A stretch of DNA of 64,000 nucleotides from Microbacterium hominis (GTDB lineage: Bacteria > Actinomycetota > Actinomycetes > Actinomycetales > Microbacteriaceae). The translations under genes were made by a program, and so were the position numbers. The notes beneath the pieces are model-generated. The model made no database searches. It saw only the letters and a list, made by a program, of their open reading frames with translations, and was not told the origin of the DNA. Location: contig NZ_CP054038.1 in NCBI RefSeq assembly GCF_013282805.1, positions 3,162,001-3,226,000 of the forward strand, read 5' to 3'. Positions 1 to 64,000 of the stretch are shown in pieces (position 1 is the stretch's first letter; every line of letters begins with the position of its first letter).

Positions 1-1030
1 TGAGTCGGCATTCCGGGACGAACAGTGTGTTCGCGTCGGCGTAGGCGCGCATCGCGGGTTCGGTGTCGGTGACGTAGATGTCTGGCGAAAGCATCGCCAG
101 TGACGGGGCAGCTGCCTGCCACACATCGAGCACCCGCGCCCCGGGCCCTCCGCTGGGGTACTGACCAGCGCGGTCCTGCCCGGGCTGCGGGCCGAGCCAG
201 GCATTGGCGTACGTGGGTGTCGCCAGGTGACGCCGCACGCGCTGGGAGAGCTCCTCCGCATGCGATGCGAACGCCCACGCCATGAACAGCTCCTCGGCCT
301 GCCAGTCGTCGCCGAAGACCTCTGGCCAGGTCCCTCCCTCACGGGCGCCGGCCTCCCGCCAGAGACGGCCCGCATGGGACGTCGCGGGATCGGCGGCAAC
401 GGCGAGGCCCAGGAGCGCCTCAGGGACGGGAGACCGCCACGCGGCTTCAGCGCCCGAACTGCGGTCGCGACTGTCCGCCAGGATGCCGACCTCATTCTCG
501 ATCTGAAGCAAAGGCACCACATCCTGCGCGCCGAGCTCGGCGATGTGCTGCGCGAGCGCCTCGACCGCGGCCGCGTCGGCCGACGTGAGCGCGGGCGAGA
601 ACACCGACAGGACCGGCTTCGGAGTCGCGCCCTCATAGGTGAACGCAGTGGCGGCGCGCTCTTCGACCGCCGCACGAGGGAAGCGGGCGCGATCCGCTCG
701 CACCCAGGTCGGCGCGTACGTCGAGGCCGCGTTCTTGTAGGCGCCGAACCACAGCAGCACAAGCCGCAGCCCGGCGCTGCGCGCACTCTCGACCAGGTGG
801 TCGACGAGCGCGAAGTCGAAGATCCCTTCCTCGGGCTCGAGCTGGCCCCAGCTCACCGGGGCGATGACGGTGTTCGTATGAAGGCGTCGCACGTGCGCGA
901 GCGCGTGCGTGATCGATGCGAGCGTCGATGCCGACGAGTTGTGCAGCTGTCCGCCGAGCAGCAAGCGTGACTCGTCACCCTGGACCAGCTCGCCGACGGC
1001 GTGGGTGCGGAAAGTCCAGGCCCCGGTCAT
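1..1030 (-). CDS. GH35-like beta-galactosidase (DUF5597 type), 3' end outside window
   Basis: Reading frame enters from the left edge; about 343 residues are visible from the ATG at 1030. The translation shows a TIM-barrel glycosidase N-terminus: LLLGGQLHNSS near residue 25, VSWGQLEPEEG near 60, LWFGAYKNAAS near 90, and QIENEVG near 175, where the Glu matches the acid/base Glu of GH35/GH42 enzymes. The ATG overlaps the TGA of the upstream gene by 4 bp, so it is translationally coupled as the last visible gene of a three-gene minus-strand operon. It probably removes a terminal galactose or similar sugar from the substrate handled by its neighbours. The nucleophile region lies near or beyond the edge. 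The family call is firm to clan level; the substrate is inferred. Confidence 0.8.
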   Translation of the reverse strand, partial: MTGAWTFRTHAVGELVQGDESRLLLGGQLHNSSASTLASITHALAHVRRLHTNTVIAPVSWGQLEPEEGIFDFALVDHLVESARSAGLRLVLLWFGAYKNAASTYAPTWVRADRARFPRAAVEERAATAFTYEGATPKPVLSVFSPALTSADAAAVEALAQHIAELGAQDVVPLLQIENEVGILADSRDRSSGAEAAWRSPVPEALLGLAVAADPATSHAGRLWREAGAREGGTWPEVFGDDWQAEELFMAWAFASHAEELSQRVRRHLATPTYANAWLGPQPGQDRAGQYPSGGPGARVLDVWQAAAPSLAMLSPDIYVTDTEPAMRAYADANTLFVPECRL

Positions 1031-2502
1031 GCCGGCTGCCACGCCCGCATCGCGGAGCGGATGAGGTCGTGCTGCCTGCGGACCAGCAGCAGCGGGTCGA
1101 CCTCGCCGAGCTCGGCGAAGGCGTGGCCCTCCCACTCGCTCGACCAGTAGCCGCGATAGCCGTTCTCGACGAATACGCGCACGTGCTCCGGATAGTCGAT
1201 CGCGGGCTCCTCGCCCGACTCGTCGATGTCGTAGAACTTCGCGTGGACGTGCTTGATCTGCGGCATGATGTCGGCCCACTCGCGGGGATCGACGTGGCCG
1301 TGCATGTTGAACGCGAGGTGCGCGAAGGCGCCCAGGCGACCGGGATCGAAGTCTCGACCCTTGAGGTAGCCGATGAACTCCTCCTGCCGCTCCCGCATGC
1401 TCGCATCGGTCGCCCAGATGCGCTGGAGTGTGTCGATCGCCTCGTCGTCGAGCCCGGCGCGCGCGACCGCACGCAGCAGTGTCGGCGACATCGCGTGCAT
1501 CGTCGACGAGAAGTCGGCGACGAAGCCCAGGAGCGGCGAGTCGAGCTCGGCGTAGGTCTCCCGGACCTTCATGATCGGGTCGGCGTTCGGCCCCATCGGC
1601 GCGTGGATCTCGTAGGCGAGCGTGAGGTTGTCGCGTTCCGCGATCGGCAGCAGGCGGCGCAGCAGCTCGGGCTTGGCCGACTGGATGCGCACTAGCGGGA
1701 AGCCGAGCTTCTTCGCGCCCTCGAACATGAGCTTCGAGAACTCGAACTCCTCGTCGGGCGTCATGTCGCGGTCGCGGCGGCGGCCCATGTCGAGGTTGGC
1801 GCCGAACGAGCTCGCCGTGAACCCGTGCCGGTCGAACGCGGCGCGCCACTGCGCGACGAAATCGTCGCCGACGACCGGATAGGTCGGCACCACCTGCGAC
1901 GCGACGATCTCGATGCCCGGCCCGATGCCGAGCTCTGCCACACGGTCGAGCAGACCGTCGAAATCGAACCATCCCGCGCGGAACTCCGCGGAGGCCGAAT
2001 ACAGCGTGAGACCCAGGTGGAACGGGTCCGCGTCGGTCGCCGGCGGCGGAGGAGAGACGTCCGACACCTGCACCGGAGGCGCGGCATCCCGATCCGTCGC
2101 CGTGAGCGCGAGGGTCTGACGCACCACGTTCGGCACGTACATCCCGGGCCCGCCGTCCTCACCCGGTGCGATCTGCATGTAGGGAAGACGGAGCATTCCG
2201 AAGATCGTGACCTCATGCGCGTCACCCAGCGTGATCGGCGTCTCGCGCGCCGCGACCAGCAGCGGATGCCGCTGCAGGAACCACAGTGTGTCGCTCTGCT
2301 CGGGCAGCTCGTCGAGGGCATACGACGTGCCGTCGAGCTCGAAGCGCAGGTCATCGGCGGGCACCTGCTCGCCGTCGATCCAGACCTGCAGGGTCGACAC
2401 CGACGAGAGCCAGAGGCTGCGATACCAGGGCAGCGTCAGCGAGAGCGCGAAGCCGTCGGGATGCACCCGGAGGCTGTCTTCGGCGATGAGTCCGTTGGGC
2501 AT
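1027..2502 (-). CDS. Fused C-glycoside deglycosidase-like protein (beta-like domain + TIM-barrel alpha-like domain), paralogue A
   Basis: 491 residues from the ATG at 2502, chosen because an AAGGA sits 9-13 nt upstream and the upstream gene ends 19 nt before. Residues 10-135 look like the DUF6379/CGDB fold (LPWYRSLWLSSV, WIDGEQVP, WFLQRHPLLVAA, then a GxxHEVTIFGMLRLPYM strand). A proline-rich linker (about 150-160) leads to a xylose-isomerase-like TIM barrel (165-490). The expected divalent-metal and catalytic residues are visible: YEIH at 297-300, Asp330, HVH at 418-420, and SSEWEG near 455-460. In characterised C-glycoside deglycosidases the two domains are separate alpha and beta subunits that cleave 3-keto C-glycosides. 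The same TIM fold also occurs in sugar epimerases, so the reaction is inferred. It is followed at a 4-bp overlap by a GH35-like enzyme. Confidence 0.75.
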   Translation of the reverse strand: MPNGLIAEDSLRVHPDGFALSLTLPWYRSLWLSSVSTLQVWIDGEQVPADDLRFELDGTSYALDELPEQSDTLWFLQRHPLLVAARETPITLGDAHEVTIFGMLRLPYMQIAPGEDGGPGMYVPNVVRQTLALTATDRDAAPPVQVSDVSPPPPATDADPFHLGLTLYSASAEFRAGWFDFDGLLDRVAELGIGPGIEIVASQVVPTYPVVGDDFVAQWRAAFDRHGFTASSFGANLDMGRRRDRDMTPDEEFEFSKLMFEGAKKLGFPLVRIQSAKPELLRRLLPIAERDNLTLAYEIHAPMGPNADPIMKVRETYAELDSPLLGFVADFSSTMHAMSPTLLRAVARAGLDDEAIDTLQRIWATDASMRERQEEFIGYLKGRDFDPGRLGAFAHLAFNMHGHVDPREWADIMPQIKHVHAKFYDIDESGEEPAIDYPEHVRVFVENGYRGYWSSEWEGHAFAELGEVDPLLLVRRQHDLIRSAMRAWQPA

Positions 2503-2521
2503 GGTGCTGTGTCCTTGCGGG

Positions 2522-3823
2522 TCAGAGCTGCGACGCGATGCGGCGGATGAGGGAGTGCTGGCGTCGCACCTGCTCGATCGCACGCCACGGGTCGCGTTCG
2601 CCCTCGTACTCGCTGGAGAGGTACCCCGTGTAGCCGGCGTCCGTGAGCGCGCGCAGCACCGGCTCCCAGGGGATCTGCTGGTCTTCGAGGTTCTCGTCGA
2701 TGTCGTGGAACTTCGCCTGGATGAACACGACGTACTCCGCGATCCCCGCGATGTCGGCGGGATCGACGGCGATGCCGTCGAGGAACGCCGGGCGACGGCC
2801 CGGGAGCTCGCCCGGCTTCATCGGAATCGGGCGGTCCTGGAAGATCCCGGTGTCGAGCAGGAGCCCGAAGTGCTTCGTGCCGGTGCGCTGGATGAGGTCG
2901 ATGTAGTCGTCGACCACCTCGTGCTTGATCGGCGTCGGCGAGTGGATCTCGGGGCAGATGATGACGTCGAGCTCCGCGGCCAGATCGAGCGACCGCTCGA
3001 CGGCCTCGGTCCACGCCGGGTGCGGCACGAGGTCGCTCGAGACGACGCCGATCTTGGGGCGGACGAACCGGAATCCGAGCCGCCGTGCCAGCTTCAGGTC
3101 GCGCTGCAGCATCCCGGCGGCTTCGAGGGCGGTGAGGTCCCTCGCGTTCGGTCCGCTCGAGTGCAGGCGGGTGTCGATCCACGAGCCGTAGTTGGTGGGT
3201 TCGAGCGAGTACTTCTCGAGGAGGCCGAACCAGGAGTCGATCCATGCGGTCGACGGGTTCGGGTAGTTCGCGACGTGGCCCTCGCCGAGGATTTCGACGC
3301 CGGTGGCTCCGACATCCGCCACGTGCGCGAGCGCCGTCTCGAGATCCATCACGGTGCCGAAGTCGTGCATGAAGCTGTAGAGGCTCACGCCGTACTGGAA
3401 CGGGCCGCCGTCGCCCTCCGGCGAGAGGGTGATGCGACGCGTGATCCGGTAGGTCGACGGCTGGTGCTCGAGCGGGATGTACGACATCCGCAGGCGCAGC
3501 TCGACGGTAACTTCGTGGATGCCGGCCGGCAGGCCGCCCTCGAACGGAACGGTGATGATCGCGGCGTCTTCGAGGGGCCAGCGCACCCCCTCGGAGTCCC
3601 ACAGCTGCTGGAGCGTGTAGGTGCGGCCCTGCAGCGTCCACAGCGGAACATCGTGGGCGACGTCGACGAGGCCGCCGACCTTGACGGAGACGCCATCGAT
3701 GAGCGAGGCCGCCATGCCGCGATAGGACGGCATGCGCAGCCGCAGCTGGAAGCCGGTGACGCGGTCGCCCTCGCGGACGTTGCGGAAGCCGATGGACTGG
3801 AGGATCTCTCGTTCGAGAAGCAT
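2522..3823 (-). CDS. Fused C-glycoside deglycosidase-like protein, paralogue B
   Basis: 433 residues from the ATG at 3823, which has AGAGGG 5-6 nt upstream; an upstream in-frame start at 4003 would run through the divergent promoter and is rejected. Architecture matches paralogue A: CGDB-like beta-sandwich (about 20-130: LRMPSYRGMAAS, LIDGVSVKVGG, AGIHEVTVELRLRMSYIP), then a TIM barrel (145-430). Putative metal or catalytic positions are PEIH 291-294, Asp324, IQAKF 368-372 and SSEYEG near 405. The position that is His in paralogue A (HVHAKF) is Gln369 here. First gene of the minus-strand operon, divergent from the flavoprotein gene. It may act on a different sugar or aglycone than A, or the two may form a complex; neither can be decided from sequence. 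Confidence 0.75.
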   Translation of the reverse strand: MLLEREILQSIGFRNVREGDRVTGFQLRLRMPSYRGMAASLIDGVSVKVGGLVDVAHDVPLWTLQGRTYTLQQLWDSEGVRWPLEDAAIITVPFEGGLPAGIHEVTVELRLRMSYIPLEHQPSTYRITRRITLSPEGDGGPFQYGVSLYSFMHDFGTVMDLETALAHVADVGATGVEILGEGHVANYPNPSTAWIDSWFGLLEKYSLEPTNYGSWIDTRLHSSGPNARDLTALEAAGMLQRDLKLARRLGFRFVRPKIGVVSSDLVPHPAWTEAVERSLDLAAELDVIICPEIHSPTPIKHEVVDDYIDLIQRTGTKHFGLLLDTGIFQDRPIPMKPGELPGRRPAFLDGIAVDPADIAGIAEYVVFIQAKFHDIDENLEDQQIPWEPVLRALTDAGYTGYLSSEYEGERDPWRAIEQVRRQHSLIRRIASQL

Positions 3824-4086
3824 CGATGCCCTCTTCTGTGTGTTGCGGACCAGCACGACGGCGACGTCGGCACGAGGCCTCCACAGGCCTGGATCGAGGC
3901 TATCCCGTTTTCGCCTGATTCGCACATAAGTAGGCGCAATCAACACATAACGAGCGGTGATGCCAGCGCCTTGTGCGCTCCCCGGCGACCGATTAGATTT
4001 CAAATCCGAACAATAGTTTTGATTCTAAATCAGCCTCCCTGGTCCATCGACGGACGAGCCGGATGCTGCTCAGAGAGGATTACGCC
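3824..4086. promoter_or_regulatory. Divergent promoter region with paired GATTNNNAATC sites
   Basis: Only non-coding gap between the minus-strand deglycosidase-like operon and the plus-strand flavoprotein operon. It turns AT-rich near the flavoprotein gene. Two copies of the imperfect palindrome GATTNNNAATC lie at 3996-4006 (GATTTCAAATC) and 4021-4031 (GATTCTAAATC), centres 25 bp apart, 56 nt before the flavoprotein ATG. Such a pair is a plausible operator for control by a dimeric regulator; the nearby TetR gene is a candidate, not a demonstrated one. Confidence 0.45.
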
Positions 4087-5250
4087 ATGGCAGAGCCGAT
4101 GAAGATCCTGATCGTCGGTGCCGGTATCGGCGGTCTGACGACCGCCTCGGCCCTGGCCCGCATCGGTGCTCAGGTCGAGGTCATCGACATCAAGCCCGAC
4201 AACAGCGTCGCCGGCGTCGGCTTCGGCCTCCGCATCAACGGCTTGCGGGCGCTGCGGGACATCGGCCTGCTCGAGAAGTGCCTCGAGATGGGCCACCCCG
4301 CACCGGGGATCGACAACTACGATTCCGACGGCAACTTCCTGAGCAACATGAGCTACGGCTCGCAGGACGAAGGCCTCCCGGGATGCGTGACGATGGCGCG
4401 AGTGGCCTTCCTCGAGATGGCCGCGCAGCACGCCCTCGACAACGGCTGCACGATCCGCATGAATACGACAGTCACCGACCTGAACCAGGACGACAGCACG
4501 GTCTCGGTGACCTTCAGCCGCGGCGACCGCGCCGATTTCGACCTGGTCCTCGGCTTCGACGGCATCAACTCGCAGATCCGGCGCGATCACTTCGGCGAGA
4601 AGTACGATCCCCGCCCCGTGGGCGGCGTGGCGTGGCGCGCGGCCCTTCCCAACCGGCGCAAGATCATGCAGCCGATCATCTGCCAGGGCTATGGGGGCAA
4701 GATCATGCTCACGCCCCTGTCAGAGGACACGATGTACATGGTGCTCACCGTGGCAGAGGAAGGCCGCCCTCGATACGACTCGACCAAGATGGCCGAGATC
4801 ATGCACGATCGAGCGGTTGCGCTCACCCGTGGATCCGAGTTCCTGGCCGACGCGCTCGAAGACGTCCGTCACTCCGAGAATGTCGCGTACACGCCCTACT
4901 CGACGGTCTGGGTGCCGTACCCGTGGTTCCGGGGCCGCGTGATGATCATGGGCGACGCCGCACACGCCATGACGCCGTACCTCGGGTCGGGCGCCGCGAT
5001 GAGCATCGAGGACGGAGTGGTCCTCGCCCAGGAGCTCGCGAAGGACCAGTCGCTGCTCGATGCGCAGCTGAACTTCATGAAGCGCCGTCTGCCGCGCGTG
5101 CGCGCGGTCCACGATCGCTCGATCGAGTCGATGCTCGAGGAGTTCGACTCCGTGACGCCGGAGACGTTCCGCGATCGCGTCGAGTATCTCCGCCACGACG
5201 AGCCGATCGCGAACGAGTACGCGAACCGCCTGCTGCGGATGCCCTACTGA
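4087..5250 (+). CDS. FAD-dependent oxidoreductase of PHBH fold, CarA-like C-glycoside 3-oxidase candidate
   Basis: 387 residues from the ATG at 4087 (GAGAGGA 6-7 nt upstream); an in-frame ATG at 4063 lacks a site. The N-terminal Rossmann motif VGAGIGGLTTASAL (10-23) binds FAD, and MGDAAHAMTPYLGSGAAM (about 295-312) is the second FAD motif of group A flavoprotein monooxygenases. In isolation it would be annotated as a salicylate- or 3-hydroxybenzoate-hydroxylase-like monooxygenase. Its position divergent from two deglycosidase-like proteins fits the Microbacterium/Arthrobacter C-glycoside pathway, in which an FAD-dependent oxidase oxidises the sugar C3 hydroxyl before C-C cleavage. That role is inferred from context; the fold is clear. 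It is followed 38 bp later by the GH39-like gene in the same operon. Confidence 0.75.
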   Translation: MAEPMKILIVGAGIGGLTTASALARIGAQVEVIDIKPDNSVAGVGFGLRINGLRALRDIGLLEKCLEMGHPAPGIDNYDSDGNFLSNMSYGSQDEGLPGCVTMARVAFLEMAAQHALDNGCTIRMNTTVTDLNQDDSTVSVTFSRGDRADFDLVLGFDGINSQIRRDHFGEKYDPRPVGGVAWRAALPNRRKIMQPIICQGYGGKIMLTPLSEDTMYMVLTVAEEGRPRYDSTKMAEIMHDRAVALTRGSEFLADALEDVRHSENVAYTPYSTVWVPYPWFRGRVMIMGDAAHAMTPYLGSGAAMSIEDGVVLAQELAKDQSLLDAQLNFMKRRLPRVRAVHDRSIESMLEEFDSVTPETFRDRVEYLRHDEPIANEYANRLLRMPY

Positions 5251-5288
5251 CCGGCCGAACCCGCCCCTTCGTCACTTAGGAGATCCTC

Positions 5289-6767
5289 GTGTCGCAAACC
5301 CACGAATCGTCCCCCGCCGCCGCTGCCGCGCCGGCTTCCTCCACGCGGGCGCTCATCGTCGACGCCGGTGACGAGAGCGCGTTCCGGCCACTGAACGGCG
5401 TGGGGGGCATCCCCGGTCCCGTCGACAGCTACCCGCAGTTCCCCGACATGACGCCGCTGTGGCGCGAAGCGGGGGTGACGGTGGTGCGCTCGTTCGACTG
5501 GGTCTCCCGTCTCGACACGCGCAACAACCCGACGAGCCTCTTCCCCGATTGGGGCGCCGACGTCGACGACCCCGCGAGCTACAACTTCGGCCCCACCGAC
5601 CAGTGGGTCGAGGCGGTGCATTCCATCGGCGCCGAGGTCATGTTCACGGTGGCCAGTTCGATCCCCTCGAACAAGCTGCCGGCGGAGGATGTCGAGGTGT
5701 ACGGGCGCGTCGTCGAGCACATCGTGCGCCATTACTCGCAGGGGTGGGCGGGAGGGCCGTCCCAGCCCATCCGGATCTACGAGTTCGGCGACCAGCCCGA
5801 CTTCGGACCGCTGCACTTCGCGGGACGCCCCGAAGAGTTCTACGAGATGTACCGGGCGTTCTGCGAGGCAGTACACCGCGTCGACCCCTCGCTCACGGTC
5901 GGGGGCCCGGCCACCGCCTTCCCTCTGGAGGTGGACGCGCCGTACCGGGAGGGCTTCCTCGAGTTCGTGCGCGAGAACGACCTGCCCCTGGACTTCTTCT
6001 CCTTCCTCTGGTTCACAGACTCCAGCCGCGATCCACTCGACTACCGATACGTGTCCGAGAAGCTGCGCGCGCTGGTCGACCGCCACGGATTCACCGACAC
6101 CGACCTGACGCTGTGCTACTGGAACTACCTCGGAGTTCCCAGCAACACCGCCCCGGCGGAGGAGAAGGGCGCGTTCCAGGCGGCAACCGCGATCTATATG
6201 CAGGACACCGTCATCGACCACGCCTTCTTCTTCCGCGCCGACAGCGGGCGCGATCCGCACTACGGCTTCGTCGACCCCGGAGGCGTCGGCGCGACGGACG
6301 GCACTCCCGACGAACGGTCCCAAGCGCTCGCCCTGGCCGGACGGGCGCTCACGGGTCGCCGACTGGCGGTCACCGGCGGGGACGAGTCGGGTCTCGCCTG
6401 TGCTGCCGGTCGCGACGGCGACGTGGTGCGCGTGCTCGTGGCGAACTACGTCGCCCCCGATACGGCGCTGACCGAACGGGCAGAGGATCGCTTCACCTTC
6501 CGCATCCCGATCGGCGAGCAGCGCATCGAACTCGGCTTCGACCTTCCGCCGCAGCGCCGTGATCTCGCGTCGGCGGGAGTGACGTCAGCCGGCATCCACA
6601 TCCGCAACCTCCCCTGGGCGGGGCATTCTGTGAGCGTTACGCGCACCTCGTCGTCAGGAGTGGTGGACGGCCCCCATGAGGCACAGGTCTCCGACTCGGG
6701 CGAGATCCAGCTCGACCTCGAGCTCGCACCTCAATCGGTGTTCCTTCTCGAGCTTCGGGCCCGCTAG
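5289..6767 (+). CDS. GH39-like (beta-xylosidase-type) protein lacking both catalytic glutamates
   Basis: 492 residues from a GTG at 5289 with TAGGAGA 4-5 nt upstream. The body aligns by eye with GH39: WREAGVTVVRSFDW near 60, then EFGDQPDFGPLHF at 165-177 followed by a YRAFCEAVHRVDPSLTVGGPA helix-strand, and LTLCYWNYLG near 273-282. In GH39 enzymes these two segments read NEPD (acid/base Glu) and TEWN (nucleophile Glu). Here they read DQPD and CYWN, so Gln169 and Tyr277 replace the two catalytic Glu residues. A beta-sandwich tail follows. It may bind a glycoside without hydrolysing it, or use another mechanism. No signal peptide is seen, so it is cytoplasmic. It shares an operon with the flavoprotein. 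Confidence 0.7.
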   Translation: MSQTHESSPAAAAAPASSTRALIVDAGDESAFRPLNGVGGIPGPVDSYPQFPDMTPLWREAGVTVVRSFDWVSRLDTRNNPTSLFPDWGADVDDPASYNFGPTDQWVEAVHSIGAEVMFTVASSIPSNKLPAEDVEVYGRVVEHIVRHYSQGWAGGPSQPIRIYEFGDQPDFGPLHFAGRPEEFYEMYRAFCEAVHRVDPSLTVGGPATAFPLEVDAPYREGFLEFVRENDLPLDFFSFLWFTDSSRDPLDYRYVSEKLRALVDRHGFTDTDLTLCYWNYLGVPSNTAPAEEKGAFQAATAIYMQDTVIDHAFFFRADSGRDPHYGFVDPGGVGATDGTPDERSQALALAGRALTGRRLAVTGGDESGLACAAGRDGDVVRVLVANYVAPDTALTERAEDRFTFRIPIGEQRIELGFDLPPQRRDLASAGVTSAGIHIRNLPWAGHSVSVTRTSSSGVVDGPHEAQVSDSGEIQLDLELAPQSVFLLELRAR

Positions 6768-6892
6768 CCGGAGGACCGGCGAGCCTCGGTTGCGCAGGCG
6801 ACAGCCCCGCTGTGAAAGCGACCCGCATGAGAACAATTGCTCCGGGCGATGGGTAGGCTCCGACGATGGACGGCGGGCGAAGCGGAGGGACG

Positions 6893-7543
6893 ATGGCGAA
6901 GAGATCGACCGTGAACGGCGTGACGGAGCCCAAGCAGCAGCGCAGTCGCGACTCGTTCGCGAAAGTGCGCTCCGCCGTGCTGCAGCTGCTTCAGGAACGC
7001 GGCACCGGGCAGTTCTCCCTCGCCGAGGTGAGCGCCGTTGCCGGACTCTCCGTCGGGTCCATCTATGGCCGGGTTTCGAGCAAGGCGGAGTTGCTGAGGG
7101 CTGTGCAGAGCGAAGAGTTCGATCGGCTCGACGCCCACACCGAGAGTCACGTCAGCAGCGCTGCCGCCGGCGCGGAGACCTTCGAGCAGGCGACGAGCGC
7201 GATCGTGACCGTCTACGCGGAGATCCTGCGGAAGAACCGCGAGCTGCTGTCGCCGTTCTTCCTGCTCGGCATCGAGGATCGCGCGATCCTCGACCGAGGG
7301 CGGCAGTCCGGCGACGCAGGGCAGGCGGTCTTCGTCCGCGCTCTTCTCGCCGCAGCCGAGGAGCACGACGTGGAGCTGACGGAAGCGCGCGCGGACTGGG
7401 CGTTTGAGATCTTCTACAGCCTGTGCGTGCGCTATCTCGGCCTCGGCGTCGCGACGACGGCCAGCCCCGACAGCGATTACGACTGGAATGAACTCCTCAG
7501 GCGCCTCGCCGACACGGTCCACCTGATCCTTGCATCTGCCTGA
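6893..7543 (+). CDS. TetR-family transcriptional regulator
   Basis: 216 residues from the ATG at 6893 (GGAGGG 3-4 nt upstream); an earlier in-frame ATG at 6866 has no site. Residues 20-65 form the TetR helix-turn-helix, with FSLAEVSAVAGLSVGSIYGRVSSKAELL covering recognition helix and the tail of the domain, then a helical ligand-binding domain. It lies 125 bp after the glycoside operon on the same strand and is the most likely local regulator of that cluster. GAACAAT occurs both upstream of this gene (about 6832) and between the paired sites at 3996-4031, a weak hint of a shared operator. Confidence 0.85.
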   Translation: MAKRSTVNGVTEPKQQRSRDSFAKVRSAVLQLLQERGTGQFSLAEVSAVAGLSVGSIYGRVSSKAELLRAVQSEEFDRLDAHTESHVSSAAAGAETFEQATSAIVTVYAEILRKNRELLSPFFLLGIEDRAILDRGRQSGDAGQAVFVRALLAAAEEHDVELTEARADWAFEIFYSLCVRYLGLGVATTASPDSDYDWNELLRRLADTVHLILASA

Positions 7544-7570
7544 CGGCGAAGCCGGCGAGCGATCCGCGGA

Positions 7571-7951
7571 TCATCCGCGTCGGTCGGCGCTGGCCGCGTG
7601 CAGCGCGGCCTCGAACGAGGCCACCGAGCCGCCGCACGTGTCGAGCGCCGCCGCGTCGAGCGCGAGCTCGAGCCCCGACGGGGTCCGCGCGAACACCGCC
7701 GGCGAGCCCGCCTCGGCGACCGCCGCACGCAGCTCGTCATCGAGCTCGTTCAGGTGCCGCAGCTCGAACGGCACTCCCAGCCGGGCGACCATGGCATCCC
7801 ACTCCGGCTTGCGGCGCCACGAATGCGTGACATCGCACAAGCCGCAGTGGGCCGTGCCGAGCATGTGCCCGACGAGGTATCTGAGCTCGCCGATCGGACC
7901 GCCGTCGGCGTGATAGACCCCGACGTACCCGGATTCGCGCTCGCTGGTCAC
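7571..7951 (-). CDS. Conserved hypothetical protein with HCGLCD motif
   Basis: 126 residues from a GTG at 7951, preceded by a purine-rich GGGGGA about 10 nt upstream; a longer frame from 8122 is possible but its extra N-terminus is Ala/Arg/Pro-rich and unlike a conserved protein. The core reads YVGVYHADGGPIGEL, then LVGHMLGTAHCGLCDVTH and SWRRKPEWDAMVARLG, with PFELRHLNELDDELR after it. The CxxC could bind a metal or be redox active. I do not recognise a characterised family. The gene is convergent with the TetR gene. Confidence 0.6.
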   Translation of the reverse strand: MTSERESGYVGVYHADGGPIGELRYLVGHMLGTAHCGLCDVTHSWRRKPEWDAMVARLGVPFELRHLNELDDELRAAVAEAGSPAVFARTPSGLELALDAAALDTCGGSVASFEAALHAASADRRG

Positions 7952-8183
7952 CGTGCCATTGTCCCCCGGGAGAGGGCGGGCGGGGGCCGCTCTCGGGCAC
8001 CGGCTCACCGCGGCTCGCCGCCCGGCGGGTGCGGTCACGTCGCCTCGCGCGACATCCGCCACGAGCGCGCGCAGGATGGCGAGGACACCCGTGACCGAGA
8101 TCGAGGGGATCGGCGCAATCACCCAGCGGTTCCACGCCTGACGGGCTCCCGGGAGCGCCGCGGCGGCTACGCCACGGTCACTT

Positions 8184-9452
8184 TCAGAACACGCCGTCGA
8201 TCGCGCCGATGGCGGTCACCTGCACGCGCGGCCCGTCAGAGCCGAATATCGTCCGCGTCTTGTCCGTCCACGACGGCCACTCCCCCGTCGCTGACACGCG
8301 CACCGTGTACTCGCCGGGCGGAAGCTCGGGGCCGATGAACCGCACGCCTTCGTTCGGCTCGAGGCTGTACCAATCGATCAGCTGCGATACGTGCGTGGTG
8401 CCACCGGACATGATCTCGACCCGTGCATAGCCGCTGTGCCGGTCGGTGCGTCCGCTGACGATGACACGCCCGCCGCTCACCGCCGCCGCTACCGCCTCGC
8501 CGCCCTGCGCGAGCGGGCCGTCGATCCGGGCGTCCGCACTCTCGCTCACCGATGCGCGCGTGAAGGTCGCGGAGTCCCACGCCGGCCAGTACTCCGGCAG
8601 AAGCATGTCTCCGCCCCGCGCGACCGGCTGCCAGACGTACGTGGCAGCCGAGGCCTGGTGCGGGAAAGACCACCGATCACCCATGAAGAGATGCTCGATG
8701 CGCCCGTCGCGCTCGAGACGGAGCACGAACGTCGCCTGCGAGTTGTGCGTCAGCGTTCCGATCGGCGCAACCGTCCCGGACGGCACCCACGGACCGGAGA
8801 GTTCGTCCGCGGTCATCACGACGTTGTCGTTGCGTTCCCAGCTGGTCTTGCGGGAGAAGATCAGGTGGTAGCGGCCGTCGCGCGCGAACATCGCCGGAGA
8901 CTCCCCGCCGGGGGCGATTCCGCTCGCGACCTTCTCGACCGCCGCACGATAGTCGCCGCGCAGCCGATAGATGTCGCCTTCGTGGACGAGGAGATACCCT
9001 TCACCGTCGTCGTCCTGGAACGTCCCGATGTCCCAGCGACGGATCGGCTGACCATCGAAGCGGAGCGGCCCCTCGAAGGAGTACTCCCCTGCGATCTCGT
9101 CGCTCGTCGCGATGCAGGTGTGGGGATCTGTGTAGCCGAGATCGTCGGCGTGCATGAACATCACGAACTGCCCGGTCGCCGGCGACCGCATGACCTTGAC
9201 CCGCTCGCCGATCCGCCCGGGGCCGAGCAGCCCCGTCTGCTGCCGCGGCAGCACGATCCTCTCGAAGGTCCAGGTGGCGAGATCGGTCGACGAGTAGCAG
9301 GAGAAGCCGATGAAGGTGTTCTCGTCGTCGGTCTTGTACTCGCCGAAGAGATACCAGCGACCCTCGTGCTCGACGATGCAGCCGCCGTGCGCATTGACGG
9401 GCAGCCCCCGATCGTCGAACCAGGGGACACCGTTGACCACGAGGGGAGGCAT
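8184..9452 (-). CDS. Glycoside hydrolase family 43 protein (galactanase/galactosidase-like subfamily)
   Basis: 422 residues. The five-bladed propeller signature of GH43_24/34-type enzymes is visible: VNAHGGCIVEHEGRWYLFGEY at 19-39 (read in two parts), CYSSTDLATW near 54, HADDLGYTDPHTCIATS near 100, RWDIGTFQDDDGEGYLLV near 140 and GGESPAMFARDGRYHLIFS near 190, whose Glu matches the general acid. Enzymes of this branch (exo-beta-1,3-galactanases and relatives) often lack the usual Asp base at the N-terminus, as seems true here. A C-terminal beta domain (about 310-420) follows. No secretion signal is seen. It faces away from the TetR gene and may add galactoside processing to the cluster. Confidence 0.75.
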   Translation of the reverse strand: MPPLVVNGVPWFDDRGLPVNAHGGCIVEHEGRWYLFGEYKTDDENTFIGFSCYSSTDLATWTFERIVLPRQQTGLLGPGRIGERVKVMRSPATGQFVMFMHADDLGYTDPHTCIATSDEIAGEYSFEGPLRFDGQPIRRWDIGTFQDDDGEGYLLVHEGDIYRLRGDYRAAVEKVASGIAPGGESPAMFARDGRYHLIFSRKTSWERNDNVVMTADELSGPWVPSGTVAPIGTLTHNSQATFVLRLERDGRIEHLFMGDRWSFPHQASAATYVWQPVARGGDMLLPEYWPAWDSATFTRASVSESADARIDGPLAQGGEAVAAAVSGGRVIVSGRTDRHSGYARVEIMSGGTTHVSQLIDWYSLEPNEGVRFIGPELPPGEYTVRVSATGEWPSWTDKTRTIFGSDGPRVQVTAIGAIDGVF

Positions 9453-9617
9453 GGCTCGAGCGTAGCGGGATGACGCTTTCCCTATGGCGGCGCTCCAGGT
9501 CGCCGGAAGTCGGGCCCGGTGGCATCCTTCTGCAGATCAGAGGGAATACGGACCTACCGTCGATGCCTCTGCGACGGTAAGCCAGCGGTCGTCCCGCGGT
9601 CACGGCAACCGAACCGA

Positions 9618-9720
9618 AGAAACACGAAAACCCGCGGAACTCCGCGGGTTTCTCGTTCAGTACTGTCTCAACACAGTGCGCGCCCGAAGGGACTCGAACC
9701 CCTAACCTTCTGATCCGTAG
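9618..9720. repeat. attL-like direct repeat: partial tRNA-Arg plus downstream terminator
   Basis: 103-bp copy of 11166-11269, differing by one A in a run and one C/T change. It contains the 3' 43 nt of tRNA-Arg (from the anticodon, 9678-9720) and its downstream hairpin, then breaks off at 9721. The pair marks a site-specific insertion in the tRNA. The rest of 9453-9836 shows no gene. Confidence 0.8.
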
Positions 9721-9836
9721 CAGTACGGTCACACCCCGTTCTCCCGCGGAATTCCGCGGATCTCGGCGTGTGGTGCACACATCGCCATGGCGAGCTGTGA
9801 CGCGATGAGTGCGGCCGCGACCTGGCGCGTCCGCCA

Positions 9837-10190
9837 TCAGAGGTCGTTGTCGAGGATCTCGCGAACACGACTCGAGAGGACGGGAAGGTCGTCGCGGATG
9901 GTTGCCCAGACGATGCCGAAGTCGACCGAGAAGTAGCCGTGCGCGACCGCATTGCGCATCTGGTACGCGGCCGCGAAAGGAATCTCGGGATGCTGCGCCA
10001 CGAACTCGGGATACCCGACTTGGATCCGACGGCACGCTTCGCCAATCACCTCGATGTTCCTGATGACACCGTCCTGCACCAGCTCATCAGCCTCGAACTG
10101 AGACGCGTCCATGGCACGGGTGTACTGCTGGATCCTCTCCACCGCGACGACGATGTGGTCGAGGAAGTCCGCCAGCCTGGGCGCCGTCAC
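9837..10190 (-). CDS. hepT: HEPN-domain RNase toxin (HepT/DUF86 family)
   Basis: 117 residues, all helical. The RNase motif R-x4-H with the following Tyr is intact: RNAVAHGY at 79-86 (Arg79, Asn80, His84, Tyr86). The start ATG overlaps the stop of the MNT gene by 4 bp, the usual antitoxin-toxin order. In the MntA/HepT family the MNT partner neutralises the HEPN RNase, in studied cases by AMPylating a Tyr near the active site; Tyr86 is at that place. It lies inside the tRNA-Arg island and probably helps keep it. Confidence 0.9.
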   Translation of the reverse strand: MTAPRLADFLDHIVVAVERIQQYTRAMDASQFEADELVQDGVIRNIEVIGEACRRIQVGYPEFVAQHPEIPFAAAYQMRNAVAHGYFSVDFGIVWATIRDDLPVLSSRVREILDNDL

Positions 10191-10477
10191 ACCGGAACCG
10201 CTTCAGCCACCACCACGTCACGGAACCGCTCCGGCAGGGCCCGCGGGGTCACGACGTCCACCTCAACTCCCAGCAGCTCGAGCAACTCATGCCTGATGGC
10301 GCCGATATCCATCAACGTCGTCTCCGCCGTCGGGTCGACGATGAGGTCAAGATCGCTCGACTCAGTATCCGCACCGCGGGATGCCGATCCGAAAACCCGA
10401 GGATTAGACGCCCGGTGCGCGGCGACGATCGCACGCACCGCGTCACGATTCGCATCCAACGCCATCGACGGCCTCAT
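10187..10477 (-). CDS. mntA: Minimal nucleotidyltransferase antitoxin (MntA family)
   Basis: 96 residues from the ATG at 10477, which has AGGGGG about 6 nt upstream. The polymerase-beta-type signature is complete: FGSASRGADTESSDLDLIVD at 29-48, giving Gly30-Ser31 and Asp42/Asp44, with a third carboxylate in VEVDVVTP near residue 73. Size is right for a minimal nucleotidyltransferase. It forms a two-gene operon with the HEPN gene and is the likely antitoxin, acting by AMP transfer to the toxin. Confidence 0.9.
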   Translation of the reverse strand: MRPSMALDANRDAVRAIVAAHRASNPRVFGSASRGADTESSDLDLIVDPTAETTLMDIGAIRHELLELLGVEVDVVTPRALPERFRDVVVAEAVPV

Positions 10478-10925
10478 CACGCACCCCCTCGCGGCCAGTG
10501 TAGCCACCCGCCACAATCGACAGCACCCGAAACAGATGGCGACGGAGCCCGCAACGCGCACCCCCACCGCGCCGCACCCCGTCCGGGTCAAACGTGCAGC
10601 GAAGTCGGCATACTCCTCACACATTGCGGCATGACCCTGGCGCTCGCCGGCCGACCGTTCTGCGGGCACCGCCCGATAAGGGATCGGACCGCGCGCGGAG
10701 ACGAAGCGTCCCGCGGTCTCGTTCGGATGGAGTCTGATAAACCGGCAACGCGGTCGAGAACGAACAAGATCGCGATGTCGCCGACAAGCTCCACACGCAC
10801 ACCACCGTGACCGAGCACGCCAGCATCCCGTGGGCGGTCTATGCCGAGGCCTCGGGCCACGCTTCGGGAGTCGTCAGAGATGTCCTGAGACATCACAAGC
10901 ACATCGTGCTCCGGGCGGAGTTCTC

Positions 10926-10947
10926 GTGCACACATTGGTGCACACAT
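10926..10947. repeat. Direct repeat GTGCACACAT x2 (third copy at 9773-9782)
   Basis: Two exact 10-bp copies separated by 2 bp, and a third exact copy 53 bp inside the left island end. Short repeats placed near both att sites resemble arm-type integrase binding sites. Function is inferred. Confidence 0.4.
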
Positions 10948-11007
10948 GTGGGTGTCGTCCTGTGGCGCCACGGCGTGCGCGACCTCGTCGGGCACACACA
11001 CCCAGTG

Positions 11008-11092
11008 ACACGAAAACCCGCGGGCTGCCGGTCGATTCTTCGGGTTCGCCGTCAGGACGCGAATCGCTCAACCTTCTGACCGAAATCAGACG
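11008..11092. repeat. Degenerate third copy of the tRNA-Arg att repeat
   Basis: ACACGAAAACCCGCGG at 11008-11023 matches the terminator part of the att repeats exactly, and AACCTTCTGA at 11070-11079 matches the tRNA part, with similar flanking bases (CGAA before, TCAGA after). The rest has diverged. It may be a relic of an earlier insertion at the same tRNA. Confidence 0.45.
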
Positions 11093-11165
11093 GATGCTGC
11101 GGTCCCCGCTGAATTCGTCCATCGAATCGATTCGGGCACCAATCGCAGGGACGAGCGGTCACCCC

Positions 11166-11269
11166 AGAAACACGAAAAACCCGCGGAACTCCGCGGGTTT
11201 TTCGTTCAGTACTGTCTCAACACAGTGCGCGCCCGAAGGGACTCGAACCCCTAACCTTCTGATCCGTAG
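11166..11269. repeat. attR-like direct repeat overlapping intact tRNA-Arg
   Basis: 104-bp partner of 9618-9720. It overlaps the 3' half of the intact tRNA up to the anticodon, so the insertion rebuilt the tRNA at this end and left the fragment at the other. Confidence 0.8.
11175..11202 (-). terminator. Rho-independent terminator of tRNA-Arg
   Basis: Near-perfect hairpin with arms AAAAACCCGCGGA and TCCGCGGGTTTTT and a very short loop, 26 nt after the tRNA 3' end, with an A/T tail in both directions. A nearly identical hairpin is in the left repeat. Confidence 0.8.
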
Positions 11270-11300
11270 TCAGATGCTCTATCCATTGAGCTACGGGCGC
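11228..11300 (-). tRNA. tRNA-Arg(ACG)
   Basis: 73-nt cloverleaf. Acceptor arms GCGCCCG and CGGGCGC pair fully, the D arm begins TAGCTCAATGGATAGAGC, the anticodon loop is CTACGGA (anticodon ACG) within stem TCTGA/TCAGA, and the T loop is GGTTCGAGTCC. CCA is not encoded. It reads CGU, CGC and CGA after A34 deamination, so it is the main arginine tRNA. Its 3' half is the integration site of the island at 9618-11269. Confidence 0.95.
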
Positions 11301-11400
11301 TTGCCGTCACGCTCTCGCGCAACAAGAGATTAGCTTACTCGACCGGCGCGCAGAGCGCGAATCGGCGCCAGGGCCCGGGCGCGTCGCCGCGCGTCGCCCG

Positions 11401-12051
11401 TCAGGAGTCCAATTCGCTGAGGTCGACGCCCGACTGCCGCTTCGCCTTGCCCTCGCCGTGCGAGGGGGTGGATGCCTTGCCCGGCGCGCCGGGTGCGGCA
11501 TCCACTGCGTCGTCATGCGCCCGCCGATGGGCGGCGAGCCGCGGCAGGTCGATCAGTCGCAGGGACTGCATGCGCGCCGCCCGCATGGTGGCGTAGTCGG
11601 GGTCGAGGTCGGGGCGCATCGCCTCGACCTTGAGCCGCCGCTGCAGGTTGGACTCGACGTCGCCCCACGCGGCATCCCTCGACTGCTCGACGATGCCGCG
11701 GACCGCCTTCTCATCGCCGGCCAGGCGGCGCAGCTCCTTCGCGACGCCGCGGTACTGCCCCTGGCGCTTGCGCAGGTTGCGGGTGTCGCGGTCGCGGTAG
11801 TCGTGCGTGCCGTCGGGATCGCTGAACTTGCCCCACGCCTTCTTGCGTTGCCGGCGCGCCAGTTCGGCGGCGGCCTCCTGCTCGGCGGCGAGAGCCAGAA
11901 GCGTCTCGCGCGCGAGGGGCGCGAACCGCTCGATGTCGAACGGCGCATCGTGGGAGATCGTCTCGACGAGGATGTGGTTGCGCACCGCGAGGCGCGCCGC
12001 GGCAGACGCAATCGAGACGCCCTCGGCGATGGCATCCGCCGTCTTCACCAT
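11401..12051 (-). CDS. Conserved hypothetical helical protein
   Basis: 216 residues from the ATG at 12051, chosen for GGAGGAG 3-4 nt upstream; the frame extends to 12171 without a site. It begins MVKTADAIAEGVSIASAAAR and is almost entirely helical and charged (LARRQRKKAWGKFSDPDG, YRDRDTRNLRKRQGQYRG, DYATMRAARMQSLRLIDLP), with a polar tail. No transmembrane segment, signal peptide or enzyme motif is seen. I know similar actinobacterial proteins only as uncharacterised. Divergent from the SDR gene. Confidence 0.7.
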   Translation of the reverse strand: MVKTADAIAEGVSIASAAARLAVRNHILVETISHDAPFDIERFAPLARETLLALAAEQEAAAELARRQRKKAWGKFSDPDGTHDYRDRDTRNLRKRQGQYRGVAKELRRLAGDEKAVRGIVEQSRDAAWGDVESNLQRRLKVEAMRPDLDPDYATMRAARMQSLRLIDLPRLAAHRRAHDDAVDAAPGAPGKASTPSHGEGKAKRQSGVDLSELDS

Positions 12052-12164
12052 CCGCTCCTCCACAGTTGAGGCTACCGGTACGGGAAGGCCCTCCCGGTCA
12101 GCGACAATGGATGCCGGCCGCCGGCGCCCGACCGGCACGGCCGAATCTGGGAAAGAGGATGGAC

Positions 12165-13013
12165 GTGGCACGAGCCCGACAGCTGGACGTGCGAGGGCGC
12201 ACGACCGTGATCACCGGTGCGGCGAGCGGCATGGGAGCCGAGACCGCACGCGAACTCGATCGGCGCGGGGCGCGCCTCGCGCTGCTGGATCGCAACGCCG
12301 ACGGCCTCGCCGCACTCGCCGAGACGCTCACGGGCACCGGCCATACCGTTCACGCGATCGACCTCACCGACGACGCCGCCGTGCTCGCCCTCGCCGGCGA
12401 GATCACCGCGGCGCACCCGCAGGTGCAGGCGCTCATCACGTGCGCGGGGTCGTCGATGCTCGGCGACATCACCCAGCTCACCATGGACGAGATGCGCTGG
12501 CTCATGGATGTCAACCTCTGGGGCACGGTCAACATCACCCAGGCGCTGCTTCCTGCGCTGCGCGCGCAGTCGGCCGCTCACATCACCCACCTCGTGTCGA
12601 TCTACGGCCTCGCCGCCCCCGCGGGGCGGATTCCCTACGCGATGACGAAGTACGCGGTGCGCGGCTTCACGGAATCGCTGCGGCATGAGCTCGAGAACAC
12701 GAACGTGACCGTCGGTGCGGTGTACCCAGCCGGGGTCAAGACCGGGATCATCCTGCACGGGCGCTACGCCGCGGCCCTCGACCCCGCGATCGCGCAGCGG
12801 GCGGCAGCCGCGCAGGCGGCGATGTACCACACCGAGCCCGCGACGGCCGGGCGCATGATCGCCGACGCGACCGTGCGCCGGCGCGTGCGCACCATGATCG
12901 GTCGCGAGGCGCGACTGGTCGACGTGCTCACCCGCCTCACACCGTCGCACTACTGGGGCGCGATGCGGCGGCCGCTGCGCGAGGCGATCGACACGACGAC
13001 CCCGGTGGGCTGA
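12165..13013 (+). CDS. Short-chain dehydrogenase/reductase
   Basis: 282 residues if the GTG at 12165 is used; it lies 6 nt after GAAAGAGG, whereas the in-frame ATG at 12159 directly abuts that site and is less likely. Classical SDR motifs are present: TGAASGMG (NAD(P) binding), the CAGS strand end, Ser in HLVSIYG and YAMTK (catalytic Tyr and Lys). An Asp in LLDRNADG after beta-2 favours NAD. About 60 residues longer than the core fold at the C-terminus. Substrate unknown. Confidence 0.85.
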   Translation: MARARQLDVRGRTTVITGAASGMGAETARELDRRGARLALLDRNADGLAALAETLTGTGHTVHAIDLTDDAAVLALAGEITAAHPQVQALITCAGSSMLGDITQLTMDEMRWLMDVNLWGTVNITQALLPALRAQSAAHITHLVSIYGLAAPAGRIPYAMTKYAVRGFTESLRHELENTNVTVGAVYPAGVKTGIILHGRYAAALDPAIAQRAAAAQAAMYHTEPATAGRMIADATVRRRVRTMIGREARLVDVLTRLTPSHYWGAMRRPLREAIDTTTPVG

Positions 13014-13125
13014 GTCAGCGCCGCACCCGCGTTTAGCAACCCCGCGCACCCGACGCAACCCCCTGCTCGCACCGCCCGGGCCGACGTAGCGTGAAGTCGA
13101 CGTCATTCCCCGAAAGGAGCGAATC

Positions 13126-13323
13126 ATGGGTTTCATGGACGACGCCAAGGAGACCGCCGAGGCCGCAGGCCAGAAGATCAAGCGGACCTGGGAGGACACC
13201 ACGGACCGCATCGGCGACAAGACCGATGAGCTGAAGGCCGACGCCGAGGTGAAGAAGGCAGAGGCAGAGCGCGACTCGGTGAAGGCGCGCAACGAAGCCA
13301 AGGAAGAGCTGCGCGACAACTGA
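13126..13323 (+). CDS. Small charged CsbD/LEA-like stress protein
   Basis: 65 residues, with GAAAGGAG 6-7 nt before the ATG. Sequence is almost all Lys, Glu, Asp and Ala with no hydrophobic core (AKETAEAAGQKIKRTW, ADAEVKKAEAERDSVKARN), typical of intrinsically disordered actinobacterial stress proteins. Stands alone between two terminators or promoters. Function is inferred only from composition. Confidence 0.7.
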   Translation: MGFMDDAKETAEAAGQKIKRTWEDTTDRIGDKTDELKADAEVKKAEAERDSVKARNEAKEELRDN

Positions 13324-13394
13324 CGCACAAGACCCGCCGCGCACAGCGGCGCCATGCGGAGGGCCTCGGAGAGTACTCGGGGGCCTTCTGTCTT

Positions 13395-13420
13395 GCCCGC
13401 CGGGGCTCCGCCCGGCGGGC
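13395..13420. terminator. Bidirectional terminator hairpin
   Basis: Arms GCCCGCCGGG and CCCGGCGGGC around a 6-nt loop, between convergent genes ending at 13323 and 13430. No T-run, as is common in high-GC actinobacteria. Confidence 0.6.
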
Positions 13421-13429
13421 TCGTCTGTA

Positions 13430-14377
13430 TCAGCCCTCGATCGCGGCGATCCGCCACGAGGCGCTCGTCGACGCCCCCGGCTCGAGCACGATGAGACCGG
13501 CGTCGTAGTCGTACCCGTCGGCGTTGAACGCGTCGGGGGCGCAGGTCATCGGCTCGACCGCGAGGCCGAGACGGCTCTGTGCGGCATCCGGCTTGTCGGC
13601 GGTGTGCACCTGCACCCACGGGCACGCGGTGTCCCACATCATCTCCACCCCGGCGCCATCGGCGCCGGTCACGCGCACCGCGGTCGTGCCGTCGGCGTCG
13701 CGCGCGAGTCCGGTGTAGGCGTGGTCGATCTCTGCGGTGCCGATCGCGCGCGCGGTGCGGAAGTCGAAGCGCGCCGGGTCGACGGCATCCACGGCCTGCA
13801 GGCCGGTGGGGATCAGCCGGTCGTCGGTGACGGCCAGCACCTGTGCGGCGGGCAGCTCGAGCGTCCACTCGTCGACCTTGCCGGGGCCGGCGACGAGGTA
13901 CGGGTGGGGGCCGGTGCCGAACGGCGCCGGCTCGTCGCTCTCGTTGATGGCCGTCACGGTCTGCACGAGACCCTCCGAGTTCAGCGCGAAGGTCGTCTGC
14001 ACCGTGATCCGCCAGGGGTACTGGGTCTGCGCGGGGATGGTCGCCGCCAGGGTCACGTGGCTCGGTCCCTTGTCGATCGCCTCGTAGTCCAGCCACACCG
14101 CCAGGCCGTGCAGGGCGTGCGCGCGGGCGGGCTCGGTCAGCGCGAGCTGACGGGCGACACCGCCGAAGGTGTAGCGGCCGTCCACGACGCGGTTGGGCCA
14201 CGGCGCGAGCGTCACGCCGCGGTGCGCGGGACGCACCTCGTCGGCCTCGAACGGCACGACCAGGTCACGCCCGCCGAAGGTCAGCGTGCGCAGTGTCGCA
14301 CCGACGCTGGCGATGCAGGCCTCGTAGTCTCCCGCGCGGAGCGCGTGCTGAGTGCCGGAGGTCGGGATTCGTGCCAT
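13430..14377 (-). CDS. galM: Aldose 1-epimerase (mutarotase) family protein
   Basis: 315 residues from the ATG at 14377 (AAGGA 9-10 nt upstream). Mutarotase landmarks: RGVTLAPWPNRVVDG near 55, HALHGL near 80 (His), GTGPHPYL near 165 (catalytic His), DHAYTGL near 220 and LGLAVEPMTC near 275 (Glu base). It interconverts alpha and beta anomers of aldoses. It follows the araDBA operon on the same strand but beyond a strong terminator, so it probably has its own promoter. Arabinose or galactose are plausible substrates; the gene symbol is by family. Confidence 0.85.
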   Translation of the reverse strand: MARIPTSGTQHALRAGDYEACIASVGATLRTLTFGGRDLVVPFEADEVRPAHRGVTLAPWPNRVVDGRYTFGGVARQLALTEPARAHALHGLAVWLDYEAIDKGPSHVTLAATIPAQTQYPWRITVQTTFALNSEGLVQTVTAINESDEPAPFGTGPHPYLVAGPGKVDEWTLELPAAQVLAVTDDRLIPTGLQAVDAVDPARFDFRTARAIGTAEIDHAYTGLARDADGTTAVRVTGADGAGVEMMWDTACPWVQVHTADKPDAAQSRLGLAVEPMTCAPDAFNADGYDYDAGLIVLEPGASTSASWRIAAIEG

Positions 14378-14496
14378 GAGTGGGTGTCCTTGCCGTCGTG
14401 CCGGGCTCGGTGCCGGGAGCGGTCCCACCGAGCCGTCCCCCAGTATGCCTCCGGACGATGCTGTCCGCACATTCGGCCGTCATCCGGACAACCGAT

Positions 14497-14542
14497 GAGT
14501 GGATGCTCCGCCCGGCCACGCGGCCGGGCGGAGCATCCACTC
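14497..14542 (-). terminator. Strong terminator after araA
   Basis: Perfect 21-bp stem (14497-14517 with 14522-14542) around a 4-nt loop, overlapping the last bases of the araA stop codon. It closes the araDBA operon and separates it from the epimerase gene. Confidence 0.8.
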
Positions 14543-16052
14543 AGATGCCGCCCGCGAGGCGGTAGTAGGCCTGGTTCCACCGCAGCTCGCGCTGGAACCC
14601 ACGGGTCGTGGTGTCCTCGTCGATGACGACGAGCTCGGTCTTCGCGATCTCGGCGAAATCGCGGAAGACCTCGATGCCGACCGCCGTCGTCATCACCGTG
14701 TGGTGCGCGGCGCCGGCGGCCAGCCAGCAGGCGGCGCTCGTCGCGAAATCGGGCGCGGGCTTCCACACCGCGCGGCCGACCGGGAGCTTCGGCAGATCGG
14801 GGGCGTCGACGTTCTCGACGACGTTGGCGACGAGCCGGAACCGGTCGCGCATGTCGCTCATCGCCACCACGAGCGCAGGTCCGGGGTCGGCGGTGAAGAC
14901 CAGTCGCACCGGGTCTTCCTTGCCGCCGATGCCGAGCGCGTGCACCTCGAGGCGCGGCTTGGCCGTGGTGAGCGAGGGCGAGACCTCGAGCATGTGGGCA
15001 CCGAGGATGCGCTCCGCACCGGGCACGAGGTCGTAGGTGTAGTCCTCCATGAGGCTCGCGCCGCCGGGGAGACCCGCGCCCATCACGTTGGCGACGCGCA
15101 CGAGGATCGCGGTCTTCCAGTCGCCCTCGGCCCCGAAGCCGTAGCCCTCGGCCATGAGGCGCTGCACCGCGAGCCCCGGCAGCTGCTTCAGCGCGCCGAG
15201 GTCCTCGAACGAGGTGGTGAAGGCGCCGAACCCACCCTCCTCGAGGAAGGAGCGCAGGCCGATCTCGATCGCCGCGCCGTCGCGCAGCGACGAGGCCCGC
15301 TCGCCGCCCGGCAGCAGCTCGGGCGCCACGTCGTAGAGCTCGACGTACTCGGCGACCAGGGCGTCGATCTGCGCGTCGGTGGCCGCCTCGACGGCATCCA
15401 CCAGTTCGTTCACACCCCAGGTGTTGACCTGCACGCCGAAACGGAGCTCGGCCTCGGTCTTGTCGCCCTCGGTGACGGCGACGTACCGCATGTTGTCGCC
15501 GAAGCGCGCGAGCTTGAGGGTGCGGGATGCCGCCCACCCCGCCGCAGCGCGCTGCCAGTCCTCGATCTGCCCGGTGACGGCCGGGTTCGAGACATGGCCG
15601 ACGACGGTCTTGCGCGCCACCCCGAGGCGGGTCTGGATGTACCCGAACTCGCGGTCGCCGTGCGCGGCCTGGTTGAGGTTCATGAAGTCGAAGTCGATGT
15701 CGGCCCAAGGCAGCTCGACGTTGGCCTGCGTGTGCAGGTGCAGCAGCGGCTTCTGCAGGGCGTCGAGGCCGGAGATCCACATCTTGGCGGGACTGAAGGT
15801 GTGCATCCACGCGATCACGCCGATCACGTGGTCGAGCGCGTTCACCTCGAGGGCGAGACGGCGGATGCTCTCGGAGTCCTTGAGCACCGGCTTCCAGACC
15901 ACCTTCACCGGCAGGCCCGAGAGGCCGTCGGCGACGGCCTGGGACTGCGCGGCGACCTGGCGGAGCGTCTCCTCGCCGTAGAGATTCTGGCTGCCGGTGA
16001 CGAACCAGATCTCGTAGTGGTCGAGCGTCGTGGCGAGCGGGGTGCGGGTCAT
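14541..16052 (-). CDS. araA: L-arabinose isomerase
   Basis: 503 residues, full length for AraA. It begins with [18 protein letters not shown] (residues 13-30), contains [16 protein letters not shown] near 88, [14 protein letters not shown] near 115, and the metal/catalytic Glu region including [13 protein letters not shown] near 305 and [10 protein letters not shown] with HMLEVSPSL near 340-360. Converts L-arabinose to L-ribulose in the cytoplasm using Mn2+. Third gene of the araD-araB-araA operon, with a terminator overlapping its stop. Confidence 0.95.
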
Positions 16053-16119
16053 GGTTGTTCCTTCGGTGGATGCCGGCGGACGCCGGTCACGGTGATGTCA
16101 GAGGGATGCGACGGAGCCG

Positions 16120-17706
16120 TCAGAGGGATGCGATGGCGGCGCGCTCGACGGCGAGGCCGGCGCGATAGCGGTCGAGGTAGGCGGCGAAGCCGGCGACGTC
16201 TGCCGGATCGGGGTGCGCGGTGTCGACCGCAGCGCCCGCGAAGACGCGTTCGTCGAGATAGTCCGCGAGAGCGGTCGACTCCGCGTGCGCGAGGTAGGCG
16301 GCGAGCACCGCGATGCCCCACGCGCCGCCCTCGGAGGCGGTCTCCCCCACCGCGACGGGTGCGTCGAGGGCGCCCGCGAGGAAGCGCTGCGCGACCCCGG
16401 CCGTACGGAACATCCCGCCGTGCGCGAGCATGCGGTCGATCCCGACGCCCTCGCCCGCCAGCACCCGCATGCCGAGCGCGAGCGTGCCGAAGACGCCGTA
16501 GAGCTGCGCGCGCATCGCGTTCGCGAGCGTGAAGGAGCTGTCGGGCGTGCGCACGAACAGGGGCCGCCCCTCGGCGGTGCCGGCGATCGGCTCCCCCGCG
16601 AGGTGGTTGTAGGCCAGCAGACCGCCGGCGTCGGCATCGCCCGCCAGCGCCTCGCGGAACAGCACGTCGAACACCGCGTCGGCGTCCATCGGCGCGCCGG
16701 CGGCGTCGGCGAAGCGCGTGAACATCCCGGCCCACGCGGCCAGCTCGCTCGCGCCATTGTTGCAGTGCACCATGGCGACCGGGTCGCCCGCCGGGGTCGT
16801 CACGAGATCGAGCTCGTGGTGCTGCTCGGACAGCGGATGCTCGAGTACGACCATCGCGAAGATGCTCGTGCCCGCGCTGACGTTCCCCGTGCGCGGGGCG
16901 ACGGCGCCGGTCGCGACCATGCCGGTTCCGGCGTCACCCTCGGGGGGACAGAACGGGATGCCGGCGCGCAGCGCCCCGCTCGGATCGAGCAGCGCCGCTC
17001 CGGCGTCGGTGAGGGTGCCGGCCGGCGCGCCGGCGGAGAGCACCTCGGGCAGCAGGTCGCGCAGCGGCGCGGTGAGGGCCGAGCCCTCGACGAGCTCGTC
17101 GTACTGCGCGAGCATCCGCTCGTCGTAGCCACCGGTCGCGGAGTCGATCGGGAACATCCCCGAGGCGTCACCCACGCCCAGCACGCGGCGCCCCGTGAGT
17201 CGCTCGTGCACGTAGCCGGCGAGCGTCGTGAACGACGCGATCCGCGACACGTGCGGCTCGTCGTCGAGCACCGCCTGGTGGAGATGGGCGATCGACCAGC
17301 GGAGCGGGATGTTCGTGCCGAACAGCTCGGAGAGGGTGGCCGCCGCCGGGCCGGTCGTGGTGTTGCGCCACGTGCGGAACGGCACGAGCAGCTCGCCGGC
17401 CGCATCGAAGGCGAGGTAGCCGTGCATCATCGCGGAGACGCCGATCGCCCCGGTCGTGGCCGGCGCGACGCCGTGGCGCGACACGGCGTCGGCGACGAGG
17501 TCGGCATACGCGGACTGGAGGCCGGACCAGACCGCGTCGAGCGGGTAGGTCCACATGCGGTCCTCGAAGGAGTTCTCCCAGTCGTGGCTGCCCACCGCGA
17601 GCACGATCGCCGGATCGTCGGCGTCGACCAGGCACGCCTTGATGCGGGTCGAGCCGAACTCGATGCCGAGCGCCGTGCGCCCCGCGGCGATCGCCTCAGC
17701 GCTCAT
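16120..17706 (-). CDS. araB: Ribulokinase (FGGY carbohydrate kinase)
   Basis: 528 residues. FGGY kinase fold: LGIEFGSTRIKACLVD at 13-28 (phosphate 1 motif), WENSFEDRMWTYPL near 43, MMHGYLAFD near 93, NVSAGTSIFAMVVLEHPL (phosphate 2) near 275, and GEGVGIDRMLAHGGMFRT (adenosine motif) near 415. It phosphorylates L-ribulose to L-ribulose 5-phosphate. It overlaps araD by 4 bp and is followed by araA after 67 bp, so the operon fixes the substrate assignment; alone it could be read as a xylulokinase-like FGGY kinase. Confidence 0.9.
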   Translation of the reverse strand: MSAEAIAAGRTALGIEFGSTRIKACLVDADDPAIVLAVGSHDWENSFEDRMWTYPLDAVWSGLQSAYADLVADAVSRHGVAPATTGAIGVSAMMHGYLAFDAAGELLVPFRTWRNTTTGPAAATLSELFGTNIPLRWSIAHLHQAVLDDEPHVSRIASFTTLAGYVHERLTGRRVLGVGDASGMFPIDSATGGYDERMLAQYDELVEGSALTAPLRDLLPEVLSAGAPAGTLTDAGAALLDPSGALRAGIPFCPPEGDAGTGMVATGAVAPRTGNVSAGTSIFAMVVLEHPLSEQHHELDLVTTPAGDPVAMVHCNNGASELAAWAGMFTRFADAAGAPMDADAVFDVLFREALAGDADAGGLLAYNHLAGEPIAGTAEGRPLFVRTPDSSFTLANAMRAQLYGVFGTLALGMRVLAGEGVGIDRMLAHGGMFRTAGVAQRFLAGALDAPVAVGETASEGGAWGIAVLAAYLAHAESTALADYLDERVFAGAAVDTAHPDPADVAGFAAYLDRYRAGLAVERAAIASL

Positions 17707-18428
17707 CGCGCCTCCTCCCCGTCGCGGCGGTCATCCGAGGTCTGCCCGTAGACGTTCTGGTACCGATTGAACAGCGCGTCGATGCGGTCCTGCGGGATCG
17801 GGATCAGCGGCCCGGCCTCGCGCGCGAGGTGCACCGTGCGGGCGGCGTCTTCGCACATGACCGCCGCCTTGACGGCATCCTTCGCACTCACGCCGATGGC
17901 GAAGGGGCCGTGGTTCTGCATGAGCACGGCCCGGCTGCGATGCCCGCGGAGCGTCTCGACGATGCCACGGCCGATCGAGTCGTCGCCGATGATCGCGAAC
18001 GGCCCGATGGGGATCGGGCCGCCGAACTCGTCGGCCATGCCGGTGATCACGCACGGGATCTCCTCGCCGCGCGCGGCCCACGCCACCGCGTAGGTCGAGT
18101 GGGTGTGCACGACGCCGCCGACCTCGGGCATGTTCCGGTAGACGTACGCGTGCGCGGCCGTGTCGCTCGAGGGGCTGCGATCGCTGCCGGGCGTGCCGGG
18201 GATCACGGCGCCGTCGAGATCGCACAGGATCATGTTCTCGGCAGCCAGATCGTCATAGCTCACGCCGCTCGGCTTGATCACGAACAGATCCGCACCCGGC
18301 ACGCGCCCCGACACGTTGCCGCCGGTCCACACCACGAGGCCGTATCGCACGAGCTCCCCGTGCAGGCGCGCGACCTCGGCGCGCACATCGGCGATGGATG
18401 CCTCGATCTCGGGGCTGAAGCTCGTCAC
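17703..18428 (-). CDS. araD: L-ribulose-5-phosphate 4-epimerase
   Basis: 241 residues, class II aldolase/epimerase fold. Visible motifs: LVVWTGGNVSGRVPG near 33, DLFVIKPSGVSYDDL near 50, VVHTHSTYAVAWAARG near 105 (HTH zinc ligands) and AVLMQNHGPFAIG near 165 (third His). It converts L-ribulose 5-phosphate to D-xylulose 5-phosphate, the last step of arabinose catabolism. First gene of the operon; a palindromic operator lies 56 bp upstream. Confidence 0.95.
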   Translation of the reverse strand: MTSFSPEIEASIADVRAEVARLHGELVRYGLVVWTGGNVSGRVPGADLFVIKPSGVSYDDLAAENMILCDLDGAVIPGTPGSDRSPSSDTAAHAYVYRNMPEVGGVVHTHSTYAVAWAARGEEIPCVITGMADEFGGPIPIGPFAIIGDDSIGRGIVETLRGHRSRAVLMQNHGPFAIGVSAKDAVKAAVMCEDAARTVHLAREAGPLIPIPQDRIDALFNRYQNVYGQTSDDRRDGEEAR

Positions 18429-18483
18429 GGGGTCCTCCGTCGGTCTCGTGGATGCCGCGCGCTGCCGCGCGCTCGAGGATTGA

Positions 18484-18497
18484 TGTTACCGGTAACA
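18484..18497. promoter_or_regulatory. LacI-type operator of araDBA
   Basis: Perfect 14-bp palindrome TGTTACCGGTAACA, 56 bp upstream of araD, with the central CG usual for LacI-family sites. Related sites precede the sugar importer. Most likely bound by the LacI protein encoded at 18775-19761. Confidence 0.75.
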
Positions 18498-18510
18498 CGC
18501 GCTTCGCGCA

Positions 18511-18702
18511 CCCCACGATCGCGGCACCTTCCGGCATCCGCGCCACTTCACCGCACCCCACCCACGACCGCGGCACCTTCCGGCATCCGCGCCACTTCAC
18601 CGCACCCCCACCCCACGACCGCGGCACCTTCCGGCATCCGCGCCACTTCACCGCACCCCCACCCCACGACCGCGGCACCTTCCGGCATCCGCGCCACCGA
18701 TC
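18511..18702. repeat. Four tandem repeats of about 50 bp upstream of araD
   Basis: CCTTCCGGCATCCGCGCCAC recurs at 18527, 18576, 18627 and 18678 (periods 49, 51, 51). Units also share GCGGCA before and TTCACCGCACC after this core. It fills most of the gap between the ara promoter and the LacI gene. Reading frames through it are repeats without protein character. Confidence 0.85.
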
Positions 18703-18774
18703 AGTGCAGCGGATGCCGCATCCTGCCGCAGACGGGTGACCGAGCGCCGCGGCGCGGCCCGGGGCCGCGGCACC

Positions 18775-19761
18775 TCAGCGCGGCGCGGCCGTCGAGGCCC
18801 GCACGCGCAGCGCGGGAGCCGCGGGCGCGACGGAGTCGCCGCTCAGCACGGCGGCGACCACGCGGCGCGCCTCGCCGTCGAGATCGAGACCGACCGTCGT
18901 GAGCGCGGGCGTATAGAACGCCGCGTCGGGGGTGTCGTCGAATCCGGTGACGCTCACGTCGCGCGCGACCGACACCCCTGCCGCGCGCAGGCCCGCAGTG
19001 AGGCCGAGCGCCATCTGGTCGTTGGCGACCGCGACCGCGGTCGGCCCCTCGGGCGACGAGATCGCGGCCGCGACGTCGGCGGCGAGCGCGGCACCGGCTG
19101 CGGCCGTCCAGTCGCCGCTCCACCGCGGCCCCGGCATGACTCCGGCCGCCTCGAGCGCCCGATCGACGCCCGCGTCACGTGCGACCGCTTCGATCCAGTC
19201 GGCCGGGCCGGCGATGCGCGCGATGCGCCGATGCCCGAGGGCGAGCAGGTGCTCGACGGCGAGGGCCGCCCCCTCGGCCTGGCACGCAGCGCCCTCTCCC
19301 GCGTGCAGGGCCGCCAGCGGCACGTCCGGGTGGGCGGCCGCGAGCGCAGACAGGCTCCCGGCGTGCGGCGCGATCACGATGAGGCCGTCCACGCCCTGCG
19401 TGAGGAGCCGCCGGGCTGCGGCATCCACCGATACGGCGTCTCCGGCGTCGGCGTAGGCGGTCGCCGTCCAGCGCCCGGCCTCGCGCGCGGCCGCGTCGAC
19501 GGCCGCGATGCCTGCGGAGGGTCCGTACAGCGTGGCGTCCGAGGCGATCACGCCGAGGGTCCGCGTCGTGCGCGTGCCGAGTGCGCGGGCCGCGTTGTTG
19601 ACGCGGTAGTCGAGGGCGGCCATCGCTGCGCGCACCCGCTCCCGCGTCTCCGGGCGGATGTTCGGGTGATCGTTGATCACACGCGAGACCGTCTGCGTCG
19701 ACACGCCTGCCAGGCGCGCCACCTCGCGCACGCCGACCCGTCGGGGCTCCGCCTCGCTCAT
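18775..19761 (-). CDS. LacI-family repressor, likely arabinose regulator
   Basis: 328 residues. N-terminal helix-turn-helix VREVARLAGVSTQTVSRVIN at 11-30 and hinge NNAARALGTRTTRTLGV, then a periplasmic-binding-protein-like sensor domain (GVDGLIVIAPHAG, VTGFDDTPDAAFYTPALTTV). The gene follows the araDBA promoter region on the same strand and is divergent from the sugar importer. The palindromes at 18484 and 19914-19959 are its likely targets, which would make an arabinose or arabinofuranoside the inducer. Confidence 0.85.
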   Translation of the reverse strand: MSEAEPRRVGVREVARLAGVSTQTVSRVINDHPNIRPETRERVRAAMAALDYRVNNAARALGTRTTRTLGVIASDATLYGPSAGIAAVDAAAREAGRWTATAYADAGDAVSVDAAARRLLTQGVDGLIVIAPHAGSLSALAAAHPDVPLAALHAGEGAACQAEGAALAVEHLLALGHRRIARIAGPADWIEAVARDAGVDRALEAAGVMPGPRWSGDWTAAAGAALAADVAAAISSPEGPTAVAVANDQMALGLTAGLRAAGVSVARDVSVTGFDDTPDAAFYTPALTTVGLDLDGEARRVVAAVLSGDSVAPAAPALRVRASTAAPR

Positions 19762-19913
19762 GGCCCTCAGGCTAGTGCGCCGCGCGGCGCCGGATGCGCA
19801 CCACGGCACGACGCCGGCGCACCTCGAGGCGGAATGTGATCCCTCACTTTCGGCGACCGCGCGGCATTCACGCCCGTGTCCTCAACGCCTGACATCCCGG
19901 CGTGTTATCGAAC

Positions 19914-19959
19914 TGTTACCGCTCACATCCTGGCGCAAGGAGAAATGTTAGGGCTAACA
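19914..19959. promoter_or_regulatory. Two LacI-type operators before the sugar importer
   Basis: TGTTAGGGCTAACA at 19946-19959 has perfect 6-bp arms; TGTTACCGCTCACA at 19914-19927 matches the araD operator at 12 of 14 positions. They lie 87 and 119 bp upstream of the binding-protein GTG, centres 32 bp apart. The remaining 19762-20045 region shows nothing else clear. Confidence 0.65.
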
Positions 19960-20045
19960 TCTGGGGTGTCCGGGCGGCATCGACGCCGTCCCGCGCATCA
20001 CAGACTCCGGCGCTGAAGCCGGACCCGAACGAGGAGGTTGTGGGA

Positions 20046-21029
20046 GTGAAGCACAAGATTCTTGGTGGCATCGCACTGCTGGGAGCGATGGCACTGGCAG
20101 CGACAGGCTGCTCCAGCTCGAGCGGCGGCAGCGCCGACGGCAGCAGCGACGGCGAGATGATCACGGTCGGCTTCGCGCAGACCGGCTCGGAGTCGGGGTG
20201 GCGCAGCGCCAACACCGAATCGATGAAGGAGGCCTTCTCCGAGGAGAACGGGTTCGAGCTCATCTTCAACGCCGCCGACAACGACGCGGCCGCGCAGATC
20301 TCCGCGGTCCGCGACTTCATCAGCCGCGGCGTCGACGCGATCGTCATCGCGCCCATCGTCGAGGACGGATGGGACGACGTGCTCCAGGAAGCGAAGGATG
20401 CCGGCATCCCCGTCGTCCTCGAAGACCGCACCGTCAGCGCCTCCGACGACCTCTTCGCCAGCTGGGTCGGCCTCGACTTCAAGAAGGAAGGCGTGATGGC
20501 GGGCGAATGGGCCGCCGAGACCTTCGGCGACACCCCGACGAAGATGGTGGTGCTCGAGGGCACGACCGGCTCCGCGCCGGCGAACGACCGCGCCGAGGGC
20601 TTCGCCGAGGCCATCGAGGGAACCGGCATCGAGACCATCGACTCGCAGACCGGGGAATTCACCCGCGACGGCGGCAAGACCGTCATGGAGGGCTTCCTCC
20701 AGAAGTACGGCGTCGACGGCATCGACCTGCTGTACGCCCACAACGACGACATGGCGCTCGGTGCGATCGAGGCCATCGAGGCGGCCGGCGGCGTGCCCGG
20801 CGAGGACATCCAGATCGTCTCGATCGACGCCGTCAAGGACGGGATGCAGGCCCTCGTCGACGGCAAGATCAACTACATCGTGGAGTGCAACCCGCTGCTG
20901 GGCGAGCTCGCGGCGGGGCTGGTCACCGACGTGCTGGCCGGCGAAGAGGTCGAGAAGGAGGTCTTCGTCGAGGACCAGGTGTTCGACCGCGAGGCCGCCG
21001 AAGCCGTCATCGACTCGCGCCCGTACTGA
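20046..21029 (+). CDS. ytfQ: Sugar ABC transporter substrate-binding lipoprotein (YtfQ type)
   Basis: 327 residues from a GTG at 20046, 8 nt after AGGAGG. Signal peptide MKHKILGGIALLGAMALAAT ends in a lipobox with Cys22. The mature part resembles galactofuranose-binding YtfQ: VGFAQTGSESGWRSANT near 40, GVDAIVIAPIVEDGWDDVL near 100, IPVVLEDRTV, AHNDDMALGAIEAIEAAG near 235. It captures a furanose or pentose outside the membrane. Proximity and shared operators with araDBA favour arabinose or an arabinofuranoside as ligand; galactofuranose is the alternative. First gene of the importer operon. Confidence 0.85.
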   Translation: MKHKILGGIALLGAMALAATGCSSSSGGSADGSSDGEMITVGFAQTGSESGWRSANTESMKEAFSEENGFELIFNAADNDAAAQISAVRDFISRGVDAIVIAPIVEDGWDDVLQEAKDAGIPVVLEDRTVSASDDLFASWVGLDFKKEGVMAGEWAAETFGDTPTKMVVLEGTTGSAPANDRAEGFAEAIEGTGIETIDSQTGEFTRDGGKTVMEGFLQKYGVDGIDLLYAHNDDMALGAIEAIEAAGGVPGEDIQIVSIDAVKDGMQALVDGKINYIVECNPLLGELAAGLVTDVLAGEEVEKEVFVEDQVFDREAAEAVIDSRPY

Positions 21030-21132
21030 GTGGACCGGGTTCGCCGGGGGCCGTCGTCGGCCCCCGGCGAACCCCGCGCCCAGCCCGGCGCACTCGCGCC
21101 GCGCCCTGCGAACCCGACACGAAAGCGAATCC

Positions 21133-22673
21133 ATGACCGTCGCCTCCGACACCGCCGCCGACGCCGTCGTCGCGCTGCGCGGGATCACCATCCGCTTCCC
21201 CGGCGTGCTCGCGCTGGACGGCGTCGACTTCTTCCTGCGCCCCGGCGAGATCCACTCGCTCATGGGCGAGAACGGCGCCGGCAAATCCACGCTCATCAAG
21301 GCGCTCACCGGCGTCTACCCCGTCGATGCCGGCACGATCTCGGTCGGCGGCGTCGACCGCGTGTTCGGCGGCACCGCCGATGCTCAGGATGCCGGGATCT
21401 CGACCGTCTACCAGGAGGTCAACCTCTGCCCGAACCTGTCGGTCGGCGAGAACGTCATGCTCGGCCACGAGCCGCGCCGACGCGGTCGCATCGACTGGGC
21501 GGCCGCCCACCGGCTCGCCGCGGGTCATCTCGCGAGCCTCGGCCTGCACATCGACACCCGGTCCACCCTGGCGAGCCACTCCCTGGCCATCCAGCAGCTC
21601 ATCGCGATCAGCCGGGCGATGGTGCTCGAAGCGAAGGTCCTGATCCTCGACGAGCCCACCTCCAGCCTCGATCGCGGCGAGGTGGAGCAGCTGTTCGCCG
21701 TCATGCGGAGCCTGCGCGATCAGGGAGTGGCGATCCTGTTCGTCAGCCATTTCCTGGATCAGGTCTACGAGGTCTCCGACCGCATCACGGTGCTGCGCAA
21801 CGGGCGGCTGGTCGGCGAGTACGCCGTGCACGAGCTTCCCCGCGATCGCCTGGTGAGCCGGATGATCGGCCGCGAGCTCGACGAGCTCACGGCCCTCTCG
21901 CAGTCGGCGGGGCGCCCGATCGACCGGTCGGGCACCCCGGTGCTGCGCGCTGCGGGCATCGGGCGCCGGGGGTCCTCGCGGCCGCCGACCTCGACGTCCA
22001 CCCGGGCGAGGTCGTGGGCCTGGCCGGTCTCCTCGGCTCGGGGCGCACCGAGCTGGTCCGCCTCCTGGCGGGCGCCGATCGCGCAGACGAGGGCGTGGTC
22101 GAGGTGCACGGGGAGGTGACCCGCATGACCTCGCCGCGCCACGCGATCGACCGCCGCATCGCCTATTCGTCCGAGGACCGACGGGGCGAGGGCATCGTCG
22201 CCGACCTGACGGTGGCCGAGAACATCGTGCTCGGCCTCCAGGCGAAACGCGGATGGATGCGACCCCTGCGCAAGCCCGAGAAGGATCAGCTCGTCTCCGA
22301 GTACATGACGGCGCTCGGCGTGCGCCCCGCCGATCCGGAGGCGCTCGTGCGGAACCTCTCCGGCGGCAACCAGCAGAAGGTGCTGCTCGCGCGGTGGCTG
22401 GCGACCGCGCCCGAGCTTCTCATCCTCGACGAACCCACGCGCGGCATCGATGTCGGCGCCAAGGCCGACATCCAGCGGAAGGTCGCCGAGCTCGCCGCAG
22501 GCGGACTGTCTGTCATCTTCATCTCATCGGAGCTCGAAGAGGTGCTTCGATTGGCTCAGCGCATCTCCGTCATGCGCGACCGCCGCAAGATCGGCGAACT
22601 CGACTCCGCCCAGGTCGACGTCGACCGCCTCATCGACTACATCGCCAACGAAGGCGAGAGGAGCACACCGTGA
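21133..22673 (+). pseudogene. ytfR: Sugar ABC transporter ATP-binding protein (YtfR type), frameshifted
   Basis: Two-ABC-domain ATPase of about 513 residues if repaired. Frame 1 from the ATG at 21133 gives domain 1 with GENGAGKST, VYQEVNLCPNLSVGEN and LILDEPTSSLD, then turns into nonsense after LRAAGIGRRG and stops at 22119. Domain 2 continues in another frame (GLAGLLGSGRTE, EDRRGEGIVADLTVAENI, LSGGNQQKVLLAR, LLILDEPTRGIDVGAK) to the TGA at 22673. Adding one G to the run at 21968-21972 restores a single frame that matches the intact paralogue at 24809. It could be a real mutation or a homopolymer consensus error. The next gene overlaps its stop by 4 bp. Confidence 0.85.
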
Positions 22674-23743
22674 AGAAGATCGCGACGCACCGGCTGTTCT
22701 GGCCGGTCCTCGCCCTGCTCACGCTCATCGCGATCAACACCGCGGCCCGGCCGCAGTTCATCTCGATCACCGTGCGCGACGGGCAGCTGTACGGGCCGCT
22801 CATCGACATCCTGCGCAACAGCGCACCCCTCATGCTCGTCGCGCTCGGGATGACGGTGGTGATCGCCACCCGCGGGATCGACCTGTCGGTCGGCGCGATC
22901 ATGGCCGTCTCGGGCGCCGTCGCCCTGACCGTGATCGACACCTCCGGCTCACCGGGCGCGCTCGGCACCGTCTTCGTGGCGCTGCTCGTCGCGCTCCTGG
23001 TGGCCCTCGTGCTCGGCGCGTGGAACGGGTTCCTGGTGTCGGTGCTCGGCATCCAGCCCATCATCGCGACCCTCGTGCTGATGCTCGCCGGGCGCGGGGT
23101 GGCGCTGCTCATCACCGACGGCTTCATCACGACGGTGACCAGCGCGCCCTACAAGTTCATCGCCACGGGGTACGTTCTCGGCCTTCCCTTCGCGCTCTTC
23201 ATCTCCGCCGCAGCGGTGGCGGTCATCGCCCTCGTCGAGCGGCGCACGGCGCTGGGCATGCTCACCGAGGCGGTCGGCATCAACCCGGCCGCCAGCCGCC
23301 TCGCCGGCGTGCGAGCTCGCGGCATCGTGTTCGGCGCCTACGCGGCCAGCGGCCTGTTCGCCGGCATGGCGGGGGTGCTCTACAGCTCGAACATCATGGC
23401 GGCCGACGCGAACGCCACGGGGCTGTACATCGAGCTGTACGCGATCCTCGCCGTCGTGCTCGGAGGGACCTCGCTGATGGGCGGCAAGTTCACGATCGCG
23501 GGCACCGTGGTCGGCGTCTTCACCATCCAGACGCTCGAGTCGACCATCCTCTTCCTCGGCGTTCCGTCGGCGCAGGCGCCGGTCTTCTTCGCCGTCGTGG
23601 TCATCATCGTGGTGCTCGTGCAGTCCCCGCGGCTGCACCGGCTGGTGCGCGGCGCGTTCGCGCGGCGGGCTCAGCGACATGACGACGATGGCCCCGGCAC
23701 TCCCGCACCGCAGAACCCGATCCCCGTGGAGGTGGCATCGTGA
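22670..23743 (+). CDS. ytfT: Sugar ABC transporter permease (YtfT type)
   Basis: 357 residues from the GTG at 22670, overlapping the ATPase stop. About nine hydrophobic segments; the RbsC/BPD_transp_2 signature TRGIDLSVGAIMAVSGAVAL lies near 62-81, and the EAA-like GGTSLMGGKFTIAGTVVG near 265. Inner-membrane half of the channel; pairs with the following permease. It overlaps the next gene by 4 bp. Confidence 0.9.
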   Translation: MKKIATHRLFWPVLALLTLIAINTAARPQFISITVRDGQLYGPLIDILRNSAPLMLVALGMTVVIATRGIDLSVGAIMAVSGAVALTVIDTSGSPGALGTVFVALLVALLVALVLGAWNGFLVSVLGIQPIIATLVLMLAGRGVALLITDGFITTVTSAPYKFIATGYVLGLPFALFISAAAVAVIALVERRTALGMLTEAVGINPAASRLAGVRARGIVFGAYAASGLFAGMAGVLYSSNIMAADANATGLYIELYAILAVVLGGTSLMGGKFTIAGTVVGVFTIQTLESTILFLGVPSAQAPVFFAVVVIIVVLVQSPRLHRLVRGAFARRAQRHDDDGPGTPAPQNPIPVEVAS

Positions 23744-24759
23744 CCACGGACGTGCAGACGTCGACTCCCCGCCCCGCGCTGCGGGAGCGGTATGCCACCT
23801 TCATGAGCCGGCACTCGGCGCTCATGCCCACCTTCGCGGCGATCGCGATCCTGGTGGTCCTGCTCGTGGGCGCCCAGCTCGCCTTCGGCAACTTCCTCTC
23901 GCCGCGCAACATGTCGGCGCTGCTGTTGAACAACGCCTACCTGGTGATCCTCGCTGTCGGACTCACGTTCGTGATCCTCACCGGCGGCATCGACCTCTCG
24001 GTGGGGTCGGTCATGGCGTTCACCGGCATCCTGTGCGCGAAGCTGCTCGGCGACGGAATGCCGGCCCTGGTCGCCGTGCCCGCGATGCTGCTCGGCGGAG
24101 CGCTGATCGGGCTCCTCATCGGGGTGCTGGTGCAGTACTTCGACGTGCAACCGTTCATCGCGTCGCTCGCCGGCCTGTTCCTCGCGCGCGGACTCGCGTT
24201 CGTCGTGAGCCTCTCCTCGATCCGCGTCGAGGACCCGGCCGTGCTGTGGCTGCAGCGCACGCGGTTCACCGTCGGCGACTGGTACATCACGCCCACCGGC
24301 ATCCTCGCGCTCCTCGTCGTCGCCGTCGGGGTGTACATCACCCAGTGGACGCGCTTCGGGCGCACCATCTACGCGATCGGCGGCAACGAGCAGTCGGCGC
24401 GCCTCATGGGCCTTCCGGTGGCGCGCACCAAGGTGCTCGTCTACGTGGTCTGCGGGCTCTGCAGCGCCCTGGCAGGACTGGTCCTCACCGCCTTCTCCGG
24501 TGCCGGCTACCCGCTGAACGGCGTGGGAACCGAGCTCGACGCCATCGCCGCCGTGGTGATCGGCGGCACGATCCTCACCGGCGGCTCCGGGTATGTGCTG
24601 GGCTCGCTCATCGGCGTGCTGGTCTACGGCGTGATCAAGACGATCATCGCCTTCGAGGGTGCGGAGCCTTCGTGGACGCGCATCATCATCGGCGGTCTCC
24701 TGCTGGTCTTCATCGTCGTCCAGCGGGTGATCGTGGCGCGCTCCGATCGCCGACGCTAG
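23740..24759 (+). CDS. yjfF: Sugar ABC transporter permease (YjfF type)
   Basis: 339 residues from a GTG at 23740. Membrane protein with TGGIDLSVGSVMAFTGIL near 80, GNEQSARLMGLPVARTK near 213 (coupling-loop region) and GGTILTGGSGYVLGSLIG near 275. Two different permeases (YtfT plus YjfF) are the hallmark of the YtfQRT-YjfF furanose importer, unlike Ara/Rbs systems with one permease gene. Heterodimer partner of the preceding permease. Confidence 0.9.
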   Translation: MTTDVQTSTPRPALRERYATFMSRHSALMPTFAAIAILVVLLVGAQLAFGNFLSPRNMSALLLNNAYLVILAVGLTFVILTGGIDLSVGSVMAFTGILCAKLLGDGMPALVAVPAMLLGGALIGLLIGVLVQYFDVQPFIASLAGLFLARGLAFVVSLSSIRVEDPAVLWLQRTRFTVGDWYITPTGILALLVVAVGVYITQWTRFGRTIYAIGGNEQSARLMGLPVARTKVLVYVVCGLCSALAGLVLTAFSGAGYPLNGVGTELDAIAAVVIGGTILTGGSGYVLGSLIGVLVYGVIKTIIAFEGAEPSWTRIIIGGLLLVFIVVQRVIVARSDRRR

Positions 24760-24808
24760 GCGGCCAGCCGTGAACGGCCGCGCTCGTCCCTCACGCGATA
24801 ATGGCGGG

Positions 24809-26344
24809 ATGGACGAGCGACGGCCGCTCATGGAGCTCAGCGCAGCGACGGTCCGGTTCGGCGCGGAGACCGCGCTCGACGACGTCGCGTTCCGGGTGTT
24901 CCCCGGCGAGGTCCACTCGCTCATGGGCGAGAACGGCGCCGGCAAGTCCACCCTGATCAAGGCGCTGACGGGCGCCCTCCAGCTCGACCGCGGCACGATC
25001 CGCCTCGACGGGAGCGTCGTGCGGTTCGCCTCGCCCGCCGACGCCCTGCGGGCGGGCGTGAGCACCGTCTACCAGGAGATCGACCTCCTGCCCAACCTGA
25101 CCGTGGCGGAGAACATCTGCCTCGGCCGCGAACCGCGCCGATTCGGGGCGATCGACGTCCGTCGCATGCGCGAGCGCGCCGCCGCCGTGCTGGCCGAACT
25201 CGGGCTCACCATCGACCCCGCCTCCACGCTCTCGCACCACTCGCTCGCCGTGCAGCAGCTGGTCGCCATCGCGCGAGCCATTTCGATCGACGTCAAGGTG
25301 CTCGTGCTCGACGAGCCGACCTCGAGCCTCGACGTCGATGAGGTGGGAGAGCTCTTCCGCGTCGTGCGCGAGCTGACCCAGCGCGGCGTCGGCGTCGTCT
25401 TCATCTCGCACTTCCTCGACCAGGTGTACGAGATCGCCGACCGGATCACGGTGCTGCGGGGCGGGCGCCTGGTCGGCGAGTACGTGCCGTCCGAACTGCT
25501 GCGCATCGATCTCGTCGAGAAGATGCTCGGCCGCAGCGCGACGGGCATCGGCGTGCGCGCGCGGGGCGATCTGCCCGCCGACGACGAACCGGCGCCCACC
25601 TATCTGCGCGGCCGCGGGGTGAGCGTGTCGCCCGGTATCGTCGACGCCGATGTCGAACTGCGCGAAGGAGAGGTGCTGGGCGTCGCCGGGCTCCTCGGCT
25701 CCGGGCGCAGCGAGCTGGCACGGGCGCTCACCGGCATCGACCGTCTCGAGGCCGGCATCCTGACCGTCGCCGGGCGCGAGCGCCAGGTCGGCTCCGCGCG
25801 CCGGGCGATCTCGATGGGAGTGGTCTACTCCTCGGAAGACCGCCGCGGCGAGGGCATCGTCGCCGACCTCAGCGTGCAGGAGAACATCACCCTCGCGCTG
25901 CAGGCGGAGCGCGGGATGCTGCGTCGCATGCCCGCGCACCGGCAGCGCGAGCTCGCGCTGAGCTGGATCGACGCTCTCGACATCCGCCCCGCCGATCCCG
26001 ACCGACCGGCCGGCACCCTGTCGGGCGGCAACCAGCAGAAGGTGCTGCTCGCGAGGCTCCTCGCGCTGTCGCCCCGCGTGCTCGTGCTCGACGAGCCGAC
26101 GCGGGGAATCGACGTCGGCGCGAAGGTCGAGATCCAGAACCTCGTCGCCGAGCTCGCGGACAACGGCCTGTCGGTGATGTTCATCTCGGCCGAGCTCGAG
26201 GAGGTGCTGCGGGTCGCTTCCCGCGTCGCGATCCTGCGGGCGGGCCGGATCGTCGAGACGCTTCCCGCCGAGTCCCTCACGGTCGACTCGCTGCTGGCGC
26301 TGGTCGCCCAGGCGGAAGACCCCGACAGCGAGGACCGGCCGTGA
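24809..26344 (+). CDS. Second sugar ABC transporter ATP-binding protein (YtfR/AraG type), intact
   Basis: 511 residues from the ATG at 24809. Both ABC domains are complete: GENGAGKST near 45 and ILDEPTSSLD-type Walker B (LVLDEPTSSLDV) in domain 1; GLLGSGRSEL, EDRRGEGIVADLSVQENI, LSGGNQQKVLLAR and LVLDEPTRGIDVGAK in domain 2. Strongly similar to the frameshifted ATPase. It begins 49 bp after the permease gene. GATAAT at 24797-24802 lies 6 nt before the ATG, so a leaderless transcript is possible. It has no permease of its own nearby and could energise the upstream permeases. Confidence 0.9.
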   Translation: MDERRPLMELSAATVRFGAETALDDVAFRVFPGEVHSLMGENGAGKSTLIKALTGALQLDRGTIRLDGSVVRFASPADALRAGVSTVYQEIDLLPNLTVAENICLGREPRRFGAIDVRRMRERAAAVLAELGLTIDPASTLSHHSLAVQQLVAIARAISIDVKVLVLDEPTSSLDVDEVGELFRVVRELTQRGVGVVFISHFLDQVYEIADRITVLRGGRLVGEYVPSELLRIDLVEKMLGRSATGIGVRARGDLPADDEPAPTYLRGRGVSVSPGIVDADVELREGEVLGVAGLLGSGRSELARALTGIDRLEAGILTVAGRERQVGSARRAISMGVVYSSEDRRGEGIVADLSVQENITLALQAERGMLRRMPAHRQRELALSWIDALDIRPADPDRPAGTLSGGNQQKVLLARLLALSPRVLVLDEPTRGIDVGAKVEIQNLVAELADNGLSVMFISAELEEVLRVASRVAILRAGRIVETLPAESLTVDSLLALVAQAEDPDSEDRP

Positions 26345-27363
26345 CCGACGAGAAGCCGGCACGGTCGGCGAACATCTTCGACGTCGCGCGCCTGGCGGGC
26401 GTGTCGCATCAGACCGTGTCGCGCGTGCTCAACGACCTGCCTAACGTGCGGCCGGCCACCCGCGCCCGCGTCGAGCAGGCGATCGCGCAGCTGCGCTACA
26501 GTCCTTCTCCCGCGGCGCGCGCGCTGGTCACGCGGCGCACGCGGACCATCGGCCTCGTCGCGCCCAACGTCACCGACTACGGACCCACCTCGATCGCGAT
26601 GTCGTTCACGGTCGCCGCCCGCGCCGAGCGCTACAGCGTGGAGACCGTGAGCGCGCCCGACTCCGACCCGGCCTCGGTGCGCGATGCCGTCGAGGGCCTG
26701 CTGCGCCAGCGCGTGGATGCGATCGTGCTCGTCGTCGTCGACACCGGCGTGCTCGAGCTCGTGCGGGGCCTCGACCTCAGCATTCCGCTCGTCGCGTCGG
26801 CGTCGACGGCGCGACGCAGCCCGCTCATCGTGTCGATCGATCAGTATCGCGGCGCGCGGGCGGCGGTGCGCCATCTCGTGGACCTCGGCCACACGCGGAT
26901 CCTCCACCTCGCGGGACCGCAGCGCGCCCCCGACGCCATGGAGCGGGTGCGCGGGTGGCGCGACGAGCTCGCGGCGCACCGCCTGGAGGCCCGGGAGCCG
27001 CGACACGGCGACTGGACGGCGGCAAGCGGGTACCGCCTGGGCGCGGAGCTTGAGATCCCGCCCGGCACCGCCGTGTTCGCCGCCAACGACAACATGTCGA
27101 TCGGTCTGCTCTCGGCGCTGCGCGAGCGCGGCGTGCGCGTGCCCGAGGACGTGAGCGTGGTGGGCTTCGACGACGTTCCCGAAGCGGGCTACCTCTACCC
27201 CGCGCTGACGACCGTGCGCCAGGACTTCGCCGCGCTCGGCGAGCTCATGATGCAGAAGGTGCTCATCGCCGTGGAGGAGCCCGATGGCGTCACCGAGGAC
27301 ACCCCGCTGCCGACGCACCTGATCGTGCGCGCGTCGACGGCACCACCGCCGCCCGGCCTCTGA
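26341..27363 (+). CDS. LacI-family transcriptional regulator
   Basis: 340 residues from a GTG at 26341, overlapping the ATPase stop by 4 bp. Helix-turn-helix IFDVARLAGVSHQTVSRVLN at 12-31, hinge ARALVTRRTRTIGLV, sensor domain with FAANDNMSIGLLSALRERG and VVGFDDVPEAGYLYPALTTV. Co-transcribed with the second ATPase, so it probably controls the importer in response to a second sugar. Its recognition helix differs from the ara LacI at one key residue (His for Thr before QTVSR), so overlapping operators are possible. Confidence 0.85.
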   Translation: MTDEKPARSANIFDVARLAGVSHQTVSRVLNDLPNVRPATRARVEQAIAQLRYSPSPAARALVTRRTRTIGLVAPNVTDYGPTSIAMSFTVAARAERYSVETVSAPDSDPASVRDAVEGLLRQRVDAIVLVVVDTGVLELVRGLDLSIPLVASASTARRSPLIVSIDQYRGARAAVRHLVDLGHTRILHLAGPQRAPDAMERVRGWRDELAAHRLEAREPRHGDWTAASGYRLGAELEIPPGTAVFAANDNMSIGLLSALRERGVRVPEDVSVVGFDDVPEAGYLYPALTTVRQDFAALGELMMQKVLIAVEEPDGVTEDTPLPTHLIVRASTAPPPPGL

Positions 27364-27385
27364 CCCGACTCCCAGACAGCTCCGC

Positions 27386-27491
27386 TAGACTGCCGGGGCC
27401 ATCTGCGATGTGCATCACCTGGTCCGTGTGGGACGAAGGCGGCACTCCCCCGCCGCCTCCCGGTGGGACACCCACGATCAGGATCCCTTCG
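27386..27491 (+). promoter_or_regulatory. Structured leader of the MFS gene
   Basis: A -10-like TAGACT at 27386-27391 would start a leader of about 95 nt. Three hairpins can form in series: GTCC-GTGT-GGGAC, AGGCGG with CCGCCT, and GTGGG-ACA-CCCAC. An in-frame ATG at 27408 would add 28 residues including five prolines, but codon third positions there are unusually AT-rich for this genome. Candidate cis-regulatory RNA or attenuator; no known riboswitch was recognised. Confidence 0.35.
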
Positions 27492-28739
27492 ATGCACAGC
27501 ACCACCACGTCCACCGCGCAGCGTCCGCCGGGCCTGCTGCGCGAAGCCGGCCTCTCGTACTTCCCCGTCGCCCTCGTCGCGCGCCTGCCGTTCGCGATGA
27601 TGGTCGTCGGCATCCTCACCCTCGTCGTCTCGGCGCGCGAGTCGCTCGCTCTCGGCGGGCTCACCTCGGCGATGACGGGCCTGGGCACCGCACTGTTCGG
27701 GCCGCTGATGGGCGCCGCCGCCGACCGGTTCGGCCAGCGCCGTGTGCTTCTGGTGACGGGCACGGTCAACAGCCTCCTGCTCATCGCGATCGCCTGGCTC
27801 GCGTTCGCGCCGGTGAAGGATGCCGCGCTGCTCGCCGTCGCGTTCGGCATCGGCGCGACCATGCCGCAGGTCGCGCCCCTCTCGCGCAGCCGCCTCGTCG
27901 CGATCATCGGACGCACCTTCCGCGGCGAGCGCCGCAGCAAGGTGCTCAACGGCACGATGGCCTACGAGTCCGCCGCCGATGAGGTCGTCTTCGTGTTCGG
28001 CCCGGTCGTGGTGGGCCTGCTCGCGACCACGCAGGGCCCCGCGGCCCCCGTGATCGGCGCTGCCGTGCTCGCGCTCGTCTTCGTCACCGCGTTCGCGCTG
28101 CACCCGACCGCGCGCGCGCCGCGCGACACCGCCGGAAAGGCCTCGGCCGCCGCACCGGCGATCGACCTCGTGCGTCCGCGGGTGCTCATCCCTGTCGTGG
28201 GCACCCTCGGCATGGGGCTGTTCTTCGGCGCGATGCTCACCTCGCTCACGGCGTTCATGGCCGACCGCGGCGTTCCCGAGCAGGCGGGGCTGGTCTACGG
28301 GGCGATGGGCATCGGCTCGGCGGCGCTGGCGCTCAGCGTCGCCGCCTTCCCGACGCGGTTCACCCTCAGCGCGCGCTGGCTCACCTTCGGCGCCGTGCTC
28401 GTAGTCGGCGCCGCCGCCGTGCCGCTGGCGCAGGATGTCGCGGGCATGGCCGCGTGCCTGCTCGTCGTGGGCATGGGCATCGGCCCGACCCTGGTGACGC
28501 AGTACAGCCTGGCCGCGGAGGCGAGCCCCGCGGGCCGCTCGGCGACGGTCATGACGATGCTCGGCTCGGCCGTGGTCGTCGGCCAGTCGGCTTCGTCCGC
28601 CCTCGTCGGCATGGTCGGCGAGAACGTCGGCACGCGCGCGGCGCTGCTCGCCCCGATGCTGGCGGCCGCCGTCGTGCTGGGCGCCGCCATCGCCCAGGCA
28701 TCGCTCTCCCGCCGCGAGCGCCTCGCCGTCGCGGCCTGA
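27492..28739 (+). CDS. MFS transporter (DHA1-like drug exporter)
   Basis: 415 residues from the ATG at 27492. Twelve hydrophobic segments can be counted; MFS motif A-like GAAADRFGQRRVLLVTG lies after helix 2 (near 75-91), and a second ADRGVPEQAG loop after the central loop. The central loop near 210 (HPTARAPRDTAGKASAAAP) splits two six-helix halves. Substrate unknown. It sits alone behind a structured leader, which suggests induction by its substrate. Confidence 0.85.
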   Translation: MHSTTTSTAQRPPGLLREAGLSYFPVALVARLPFAMMVVGILTLVVSARESLALGGLTSAMTGLGTALFGPLMGAAADRFGQRRVLLVTGTVNSLLLIAIAWLAFAPVKDAALLAVAFGIGATMPQVAPLSRSRLVAIIGRTFRGERRSKVLNGTMAYESAADEVVFVFGPVVVGLLATTQGPAAPVIGAAVLALVFVTAFALHPTARAPRDTAGKASAAAPAIDLVRPRVLIPVVGTLGMGLFFGAMLTSLTAFMADRGVPEQAGLVYGAMGIGSAALALSVAAFPTRFTLSARWLTFGAVLVVGAAAVPLAQDVAGMAACLLVVGMGIGPTLVTQYSLAAEASPAGRSATVMTMLGSAVVVGQSASSALVGMVGENVGTRAALLAPMLAAAVVLGAAIAQASLSRRERLAVAA

Positions 28740-28827
28740 CAGTGATGATGGTGGTGGTGGCACCGCGCCGACCCGGCCGCGCCGACCCGGCGCCCCGCAC
28801 ACCCCGGAGCCGTGGCAGGGTGGAGGA

Positions 28828-29673
28828 ATGCGCATCGCCCTCACCGGATCGACCGGCAAGCTCGGCGCGGTCGTCGCCCGCGAACTCCGCGACGCCGGAT
28901 ACGACGTCACCGGACTCGACGTCGTCGGTCCGCGCGGTCCCGGCTTCGTGCAGGTCGACCTGACCGACTACGGCCAGGTGGCCGACGCCCTCGCCGGAAC
29001 CGACCGCACGCCCGGCTTCGACGCCGTCGTGCACCTCGCGGCCATCCCCGCGCCCGGCATCCGCACCGACGTGGCCACCTTCCACAACAACATGGCCGCG
29101 ACCTTCAACGTCTTCTGGGCCGCGGTGCGGCTGGGCATCCGCCGCATCGTCTACGCCTCGAGCGAGACCGTGCTGGGGCTGCCCTTCGACGTGCCGCCGC
29201 CCTACATCCCCGTCGACGAGGAGTACGCGCCCCGACCGGAGTCGGTCTACTCGATCGTGAAGACCCTCGAGGAGCAGCTGGCGCGCGAGCTCGTACGCTG
29301 GCATCCCGATCTCTCGATCACCGGGCTGCGCTTCTCGAACGTGATGGTGCCGGCCGACTACGCCGAGTTCCCGGACTTCGATGCCGACGCCCGCACCCGC
29401 AAGTGGAACCTCTGGGGCTACATCGACGCCCGCGACGGCGCGCACGCGATCGACCGCGCGCTGCAGACCGCGCCGCGGGGCTTCGAGCCGTACATCATCG
29501 CCGCCGCCGACACCGTCATGTCCCGACCCAACGCCGAGCTGATCGCCGAGGTGTTCCCGGGGGTGCCGGTGACCCGCGAGGTCGAGGCGCACGAGACCCT
29601 GCTGTCGATCGAGAAGGCCCGCCGCGTGCTCGGCTACGCCCCGACCCACTCCTGGCGCGACCACGCCGGCTGA
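28828..29673 (+). CDS. NAD-dependent epimerase/dehydratase family, uronate-dehydrogenase-like
   Basis: 281 residues. Extended SDR: TGSTGKLGAVVARELRDAG at 6-24 (TGxxGxxG), Asp in TGLDVVGP, HLAAIPAPG near 70, Ser/Thr in YASSETVLG near 110, and YSIVK near 148 (catalytic Tyr and Lys). Resembles NAD-dependent uronate dehydrogenases that oxidise galacturonate or glucuronate to the aldarate lactone, which would fit plant-polymer use elsewhere in the window. The next gene starts 12 bp later. Confidence 0.8.
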   Translation: MRIALTGSTGKLGAVVARELRDAGYDVTGLDVVGPRGPGFVQVDLTDYGQVADALAGTDRTPGFDAVVHLAAIPAPGIRTDVATFHNNMAATFNVFWAAVRLGIRRIVYASSETVLGLPFDVPPPYIPVDEEYAPRPESVYSIVKTLEEQLARELVRWHPDLSITGLRFSNVMVPADYAEFPDFDADARTRKWNLWGYIDARDGAHAIDRALQTAPRGFEPYIIAAADTVMSRPNAELIAEVFPGVPVTREVEAHETLLSIEKARRVLGYAPTHSWRDHAG

Positions 29674-29684
29674 CCGGATCCGCC

Positions 29685-30341
29685 ATGTCCGAAGACCCCC
29701 GCGTCGCCGCCGCGAGATACCGCCTCGAGCAGCTCGCGGGTGAAGACATGGCCGGGAACGAGGGCGAGGAGAGGGTGGATGCCGCACCCACGGCACCCGC
29801 GGCATCCACGTCGCCGCTCGACCCCGCGAGGCAGCCGACCGCCACCGACCGGGCCGCCTACGTCGAGACGGCGATCCAGCAGGCGATCCGGCGCGGCGAT
29901 TTCGACGATCTTCCCGGAGCCGGCAAGCCGATCCCCGGCCTGGGCACGAGCCACGACCCGGACTGGTGGATCCGCCGCAAGATCGAGAGCGAGAAGCTCA
30001 CCGGTCTCGGCCCGCCCGCGCTGACCCTGCGGGTCGAGAGCGCCGAGCTCGACGCGCGCCTGGACGCGCTCGCACGCGAGACCGACGTGCGGGACGCGCT
30101 CGAGGACTTCAACCGGCGCGTGCGTCACGCGCGCATGCAGCTCCAGGGCGGCCCCCCGGTGGTCACCCCGCTGCGCGATGTCGACGCCGAGATCGCCGCG
30201 TGGCGCTCCCGGCGCGACGAGAAAGCGCGCCGCGTCGCCGAGGCAGAAGCTGCCGCCGTCGCTGTGCGGGATGCCGTGCGCCGGCGTCCGTTCGGCCGAC
30301 GGCGCCGTCGCAGCACCGGCGCCGACAGCGACGACGCCTGA
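29685..30341 (+). CDS. DUF1992 (DnaJ-homologue subfamily C member 28-like) protein
   Basis: 218 residues. N-terminal segment RVAAARYRLEQLAGED, a disordered Ala/Pro stretch (about 30-55), then the conserved DUF1992 core: VETAIQQAIRRGDFDDLPG, GKPIPGL and PDWWIRRKIESEKL (about 60-110). A basic C-terminus follows. No J-domain HPD motif is seen. Function unknown. It is probably translated with the upstream dehydrogenase gene. Confidence 0.8.
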   Translation: MSEDPRVAAARYRLEQLAGEDMAGNEGEERVDAAPTAPAASTSPLDPARQPTATDRAAYVETAIQQAIRRGDFDDLPGAGKPIPGLGTSHDPDWWIRRKIESEKLTGLGPPALTLRVESAELDARLDALARETDVRDALEDFNRRVRHARMQLQGGPPVVTPLRDVDAEIAAWRSRRDEKARRVAEAEAAAVAVRDAVRRRPFGRRRRRSTGADSDDA

Positions 30342-30347
30342 GCCTGC

Positions 30348-30638
30348 TCAGCGGGTCGGGTTCGTCGCCCTGCCTTCGAGCCACAGCCGGTCGGTCGGGT
30401 CGGAGTGCGTGCCGCCCGAGTTCACGTGCTTGGGGTCGATCTGATCGCCCTTGGTGATGACGTGCACGAGGGCCATCGCGTGACCGCGGCCGAGACCGTA
30501 GTCCTCGGCGAGCCATTGCACGATGGGCGTCGACTTCGTGGACGCGTCGAAGCCCTTCTCGTGGGCGAGGTCGATGAACTGGCGGGGCGTGAGCCCGGTC
30601 TTCTCTTCGATGTTGTCGAGGTACGCCTGGAACGACAT
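30348..30638 (-). CDS. DUF4287-domain protein
   Basis: 96 residues from the ATG at 30638 with a strong AAGGAGG 6 nt upstream. Core MSFQAYLDNIEEKTGLTPRQ, then FIDLAHEKGF, STPIVQWLAEDYGLGRGHAM and ITKGDQI match the small DUF4287 helical domain. Cytoplasmic, function unknown; convergent with DUF1992. Confidence 0.85.
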   Translation of the reverse strand: MSFQAYLDNIEEKTGLTPRQFIDLAHEKGFDASTKSTPIVQWLAEDYGLGRGHAMALVHVITKGDQIDPKHVNSGGTHSDPTDRLWLEGRATNPTR

Positions 30639-30717
30639 CGTGCCCTCCTTCGCGGGAATGTCCCCGCGAGCAAGAGTGGCAGACCCCGCCGACATCCGCA
30701 TCGGCCATGATCGACGC

Positions 30718-31080
30718 ATGACCCGACACTGGAGCCCGCTCGCGTTCGTCTACCTCGCACTCTCACTCGCGGGGCTGATCGGCACGTGGTGGTTCAACGC
30801 GCTCGCGATCGTGCAGATGCGCGATTTCATCGGTGATCTGGTCACCGGCGGCCCGGCGGTCTCGAGCATCGCCGTCGACCTGCTGGTCGTCGCCGCCGCC
30901 GGCAGCGTGTTCCTCATCGTCGAGGCGCGCCGCCTCGGAATGCGCTTCGGCTGGCTGTACGTGCTCGGCTCCGGATTGACGGCCTTCGCGTTCACGTTCC
31001 CGCTGTTCCTCGCGATGCGCCAGCGGCGCCTCAACGAGCTCGATGACATGTCATCGCCGGAGGACGACGGTCCGGCCTGA
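30718..31080 (+). CDS. DUF2834 membrane protein
   Basis: 120 residues with three hydrophobic segments (about 7-27, 48-66, 76-98), ending in PLFLAMRQRRLNEL and an acidic tail, as in DUF2834 proteins. Function unknown. Convergent with the aquaporin gene; stop codons abut. Confidence 0.75.
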   Translation: MTRHWSPLAFVYLALSLAGLIGTWWFNALAIVQMRDFIGDLVTGGPAVSSIAVDLLVVAAAGSVFLIVEARRLGMRFGWLYVLGSGLTAFAFTFPLFLAMRQRRLNELDDMSSPEDDGPA

Positions 31081-31770
31081 TCAGACCGGCGCCGACGCTT
31101 CGGCCGCCCGGCGCGCCGGGAACAGGGACAGCACGAGCACCCAGGCCAGCAGGGCGCCGACCACCTGCGCCCCGATGAACGGCAGCACGGATGCCGGGGC
31201 GATGCCGGCGAAGGTGTCCGACACCGCGCGCCCGATCGTGATGGCCGGGTTCGCGAAGCTCGTCGACGACGTGAAGAAGTACGCGGCGCCGATGTACGCG
31301 CCCACGGCCGGCGCGGCGAGCGCGCCGCGACCGGTGCGCGCCAGCGCGAAGATCACGAGCACGAGCCCCGCGGTGGCGACGACCTCGGCGAACAGGTGGG
31401 GCCCGGTGGCGCGGTCGGTCGTGCTCAGGGTCGTCGGCACGGCGAACATGGCGTTGGCGAGCACCGCCCCGGCGAGGCAGCCGACGATCTGCGCGGGGAT
31501 GTAGCCCGCGACCGCGCGCCAGGTGCGCCCGCCGGTCAGCGCGTCGACGAGCGAGACGACCGGGTTGAAGTGGGCCCCGGAGACCGGGGAGAACACGGCG
31601 ATCAGCACCGCGAGGCCGAGGGCCGTCGCGAACGCGTTCTCGAGCAGGGCGAGACCGGTGTCGGCGGGAGAGAGGGTCTGAGCGGCGATTCCGGATCCCA
31701 CCACGACCGCCGCCAGGCCCGCACTCCCGAGGAACTCCGCGGCCAGCGCGCGCCACGACGGCGCGGTCAC
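31081..31770 (-). CDS. MIP/aquaporin-family channel (AqpS-like)
   Basis: 229 residues from the GTG at 31770, overlapping arsR by 4 bp. Six hydrophobic helices; the two pore loops read SGAHFNPVVSLV (NPV instead of NPA) near 65 and SFANPAITIGRA near 170. Linked to arsR and to an arsenic-type flavoprotein, it fits AqpS channels that let As(III) or methylated arsenicals cross the membrane. A glycerol or general role is the alternative. Confidence 0.8.
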   Translation of the reverse strand: MTAPSWRALAAEFLGSAGLAAVVVGSGIAAQTLSPADTGLALLENAFATALGLAVLIAVFSPVSGAHFNPVVSLVDALTGGRTWRAVAGYIPAQIVGCLAGAVLANAMFAVPTTLSTTDRATGPHLFAEVVATAGLVLVIFALARTGRGALAAPAVGAYIGAAYFFTSSTSFANPAITIGRAVSDTFAGIAPASVLPFIGAQVVGALLAWVLVLSLFPARRAAEASAPV

Positions 31771-32129
31771 GGGGCGACCAGCGTCTGCGCGATGCGCTCG
31801 AGGCTCCCGGGCACCAGGCGGTAATACGCCCAGGTGCCGCGCTTGGTGCGCGTGAGGAACCCCGCCTCGGTGAGCACCTTGAGGTGGTGCGAGACGGTCG
31901 GCTGGCTGAGCCCGACGGGCTCGATCAGGTCGCACACGCACGCCTCGGCGCCGTCGGTGGACGCCACGATCGAGAGCAGTCGCAGGCGCGCGGGATCGGC
32001 GAGGGCCTTCATCGTGTGCGCCAGCTGGTCCGCGTCGGCCGCGCTCAGCGGCTCCCGCACGAGAGAGGTGCAGCAGGTCGGCGCGGCCGCGTCGGGGCCG
32101 CTCACGTCGGTGAGCTCGAGTTCGATCAC
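31767..32129 (-). CDS. arsR: ArsR-family metalloregulator
   Basis: 120 residues from the GTG at 32129. Winged helix: MKALADPARLRLLSIV (40-55), VGLSQPTVSHHLKVLTEAGF near 72-91. Two thiol sets could bind As(III): Cys19-Cys20 near the N-terminus and Cys64-Val-Cys66, the usual ELCVCDL place. First gene of an operon with the aquaporin. An inverted repeat in the divergent promoter is its likely operator, so metal binding would release both directions. Confidence 0.85.
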   Translation of the reverse strand: MIELELTDVSGPDAAAPTCCTSLVREPLSAADADQLAHTMKALADPARLRLLSIVASTDGAEACVCDLIEPVGLSQPTVSHHLKVLTEAGFLTRTKRGTWAYYRLVPGSLERIAQTLVAP

Positions 32130-32131
32130 GC

Positions 32132-32178
32132 ATCGATGGTAATCGATATTGACAACCATCGATACCCTGCCGCATACT
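32132..32178 (+). promoter_or_regulatory. Promoter of the flavoprotein gene with overlapping ArsR operator
   Basis: TTGACA at 32149-32154 and CATACT at 32173-32178 are 18 bp apart. The inverted repeat ATCGATGGT (32132-32140) and ACCATCGAT (32155-32163) brackets the -35 box and abuts the arsR start, so bound ArsR would block both divergent transcripts. Confidence 0.7.
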
Positions 32179-32214
32179 CGATCCGCATCGACGGACATCG
32201 ATGAAAGGCGACCG

Positions 32215-33531
32215 ATGACCCTCCTCACCCTCTCCCCGACCGCGATCGTCACGGAGCATCCGCGGCTGACGGCCCTGCCCATCGCCATCATCGGCGGCGG
32301 GCCGGTGGGGCTCGCGGCCGCTGCGCACCTTGCCGATCGCGGCATCGACTTCGTCCTTCTCGAACAGGGCCAGGGCGCTGCCTCCGCGGTCCGCGAGTGG
32401 GGGCACACGCGGCTCTTCTCGCCATGGCGCCACCTCGTCGATCCCGCCGCGCGTCGGCTGCTCGAGGCGGCCGGGTGGCGGCATCCCGATCCCGATGTCG
32501 CCCCGACCGGCACGGCTCTGGTCGAGGACTACCTCGCACCTCTCGCCGCCCTCGACGGCCTCGCCACCCGCGTGCGGTACGGCGTCACCGTGACGGCGGT
32601 GGCGCGCGAGGGCATGGACCGCTCCCGCACCCGCGGGCGCGCAGCGGCGCCGTTCGTGCTGCGCACTCGCACGGCGGACGGCCTCGTCGACGAGTTCACC
32701 GCGCGCGCGGTGATCGACGCGTCGGGCACGTGGCGCAGCCCCAACCCGCTCACCTCGAGCGGACTCGACCTGCTCGGCCTCGACGAGATCGCCGATCTCG
32801 TCTCCCCTCCCCTGCCCGATGTGCGCGGGCGCGATCGCGCCCTCTTCGCGGGGCGGCACACCACCGTGGTCGGGGCGGGCCACTCGGCCGCGAACACGCT
32901 GCTCTCGCTGGTGCACCTCGCGCGGGAGGCGCCCGGCACCCGCGCGACGTGGCTCATCCGCAACTCGCACGCCGCCCGTGTCACCGCGTCCGCCGACGAC
33001 GAGCTGCCCGGTCGCGCCGCGCTCGGCAGCCGACTCGACCGCGCCATCGCCGCGGGGCTGGTCGACGTCGTCGACGGGTTCGAGATCCGCCGCGCGCACC
33101 GCGAGGGCGGTGCGGCCGTGGTCGCCGGCGCCCGGCGCGGCGAGCCCGCCTCGCACGTGACCGATCGCGTCGTCACCGCCACCGGGTTCCGCCCCGATCT
33201 GTCCGCGCTGCGCGAGATCCGCCTCGATCTCGATGACATCGTCGAGGCGCCCCGGCGCCTCGCCCCGCTCATCGACCCGAACGTGCACTCGTGCGGCACC
33301 GTGGAACCGCACGGCTTCCGCGAGCTCGCGCAGCCGGAGCCCGGCTTCTTCATCGTGGGCATGAAGTCGTACGGCCGCGCGCCGACGTTCCTCCTGGCCA
33401 CCGGCTACGAGCAGGTGCGCTCGGTGACCGCGTGGCTCGCCGGCGACACCGAGGCCGCCGAGCGCATCGACCTCGTGCTCCCCGCCACCGGCGTGTGCTC
33501 CACCGACACCGGAGGGTCTGGATGCTGCTGA
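32215..33531 (+). CDS. FAD/NAD(P)-dependent oxidoreductase, ArsO-like
   Basis: 438 residues from the ATG at 32215 (AAAGG 6 nt upstream). FAD motif IAIIGGGPVGLAAAAHL near 23-39 and NAD(P) motif TTVVGAGHSAANTLLSL near 220. The C-terminus ends CSTDTGGSGCC, a Cys cluster suited to metalloid binding. This is the flavin monooxygenase family often found beside arsR and AqpS-type channels in actinobacteria. The reaction in arsenic metabolism is not firmly known; divergent control with arsR supports an arsenic role. Confidence 0.75.
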   Translation: MTLLTLSPTAIVTEHPRLTALPIAIIGGGPVGLAAAAHLADRGIDFVLLEQGQGAASAVREWGHTRLFSPWRHLVDPAARRLLEAAGWRHPDPDVAPTGTALVEDYLAPLAALDGLATRVRYGVTVTAVAREGMDRSRTRGRAAAPFVLRTRTADGLVDEFTARAVIDASGTWRSPNPLTSSGLDLLGLDEIADLVSPPLPDVRGRDRALFAGRHTTVVGAGHSAANTLLSLVHLAREAPGTRATWLIRNSHAARVTASADDELPGRAALGSRLDRAIAAGLVDVVDGFEIRRAHREGGAAVVAGARRGEPASHVTDRVVTATGFRPDLSALREIRLDLDDIVEAPRRLAPLIDPNVHSCGTVEPHGFRELAQPEPGFFIVGMKSYGRAPTFLLATGYEQVRSVTAWLAGDTEAAERIDLVLPATGVCSTDTGGSGCC

Positions 33532-33600
33532 GCGGCGTGCGCGCGATCCCGCGCCCCCTCCCCGGCGCCACCCCCTCGCAGGGCGTGGCACTCTGAGAGG

Positions 33601-34497
33601 GTGAGGGCACCGGCATCCACTCTGCGCGAGCGCATGCTGAGCGCGCTCTCGGGGGATCCGCACGGCACTCCGGCCTGGGTGCGCACCCTCGCCGAGGGCG
33701 ACGACGCGGGGCTGTTCGCCGACGGCGGGGCGGTGTGGACGGTGCACGCGGGAACGGGCACCTTCGTCGCCGGCATCCGCGCCCTGCTCATGCAGGCGCT
33801 GCACCCCGGGCCGATGGCCGGCGTGCAGGACTGGTCGCGCTACCGCGACGATCCGCTCGGGCGCCTCACCGGCACCGTGCGGTGGATCATCTGCGTCACC
33901 TACGGCTCCCGCCCCCAGGTCGAGCGCGAGACCGCACGCGTCACCCGTCTGCACGAGCGCGTCACCGGCACGTTCGTCGACGGCGCCGGCGCCGAGCGCG
34001 CGTACACCGCCGAGACCGCCGATCTCGTGGAGTGGGTGCACCTGGCCTTCGCGGATTCGTTCCTCGCCTGCCACCGGCGCTGGGGCGCGCCGATCCCCGG
34101 CGGCCAAGACGCGTACGTGCGCGAGTGGGCCCGGGCCGGGCGCCTCATGGGCATGACCGCGCCGCCGGTGACGGCGGCCGAGCTCGACGCGCGACTGACC
34201 GGCTATCGCGACCGGGGCGAACTGCGCGGCGACGAGCGCGTGCGCGAGGTCGTGCGGTTCCTGCGCCGGCCGCCCTTCCCGGGGACGATGGGCCTGGCCT
34301 ACCGGTTCCTGTTCGCCGCGGCCGTCGCGACGATCCCGCACCCCTATCGGCGCCTGCTCGGCGTGCGCCGGTGGCCGATCCCGGTGATCACCGCGACGCG
34401 GATCATCCTCCGCCGCGCGCAGCGCAGTCTCGACGAGGGTCCGCGCGCGCAGGACTTCGCACGAGAGCGCCTCCGCCGCCTCCGCCGCCTCAGCTGA
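33601..34497 (+). CDS. DUF2236 (MpaB/latex-clearing-like oxygenase family) protein
   Basis: 298 residues from a GTG at 33601. Family features: LMQALHPGPMAGVQDWSRY near 62-80, DPLGRLTGTVRWI near 83, ARVTRLHERVTGTF near 107, and VEWVHLAFADSFL near 143; the His residues in these segments are the candidate haem or metal ligands. Related proteins include rubber oxygenases and MpaB. Its 3' end overlaps the convergent decarboxylase gene by 8 bp. Confidence 0.75.
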   Translation: MRAPASTLRERMLSALSGDPHGTPAWVRTLAEGDDAGLFADGGAVWTVHAGTGTFVAGIRALLMQALHPGPMAGVQDWSRYRDDPLGRLTGTVRWIICVTYGSRPQVERETARVTRLHERVTGTFVDGAGAERAYTAETADLVEWVHLAFADSFLACHRRWGAPIPGGQDAYVREWARAGRLMGMTAPPVTAAELDARLTGYRDRGELRGDERVREVVRFLRRPPFPGTMGLAYRFLFAAAVATIPHPYRRLLGVRRWPIPVITATRIILRRAQRSLDEGPRAQDFARERLRRLRRLS

Positions 34498-35875
34498 GCG
34501 TGTCGAGGATGCCGGTCAGAGTGTCCATCGTCGTCAGGGGGCTGACGATCGCGAAGCGCAGCACGGGCTCGCCACGGTGCGAACTCGGCACGACGAAGCC
34601 GACCTGGTCGTCGAGCAGCCGATCGGACCACGCGGCGTAGTCGGCGAGGCTCCAGCCCTCGCGCCGGAAGACCACGACCGACAGCTGCGGATCGCGCACG
34701 AGCGACAGGCCCGGCCGCCGCCCGATCTCATCGGCGATCTCCCGGGCGAGGTCGATGCCGTGGGCGATGGCCGCGCGGTACATCTCGGTGCCGTGCGTGG
34801 CGAGGGAGAACCACAGCGGCAGCCCCCGGGCGCGACGGGTGAGCTGCACGCCCAGGTCGCTCGGGTTCCAGTCGGCCGACCCGGTGAGCGTGTCGAGGTA
34901 CTCGGCGTGCTGCGTGTGCGCGAGACGCGCGCGGTCGGGTTCGCGGTAGATCAGCGCGCAGGCGTCGAACGGCGCGAACAGCCACTTGTGCGGATCGACG
35001 ATGAGCGAGTCGGCGTGCTCCACGCCGGCGAACACGGCGCGCATCTCGGGCACCAGCATCGCCGCGAGCCCGTAGGCCCCGTCGATGTGCAGCCAGACGC
35101 CCCGGTCGCGGGTCACCTCGGCGATCGAGGAGATGTCGTCGACGATGCCGAAGTTCGTCGTCCCCCCGGTCGCGACGACCGCGAACACGGCGTCACCGTG
35201 GGCATCGAGCGCCGCGGCGACCGCGTCGCCGTGCAGGCGTCCGTCGTCGCCGACCGGCACGCCGACGGCATCCACATCCATCACCGCGGCTGCCGAGGCG
35301 ATCGAGGAGTGCGCCTCGGCGCTGCACACGACGACCCAGCGCGCCGGGTCCGCGACTCCGGACTCCCGGTGGCGCCGCCGCGCGGCATCCCGGGCCGTCA
35401 CGAGCGCCGAGAGGTTGCCGATCGTGCCGCCCTGCATGAAGACGCCCCCGGCGCCGGCGGGAAGCCCGAACTCGGCCGCGAGCCAGTGCAGCACCTCGTT
35501 CTCGGCGAACACGGCGCCGGAGCCCTCCATCCAGGAGCCGCCGTAGACGGAGGATGCCGACACCACGAGGTCGAACGCGATCGCGGCCTTCGTGGGGGCC
35601 GAAGGGATGAACGAGAGGTACGACGGATGATCGGTGGTCACGCAGGCGGGCGCGAGCACGTTCTCGAACAGGGCCGTCGCCCGCCGCGCGCCGATGCCGT
35701 CGCGCGTGATCGATCCCGACGCGAGGCGGGAGAGCTCACGGGGCGTGAGCGGCTTGTCCAGCGGCACGTTCTCGTAGACGGCACGGCGCTGGGCGTAGTC
35801 GAGAACGATGTCGACGGTCGCGTGGGTCTCGTCCGAGTTGGCGTGCATGCGGTCAGCCGGCACAGGTGCGTTCAC
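34490..35875 (-). CDS. PLP-dependent group II decarboxylase
   Basis: 461 residues. PLP fold landmarks: HPSYLSFIPSAPT near 83, GVFMQGGTIGNLSALVTAR near 143, SAEAHSSIASAA near 185 (ring-stacking His), WLHIDGAYGLAAM near 260 (Asp to pyridine N) and VDPHKWLFAPFDACALIY near 291 with the Schiff-base Lys. Family includes aromatic amino acid, glutamate and diaminobutyrate decarboxylases. The substrate cannot be read from the sequence. Stands alone. Confidence 0.85.
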   Translation of the reverse strand: MNAPVPADRMHANSDETHATVDIVLDYAQRRAVYENVPLDKPLTPRELSRLASGSITRDGIGARRATALFENVLAPACVTTDHPSYLSFIPSAPTKAAIAFDLVVSASSVYGGSWMEGSGAVFAENEVLHWLAAEFGLPAGAGGVFMQGGTIGNLSALVTARDAARRRHRESGVADPARWVVVCSAEAHSSIASAAAVMDVDAVGVPVGDDGRLHGDAVAAALDAHGDAVFAVVATGGTTNFGIVDDISSIAEVTRDRGVWLHIDGAYGLAAMLVPEMRAVFAGVEHADSLIVDPHKWLFAPFDACALIYREPDRARLAHTQHAEYLDTLTGSADWNPSDLGVQLTRRARGLPLWFSLATHGTEMYRAAIAHGIDLAREIADEIGRRPGLSLVRDPQLSVVVFRREGWSLADYAAWSDRLLDDQVGFVVPSSHRGEPVLRFAIVSPLTTMDTLTGILDTLS

Positions 35876-35966
35876 GGGCTCTCCTTCGGGTCACTCAACG
35901 GTAGAGAGCGGGGGTGCCAGAATCAACAGCAGCGATCCCGCATCCGAAGAGTGGAGAAACGACCCG

Positions 35967-36323
35967 ATGACACGCTTCCCCCGGTGGGTGTTCTCCCACG
36001 GCGACGAGCCCGATGCCCGCTTCACCCTCGCGAACGAGCGCACCTTCCTGGCGTGGATCCGCACCTCGCTCGCGCTGCTGGCAGGCGGCGTGGCGCTCGA
36101 GGTGCTCGGGCTCGACCTGCAGCCCGCCTTCCGGCTGACAGCGTCGCTCGTGCTCGTCGCGTCGGGCGCCCTCACGCCGGTGCTCGCCTGGATCGGCTGG
36201 GGTCGCACCGAGCGCGCCCTGCGGGTCGGCCGGCCCCTCCCCGCTTCGCTGCTCGGCCCGACGCTGACCGTGACCGTGACGGTCGCCGCCCTGCTCGTGG
36301 TGCTGGCGATACTGGTGCGCTGA
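35967..36323 (+). CDS. DUF202 (YidH-like) membrane protein
   Basis: 118 residues. Starts with the DUF202 signature RFTLANERTFLAWIRTSLAL (18-37) leading into three hydrophobic helices. Inner-membrane protein of unknown function. Followed 4 bp later by a second member; E. coli YidH/YidG are a similar adjacent pair. Confidence 0.85.
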   Translation: MTRFPRWVFSHGDEPDARFTLANERTFLAWIRTSLALLAGGVALEVLGLDLQPAFRLTASLVLVASGALTPVLAWIGWGRTERALRVGRPLPASLLGPTLTVTVTVAALLVVLAILVR

Positions 36324-36327
36324 CGCC

Positions 36328-36690
36328 GTGGTGCTGTTCGACCCGGGGCTCCAGCCCGAACGCACCGAGCTCGCGTGGCGGCGCACCGCGCTGTCGTTCG
36401 CGGTCGGGTCGCTCGTGGCGATGCGGCTGCTGCCCGATGTGCTCGGCAGCGCCTGGTGGGCCCTTCCGGGACTCGCGGGCCTGGTCGCCTCGGGCTGGGT
36501 GTGGGACGCCGCGCGGCGTCGGGCGACCCGGGTGAACCGGGCGCTCGTCGGCGGCGGCGACGGACCGGCGCCGGGCGGGCGGCCGTCCCTTCCGGACGGC
36601 ACGGTGCCCTTCGCGCTGGCGCTCATCGTCACCGCCGCGGCGCTGGTCGGGGTCGTCGCCCTCTTCGCGGCGGCCGCCATCCTCGCGTGA
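36328..36690 (+). CDS. DUF202 (YidG-like) membrane protein
   Basis: 120 residues from a GTG at 36328. Shorter signature ERTELAWRRTALSFAVGSL (11-29) and three hydrophobic helices with a Gly/Pro-rich loop in between. Probably forms a complex with the preceding protein. Confidence 0.8.
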   Translation: MVLFDPGLQPERTELAWRRTALSFAVGSLVAMRLLPDVLGSAWWALPGLAGLVASGWVWDAARRRATRVNRALVGGGDGPAPGGRPSLPDGTVPFALALIVTAAALVGVVALFAAAAILA

Positions 36691-36712
36691 TCCCCGCGCA
36701 GACCCCCGACGC

Positions 36713-37216
36713 TCAGCCCCGGAAGTCCTCCGGATCGACGCCGTCGAGGAACCGCCGGAACTCCGACACGCTCTCATCGGGGTCGGGCTCGGCATCCTCC
36801 TCGTCGGATTCGGTCGGATCGATGATGGCGCCTTCCACCCACACGGCCTCCGCCACCGACAGGGCGACCCCGGTGCGCACGGCCAGCGCGATCGCGTCGG
36901 AGGGCCGCGCGTCGAGCACGACAGGCCCGCTGTCGCGGCTCAGCACCACCTCGGCGTAGTACGTGCCGTCCACCAGCCGCGTCACGTCGACATGATCCAG
37001 TTCTGCGCCGAGGGCCGTCACGGCGCTCAGCAGCAGATCGGCCGTCAGCGGACGCGGCGGGTTGCGCCCCTCGACCGCGAGCAGGATCGCTGTCGCCTCC
37101 TGCGGGCCGATCCAGATCGGGAGCACGCGCCCGGTGGCCCCCTCGACGGGCTTGAGCAGCACGACGTGCTGCTGCGCGGCATCCACCGCGAGGCCGGCGA
37201 CCCTCACCTCGATCAT
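36713..37216 (-). CDS. Bifunctional nuclease (BFN/DUF151) family protein
   Basis: 167 residues. BFN core: VVLLKPVEGATGRVLPIWIG (19-38), EATAILLAVEGRNPPRPLTA, then DLLLSAVTALGAELD and ARPSDAIALAVRTGVAL near 105. An acidic tail follows. Actinobacterial members are commonly near the merR/ftsR cluster, but here it stands alone. DNA/RNA cleavage has been reported for plant relatives; the bacterial role is unclear. Confidence 0.85.
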   Translation of the reverse strand: MIEVRVAGLAVDAAQQHVVLLKPVEGATGRVLPIWIGPQEATAILLAVEGRNPPRPLTADLLLSAVTALGAELDHVDVTRLVDGTYYAEVVLSRDSGPVVLDARPSDAIALAVRTGVALSVAEAVWVEGAIIDPTESDEEDAEPDPDESVSEFRRFLDGVDPEDFRG

Positions 37217-37323
37217 CGCGCCTCCCTCGACTGGCCCCTTTCGCCCACTCTATGTCGATGGATGCCGCCGGTGGCGGCCCTTTCCGGTCGGGCCCCGCTC
37301 GACGAGCGGGTACCCTTGCCCGA

Positions 37324-37842
37324 GTGAGTGAAGACCGTCCGTATACCGTGGCCACCGACGGAGCGTGCAAGGGCAATCCCGGCCCCGCCGGGTGGGCGTG
37401 GGTCGGTGAAGACGGGCACTGGGCGGCCGGGTCGGTCCCAAGCGGCACGAACAACATCGGCGAGCTTCTGGGGCTGCTCAAGGCCATCGAGGACCACGCC
37501 GATGTGCCCCACCTCGTCGTTCAGGCGGATTCGAAGTACGCCATCGACACGTACTCGTCATGGATGGACGGCCACCGGCGCCGCGGCTGGAAGACCTCGT
37601 CGGGCTCGCCGACGAAGAACCGCGACCTGCTCGAGAAGCTCATCGCCGCCCGCGACGCGCGACGCGCGGCCGGACTGCCCGATGTGGTGCTGCAGCACGT
37701 GCGCGGCCATTCCGGGCACGTGCTCAACGAGTGGGCCGACGAGCGCGCGGTGCGTGCTTCGACCCACGCCGCCAAGGGCATCGAGAGCGCCTGGTCGTCT
37801 CTCGGCGGCAAGGACAAGCTCGACGTCTCGCGCGCGCCGTAG
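37324..37842 (+). CDS. rnhA: Ribonuclease HI-type protein
   Basis: 172 residues from a GTG at 37324. The acidic active site is complete: Asp12 in ATDGACKGNPGP, Glu47 in NNIGELLGLL, Asp69 in VVQADSKYAI and Asp139 in NEWADERA, with His129 in VRGHSGH. Cleaves RNA in RNA-DNA hybrids. A basic handle-like WKTSSGSPTKN segment (89-99) is present. Divergent from the nuclease gene; separate transcription. Confidence 0.9.
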   Translation: MSEDRPYTVATDGACKGNPGPAGWAWVGEDGHWAAGSVPSGTNNIGELLGLLKAIEDHADVPHLVVQADSKYAIDTYSSWMDGHRRRGWKTSSGSPTKNRDLLEKLIAARDARRAAGLPDVVLQHVRGHSGHVLNEWADERAVRASTHAAKGIESAWSSLGGKDKLDVSRAP

Positions 37843-37911
37843 CGCGGCGCAGCGCCGCGTGGCGCCGTCTGCCGGCGCGAGGTCGTCGCCCGCGGCTGTG
37901 CCGCCCGCGAT

Positions 37912-38925
37912 TCAGGCTTTGAGGGCGAGCAGTCGCTCGGTGTCGCCGAACACCTCGAGCCCCGCGCACGCCGCGACGCCCTCGAGCAGCACACGACCGT
38001 CCGGGTCCCGATGGCGCACGTGCACCTGCGCGTCGAGCGTCTCTTCCACCCGGCGGTGCATCGCGGTGCGCAGCGGGGCGTGCAGCAGACCTCCGCGCAC
38101 CCGCTCGGCGTCGAGTTCGAGCACCCCGTCGGGGCCTTCCACCGCCCAGCGCACGTGCGAGTCGGTGATCTCGAGCCGGCGCTCCCGCGACCGGTTGTAC
38201 GTCGTCCATCGGTGGAGGCGACCGTCGTGGCGGAAGCCGATGATCGAGCCACGGAACGAGCCGCCGAGCCACGGGATGATCGCCACCGAGGCGATGAGCG
38301 ACGCATCCTCCCCGTCACCGGTGGTCGCGTCGACATGGTTGCTCGCCAGCCACACGTATCCCGCGGGGAACGCCTGCCCCCAGTCCTTCTCGATGTAGCC
38401 GCGCCCGCCCTCGAACGAGCGCGTCTCCCCCTCGACCTCGATGGTCCCCGCGAGGGAGTGCCCGAACGACACGATCCCGTGGAAGCACTCCATGAAGGGC
38501 ACCAGGCCGTACCAGCCCATGATCCCGGGCTCGCGCACGGTCACCGGCCACGGCTGCAGCGGCGTGGTGAACGCGATGCGCCCGCGCAGCTGCGGCAGGT
38601 CGAGCACGGCGCCCGACGAGGTGAAGCGGTTCGGCCCCACGCGCACATCGAAACCGTCTGCCGCCGCCGCGAAGTCCCCGAGCGGATACCGGTGGTACCA
38701 CGACCTTCCGGTCATGCCGTCGAGCACCTGCACGAACGCCTCGTCGTCGGTCGTTCCCGCCGCGTCCAGCCCGCGGAAAACCCCCGGGATGACCGCCCAC
38801 CGCTGGGCGCGGTCGGCGCTGACCAGCTTGACGTACCAGCCTTCGAAGAACCCCTTCCGCACGCCGTCGCCGTGGAACGCTTCGGGATGCCGCACCCCGC
38901 GCAGCCACGCGACCGGTGAGCGCAT
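37912..38925 (-). CDS. Tocopherol-cyclase-like protein
   Basis: 337 residues from the ATG at 38925, with GGGAGG 5 nt upstream; a GTG two codons earlier overlaps that site. Family motifs: FFEGWYVKLVSAD near 26, WAVIPGVFRGLD near 43, FEGGRGYIEKDWGQAFP near 174 and YVWLASNHVD near 192. The beta-barrel tocopherol cyclase family is known from plants and cyanobacteria, but the same Pfam fold occurs in many heterotrophic bacteria without tocopherol. Substrate unknown. Stands alone. Confidence 0.75.
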   Translation of the reverse strand: MRSPVAWLRGVRHPEAFHGDGVRKGFFEGWYVKLVSADRAQRWAVIPGVFRGLDAAGTTDDEAFVQVLDGMTGRSWYHRYPLGDFAAAADGFDVRVGPNRFTSSGAVLDLPQLRGRIAFTTPLQPWPVTVREPGIMGWYGLVPFMECFHGIVSFGHSLAGTIEVEGETRSFEGGRGYIEKDWGQAFPAGYVWLASNHVDATTGDGEDASLIASVAIIPWLGGSFRGSIIGFRHDGRLHRWTTYNRSRERRLEITDSHVRWAVEGPDGVLELDAERVRGGLLHAPLRTAMHRRVEETLDAQVHVRHRDPDGRVLLEGVAACAGLEVFGDTERLLALKA

Positions 38926-39041
38926 CGGCACCTCCCTCGAGTCGATCGCCGTACAGCGGATCCGTCGGGCCCATCCTGTCAGCCCGCGTCGCCGGACGCA
39001 CGGGGTTCCGCCGGCCCCTCGCCGGATGATGGACTGGGCGC

Positions 39042-39884
39042 ATGGCAGAGACCGAGCATCGCAGCATCCACCCCGTCGCGCTCGTCACCGGGGCCTCATC
39101 GGGAATCGGGCTGGCCACCTCGCTGGCCCTGATCGACCGCGGGTGGACGGTCTACGGCGCCGCGCGCCGCGTCGACCGGATGGAGGCGATCACGGCCGCG
39201 GGCGGCATCGCCGCCGAACTGGACATCACCGACGACGCGCAGATCGCGGCGCTCGTGGCCCGCATCGAGGTGGAGCAGGGACGCCTCGATGTGCTCGTGA
39301 ACAACGCCGGCTACGGCTCGTACGGCGCGCTCGAGGACGTGCCGATGGAGGAGGCGAGACGACAGTTCGAGGTGAACCTGTTCGGGCTCGCCCGGCTGAC
39401 GCAGGTCGCGCTTCCGCTCATGCGATCGCTCAACCGCGCCCGCATCATCAACATCTCCTCGATCGGCGCCCATATCTACGAGCCTCTCGGCGCCTGGTAC
39501 CACGCCACGAAGTTCGCGGTCGAGGGATTGAGCGATTCACTGCGCCTCGAGCTCGCCCCGCACGGCATCGACGTCGTCATCGTCGCGCCGGGGTCGATCC
39601 GCACGGAGTGGGCGTCCATCGCGCGCGAAAGCGCGGTGGCGCACTCGGGCGAGGGCCCCTACGCCGAGCAGGCGCACGGCCTCGCCGAGAACTACCGCCG
39701 GATCGACCGCTCCCGCTTCGCTGCGACGCCGGAGACCGTGGCGGCCACCATCGTGCGCGCGGCAACGGTGTGGCGCCCGCGCACGCGGTACGCCACACCG
39801 AGGTCGGCAGGACTCATCATCGCCGCGCGCCGGCTCCTGCCCGACCGCGTGCTCGACCGGGTGCTGTCGCGGATCGCGGGCTGA
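39042..39884 (+). CDS. Short-chain dehydrogenase/reductase
   Basis: 280 residues. TGASSGIG (17-24) and an Arg pair in GAARRVDRM after beta-2 point to NADP. NNAGYGSYG near 87, Ser in NISSIGAH near 135 and YHATK near 150 complete the active site; PGSIRTEW follows. This subgroup resembles 17-beta-hydroxysteroid-type or retinol-type SDRs. Substrate unknown. Confidence 0.85.
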   Translation: MAETEHRSIHPVALVTGASSGIGLATSLALIDRGWTVYGAARRVDRMEAITAAGGIAAELDITDDAQIAALVARIEVEQGRLDVLVNNAGYGSYGALEDVPMEEARRQFEVNLFGLARLTQVALPLMRSLNRARIINISSIGAHIYEPLGAWYHATKFAVEGLSDSLRLELAPHGIDVVIVAPGSIRTEWASIARESAVAHSGEGPYAEQAHGLAENYRRIDRSRFAATPETVAATIVRAATVWRPRTRYATPRSAGLIIAARRLLPDRVLDRVLSRIAG

Positions 39885-39895
39885 CCGGCTGGCCC

Positions 39896-40678
39896 TCAGC
39901 CCAGATCTGTCGGCACGCCGTCCTCCAGCCAGCGGATCTTCTCGCGCACCGACGGCGGCGCCGAATCGACCGCCCGACGCAGACCGTCGATCCCGTCGGC
40001 GAAGTGGCTCCACCCGTCGTAATGGGCGGGCACCGCCACCCGGGGCTGGAGCAGTTCGATCAGCTCCATCGCGTCGGCCCCGGTCATCGTGTAGCGCAGC
40101 AGACCGGTGAGCCCGAACCGCACGCCGCCGACATTGACGATCGCGACGTCGACGGCCATCGCCGACGCCGTGCGCCTGACGTCAGCGGTCAACACGGTGT
40201 CGCCCGTGACCCAGAGCGCCATCCCGTCATCGCCCGTGCGCCGCACGGCGAAGCCGATGACGTCGCCGACGATCGGGTGTGAAAGCGGCGGACCGTGGCG
40301 GCACGGTGTCGCCGTGATGGTCAGGTCGGGCCGCCCGTCGCCTGCCAGATGAGTGGATGCCGCCGGCGCCAGCCCCACCGCCTGCGGCAGCCCCAATCGG
40401 CGCGCCCCGCTCTCGGTGGTGATCACGTGGGTGGCGCTGCGCAGCAGCGCCCGGCCGGCCTCATCGAGGTTGTCCGCGTGATGGTCATGGCTGACGAGGG
40501 CGATGTCGACGGGGAGCATCGCCTCGGCAGGGAGGGCGGGGCCGAGGGTCTTCACGCTCGAGGTGCCGAACGCGAAGCGGTACCGATGGCCGGGTGGATC
40601 GAAGGTCGGGTCGATGACAAGACGCCACCCGTCGAGTTCGACGAGCAGCGTCGGTCCGCCGATGCGCGTGACGTGCAC
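39896..40678 (-). CDS. Metallo-beta-lactamase fold hydrolase (UlaG-like)
   Basis: 260 residues from a GTG at 40678. Metal ligands: SHDHHADNLD near 65 (HxHxDN variant), TATPCRHGPP near 125 and WVTGDTV near 155; AHYDGWSHF near 215 supplies the last His. Typical of the L-ascorbate-6-phosphate lactonase/YtkL group. The substrate is unknown. It is followed by the rrn operon terminator region. Confidence 0.85.
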   Translation of the reverse strand: MHVTRIGGPTLLVELDGWRLVIDPTFDPPGHRYRFAFGTSSVKTLGPALPAEAMLPVDIALVSHDHHADNLDEAGRALLRSATHVITTESGARRLGLPQAVGLAPAASTHLAGDGRPDLTITATPCRHGPPLSHPIVGDVIGFAVRRTGDDGMALWVTGDTVLTADVRRTASAMAVDVAIVNVGGVRFGLTGLLRYTMTGADAMELIELLQPRVAVPAHYDGWSHFADGIDGLRRAVDSAPPSVREKIRWLEDGVPTDLG

Positions 40679-40709
40679 GCGCTCATGCTAGAGCCTGCGC
40701 TGTTAACGC

Positions 40710-40741
40710 GAAATGGCCACCCTGCGTTGGGTGGCCATTTC
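40710..40741 (-). terminator. rRNA operon 1 terminator
   Basis: 13-bp stem GAAATGGCCACCC with GGGTGGCCATTTC around a 6-nt loop, 11 nt after 5S. No clear T-tract on the minus strand. Confidence 0.8.
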
Positions 40742-40751
40742 GGTAATGGAA

Positions 40752-40868
40752 GTCCGGCGGTGTCCTACTCTCCCACAGGGTCCCCCCTGCAGTACCATCG
40801 GCGCTGAGAGGCTTAGCTTCCGGGTTCGGGATGGGACCGGGCGTTTCCCTCTCGCTATGGCCGCCGAA
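40752..40868 (-). rRNA. rrf: 5S ribosomal RNA
   Basis: 117 nt; ends TTCGGCGG and CCGCCGGA pair, and the loop CCCATCCCGAACCCGGAAG is conserved. It has a run of six C on the plus strand where copy 2 has five. Ends are estimated to a few bases. Confidence 0.92.
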
Positions 40869-40972
40869 ACACTATTGATGTTTCCGGTGTGCAATAACAA
40901 AAGATGTTGTTGTTGCGGTGTCCCGACCGTACATCGGGAACCACTCAGTGGACGCGAGCACCATAAACGGTG

Positions 40973-46050
<5,078 letters not shown>

Positions 46051-46442
46051 AAGAAAAAATGCATACACAACCGGGAAAACGATCATGCAGCGAGTTCGAA
46101 CTGACCAAAAACGAATATCAAACTGACATCCATACGCCAACCCAAAAAGGATTGGACTTTGATCCAAAGGAATTCACTCACCAGCCAAAAAGACTGGACG
46201 AGGAAAAAAATTGGCATTTGACAAGTGCACGCTGTTGAGTTCTCAAGGATCGGACACACCTGCAGCTCAGCCTCTCAGCCTCGCCCACAGGGCAACTTCC
46301 TTCTCCGCTCACCGCCGGGCGACTGCCTGTCGGTTTCGAGCTGAGGTTCGTTCGCCGCTTGATGGGGCGGGGCTTCAGCCTCACCGTCTCCCGTTTGGGG
46401 CGAACTCGGAATACATTACGCCGATCCGGCGCACTCGTCCAA
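46051..46442 (-). promoter_or_regulatory. rRNA operon 1 leader and promoter
   Basis: Candidate promoter on the minus strand: -35 TTGGAC (46437-46442), 18-bp spacer, -10 TAATGT (46413-46418). BoxA-like CCTTGAGAACTCAACAGC (complement of 46231-46248) lies in the leader. 46304-46412 is outside the repeat yet shares short blocks with the other operon (TTCGCCCCAAA, CCCCGCCCC, TCAAG). Confidence 0.6.
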
Positions 46443-46483
46443 TCCAGGCCGCATCCCGGGCGTGTCGCGCCGCGCGCGGGCGC

Positions 46484-47518
46484 TCACCTCGCGCGATACG
46501 GGCGATAGACGAAGCGCACGGCCACGATCCCGTGGTCGCCGGTGCCGGCATCCCGGTGATCCTCGTCGTCGAGGTGGTCGTTCTGGATCGACAGGCCGTC
46601 GAACAGCCACAGCCGCTTCTTGCTGTTGTCGTAGAACTGTTCGCTGACCAGGACATGATCGAGCGACTCCCGCAGATCGTCGTGCACATGCGTGTAGTAG
46701 ACGTCGCGGGTGTCCCGGTACTCCTGCAGGGTCTGCGCCGTGTACAGGCCGACGTCGGCGCCCCCTCTTGAGTCGCCGACGAGGTAGTTCGGCTGCTCGG
46801 TGAGGATGTTCACCGTGTTGCTGTGCTGCCCGTCGTTGATGTCGCCCAGCACGATGACGGGGGTGACCGTGCCCTTCATGGTCTGAGTGAGCAGCACCCG
46901 AAGCGCGGTGGCCTCGGCGGTGCGCTGGATCGTCGCCAGCGCCGCCCCGATGGCGGTCGTGTGGAAGCGGTACGCGTCCGGATCGGCTTCGAACCATGGC
47001 TCCGTGTCGATGCGGATGGGCAGCTTCGACTTCAGGTGCACCACGTACACCTCGGTGTGCGGGTGGTCGTCGCGCAGCGCGACGCGCAGCCGCAGCACGG
47101 GCCTCGCGAACCGCGGGATCGACACCCGGATGCCGGGTGCCTGCGGATCGTGCGGGGTGTTGGACTCCAACCGGAGCGCCTCGGGGAACCGCTCGATCCA
47201 CTCCGCTTCGCCCACGAGGAGCCCCTTGCGCACGAGCGCGGCCGTGACGATGTGCCCTCCATCGGCGGCGTCGGCGACCAGGTCGTACTCGTCGGCCATG
47301 CCGGCCGCCTCGAGCACCGCCGCGGCCGCGTCGCGATGCCACAGCTCCTGGAGCCCGACGATGTCGGCGTCCAGGGCGCGCAGGCGCCCCGCAGTCCAGG
47401 CGATCTTGCGGGCGAACTCCCCGTCGGTCCACGGCCGCTGGCCCGGGTTCATGCGCCGGCCCGGCAGCTGCAGGTTGTACAGGTTGAAGGTCGCCACGCG
47501 GAAGCGCTGCAGGTTCAT
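46484..47518 (-). CDS. Endonuclease/exonuclease/phosphatase (EEP) family protein
   Basis: 344 residues. EEP motifs in order: VATFNLYNLQ (8-17), DIVGLQELWH near 52 (Glu metal ligand), YVVHLKSKL near 158, VLGDINDGQHSN near 222 (Asp, Asn), DLRESLDHVLVS near 280 and TGDHGIVAVRF near 326 (Asp-His). No signal peptide. Could be a nuclease or a phosphodiesterase; its substrate cannot be told. It ends just outside the rRNA promoter. Confidence 0.85.
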   Translation of the reverse strand: MNLQRFRVATFNLYNLQLPGRRMNPGQRPWTDGEFARKIAWTAGRLRALDADIVGLQELWHRDAAAAVLEAAGMADEYDLVADAADGGHIVTAALVRKGLLVGEAEWIERFPEALRLESNTPHDPQAPGIRVSIPRFARPVLRLRVALRDDHPHTEVYVVHLKSKLPIRIDTEPWFEADPDAYRFHTTAIGAALATIQRTAEATALRVLLTQTMKGTVTPVIVLGDINDGQHSNTVNILTEQPNYLVGDSRGGADVGLYTAQTLQEYRDTRDVYYTHVHDDLRESLDHVLVSEQFYDNSKKRLWLFDGLSIQNDHLDDEDHRDAGTGDHGIVAVRFVYRPYRAR

Positions 47519-47588
47519 GGATGCCTCCCGCCCCGTACGAGCGCCGAGTCACGCCCCGTGATACGGCGGGTGCGGCATCCCGCGCACA

Positions 47589-48011
47589 TCAGTCCGCGCC
47601 GGCCGGCCGGAACAGCCCCGCCGAGCCCATCACCGTGTCCGGCTCGAGACGGATCACGACGCGGCGCGGATTCACCCGCGGCGGCCGGTACCGCTGGGCG
47701 TAGAGGCGCTCGGCCCGCGCGACCGCGGCCGGATCCCGCTCGATGCTCGCCCGTCCCGCGATGCTGATCCACTGCGGGCCCGCCACCTGGGCGACCGTCG
47801 CCCGTGCGTCCCGCTCGATGTTGCGGACCTTCTGGCTGCCGTCGCTGGTGATCACCCGCACGATGCCGTCATCGACGGTGAAGCCGACGGCGACCACGTG
47901 GATGGCTCCGGTCGGTCCCATCGTCGACAGCGTCGCGAGGTGCCGCTCGGCGAGGAACTCCGCACCGGCGGACGTCAGGAGGTCGGCTGTCACGCCGCGA
48001 AGACTCGTCAT
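47589..48011 (-). CDS. PPOX-class flavin/F420-dependent oxidoreductase
   Basis: 140 residues from the ATG at 48011. Split-barrel FMN/F420 fold: FLAERHLATLSTMGPTGAIH (19-38), VVAVGFTVDDGIVRVIT, QKVRNIERDARATVAQVAGP and WISIAGRASIERDP. Short TIGR03618-type members often use F420. Substrate unknown. Confidence 0.8.
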   Translation of the reverse strand: MTSLRGVTADLLTSAGAEFLAERHLATLSTMGPTGAIHVVAVGFTVDDGIVRVITSDGSQKVRNIERDARATVAQVAGPQWISIAGRASIERDPAAVARAERLYAQRYRPPRVNPRRVVIRLEPDTVMGSAGLFRPAGAD

Positions 48012-48072
48012 CACGTCGAGGCTAGACCGTGCGCTCGAAGTCACACGAGCATCGCGCCGAACATCAGCGTCG

Positions 48073-48684
48073 TCAGCCGCCCAGCAGCGCGGCGATCGCG
48101 CGCCGGGTGAGGTCGCGCCGGTCGCCGACTCCGCTCCAGCGCACGAGCGAATGCGCGTTCAGGCCGTCGACCATCGCGAGGATCTGCCAGGCGAGGGCGG
48201 CCGCCTCCCCGGCATCGACGTCATGGAACACCCCTGCGGCCGCGCCGTCGACCACGATCTGCTCGATCGCCTGCTGCCAGGCATCCATCTGCCGGCGCAC
48301 CTCCGCGGCGAGCGCATCGCTCCCCCGGCCGAGCGCCCACGCCTGCACCCACACGAGCGTGACGTCGTCGCGAGTGCCGTCGAGAAGGGTGTCCAGCAGC
48401 AGCGACATCCGGGCGCCTGGCTCCGGCACGTCGGCCAGCAGCGCGCGGATGTCGGCGAGCTCGGCCCCCACGATCGCTGCGAAGGTCTGCGCGACCAGAT
48501 CGTCCATGCTCGGCGCGTAGTGGGCGACGAGCCCGGATGCCACCCCGGCGCGCGCAGCGACGGCCCGAAGGGTCACGGCGGCGAGGCCCTGTTCGAGCGC
48601 GATGGCGCGAGCGGCCTGCTCGAGCTCGGCGCGGCGCTCCTCGGGGCGCTTGCGGGTGCGCGGCGACGCGGCTGTTGACGACAT
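48073..48684 (-). CDS. TetR-family regulator (BetI-like), likely regulator of aguA
   Basis: 203 residues. HTH in LRAVAARAGVASGLVAHY (about 39-56), then a helical sensor with conserved WVQAWALGRGSD near 110 and WQILAMVDGLNAHSL near 165. Divergent from agmatine deiminase across 73 bp with an inverted repeat, so it probably represses the polyamine genes. Confidence 0.85.
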   Translation of the reverse strand: MSSTAASPRTRKRPEERRAELEQAARAIALEQGLAAVTLRAVAARAGVASGLVAHYAPSMDDLVAQTFAAIVGAELADIRALLADVPEPGARMSLLLDTLLDGTRDDVTLVWVQAWALGRGSDALAAEVRRQMDAWQQAIEQIVVDGAAAGVFHDVDAGEAAALAWQILAMVDGLNAHSLVRWSGVGDRRDLTRRAIAALLGG

Positions 48685-48697
48685 GCCTTCGATTCTG

Positions 48698-48713
48698 TAC
48701 CGTGAGTCCGGTA
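48698..48713. promoter_or_regulatory. Candidate TetR operator between TetR and aguA genes
   Basis: Inverted repeat TACCG-TGAGTC-CGGTA; a further TACCGGA lies at 48737. Lies inside the 73-bp divergent gap. Confidence 0.45.
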
Positions 48714-48757
48714 TTGATCAACCGCTCAATAGCAGTACCGGACGAATCGGAGTCGAC

Positions 48758-49795
48758 ATGGGTTGGCGGATGCCGGCGGAGACCGCCCCGCACGAGCGCA
48801 CCTGGATGGCCTTCCCCCGTGAGGGCCAGACCCTCGGCGAGGGAGCGGCCGACCGCGAGGCGGGCTACGCCGCATGGAGCGCGGTCGCTCGCGCCGTGGC
48901 CGAATTCGAGCCGGTCTCCATGCTCGTCGACCCGAGCGAGACCGCCCGGGCGCAGGACCTGCTCGGCGGGGTCGTCGAACTGATCGAGACCCCGGTCGAC
49001 GAGTTCTGGATGCGCGACCACGGCCCCACCTTCGTCGTCGACGACGAGCGCCCGGGCGTGCTGGGCGCCGTCGACTGGATCTTCAACGGCTGGGGCGCGC
49101 CCGAGTGGGCGCAATGGCAGCTCTCCGCCGAGCACGCGCGCACGATCAGCGGCCTCGTGGGCGCCGAGCTGGTGAGCTCGACGCTCGTGAACGAAGGGGG
49201 CGGCATCCACGTCGACGGCGACGGCACGGTGCTGCTCACCGACACCGTGCAGCTGGACCCCCGGCGCAACCCGTTCGCCGATCGCGCCCGCGTGGAGGCC
49301 GAGATGGCGCGCACCCTCGGGGCGACCAAGGCGATCTGGCTGCCGCGCGGCCTCACCCGCGATTACGACGAGTTCGGCACGAACGGTCACGTCGACATCG
49401 TCGCGACCCTCGCCGCACCCGGGCGCTTGCTGCTGCACAGCCAGCCCGACGCCGCGCATCCCGACCACGCGGTGACCGCCGAACTGCGCGCGCTGCTCGA
49501 AGACGAGACGGATGCCGCCGGCCGCACGCTCGAGATCATCGACGTCCCCGCACCGGCCACCCTGCGCGACGACGAAGGTTTCGTGGACTGGAGCTACATC
49601 AACCACCTCGTCGTCAACGGCGGTGTCATCGCCTGCGGCTTCGGCGAGGACAAGGCGGACGCCGCCGCACGGGACATCCTCGCCGAGGCGTACCCCGGTC
49701 GGACCGTGGTCACCGTCGACGCCCGCGAGATCTTCGCGCGGGGCGGCGGCATCCACTGCATCACCCAGCAGCAGCCGAAGGCGGTCTCCGCATGA
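48758..49795 (+). CDS. aguA: Agmatine deiminase
   Basis: 345 residues from the ATG at 48758. Guanidino-modifying fold: RMPAETAPHERTWMAFP (4-20), DEFWMRDHGPTF near 85, VNEGGGIHVDGDGTVLLT near 147, YDEFGTNGHVDIVA near 205 and catalytic Cys334 in GGGIHCITQQQPK. Hydrolyses agmatine to N-carbamoylputrescine and ammonia. Overlaps the amidase gene by 4 bp. Confidence 0.9.
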   Translation: MGWRMPAETAPHERTWMAFPREGQTLGEGAADREAGYAAWSAVARAVAEFEPVSMLVDPSETARAQDLLGGVVELIETPVDEFWMRDHGPTFVVDDERPGVLGAVDWIFNGWGAPEWAQWQLSAEHARTISGLVGAELVSSTLVNEGGGIHVDGDGTVLLTDTVQLDPRRNPFADRARVEAEMARTLGATKAIWLPRGLTRDYDEFGTNGHVDIVATLAAPGRLLLHSQPDAAHPDHAVTAELRALLEDETDAAGRTLEIIDVPAPATLRDDEGFVDWSYINHLVVNGGVIACGFGEDKADAAARDILAEAYPGRTVVTVDAREIFARGGGIHCITQQQPKAVSA

Positions 49796-51501
49796 TCGAC
49801 GTCGTAGAGATGGGGATCGCCGATCTGCGGGCAGCCCTCGAAGGGGGCACCACCACCGCGGTCGACCTCGTCGAGGCCTACCTCGCGCGCATCGACGCGT
49901 ATGACGCACCCGGCACGGCGACCGCACTCAACGCGATCGTCGTGCGCAACCCCGAGGCGCGGGCCGAGGCGGCCGCGTCCGACGCCCGCCGCGCGGCCGG
50001 GCGCACGCTCGGCCCGCTCGACGGCATCCCCTACACCGCGAAGGACAGCTACCTCGTGAAGGGGCTCACCGCGGCGTCGGGCTCGCCGGCGTTCGCCGCC
50101 CTCGTGGCGCAGCGCGACGCCTTCACCATCGAGCGCCTGCGCGGCGGCGGCGCGATCTGCCTGGGCCTGACGAACATGCCCCCGATGGCGAACGGCGGCA
50201 TGCAGCGCGGCGTGTACGGCCGCGCCGAGAGCCCCTACAACGCCGAGTACCTCACGGCGCCCTTCGCATCGGGCTCGTCGAACGGATCGGGCACCGCGAC
50301 GGCGGCGAGCTTCGCGGCGTTCGGCCTCGGCGAGGAGACGTGGTCCAGCGGCCGCGGCCCCGCCTCGAACAACGGACTGTGCGCGTACACGCCCTCGCGC
50401 GGGGTGATCTCCGTGCGCGGCAACTGGCCGCTCGTGCCCACGATGGATGTCGTCGTGCCGCACACCCGCACGATGGCAGACCTTCTCGAGGTGCTCGAGG
50501 TCATCGTCGCCGACGACCACGACACCCGCGGCGACTTCTGGCGCCGCCAGCCGTGGGTGACCATCCCCGTCGCGAGCACCGTGCGCCCGGACGCCTACCC
50601 GGCGCTGGCCGGAGAAGGCGCCGCCGCGCTGCAGGACCGCCGCATCGGCATCCCGCGCATGTACATCAACGCCGATCCCGAGGCCGGCACCGCCGATGAT
50701 CCGGGCATCGGCGGCCCGACCGGTCGCCGCGTCGAGACCCGGGCGAGCGTCGTGGAGCTGTGGGATGCCGCGCGCCGCGACCTGGAGGCGGCCGGCGCCA
50801 CCGTGGTGGAGGTCGACTTCCCGGTCGTGTCGAACTACGAAGGCGACCGCCCCGGCGCCCCGACGATCGCCACACGCGGTCTGGTCACCCCGGAGTACCT
50901 GCACCACGAGATCGTCGATCTGTCGGCGTGGGCGTGGGACGACTTCCTCGCGGCGAACGGCGACCCCGCGCTGCACACGCTCACCGTGGTCGATGGCGCG
51001 ACGATCTTCCCGCACCCGCCGGGTGCCCTCCCCGACCGGTACACCGGGTTCGATGACGACATCGCCGAGTATCCGGACTGGGTGCACCGTCATCCCGAGG
51101 TGCGCGAGGTGACCGACATCCCCGAACTCGAAGCGGGTCTGCACGGTCTCGAGCAGACGCGCCGCGTCGACCTGGAGGAATGGATGGACGGCCTCGGACT
51201 CGATGCCGTCGTGTTCCCCGCCGTCGCCGACATCGGTCCCGCCGACATGGACGTGAACCCCGCCTCCGCGGATCTCGGCTGGCGCAACGGCACCTGGATC
51301 GCCAACGGCAACCTGGCCCTGCGCCATCTCGGCATCCCGACCGTGACCGTTCCGATGGGTGTGCTCAGCGACATCGGGATGCCGGTGGGCCTGACCTTCG
51401 CGGGTCGCGCGTACGACGACACGGCGCTGCTGCAGCTCGCCGCCGGCTTCGAGGCGACGGGCTCCCGCCGCACCGTGCCGCCGCGCACACCGCGGCTCTG
51501 A
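49792..51501 (+). CDS. Amidase-signature family hydrolase
   Basis: 569 residues from the ATG at 49792, coupled to aguA. The Ser-cisSer-Lys triad can be placed: Lys84 in IPYTAKDSYLVKG, Ser162 in ASGSSNGSGTA, and Ser186 in EETWSSGRGPAS. Includes long insertions (about 300-400). Being co-translated with agmatine deiminase it may hydrolyse N-carbamoylputrescine to putrescine, a step usually done by nitrilase-family AguB. That would be a non-orthologous replacement and is inferred from context only. Confidence 0.85.
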   Translation: MIDVVEMGIADLRAALEGGTTTAVDLVEAYLARIDAYDAPGTATALNAIVVRNPEARAEAAASDARRAAGRTLGPLDGIPYTAKDSYLVKGLTAASGSPAFAALVAQRDAFTIERLRGGGAICLGLTNMPPMANGGMQRGVYGRAESPYNAEYLTAPFASGSSNGSGTATAASFAAFGLGEETWSSGRGPASNNGLCAYTPSRGVISVRGNWPLVPTMDVVVPHTRTMADLLEVLEVIVADDHDTRGDFWRRQPWVTIPVASTVRPDAYPALAGEGAAALQDRRIGIPRMYINADPEAGTADDPGIGGPTGRRVETRASVVELWDAARRDLEAAGATVVEVDFPVVSNYEGDRPGAPTIATRGLVTPEYLHHEIVDLSAWAWDDFLAANGDPALHTLTVVDGATIFPHPPGALPDRYTGFDDDIAEYPDWVHRHPEVREVTDIPELEAGLHGLEQTRRVDLEEWMDGLGLDAVVFPAVADIGPADMDVNPASADLGWRNGTWIANGNLALRHLGIPTVTVPMGVLSDIGMPVGLTFAGRAYDDTALLQLAAGFEATGSRRTVPPRTPRL

Positions 51502-51605
51502 ATCGTTGCAGGGGCGCCGTGTTCTCATCCGAGCGTTAAGAAGCGGCCTTCTTTCGGGCTCGCGCTGCCAGAAGAAGGGCATGAGTTCGCCGTAGGTTCG
51601 ACGGC

Positions 51606-52466
51606 ATGACCTCCACGCCGCTCGCTCCGGGCTCCGCCGGCACCCCTGCCGACCGAGCTCCGGTGCGGGCGGCGTACTTCGTGTCCGACAGCACCGGCAT
51701 CACCGCCGAGACGCTCGGCAACGCCCTGCTCGCGAACTTCCCCGGCTTCACCTTCGTGCGCCACACGATCCCGTTCGTCGACTCGCCGGAGGGCGCGGCG
51801 AACGTCGTGCGCGACATCGCCGCGGCGCACGGGCGCGGCCTCGCCCCGATCGTGTTCACGACGACGAAGGACGCCGCCGTCGACAGCGTGCTGGCCGCCG
51901 CGCCCGCGACCCGCATCGACCTGCTCGGCGGCCATCTCACCGATCTGGAAGGCGCCCTGGGCACCACCGCGTCGGAGCAGCTCGGCCAGTTCCACACCGT
52001 CGGCGACACCGAGCGCTATTTCGCCCGCATGCGCGCGGTCGAGTACGCGATCGAGCACGACGACGGGCAGAGTTCGCGCGCCCTCGACCTCGCCGACGTC
52101 ATCATCATCGCCCCGAGCCGGTGCGGCAAGACGCCGACGACGATGTACCTCGCCCTGCAGTACGGACTCCTCGTCGCGAACTACCCGCTCACCGACGACG
52201 ACTTCCCCACCGACGGGCTCCCGCGCCTGGTCGCGCCGTACGGCGCACGCTGCTTCGGGCTGACGACCACACCGCTGCGCCTGAGCCAGGTCCGTCACGA
52301 GCGCCGGCCGAACTCCACCTATTCGAGCCTCGCGCAGTGCACCCTCGAGCTGCGCCGCGCCGAGGAGCTGTACCGGCGCACCCGTGTGCCCTTCCTGAAC
52401 TCATCGACCAAGAGCGTCGAGGAGATGTCGGCCGTGATCCTGCAGACCCTGAAGGTCCGGCCCTGA
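51606..52466 (+). CDS. ppsR: PEP synthase / PPDK regulatory protein (kinase-pyrophosphorylase)
   Basis: 286 residues. DUF299 family: [20 protein letters not shown] (22-41), [10 protein letters not shown] near 80, nucleotide site [20 protein letters not shown] near 164-183, and [10 protein letters not shown] near 190. ADP-dependent kinase and Pi-dependent phosphorylase that switches PEP synthase off and on at the Thr beside its catalytic His. It precedes ppsA by 59 bp. Confidence 0.93.
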
Positions 52467-52525
52467 CCGTCGGCACCCGCCGGCATCCACCCACCCCCGC
52501 GCACCACCTCGCGAAGGAGACTCCC

Positions 52526-54943
<2,418 letters not shown>

Positions 54944-54986
54944 GCACGCCGGCTCGGCGCCGGCGGGGGTGCCGGCGCCGACCGCG

Positions 54987-57478
54987 TCAGTGCGGGACCG
55001 GGTGTGAGCGCTCCAGCGCCGCGCCCTCCACATCGACGTCGGGCAGGATGCGGTCGAGCCACTTGGGCAGCCACCAGGCGGCATCCCCGAACAGGTGCAT
55101 GAGAGCGGGCACGAGCACGAGGCGCACCACGAACGCGTCGAAGAGCACGCCGATCGCGAGGCCGAACCCGAGCGGGCGGACCATGCCGAGATGGCTGAAC
55201 ACGAAGCCGCCGAACACCGCCGCCATGATGATCGCCGCGGCCGTGACGACCGCGCGGCCGCCGCGCACACCGGCGACGACGGCTTCGCGCGCCGGGATCT
55301 TGTGCACGTACGCCTCGCGCATGCCCGAGACGAGGAACAGCTGGTAGTCCATCGCGAGGCCGAACAGCACTCCCATGATGATGATCGGCGCGAAGCTCAG
55401 CACGGGCCCCGGGTCGTGCACGCCGAACAGGGAGGAGAGCCAGCCCCACTGGTAGATCGCGGTCACGGCACCGAGCGCCGCGAACAGCGACAGCACGTAG
55501 CCGGCGGTCGCGATGAGAGGGACCAGCAGCGACCGGAACACGACGATCATGATGATCAGCGACAGGCCCACCACCACCGCGAGGTAGATCGGAAGGGCAT
55601 CGGCGAGCTTCTCGGAGACGTCGATGTTGCCGGATGCCTGCCCGGCCACGCCGAGGGTGATGTCTCCCTCCAGCGGCGACAGGCCACGCAGCTCGGCGAC
55701 CAGCGCCTCGGTCGATTCGCTCACCGGACCGTCGGCGGGCACCACCTGGAACGCGAACACCGTGCCGTCGTCCGAGACGGCGACCGGCGCCACCGCGACG
55801 ACGTCGTTCTGCTCGGCGAGCACGCCGGCGATCTCCACCTGCATCGTGAGCTGGTCGTCATCGGCGACCGCATCGGGAGTCTCCGCGACCACGAGGAGCG
55901 GGCCGTTCTGCCCCGCGCCGAATTCGGCTTCGACCGTCTTGAAGGCCCCGTACTGGGTCGTGTCGGTCGCCTCGCTCGAGCCGTCGGGAAGAGCGAGACG
56001 CATCGACAGCGCGGGGATGGCGATCACGAGCAGCCCCACGATCGCGAGCGCCGCCGCGCCGAGCGCGCGCGGCGTGCGCATGGCGCGCAGCGGCTTGCGG
56101 GTGTGGTGCGGGTGGCCGATCTCGGCGCGGGCCCGGCGGCCGAGGACCCGGAGCTTCATGAGCCCGAGCATCGCCGGAGTGAAGGTCACCGACACGAGAA
56201 CGGCCACGAGCACGCACGCGGCACCGACCACTCCCATCACACCGAGGAACGGGATGCCGGTGACCAGCAGCGCCACCAGCGCGATGATCACGGTCGACCC
56301 GGCGAAGACCACCGCGTTGCCGGCGGTGCCGTTGGCGAGTCCGACCGACTCCTCCACCGGCATCCCGGCCAGCACCTGCTTGCGGTGACGGTTGAGGATG
56401 AACAGCGAGTAGTCGATGCCCACCGCGAGCCCCAGCATCACACCGAGCACCGGCGTCACCGACGACATGTCGACGACCCCGGAGAACGCGAGCGAGCCGA
56501 CCACGCCCACCCCGACGCCGATGATCGAGTTGATCAGCGGGGCGACGGCGGGCAGCAGCGCGCGCATCATCACGATCAGGACGATCCCCGCGATGAGGAA
56601 GCCGATGACCTCCCCCGGGCCGACGAGCCCGTCGGTGCTCGCGGTGATCGTCGACGAGTAGTCGAGGCTCACGCCGTCGATGTCGGCGCCGTCGAGGATC
56701 TCGGTGACGTCGTCCTTGACCGACTGCTGCAGATCGAACATGGTGTCGTCGAACGAGATGGCGCCGAGCGCCGTGGCGCTGTCGTCGGCGACGAGCGTGA
56801 TCTCCTCCGCGAAGCCCACCAGTCGCTCGCCGTCCTCCAGCTGCGCAGACTGGGACTCCACCTCGGCGCGGCCATCGGCCAGCTGGGTTCGACCCGCATC
56901 GAGCTCGGCCCGGCTCGCGTCGAGCTGCGCCTGCTGCGCCTCGAACTGCGCGGCGGCCTGGGTGAAGAAACCGGCGGCCTGCGCGTCGGCGATCGCCGCG
57001 TCGAGCTGCTGCTGACCCGCGTCGAGCTGCTGCTGCGCGGCGTCGAGCTGCGACTCGGACGCGTCGAGCTGCGCGGTGGCATCGGCGAGCTGCGCCCGAC
57101 CGTCGCTGAGCTGCTGAGCCTGCGCCGCCCGCTCGGCCTCGGTTGCGAAGGGATCGGTCACCGACGCGACCCCGTCGACGTCTTCGACCTCGCCGAGCAG
57201 GTCGCCGATGGCGTCCTCCTGGGCCGGTGTGAAGGCGGCGCCGTCCTCGGTCGAGAAGACCACGGTCGCGGTGGCGCCGGTGAGGTCGGGGAAGGTGTCG
57301 GTGAGCGCCTGGTTCACCCGATCGGTCTCGGTGCCCGGAATGCTGAAGCTCGAGGCGAGCCCACCCCGAAGGCGAGGAAAGCGCCGACGGCGAGCACCAG
57401 GATCGTCACCCAGCTGAGGACTACGGTCCATGCGCGGCGTGCCGCGAAGCTGCCGATGCGGAAGAGGAGATTCGCCAC
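54987..57478 (-). pseudogene. MMPL/RND-family exporter, frameshifted near the N-terminus
   Basis: About 830 residues if repaired. The real start is the GTG at 57478 (AAAGG 7 nt upstream): it encodes a first helix (VVLSWVTILVLAVGAFLAFG) in one frame, and at about 57360 the frame must change to continue GLASSFSIPGTETD. One missing base in the C-run at 57360-57362 explains it. The rest is intact: two six-helix blocks of MMPL type, GVMLGLAVGIDYSLFILNRH and IMGVLFGLAMDYQLFLVSGM, and a large loop (about 60-200) of LDAAQQQLDAGQQQL-type repeats that form a coiled coil. It ends at 54987. Exports lipids or drugs; repressed by the divergent TetR. Confidence 0.85.
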
Positions 57479-57537
57479 GGGGATGCCTTTCGAACCGGGG
57501 GACGATCAGACGCGCCGTCGAGCCGACCGACAGCCTA

Positions 57538-57553
57538 TCCGACAGTTGTCGGA
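57538..57553. promoter_or_regulatory. TetR operator between the exporter and TetR genes
   Basis: TCCGACA-GT-TGTCGGA, two perfect 7-bp arms, 26 bp before the TetR ATG and 59 bp before the exporter start. Typical TetR operator size and place. Confidence 0.7.
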
Positions 57554-57579
57554 GAGGCGAAACCTGGCAGAATCACGGA

Positions 57580-58143
57580 ATGGATCCCCGCGTCGCGCGC
57601 ACCCGTCAGCGCCTTCAGCAGGCGCTGCTCGACCTCGCGGGCGAACGCCCGCTCGACGAGATCACGATCGGCGACATCACCGAGCGCGCCGAGGTGAATC
57701 GCAGCAGCTTCTACCAGCACTACGGCGACAAGGACTCACTGCTCGCCGACGCCCTCGAAGCCGTGCTGGATGCCGCGGCCGCGCCGCTGCGGGCGACCGC
57801 GGCGCAGGGCGAGGAGGTCGGCATGCCGCCGGAACTCGAGGAGTACCTGCGTCACATCGCCGACAACATCGCGCTCTATCGTCGCGTGCTCGGACCGCAC
57901 GGATCGGCGGTCGTCGCCGCACGACTGCGGCGACGAGTCGAACTCGTCGTCCGCGAGACGATCGGGGCGGATGCAACCGGAGCGCTCGAAGACGTGCCGC
58001 TCGATGTCGTGGGCGCAGGAATCGCGGGCACGGCACTCGGGGTGATCTCGGCGTGGGTCGAGCACGACCCGCTGCCACCCGTCGATGTCGCCGCACGATG
58101 GCTCGACACCGTGCTGCGCGCACCCGCCCGCATGCTGCGATGA
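57580..58143 (+). CDS. TetR-family regulator of the MMPL exporter
   Basis: 187 residues. HTH: LDEITIGDITERAEVNRSSF (24-43) then YQHYGDKDSLLADAL. A C-terminal TetR_C-type helical domain follows. Divergent from the exporter with a palindromic operator between, so probably a local repressor released by the exported compound. Confidence 0.88.
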   Translation: MDPRVARTRQRLQQALLDLAGERPLDEITIGDITERAEVNRSSFYQHYGDKDSLLADALEAVLDAAAAPLRATAAQGEEVGMPPELEEYLRHIADNIALYRRVLGPHGSAVVAARLRRRVELVVRETIGADATGALEDVPLDVVGAGIAGTALGVISAWVEHDPLPPVDVAARWLDTVLRAPARMLR

Positions 58144-58192
58144 GCGCGCGTGCGGGGGCGGCGGCGCCGCCCGCACGCACGCGCGTTAACGC

Positions 58193-58224
58193 GAAATGGC
58201 CACCCTGCGTTGGGTGGCCATTTC
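58193..58224 (-). terminator. rRNA operon 2 terminator
   Basis: Identical hairpin to that at 40710-40741, 10 nt after 5S. Confidence 0.8.
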
Positions 58225-58234
58225 GGTAATGGAA

Positions 58235-58350
58235 GTCCGGCGGTGTCCTACTCTCCCACAGGGTCCCCCTGCAGTACCATCGGCGCTGAGAGGCTTAGCT
58301 TCCGGGTTCGGGATGGGACCGGGCGTTTCCCTCTCGCTATGGCCGCCGAA
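58235..58350 (-). rRNA. rrf: 5S ribosomal RNA
   Basis: 116 nt, one base shorter than copy 1 because the C-run at about 58264 has five C instead of six. Confidence 0.92.
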
Positions 58351-58454
58351 ACACTATTGATGTTTCCGGTGTGCAATAACAAAAGATGTTGTTGTTGCGG
58401 TGTCCCGACCGTACATCGGGAACCACTCAGTGGACGCGAGCACCATAAACGGTG

Positions 58455-63531
<5,077 letters not shown>

Positions 63532-63999
63532 AAGAAAAAATGCATACACAACCGGGAAAACGATCATGCAGCGAGTTCGAACTGACCAAAAACGAATATC
63601 AAACTGACATCCATACGCCAACCCAAAAAGGATTGGACTTTGATCCAAAGGAATTCACTCACCAGCCAAAAAGACTGGACGAGGAAAAAATTGGCATTTG
63701 ACAAGTGCACGCTGTTGAGTTCTCAAGGATCGGACACACCTGCAGCTCAGCCTCTCAGCCTCGCCCACAGGGCAACTTCCTTCAGCCGAGTCCCGCATCA
63801 GACTGGCGCTTCGACCCGGACATCTCCGGTTCAGTGGTCCCTAGCCTGACTCGAGGTCGGACGATCCAGAACGCGGTCATCTGTCGATGATCTCGATCTG
63901 GGGGGTGTTCCCACTTGAGGGGGCGGGGCTCTCGCCTCTCCGCTCTTCCCTTTGGGGCGAACAAGAAATACTTTACGTGGCACCGGCCCACCCGTCGAA
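63532..63999 (-). promoter_or_regulatory. rRNA operon 2 leader and promoter
   Basis: Leader boxA at complement of 63711-63728. Candidate promoter: -35 TTCGAC (63994-63999), 18-bp spacer, -10 TAAAGT (63970-63975). 63784-63969 is unique sequence longer than in operon 1, but short blocks (TTCGCCCCAAA, CCCCGCCCC, TCAAG) are kept just after the -10. No protein gene is supported here. Confidence 0.6.
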
Positions 64000-64000
64000 T

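Follow-up and report, generated by a model that had tools for sequence, protein, structure and literature searches.

The window analysed here, a 64,000-nucleotide stretch (G000:C1:3162001-3226000) within the 3.9 Mb genome of Microbacterium hominis, contains near its start two adjacent genes on one strand, FUS1 and FUS2, separated by 19 bases and each forming one open frame, not two subunits as in the published C-glycoside deglycosidases (CGDs) (Table 1). The FUS2 stop overlaps the start (ATGA) of a GH35/GH42-like glycosidase gene, the whole ORF of which (L006:15393-17030, minus strand, 545 aa) continues beyond the window start, and divergent from FUS1 lie genes for a PHBH-fold flavoprotein, a GH39-like protein and a TetR-family regulator. 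Both FUS1 and FUS2 match the CGD beta-subunit profile CGDB (PF19906; E 4.4e-32 and 9.9e-16 respectively) and, further along the same chain, AP_endonuc_2 (residues 166-415, E 3e-16, and residues 186-469, E 3.6e-10), with all four matches exceeding the Pfam cut-offs. This profile search, proposed as a check by the original prediction, bears out its claim that two adjacent proteins each join a CGDB-like beta domain to an alpha-like TIM barrel, and by sequence FUS1 and FUS2 appear to be single-chain CGDs. Public databases already name proteins like FUS1 and FUS2 after the CGD beta subunit, and the named close relatives of both are mostly from Microbacterium.

Table 1. Features of the locus, with positions in the window unless a genome or locus prefix is given
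Feature	Position	Strand	Basis or remark
GH35/GH42-like glycosidase with DUF5597	1..1030	-	DUF5597 5.8e-14, Glyco_hydro_42 7.2e-8; cut by window start
FUS2, predicted single-chain CGD of AgCGD2 type, 491 aa	1027..2502	-	profile search, alignment, tree, predicted structure
FUS2 TIM-barrel (alpha) domain, ~residues 160-487	1042..2025	-	metal E298 D330 H420 K422 E456; catalytic H300 E458
FUS2 N-terminal CGDB (beta-subunit) domain, residues 16-108	2179..2457	-	CGDB profile match; Foldseek to 7dnm_B
FUS1, predicted single-chain CGD, orthologue of PDB 8qrz/8un2, 433 aa	2522..3823	-	profile search, homology, tree
FUS1 TIM-barrel (alpha) domain, ~residues 141-430	2534..3403	-	alignment; Gln replaces metal ligand His269 (AgCGD2 numbering)
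FUS1 N-terminal CGDB (beta-subunit) domain, residues 3-115	3479..3817	-	CGDB profile match
Operator-like palindrome between divergent FUS1 and PHBH genes	4003..4024	.	1 mismatch to consensus
PHBH-fold (class A) flavoprotein monooxygenase, 387 aa	4087..5250	+	FAD_binding_3; divergent from FUS1; accessory cassette
GH39-like protein, both expected catalytic Glu replaced (GDQPD, CYWN)	5289..6767	+	Pfam fold-family match 6.3e-10; motifs
TetR-family regulator beside PHBH-GH39	6866..7543	+	profile match
GH43	8184-9452		outside 1-6767
FUS3, third fused paralogue	L005:8272-9657		before the window start
GMC oxidase	G000:C1:3148622-3150145		13-14 kb from FUS1/FUS2, beside alpha2/beta2

Single-chain architecture and solved relatives

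FUS1 is closest to the Microbacterium testaceum C-glucosyl deglycosidase solved by cryo-EM (8qrz/8un2), which shares its single-chain beta-alpha form, its Gln at the metal site and, nearly, its length. The corresponding protein of M. testaceum NS220 (L189), in which an exact 35-residue stretch of 8qrz is found, is 78% identical to FUS1 without gaps (336/433). The single-chain architecture is therefore not itself new, being already present in the PDB, and separate subunits are a trait of the characterised CGDs, not of the reaction. The earlier view that alpha and beta are separate in characterised systems thus fits the published two-subunit enzymes, but not these single-chain entries. Our literature search found no papers on 8QRZ, 8UN2, 8QVC, 8UMC, DUF6379, single-chain or fused CGDs or the M. 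testaceum CGD; most subscription journals lay outside its coverage, and such work may be in print. The nearest two-subunit solved relative of FUS1 is EuCGD (DfgA-DfgB, Eubacterium cellulosolvens, 7bvs/7dre; alpha 1.8e-60, beta 4.6e-16), described as an alpha4-beta4 assembly of separate subunits (PMC8563793, in part), which in our alignment carries His at the metal site where FUS1 has Gln.

FUS2 shares only 27-30% identity with FUS1-type chains and falls in a different fusion clade, and the two also differ in their linkers, with a few residues in FUS1 and a proline-rich stretch in FUS2. For both its alpha and beta parts the best solved match is AgCGD2 (AgCarB2-C2, Arthrobacter globiformis, 7dnm/7dnn), which is a two-chain alpha-beta heterodimer (PMC8563793, in part), in contrast to the one chain of FUS2; PurBC, of the soil puerarin pathway PurA/PurBC, is likewise given as a heterodimer (PMC12724307, in part). 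No solved single-chain entry of FUS2 type is present among the solved-structure matches of FUS2. Profile and alignment assign a CGD-type TIM-barrel alpha chain to both proteins, with a structure match available in addition for FUS2, and the FUS2 CGDB domain matches 7dnm_B by Foldseek (E 8.1e-10). The predicted FUS2 structure is of moderate confidence (pLDDT 75, pTM 0.68), and its two domains do not superpose jointly on 8qrz (14.7 Å over 390 residues), hence a composite single-chain active site in FUS2 is only putative. A CGD cluster of Deinococcus aerius was reportedly described by Furlanetto in 2024.

Metal site and catalytic residues

The metal ligands of AgCGD2 are E147, D179, H269, K271 and E305, and its catalytic residues H149 and E307, with mutation of the essential His269 equivalent to Ala having dramatically lowered the activity of PuCGD and MiCGD (PMC8563793, in part). 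By alignment FUS2 keeps all seven residues, whereas FUS1 keeps four of the five metal ligands, with Gln in place of His269 as in 8qrz. The EIH, Asp and Glu positions originally expected are thus complete in FUS2, and EIH, Asp, Lys and Glu are present in FUS1, but the Gln of FUS1 at the metal-ligand His had been missed. The equivalents of catalytic His149 and Glu307 are present in both proteins. We judge it very unlikely that FUS1 and FUS2 would be downstream sugar isomerases or epimerases working on 3-keto sugars, not C-C lyases.

Among rows typed by best BLAST match, in which some genes are represented repeatedly, all seven residues are kept in every alpha1-type (33/33), alpha2-type (42/42) and FUS2-type (40/40) row. 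Gln replaces His269 in 71 of the 74 FUS1-type rows, fused or split alike, so Gln is a fixed trait of this type; the three His-bearing rows are one outgroup gene (G833) present three times. This substitution at a residue essential in PuCGD and MiCGD counts against reading FUS1 as a CGD, and would suit an alternative in which FUS1 acts mainly on O-glycosides or another 3-keto substrate through its Gln metal site, with FUS2 as the true CGD. A comparable TIM metal site is known from O-glycoside beta-eliminases such as AtOGE (PMC10628242, in part). However, 8qrz, which also bears Gln, was deposited under the name C-glucosyl deglycosidase, and this division is in our estimate unlikely when set against a CGD role for both chains. 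FUS3-type rows have diverged in another manner, reading E-Q-D-H-K-E-G in 31/31, with the catalytic His and Glu lost and the metal ligands retained.

The surrounding island, its oxidase and the flavoprotein cassette

Four CGDB matches are found in the genome at E 0.001, two in the fused genes and two in separate genes 14-17 kb before the window start, with the beta part of FUS3 scoring only E 0.0046. The gene order before the window is FUS3, ThuA, isomerase-like genes, a Gfo/Idh/MocA dehydrogenase, beta1, a SnoaL-like gene, alpha1, alpha2 and beta2, then the GMC oxidase, an isomerase-like gene, two ABC permeases, a binding protein, GH3 and LysR. It is the separate alpha1, not FUS2, that is the orthologue of the AgCGD2 alpha chain (E 3.3e-191). 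The island holds two ordinary separate pairs, alpha1/beta1 and alpha2/beta2, and the idea of a single-chain version of the pathway is abandoned; the proposal of a C-glycoside locus with two paralogues stands, with CGD-family proteins of two different types side by side. A similar set, including two homologues each of CarB and CarC, lies near the PsG3Ox gene (PMC10646112, in part), and the present cluster enlarges a soil C-glycoside locus that was already known. A GH35-like enzyme, a GH39-like pseudo-enzyme, a TetR and a GH43 enzyme had been said to complete the set; the first three are present, although the TetR lies, like the GH43 gene, beyond positions 1-6767. The GH43 gene was rejected as a member of the conserved set, since tblastn gave no match covering half of it in 35 neighbourhoods or in the best 80 of 97 FUS1 loci.

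The original prediction also identified the divergent flavoprotein with the known FAD-dependent sugar 3-oxidases. Its PHBH fold and divergent position were correctly described, but the soil 3-oxidases CarA, AgCarA, MtCarA and PsG3Ox are of the GMC superfamily (PMC10646112, in part), and their orthologue stands beside beta2/alpha2 in the island. The flavoprotein differs from these, matching FAD_binding_3 (2.5e-29) with no GMC domain up to E 1 in the profile search, and of the 19 best-matching solved relatives, 17 bear the name oxygenase or hydroxylase and none is a GMC or sugar oxidase. The GMC protein of the island matches 7dve (3.6e-252) and 7qf8 (1.7e-250), which we take to be CarA-type and PsG3Ox GMC C-glycoside 3-oxidases. 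The three motifs typical of NAD(P)H-using class A flavoprotein monooxygenases (GxGxxG, DG and GD) occur in every stretch of a PHBH orthologue that covers them.

The distribution of the PHBH gene bears on the same question. Orthologues are present in 27 of 366 genomes of the genus, and are enriched in those with CGDB (24/80, compared with 3/286 without; Fisher p 1.1e-14, uncorrected for relatedness), and the gene and FUS1 are divergently oriented both in this genome and in L071, L175, L189, L210 and L226. In L181, L203 and L227, FUS1, PHBH and GH39 share a strand and follow one another as in an operon, which likely reflects a functional link with FUS1 in some lineages. These points would favour a complete single-chain pathway, with the PHBH-fold protein as 3-oxidase for FUS1 and FUS2. 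Against this, the gene is found in only 16 of the best 80 of 97 FUS1 loci (in the available DNA of 15 of the 70 intact ones) and in 4 of 35 neighbourhoods, and the cassette occurs in three genomes with no CGDB match (G149, G187 and G279). Given the wrong superfamily, the optional cassette and the GMC orthologue within the island, the PHBH-fold flavoprotein was rejected as the 3-oxidase of the pathway, which it probably is not; a complete single-chain pathway built on it is highly improbable, and the GMC gene is likely the pathway oxidase. The PHBH protein most likely hydroxylates an aromatic aglycone.

GH39 adjoins PHBH in 10/10 examined loci, the three CGDB-free genomes included, whilst a TetR relative is not adjacent in all of them. 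The idea that the cassette has a constant partner operon in genomes without CGD was also considered and rejected, the divergent genes in G149 and G187 being a TauE-type transporter and an aldehyde dehydrogenase. In GH39 enzymes the two catalytic Glu, acid/base and nucleophile, stand in NEP and TEW-like motifs. The GH39-like protein of the cassette carries Gln and Tyr at these positions, and the replacements are conserved, with GDQPD and [CS]YWN found in all stretches covering them across 30 loci. As an operator, GATTNNNAATC was rejected, occurring upstream of PHBH in 1/30 and of FUS1 in 1/103 cases, and a longer palindrome was adopted. Palindromes near AATCNGAANNNNNNTTCNGATT number 22 (at most 1 mismatch) in 2.52 Mb of loci, some from repeated genomes, 20 of them upstream of PHBH and 6 of these also facing FUS1, and none appear in 40 shuffled loci; this count is partly circular, as the AATCNGAANNNNNNTTCNGATT consensus was derived from the same promoters. 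The copy in the window is presumed to be a candidate site for the TetR of the cassette.

Taken with the GMC oxidase and the separate alpha/beta pairs, the architecture, residues, homology, gene neighbourhood and separate fusion clades observed here make it likely that FUS1 and FUS2 serve as single-chain CGDs in a C-glycoside pathway, with activity, substrates and division of labour as we infer them below. C-glycosides would enter through the ABC transporter of the island and be trimmed by glycosidases and an SGNH-type esterase, and the sugar would be oxidised at C3 by the GMC oxidase. Metal-assisted elimination by FUS1, FUS2, alpha1/beta1 and alpha2/beta2 would follow, breaking the C-C bond in different 3-keto-C-glycosides, with the N-terminal CGDB domain of each fused chain taking the beta role (aglycone binding) and the C-terminal TIM barrel the alpha role (metal site and catalytic His/Glu). 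C8-glycosides may be the likeliest substrates of FUS2, given that this fused chain is paralogous to alpha1/beta1, a pair of AgCGD2 type. Neither FUS1 nor FUS2 is encoded within the GMC operon, and a different oxidase could serve them.

Distribution and origin of the fused genes

Counting the genome studied here, CGDB occurs in 80 of 366 genomes of the same genus, in 20 of 299 sampled across the family and in 5 of 396 sampled across the phylum, where three of the five matches exceed the cut-off. The FUS1 loci in named genomes are the best 80 of 97, from which alone the phyla beyond Actinomycetota derive, and comprise 70 single-chain loci, 7 split loci (all Pseudomonadota), 2 cut by contig ends and 1 with a broken frame (L203). 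FUS2 directly follows FUS1 in 61 of these 70 single-chain loci. The GMC gene accompanies FUS1 in 20/20 chosen Microbacterium neighbourhoods and is found at 61% identity or above in 31 of 35 neighbourhoods, with FUS2 at 60% or above in 28 of 35.

In the alpha tree relied on here (78 rows, hand-picked genomes, FUS3-type rows excluded), the fused chains fall into two clades, that of FUS1 (96/94) lying among split pairs and that of FUS2 (100/97) being sister to the separate alpha1, with fusion requiring two changes, both forced. An earlier alpha tree (7 changes, 5 forced) contained the end-cut locus L030 and the broken frame of G003, and was set aside for that reason. The beta tree, made from 123 columns of a short domain by a quick method, groups FUS1 betas with split FUS1-type betas and those of FUS2 with beta1, the pattern that fusion of cognate partners would give. 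There, fusion takes 6 changes (3 forced), the FUS2-type beta of G635 falls in conflict on the beta1 side (support 81), and FUS1 has other nearest split neighbours than in the alpha tree; long branches are flagged in both trees. On the alpha tree, FUS1 and FUS2 arose from separate beta-alpha fusions, which may be a new observation and with which the beta tree agrees in outline only. Split actinobacterial pairs in G410, G468 and G381 run beta then alpha with a 4-base overlap, and the Pseudomonadota split pairs alpha then beta (7/7).

FUS3, with an Ala/Pro-rich linker, is fused in this genome and in 5 of 28 other rows, the beta part in the remainder lying in another frame just upstream (19), in the same frame but another ORF (2) or being undetected (2); parsimony gives 4 changes, 1 forced. 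We tentatively suggest that five CGD-type alpha/beta units reside together here, of which at least two, and in this genome three, became single-chain through separate cognate fusions, that fusion may have been selected against mispairing of paralogues, and that their chemistry is diverging, by His-to-Gln in FUS1 and towards a new metal-dependent reaction in FUS3. G833 and G594 hold several CGD pairs, none fused, which counts against the mispairing idea.

Few enzymes act on the kind of C-C bond that CGDs cut, and the need for two genes hampers the application of CGDs. Single chains found in nature for two distant CGD types would provide enzymes ready for use and a clear instance of subunits fusing repeatedly, and a 2025 review calls the heterodimeric-to-fused transition noteworthy and in need of phylogenetic work (PMC12141560, in part). 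Both fused genes are also present in A. globiformis NBRC 12137 (L194) and M. trichothecenolyticum DSM 8608 (L150), species that were the source of characterised two-subunit CGDs. FUS3 is a CGD-like paralogue, and the metal-dependent reaction suggested for it, if true, would be new to C-glycoside breakdown; what merits follow-up here is that fusion took place repeatedly and that FUS1 and FUS3 have altered active sites.

FUS3 and the outer end of the island

The stretch before the window (L005) encodes FUS3, a third fused paralogue resembling the C-glycoside deglycosidases (CGDs), with residue alignment of 31 FUS3-type rows showing that the catalytic His is replaced by Gln and the catalytic Glu by Gly in every row, and that the metal ligands are retained in all 31. 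Several relatives carry GMC oxidoreductase matches (~41–44% identity) past the FUS3/GFO2 end of the island, and the genome of the window (G000) has a second GMC oxidoreductase match.

Features in and around the island and in Naasia aerilata
Feature	Coordinates	Remark
FUS3	L005:8272-9657 = G000:C1:3138272-3139657	461 aa
Second GMC match	G000:C1:3124340-3124672	~24 kb further out
SnoaL-like gene	L005:15210-15992 = G000:C1:3145210-3145992	between alpha1 and beta1
GH39-like protein	window 5289-6767	
Disrupted frames	L203:10001-11298	N. aerilata

FUS1 loci in other genomes

Genes 78–88% identical to FUS1 occur on three contigs whose labels name the genera Fulvimarina, Planococcus, and Stenotrophomonas (L140, L154, and L164); these contigs are probably contaminants. 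In the complete genome of Naasia aerilata, the frames of FUS1 and of an ALPHA2-like gene are disrupted, representing either pseudogenes or sequence errors.

Neighbours of the PHBH flavoprotein

The GH39-like gene adjoins that of the PHBH-fold flavoprotein in all 10 loci checked for neighbours. Both catalytic Glu positions are substituted in the GH39-like protein of the window, and at 29 other loci. The SnoaL-like gene also lies ahead of FUS1-PHBH-GH39 in two FUS1 loci of other genomes (L181 and L227).
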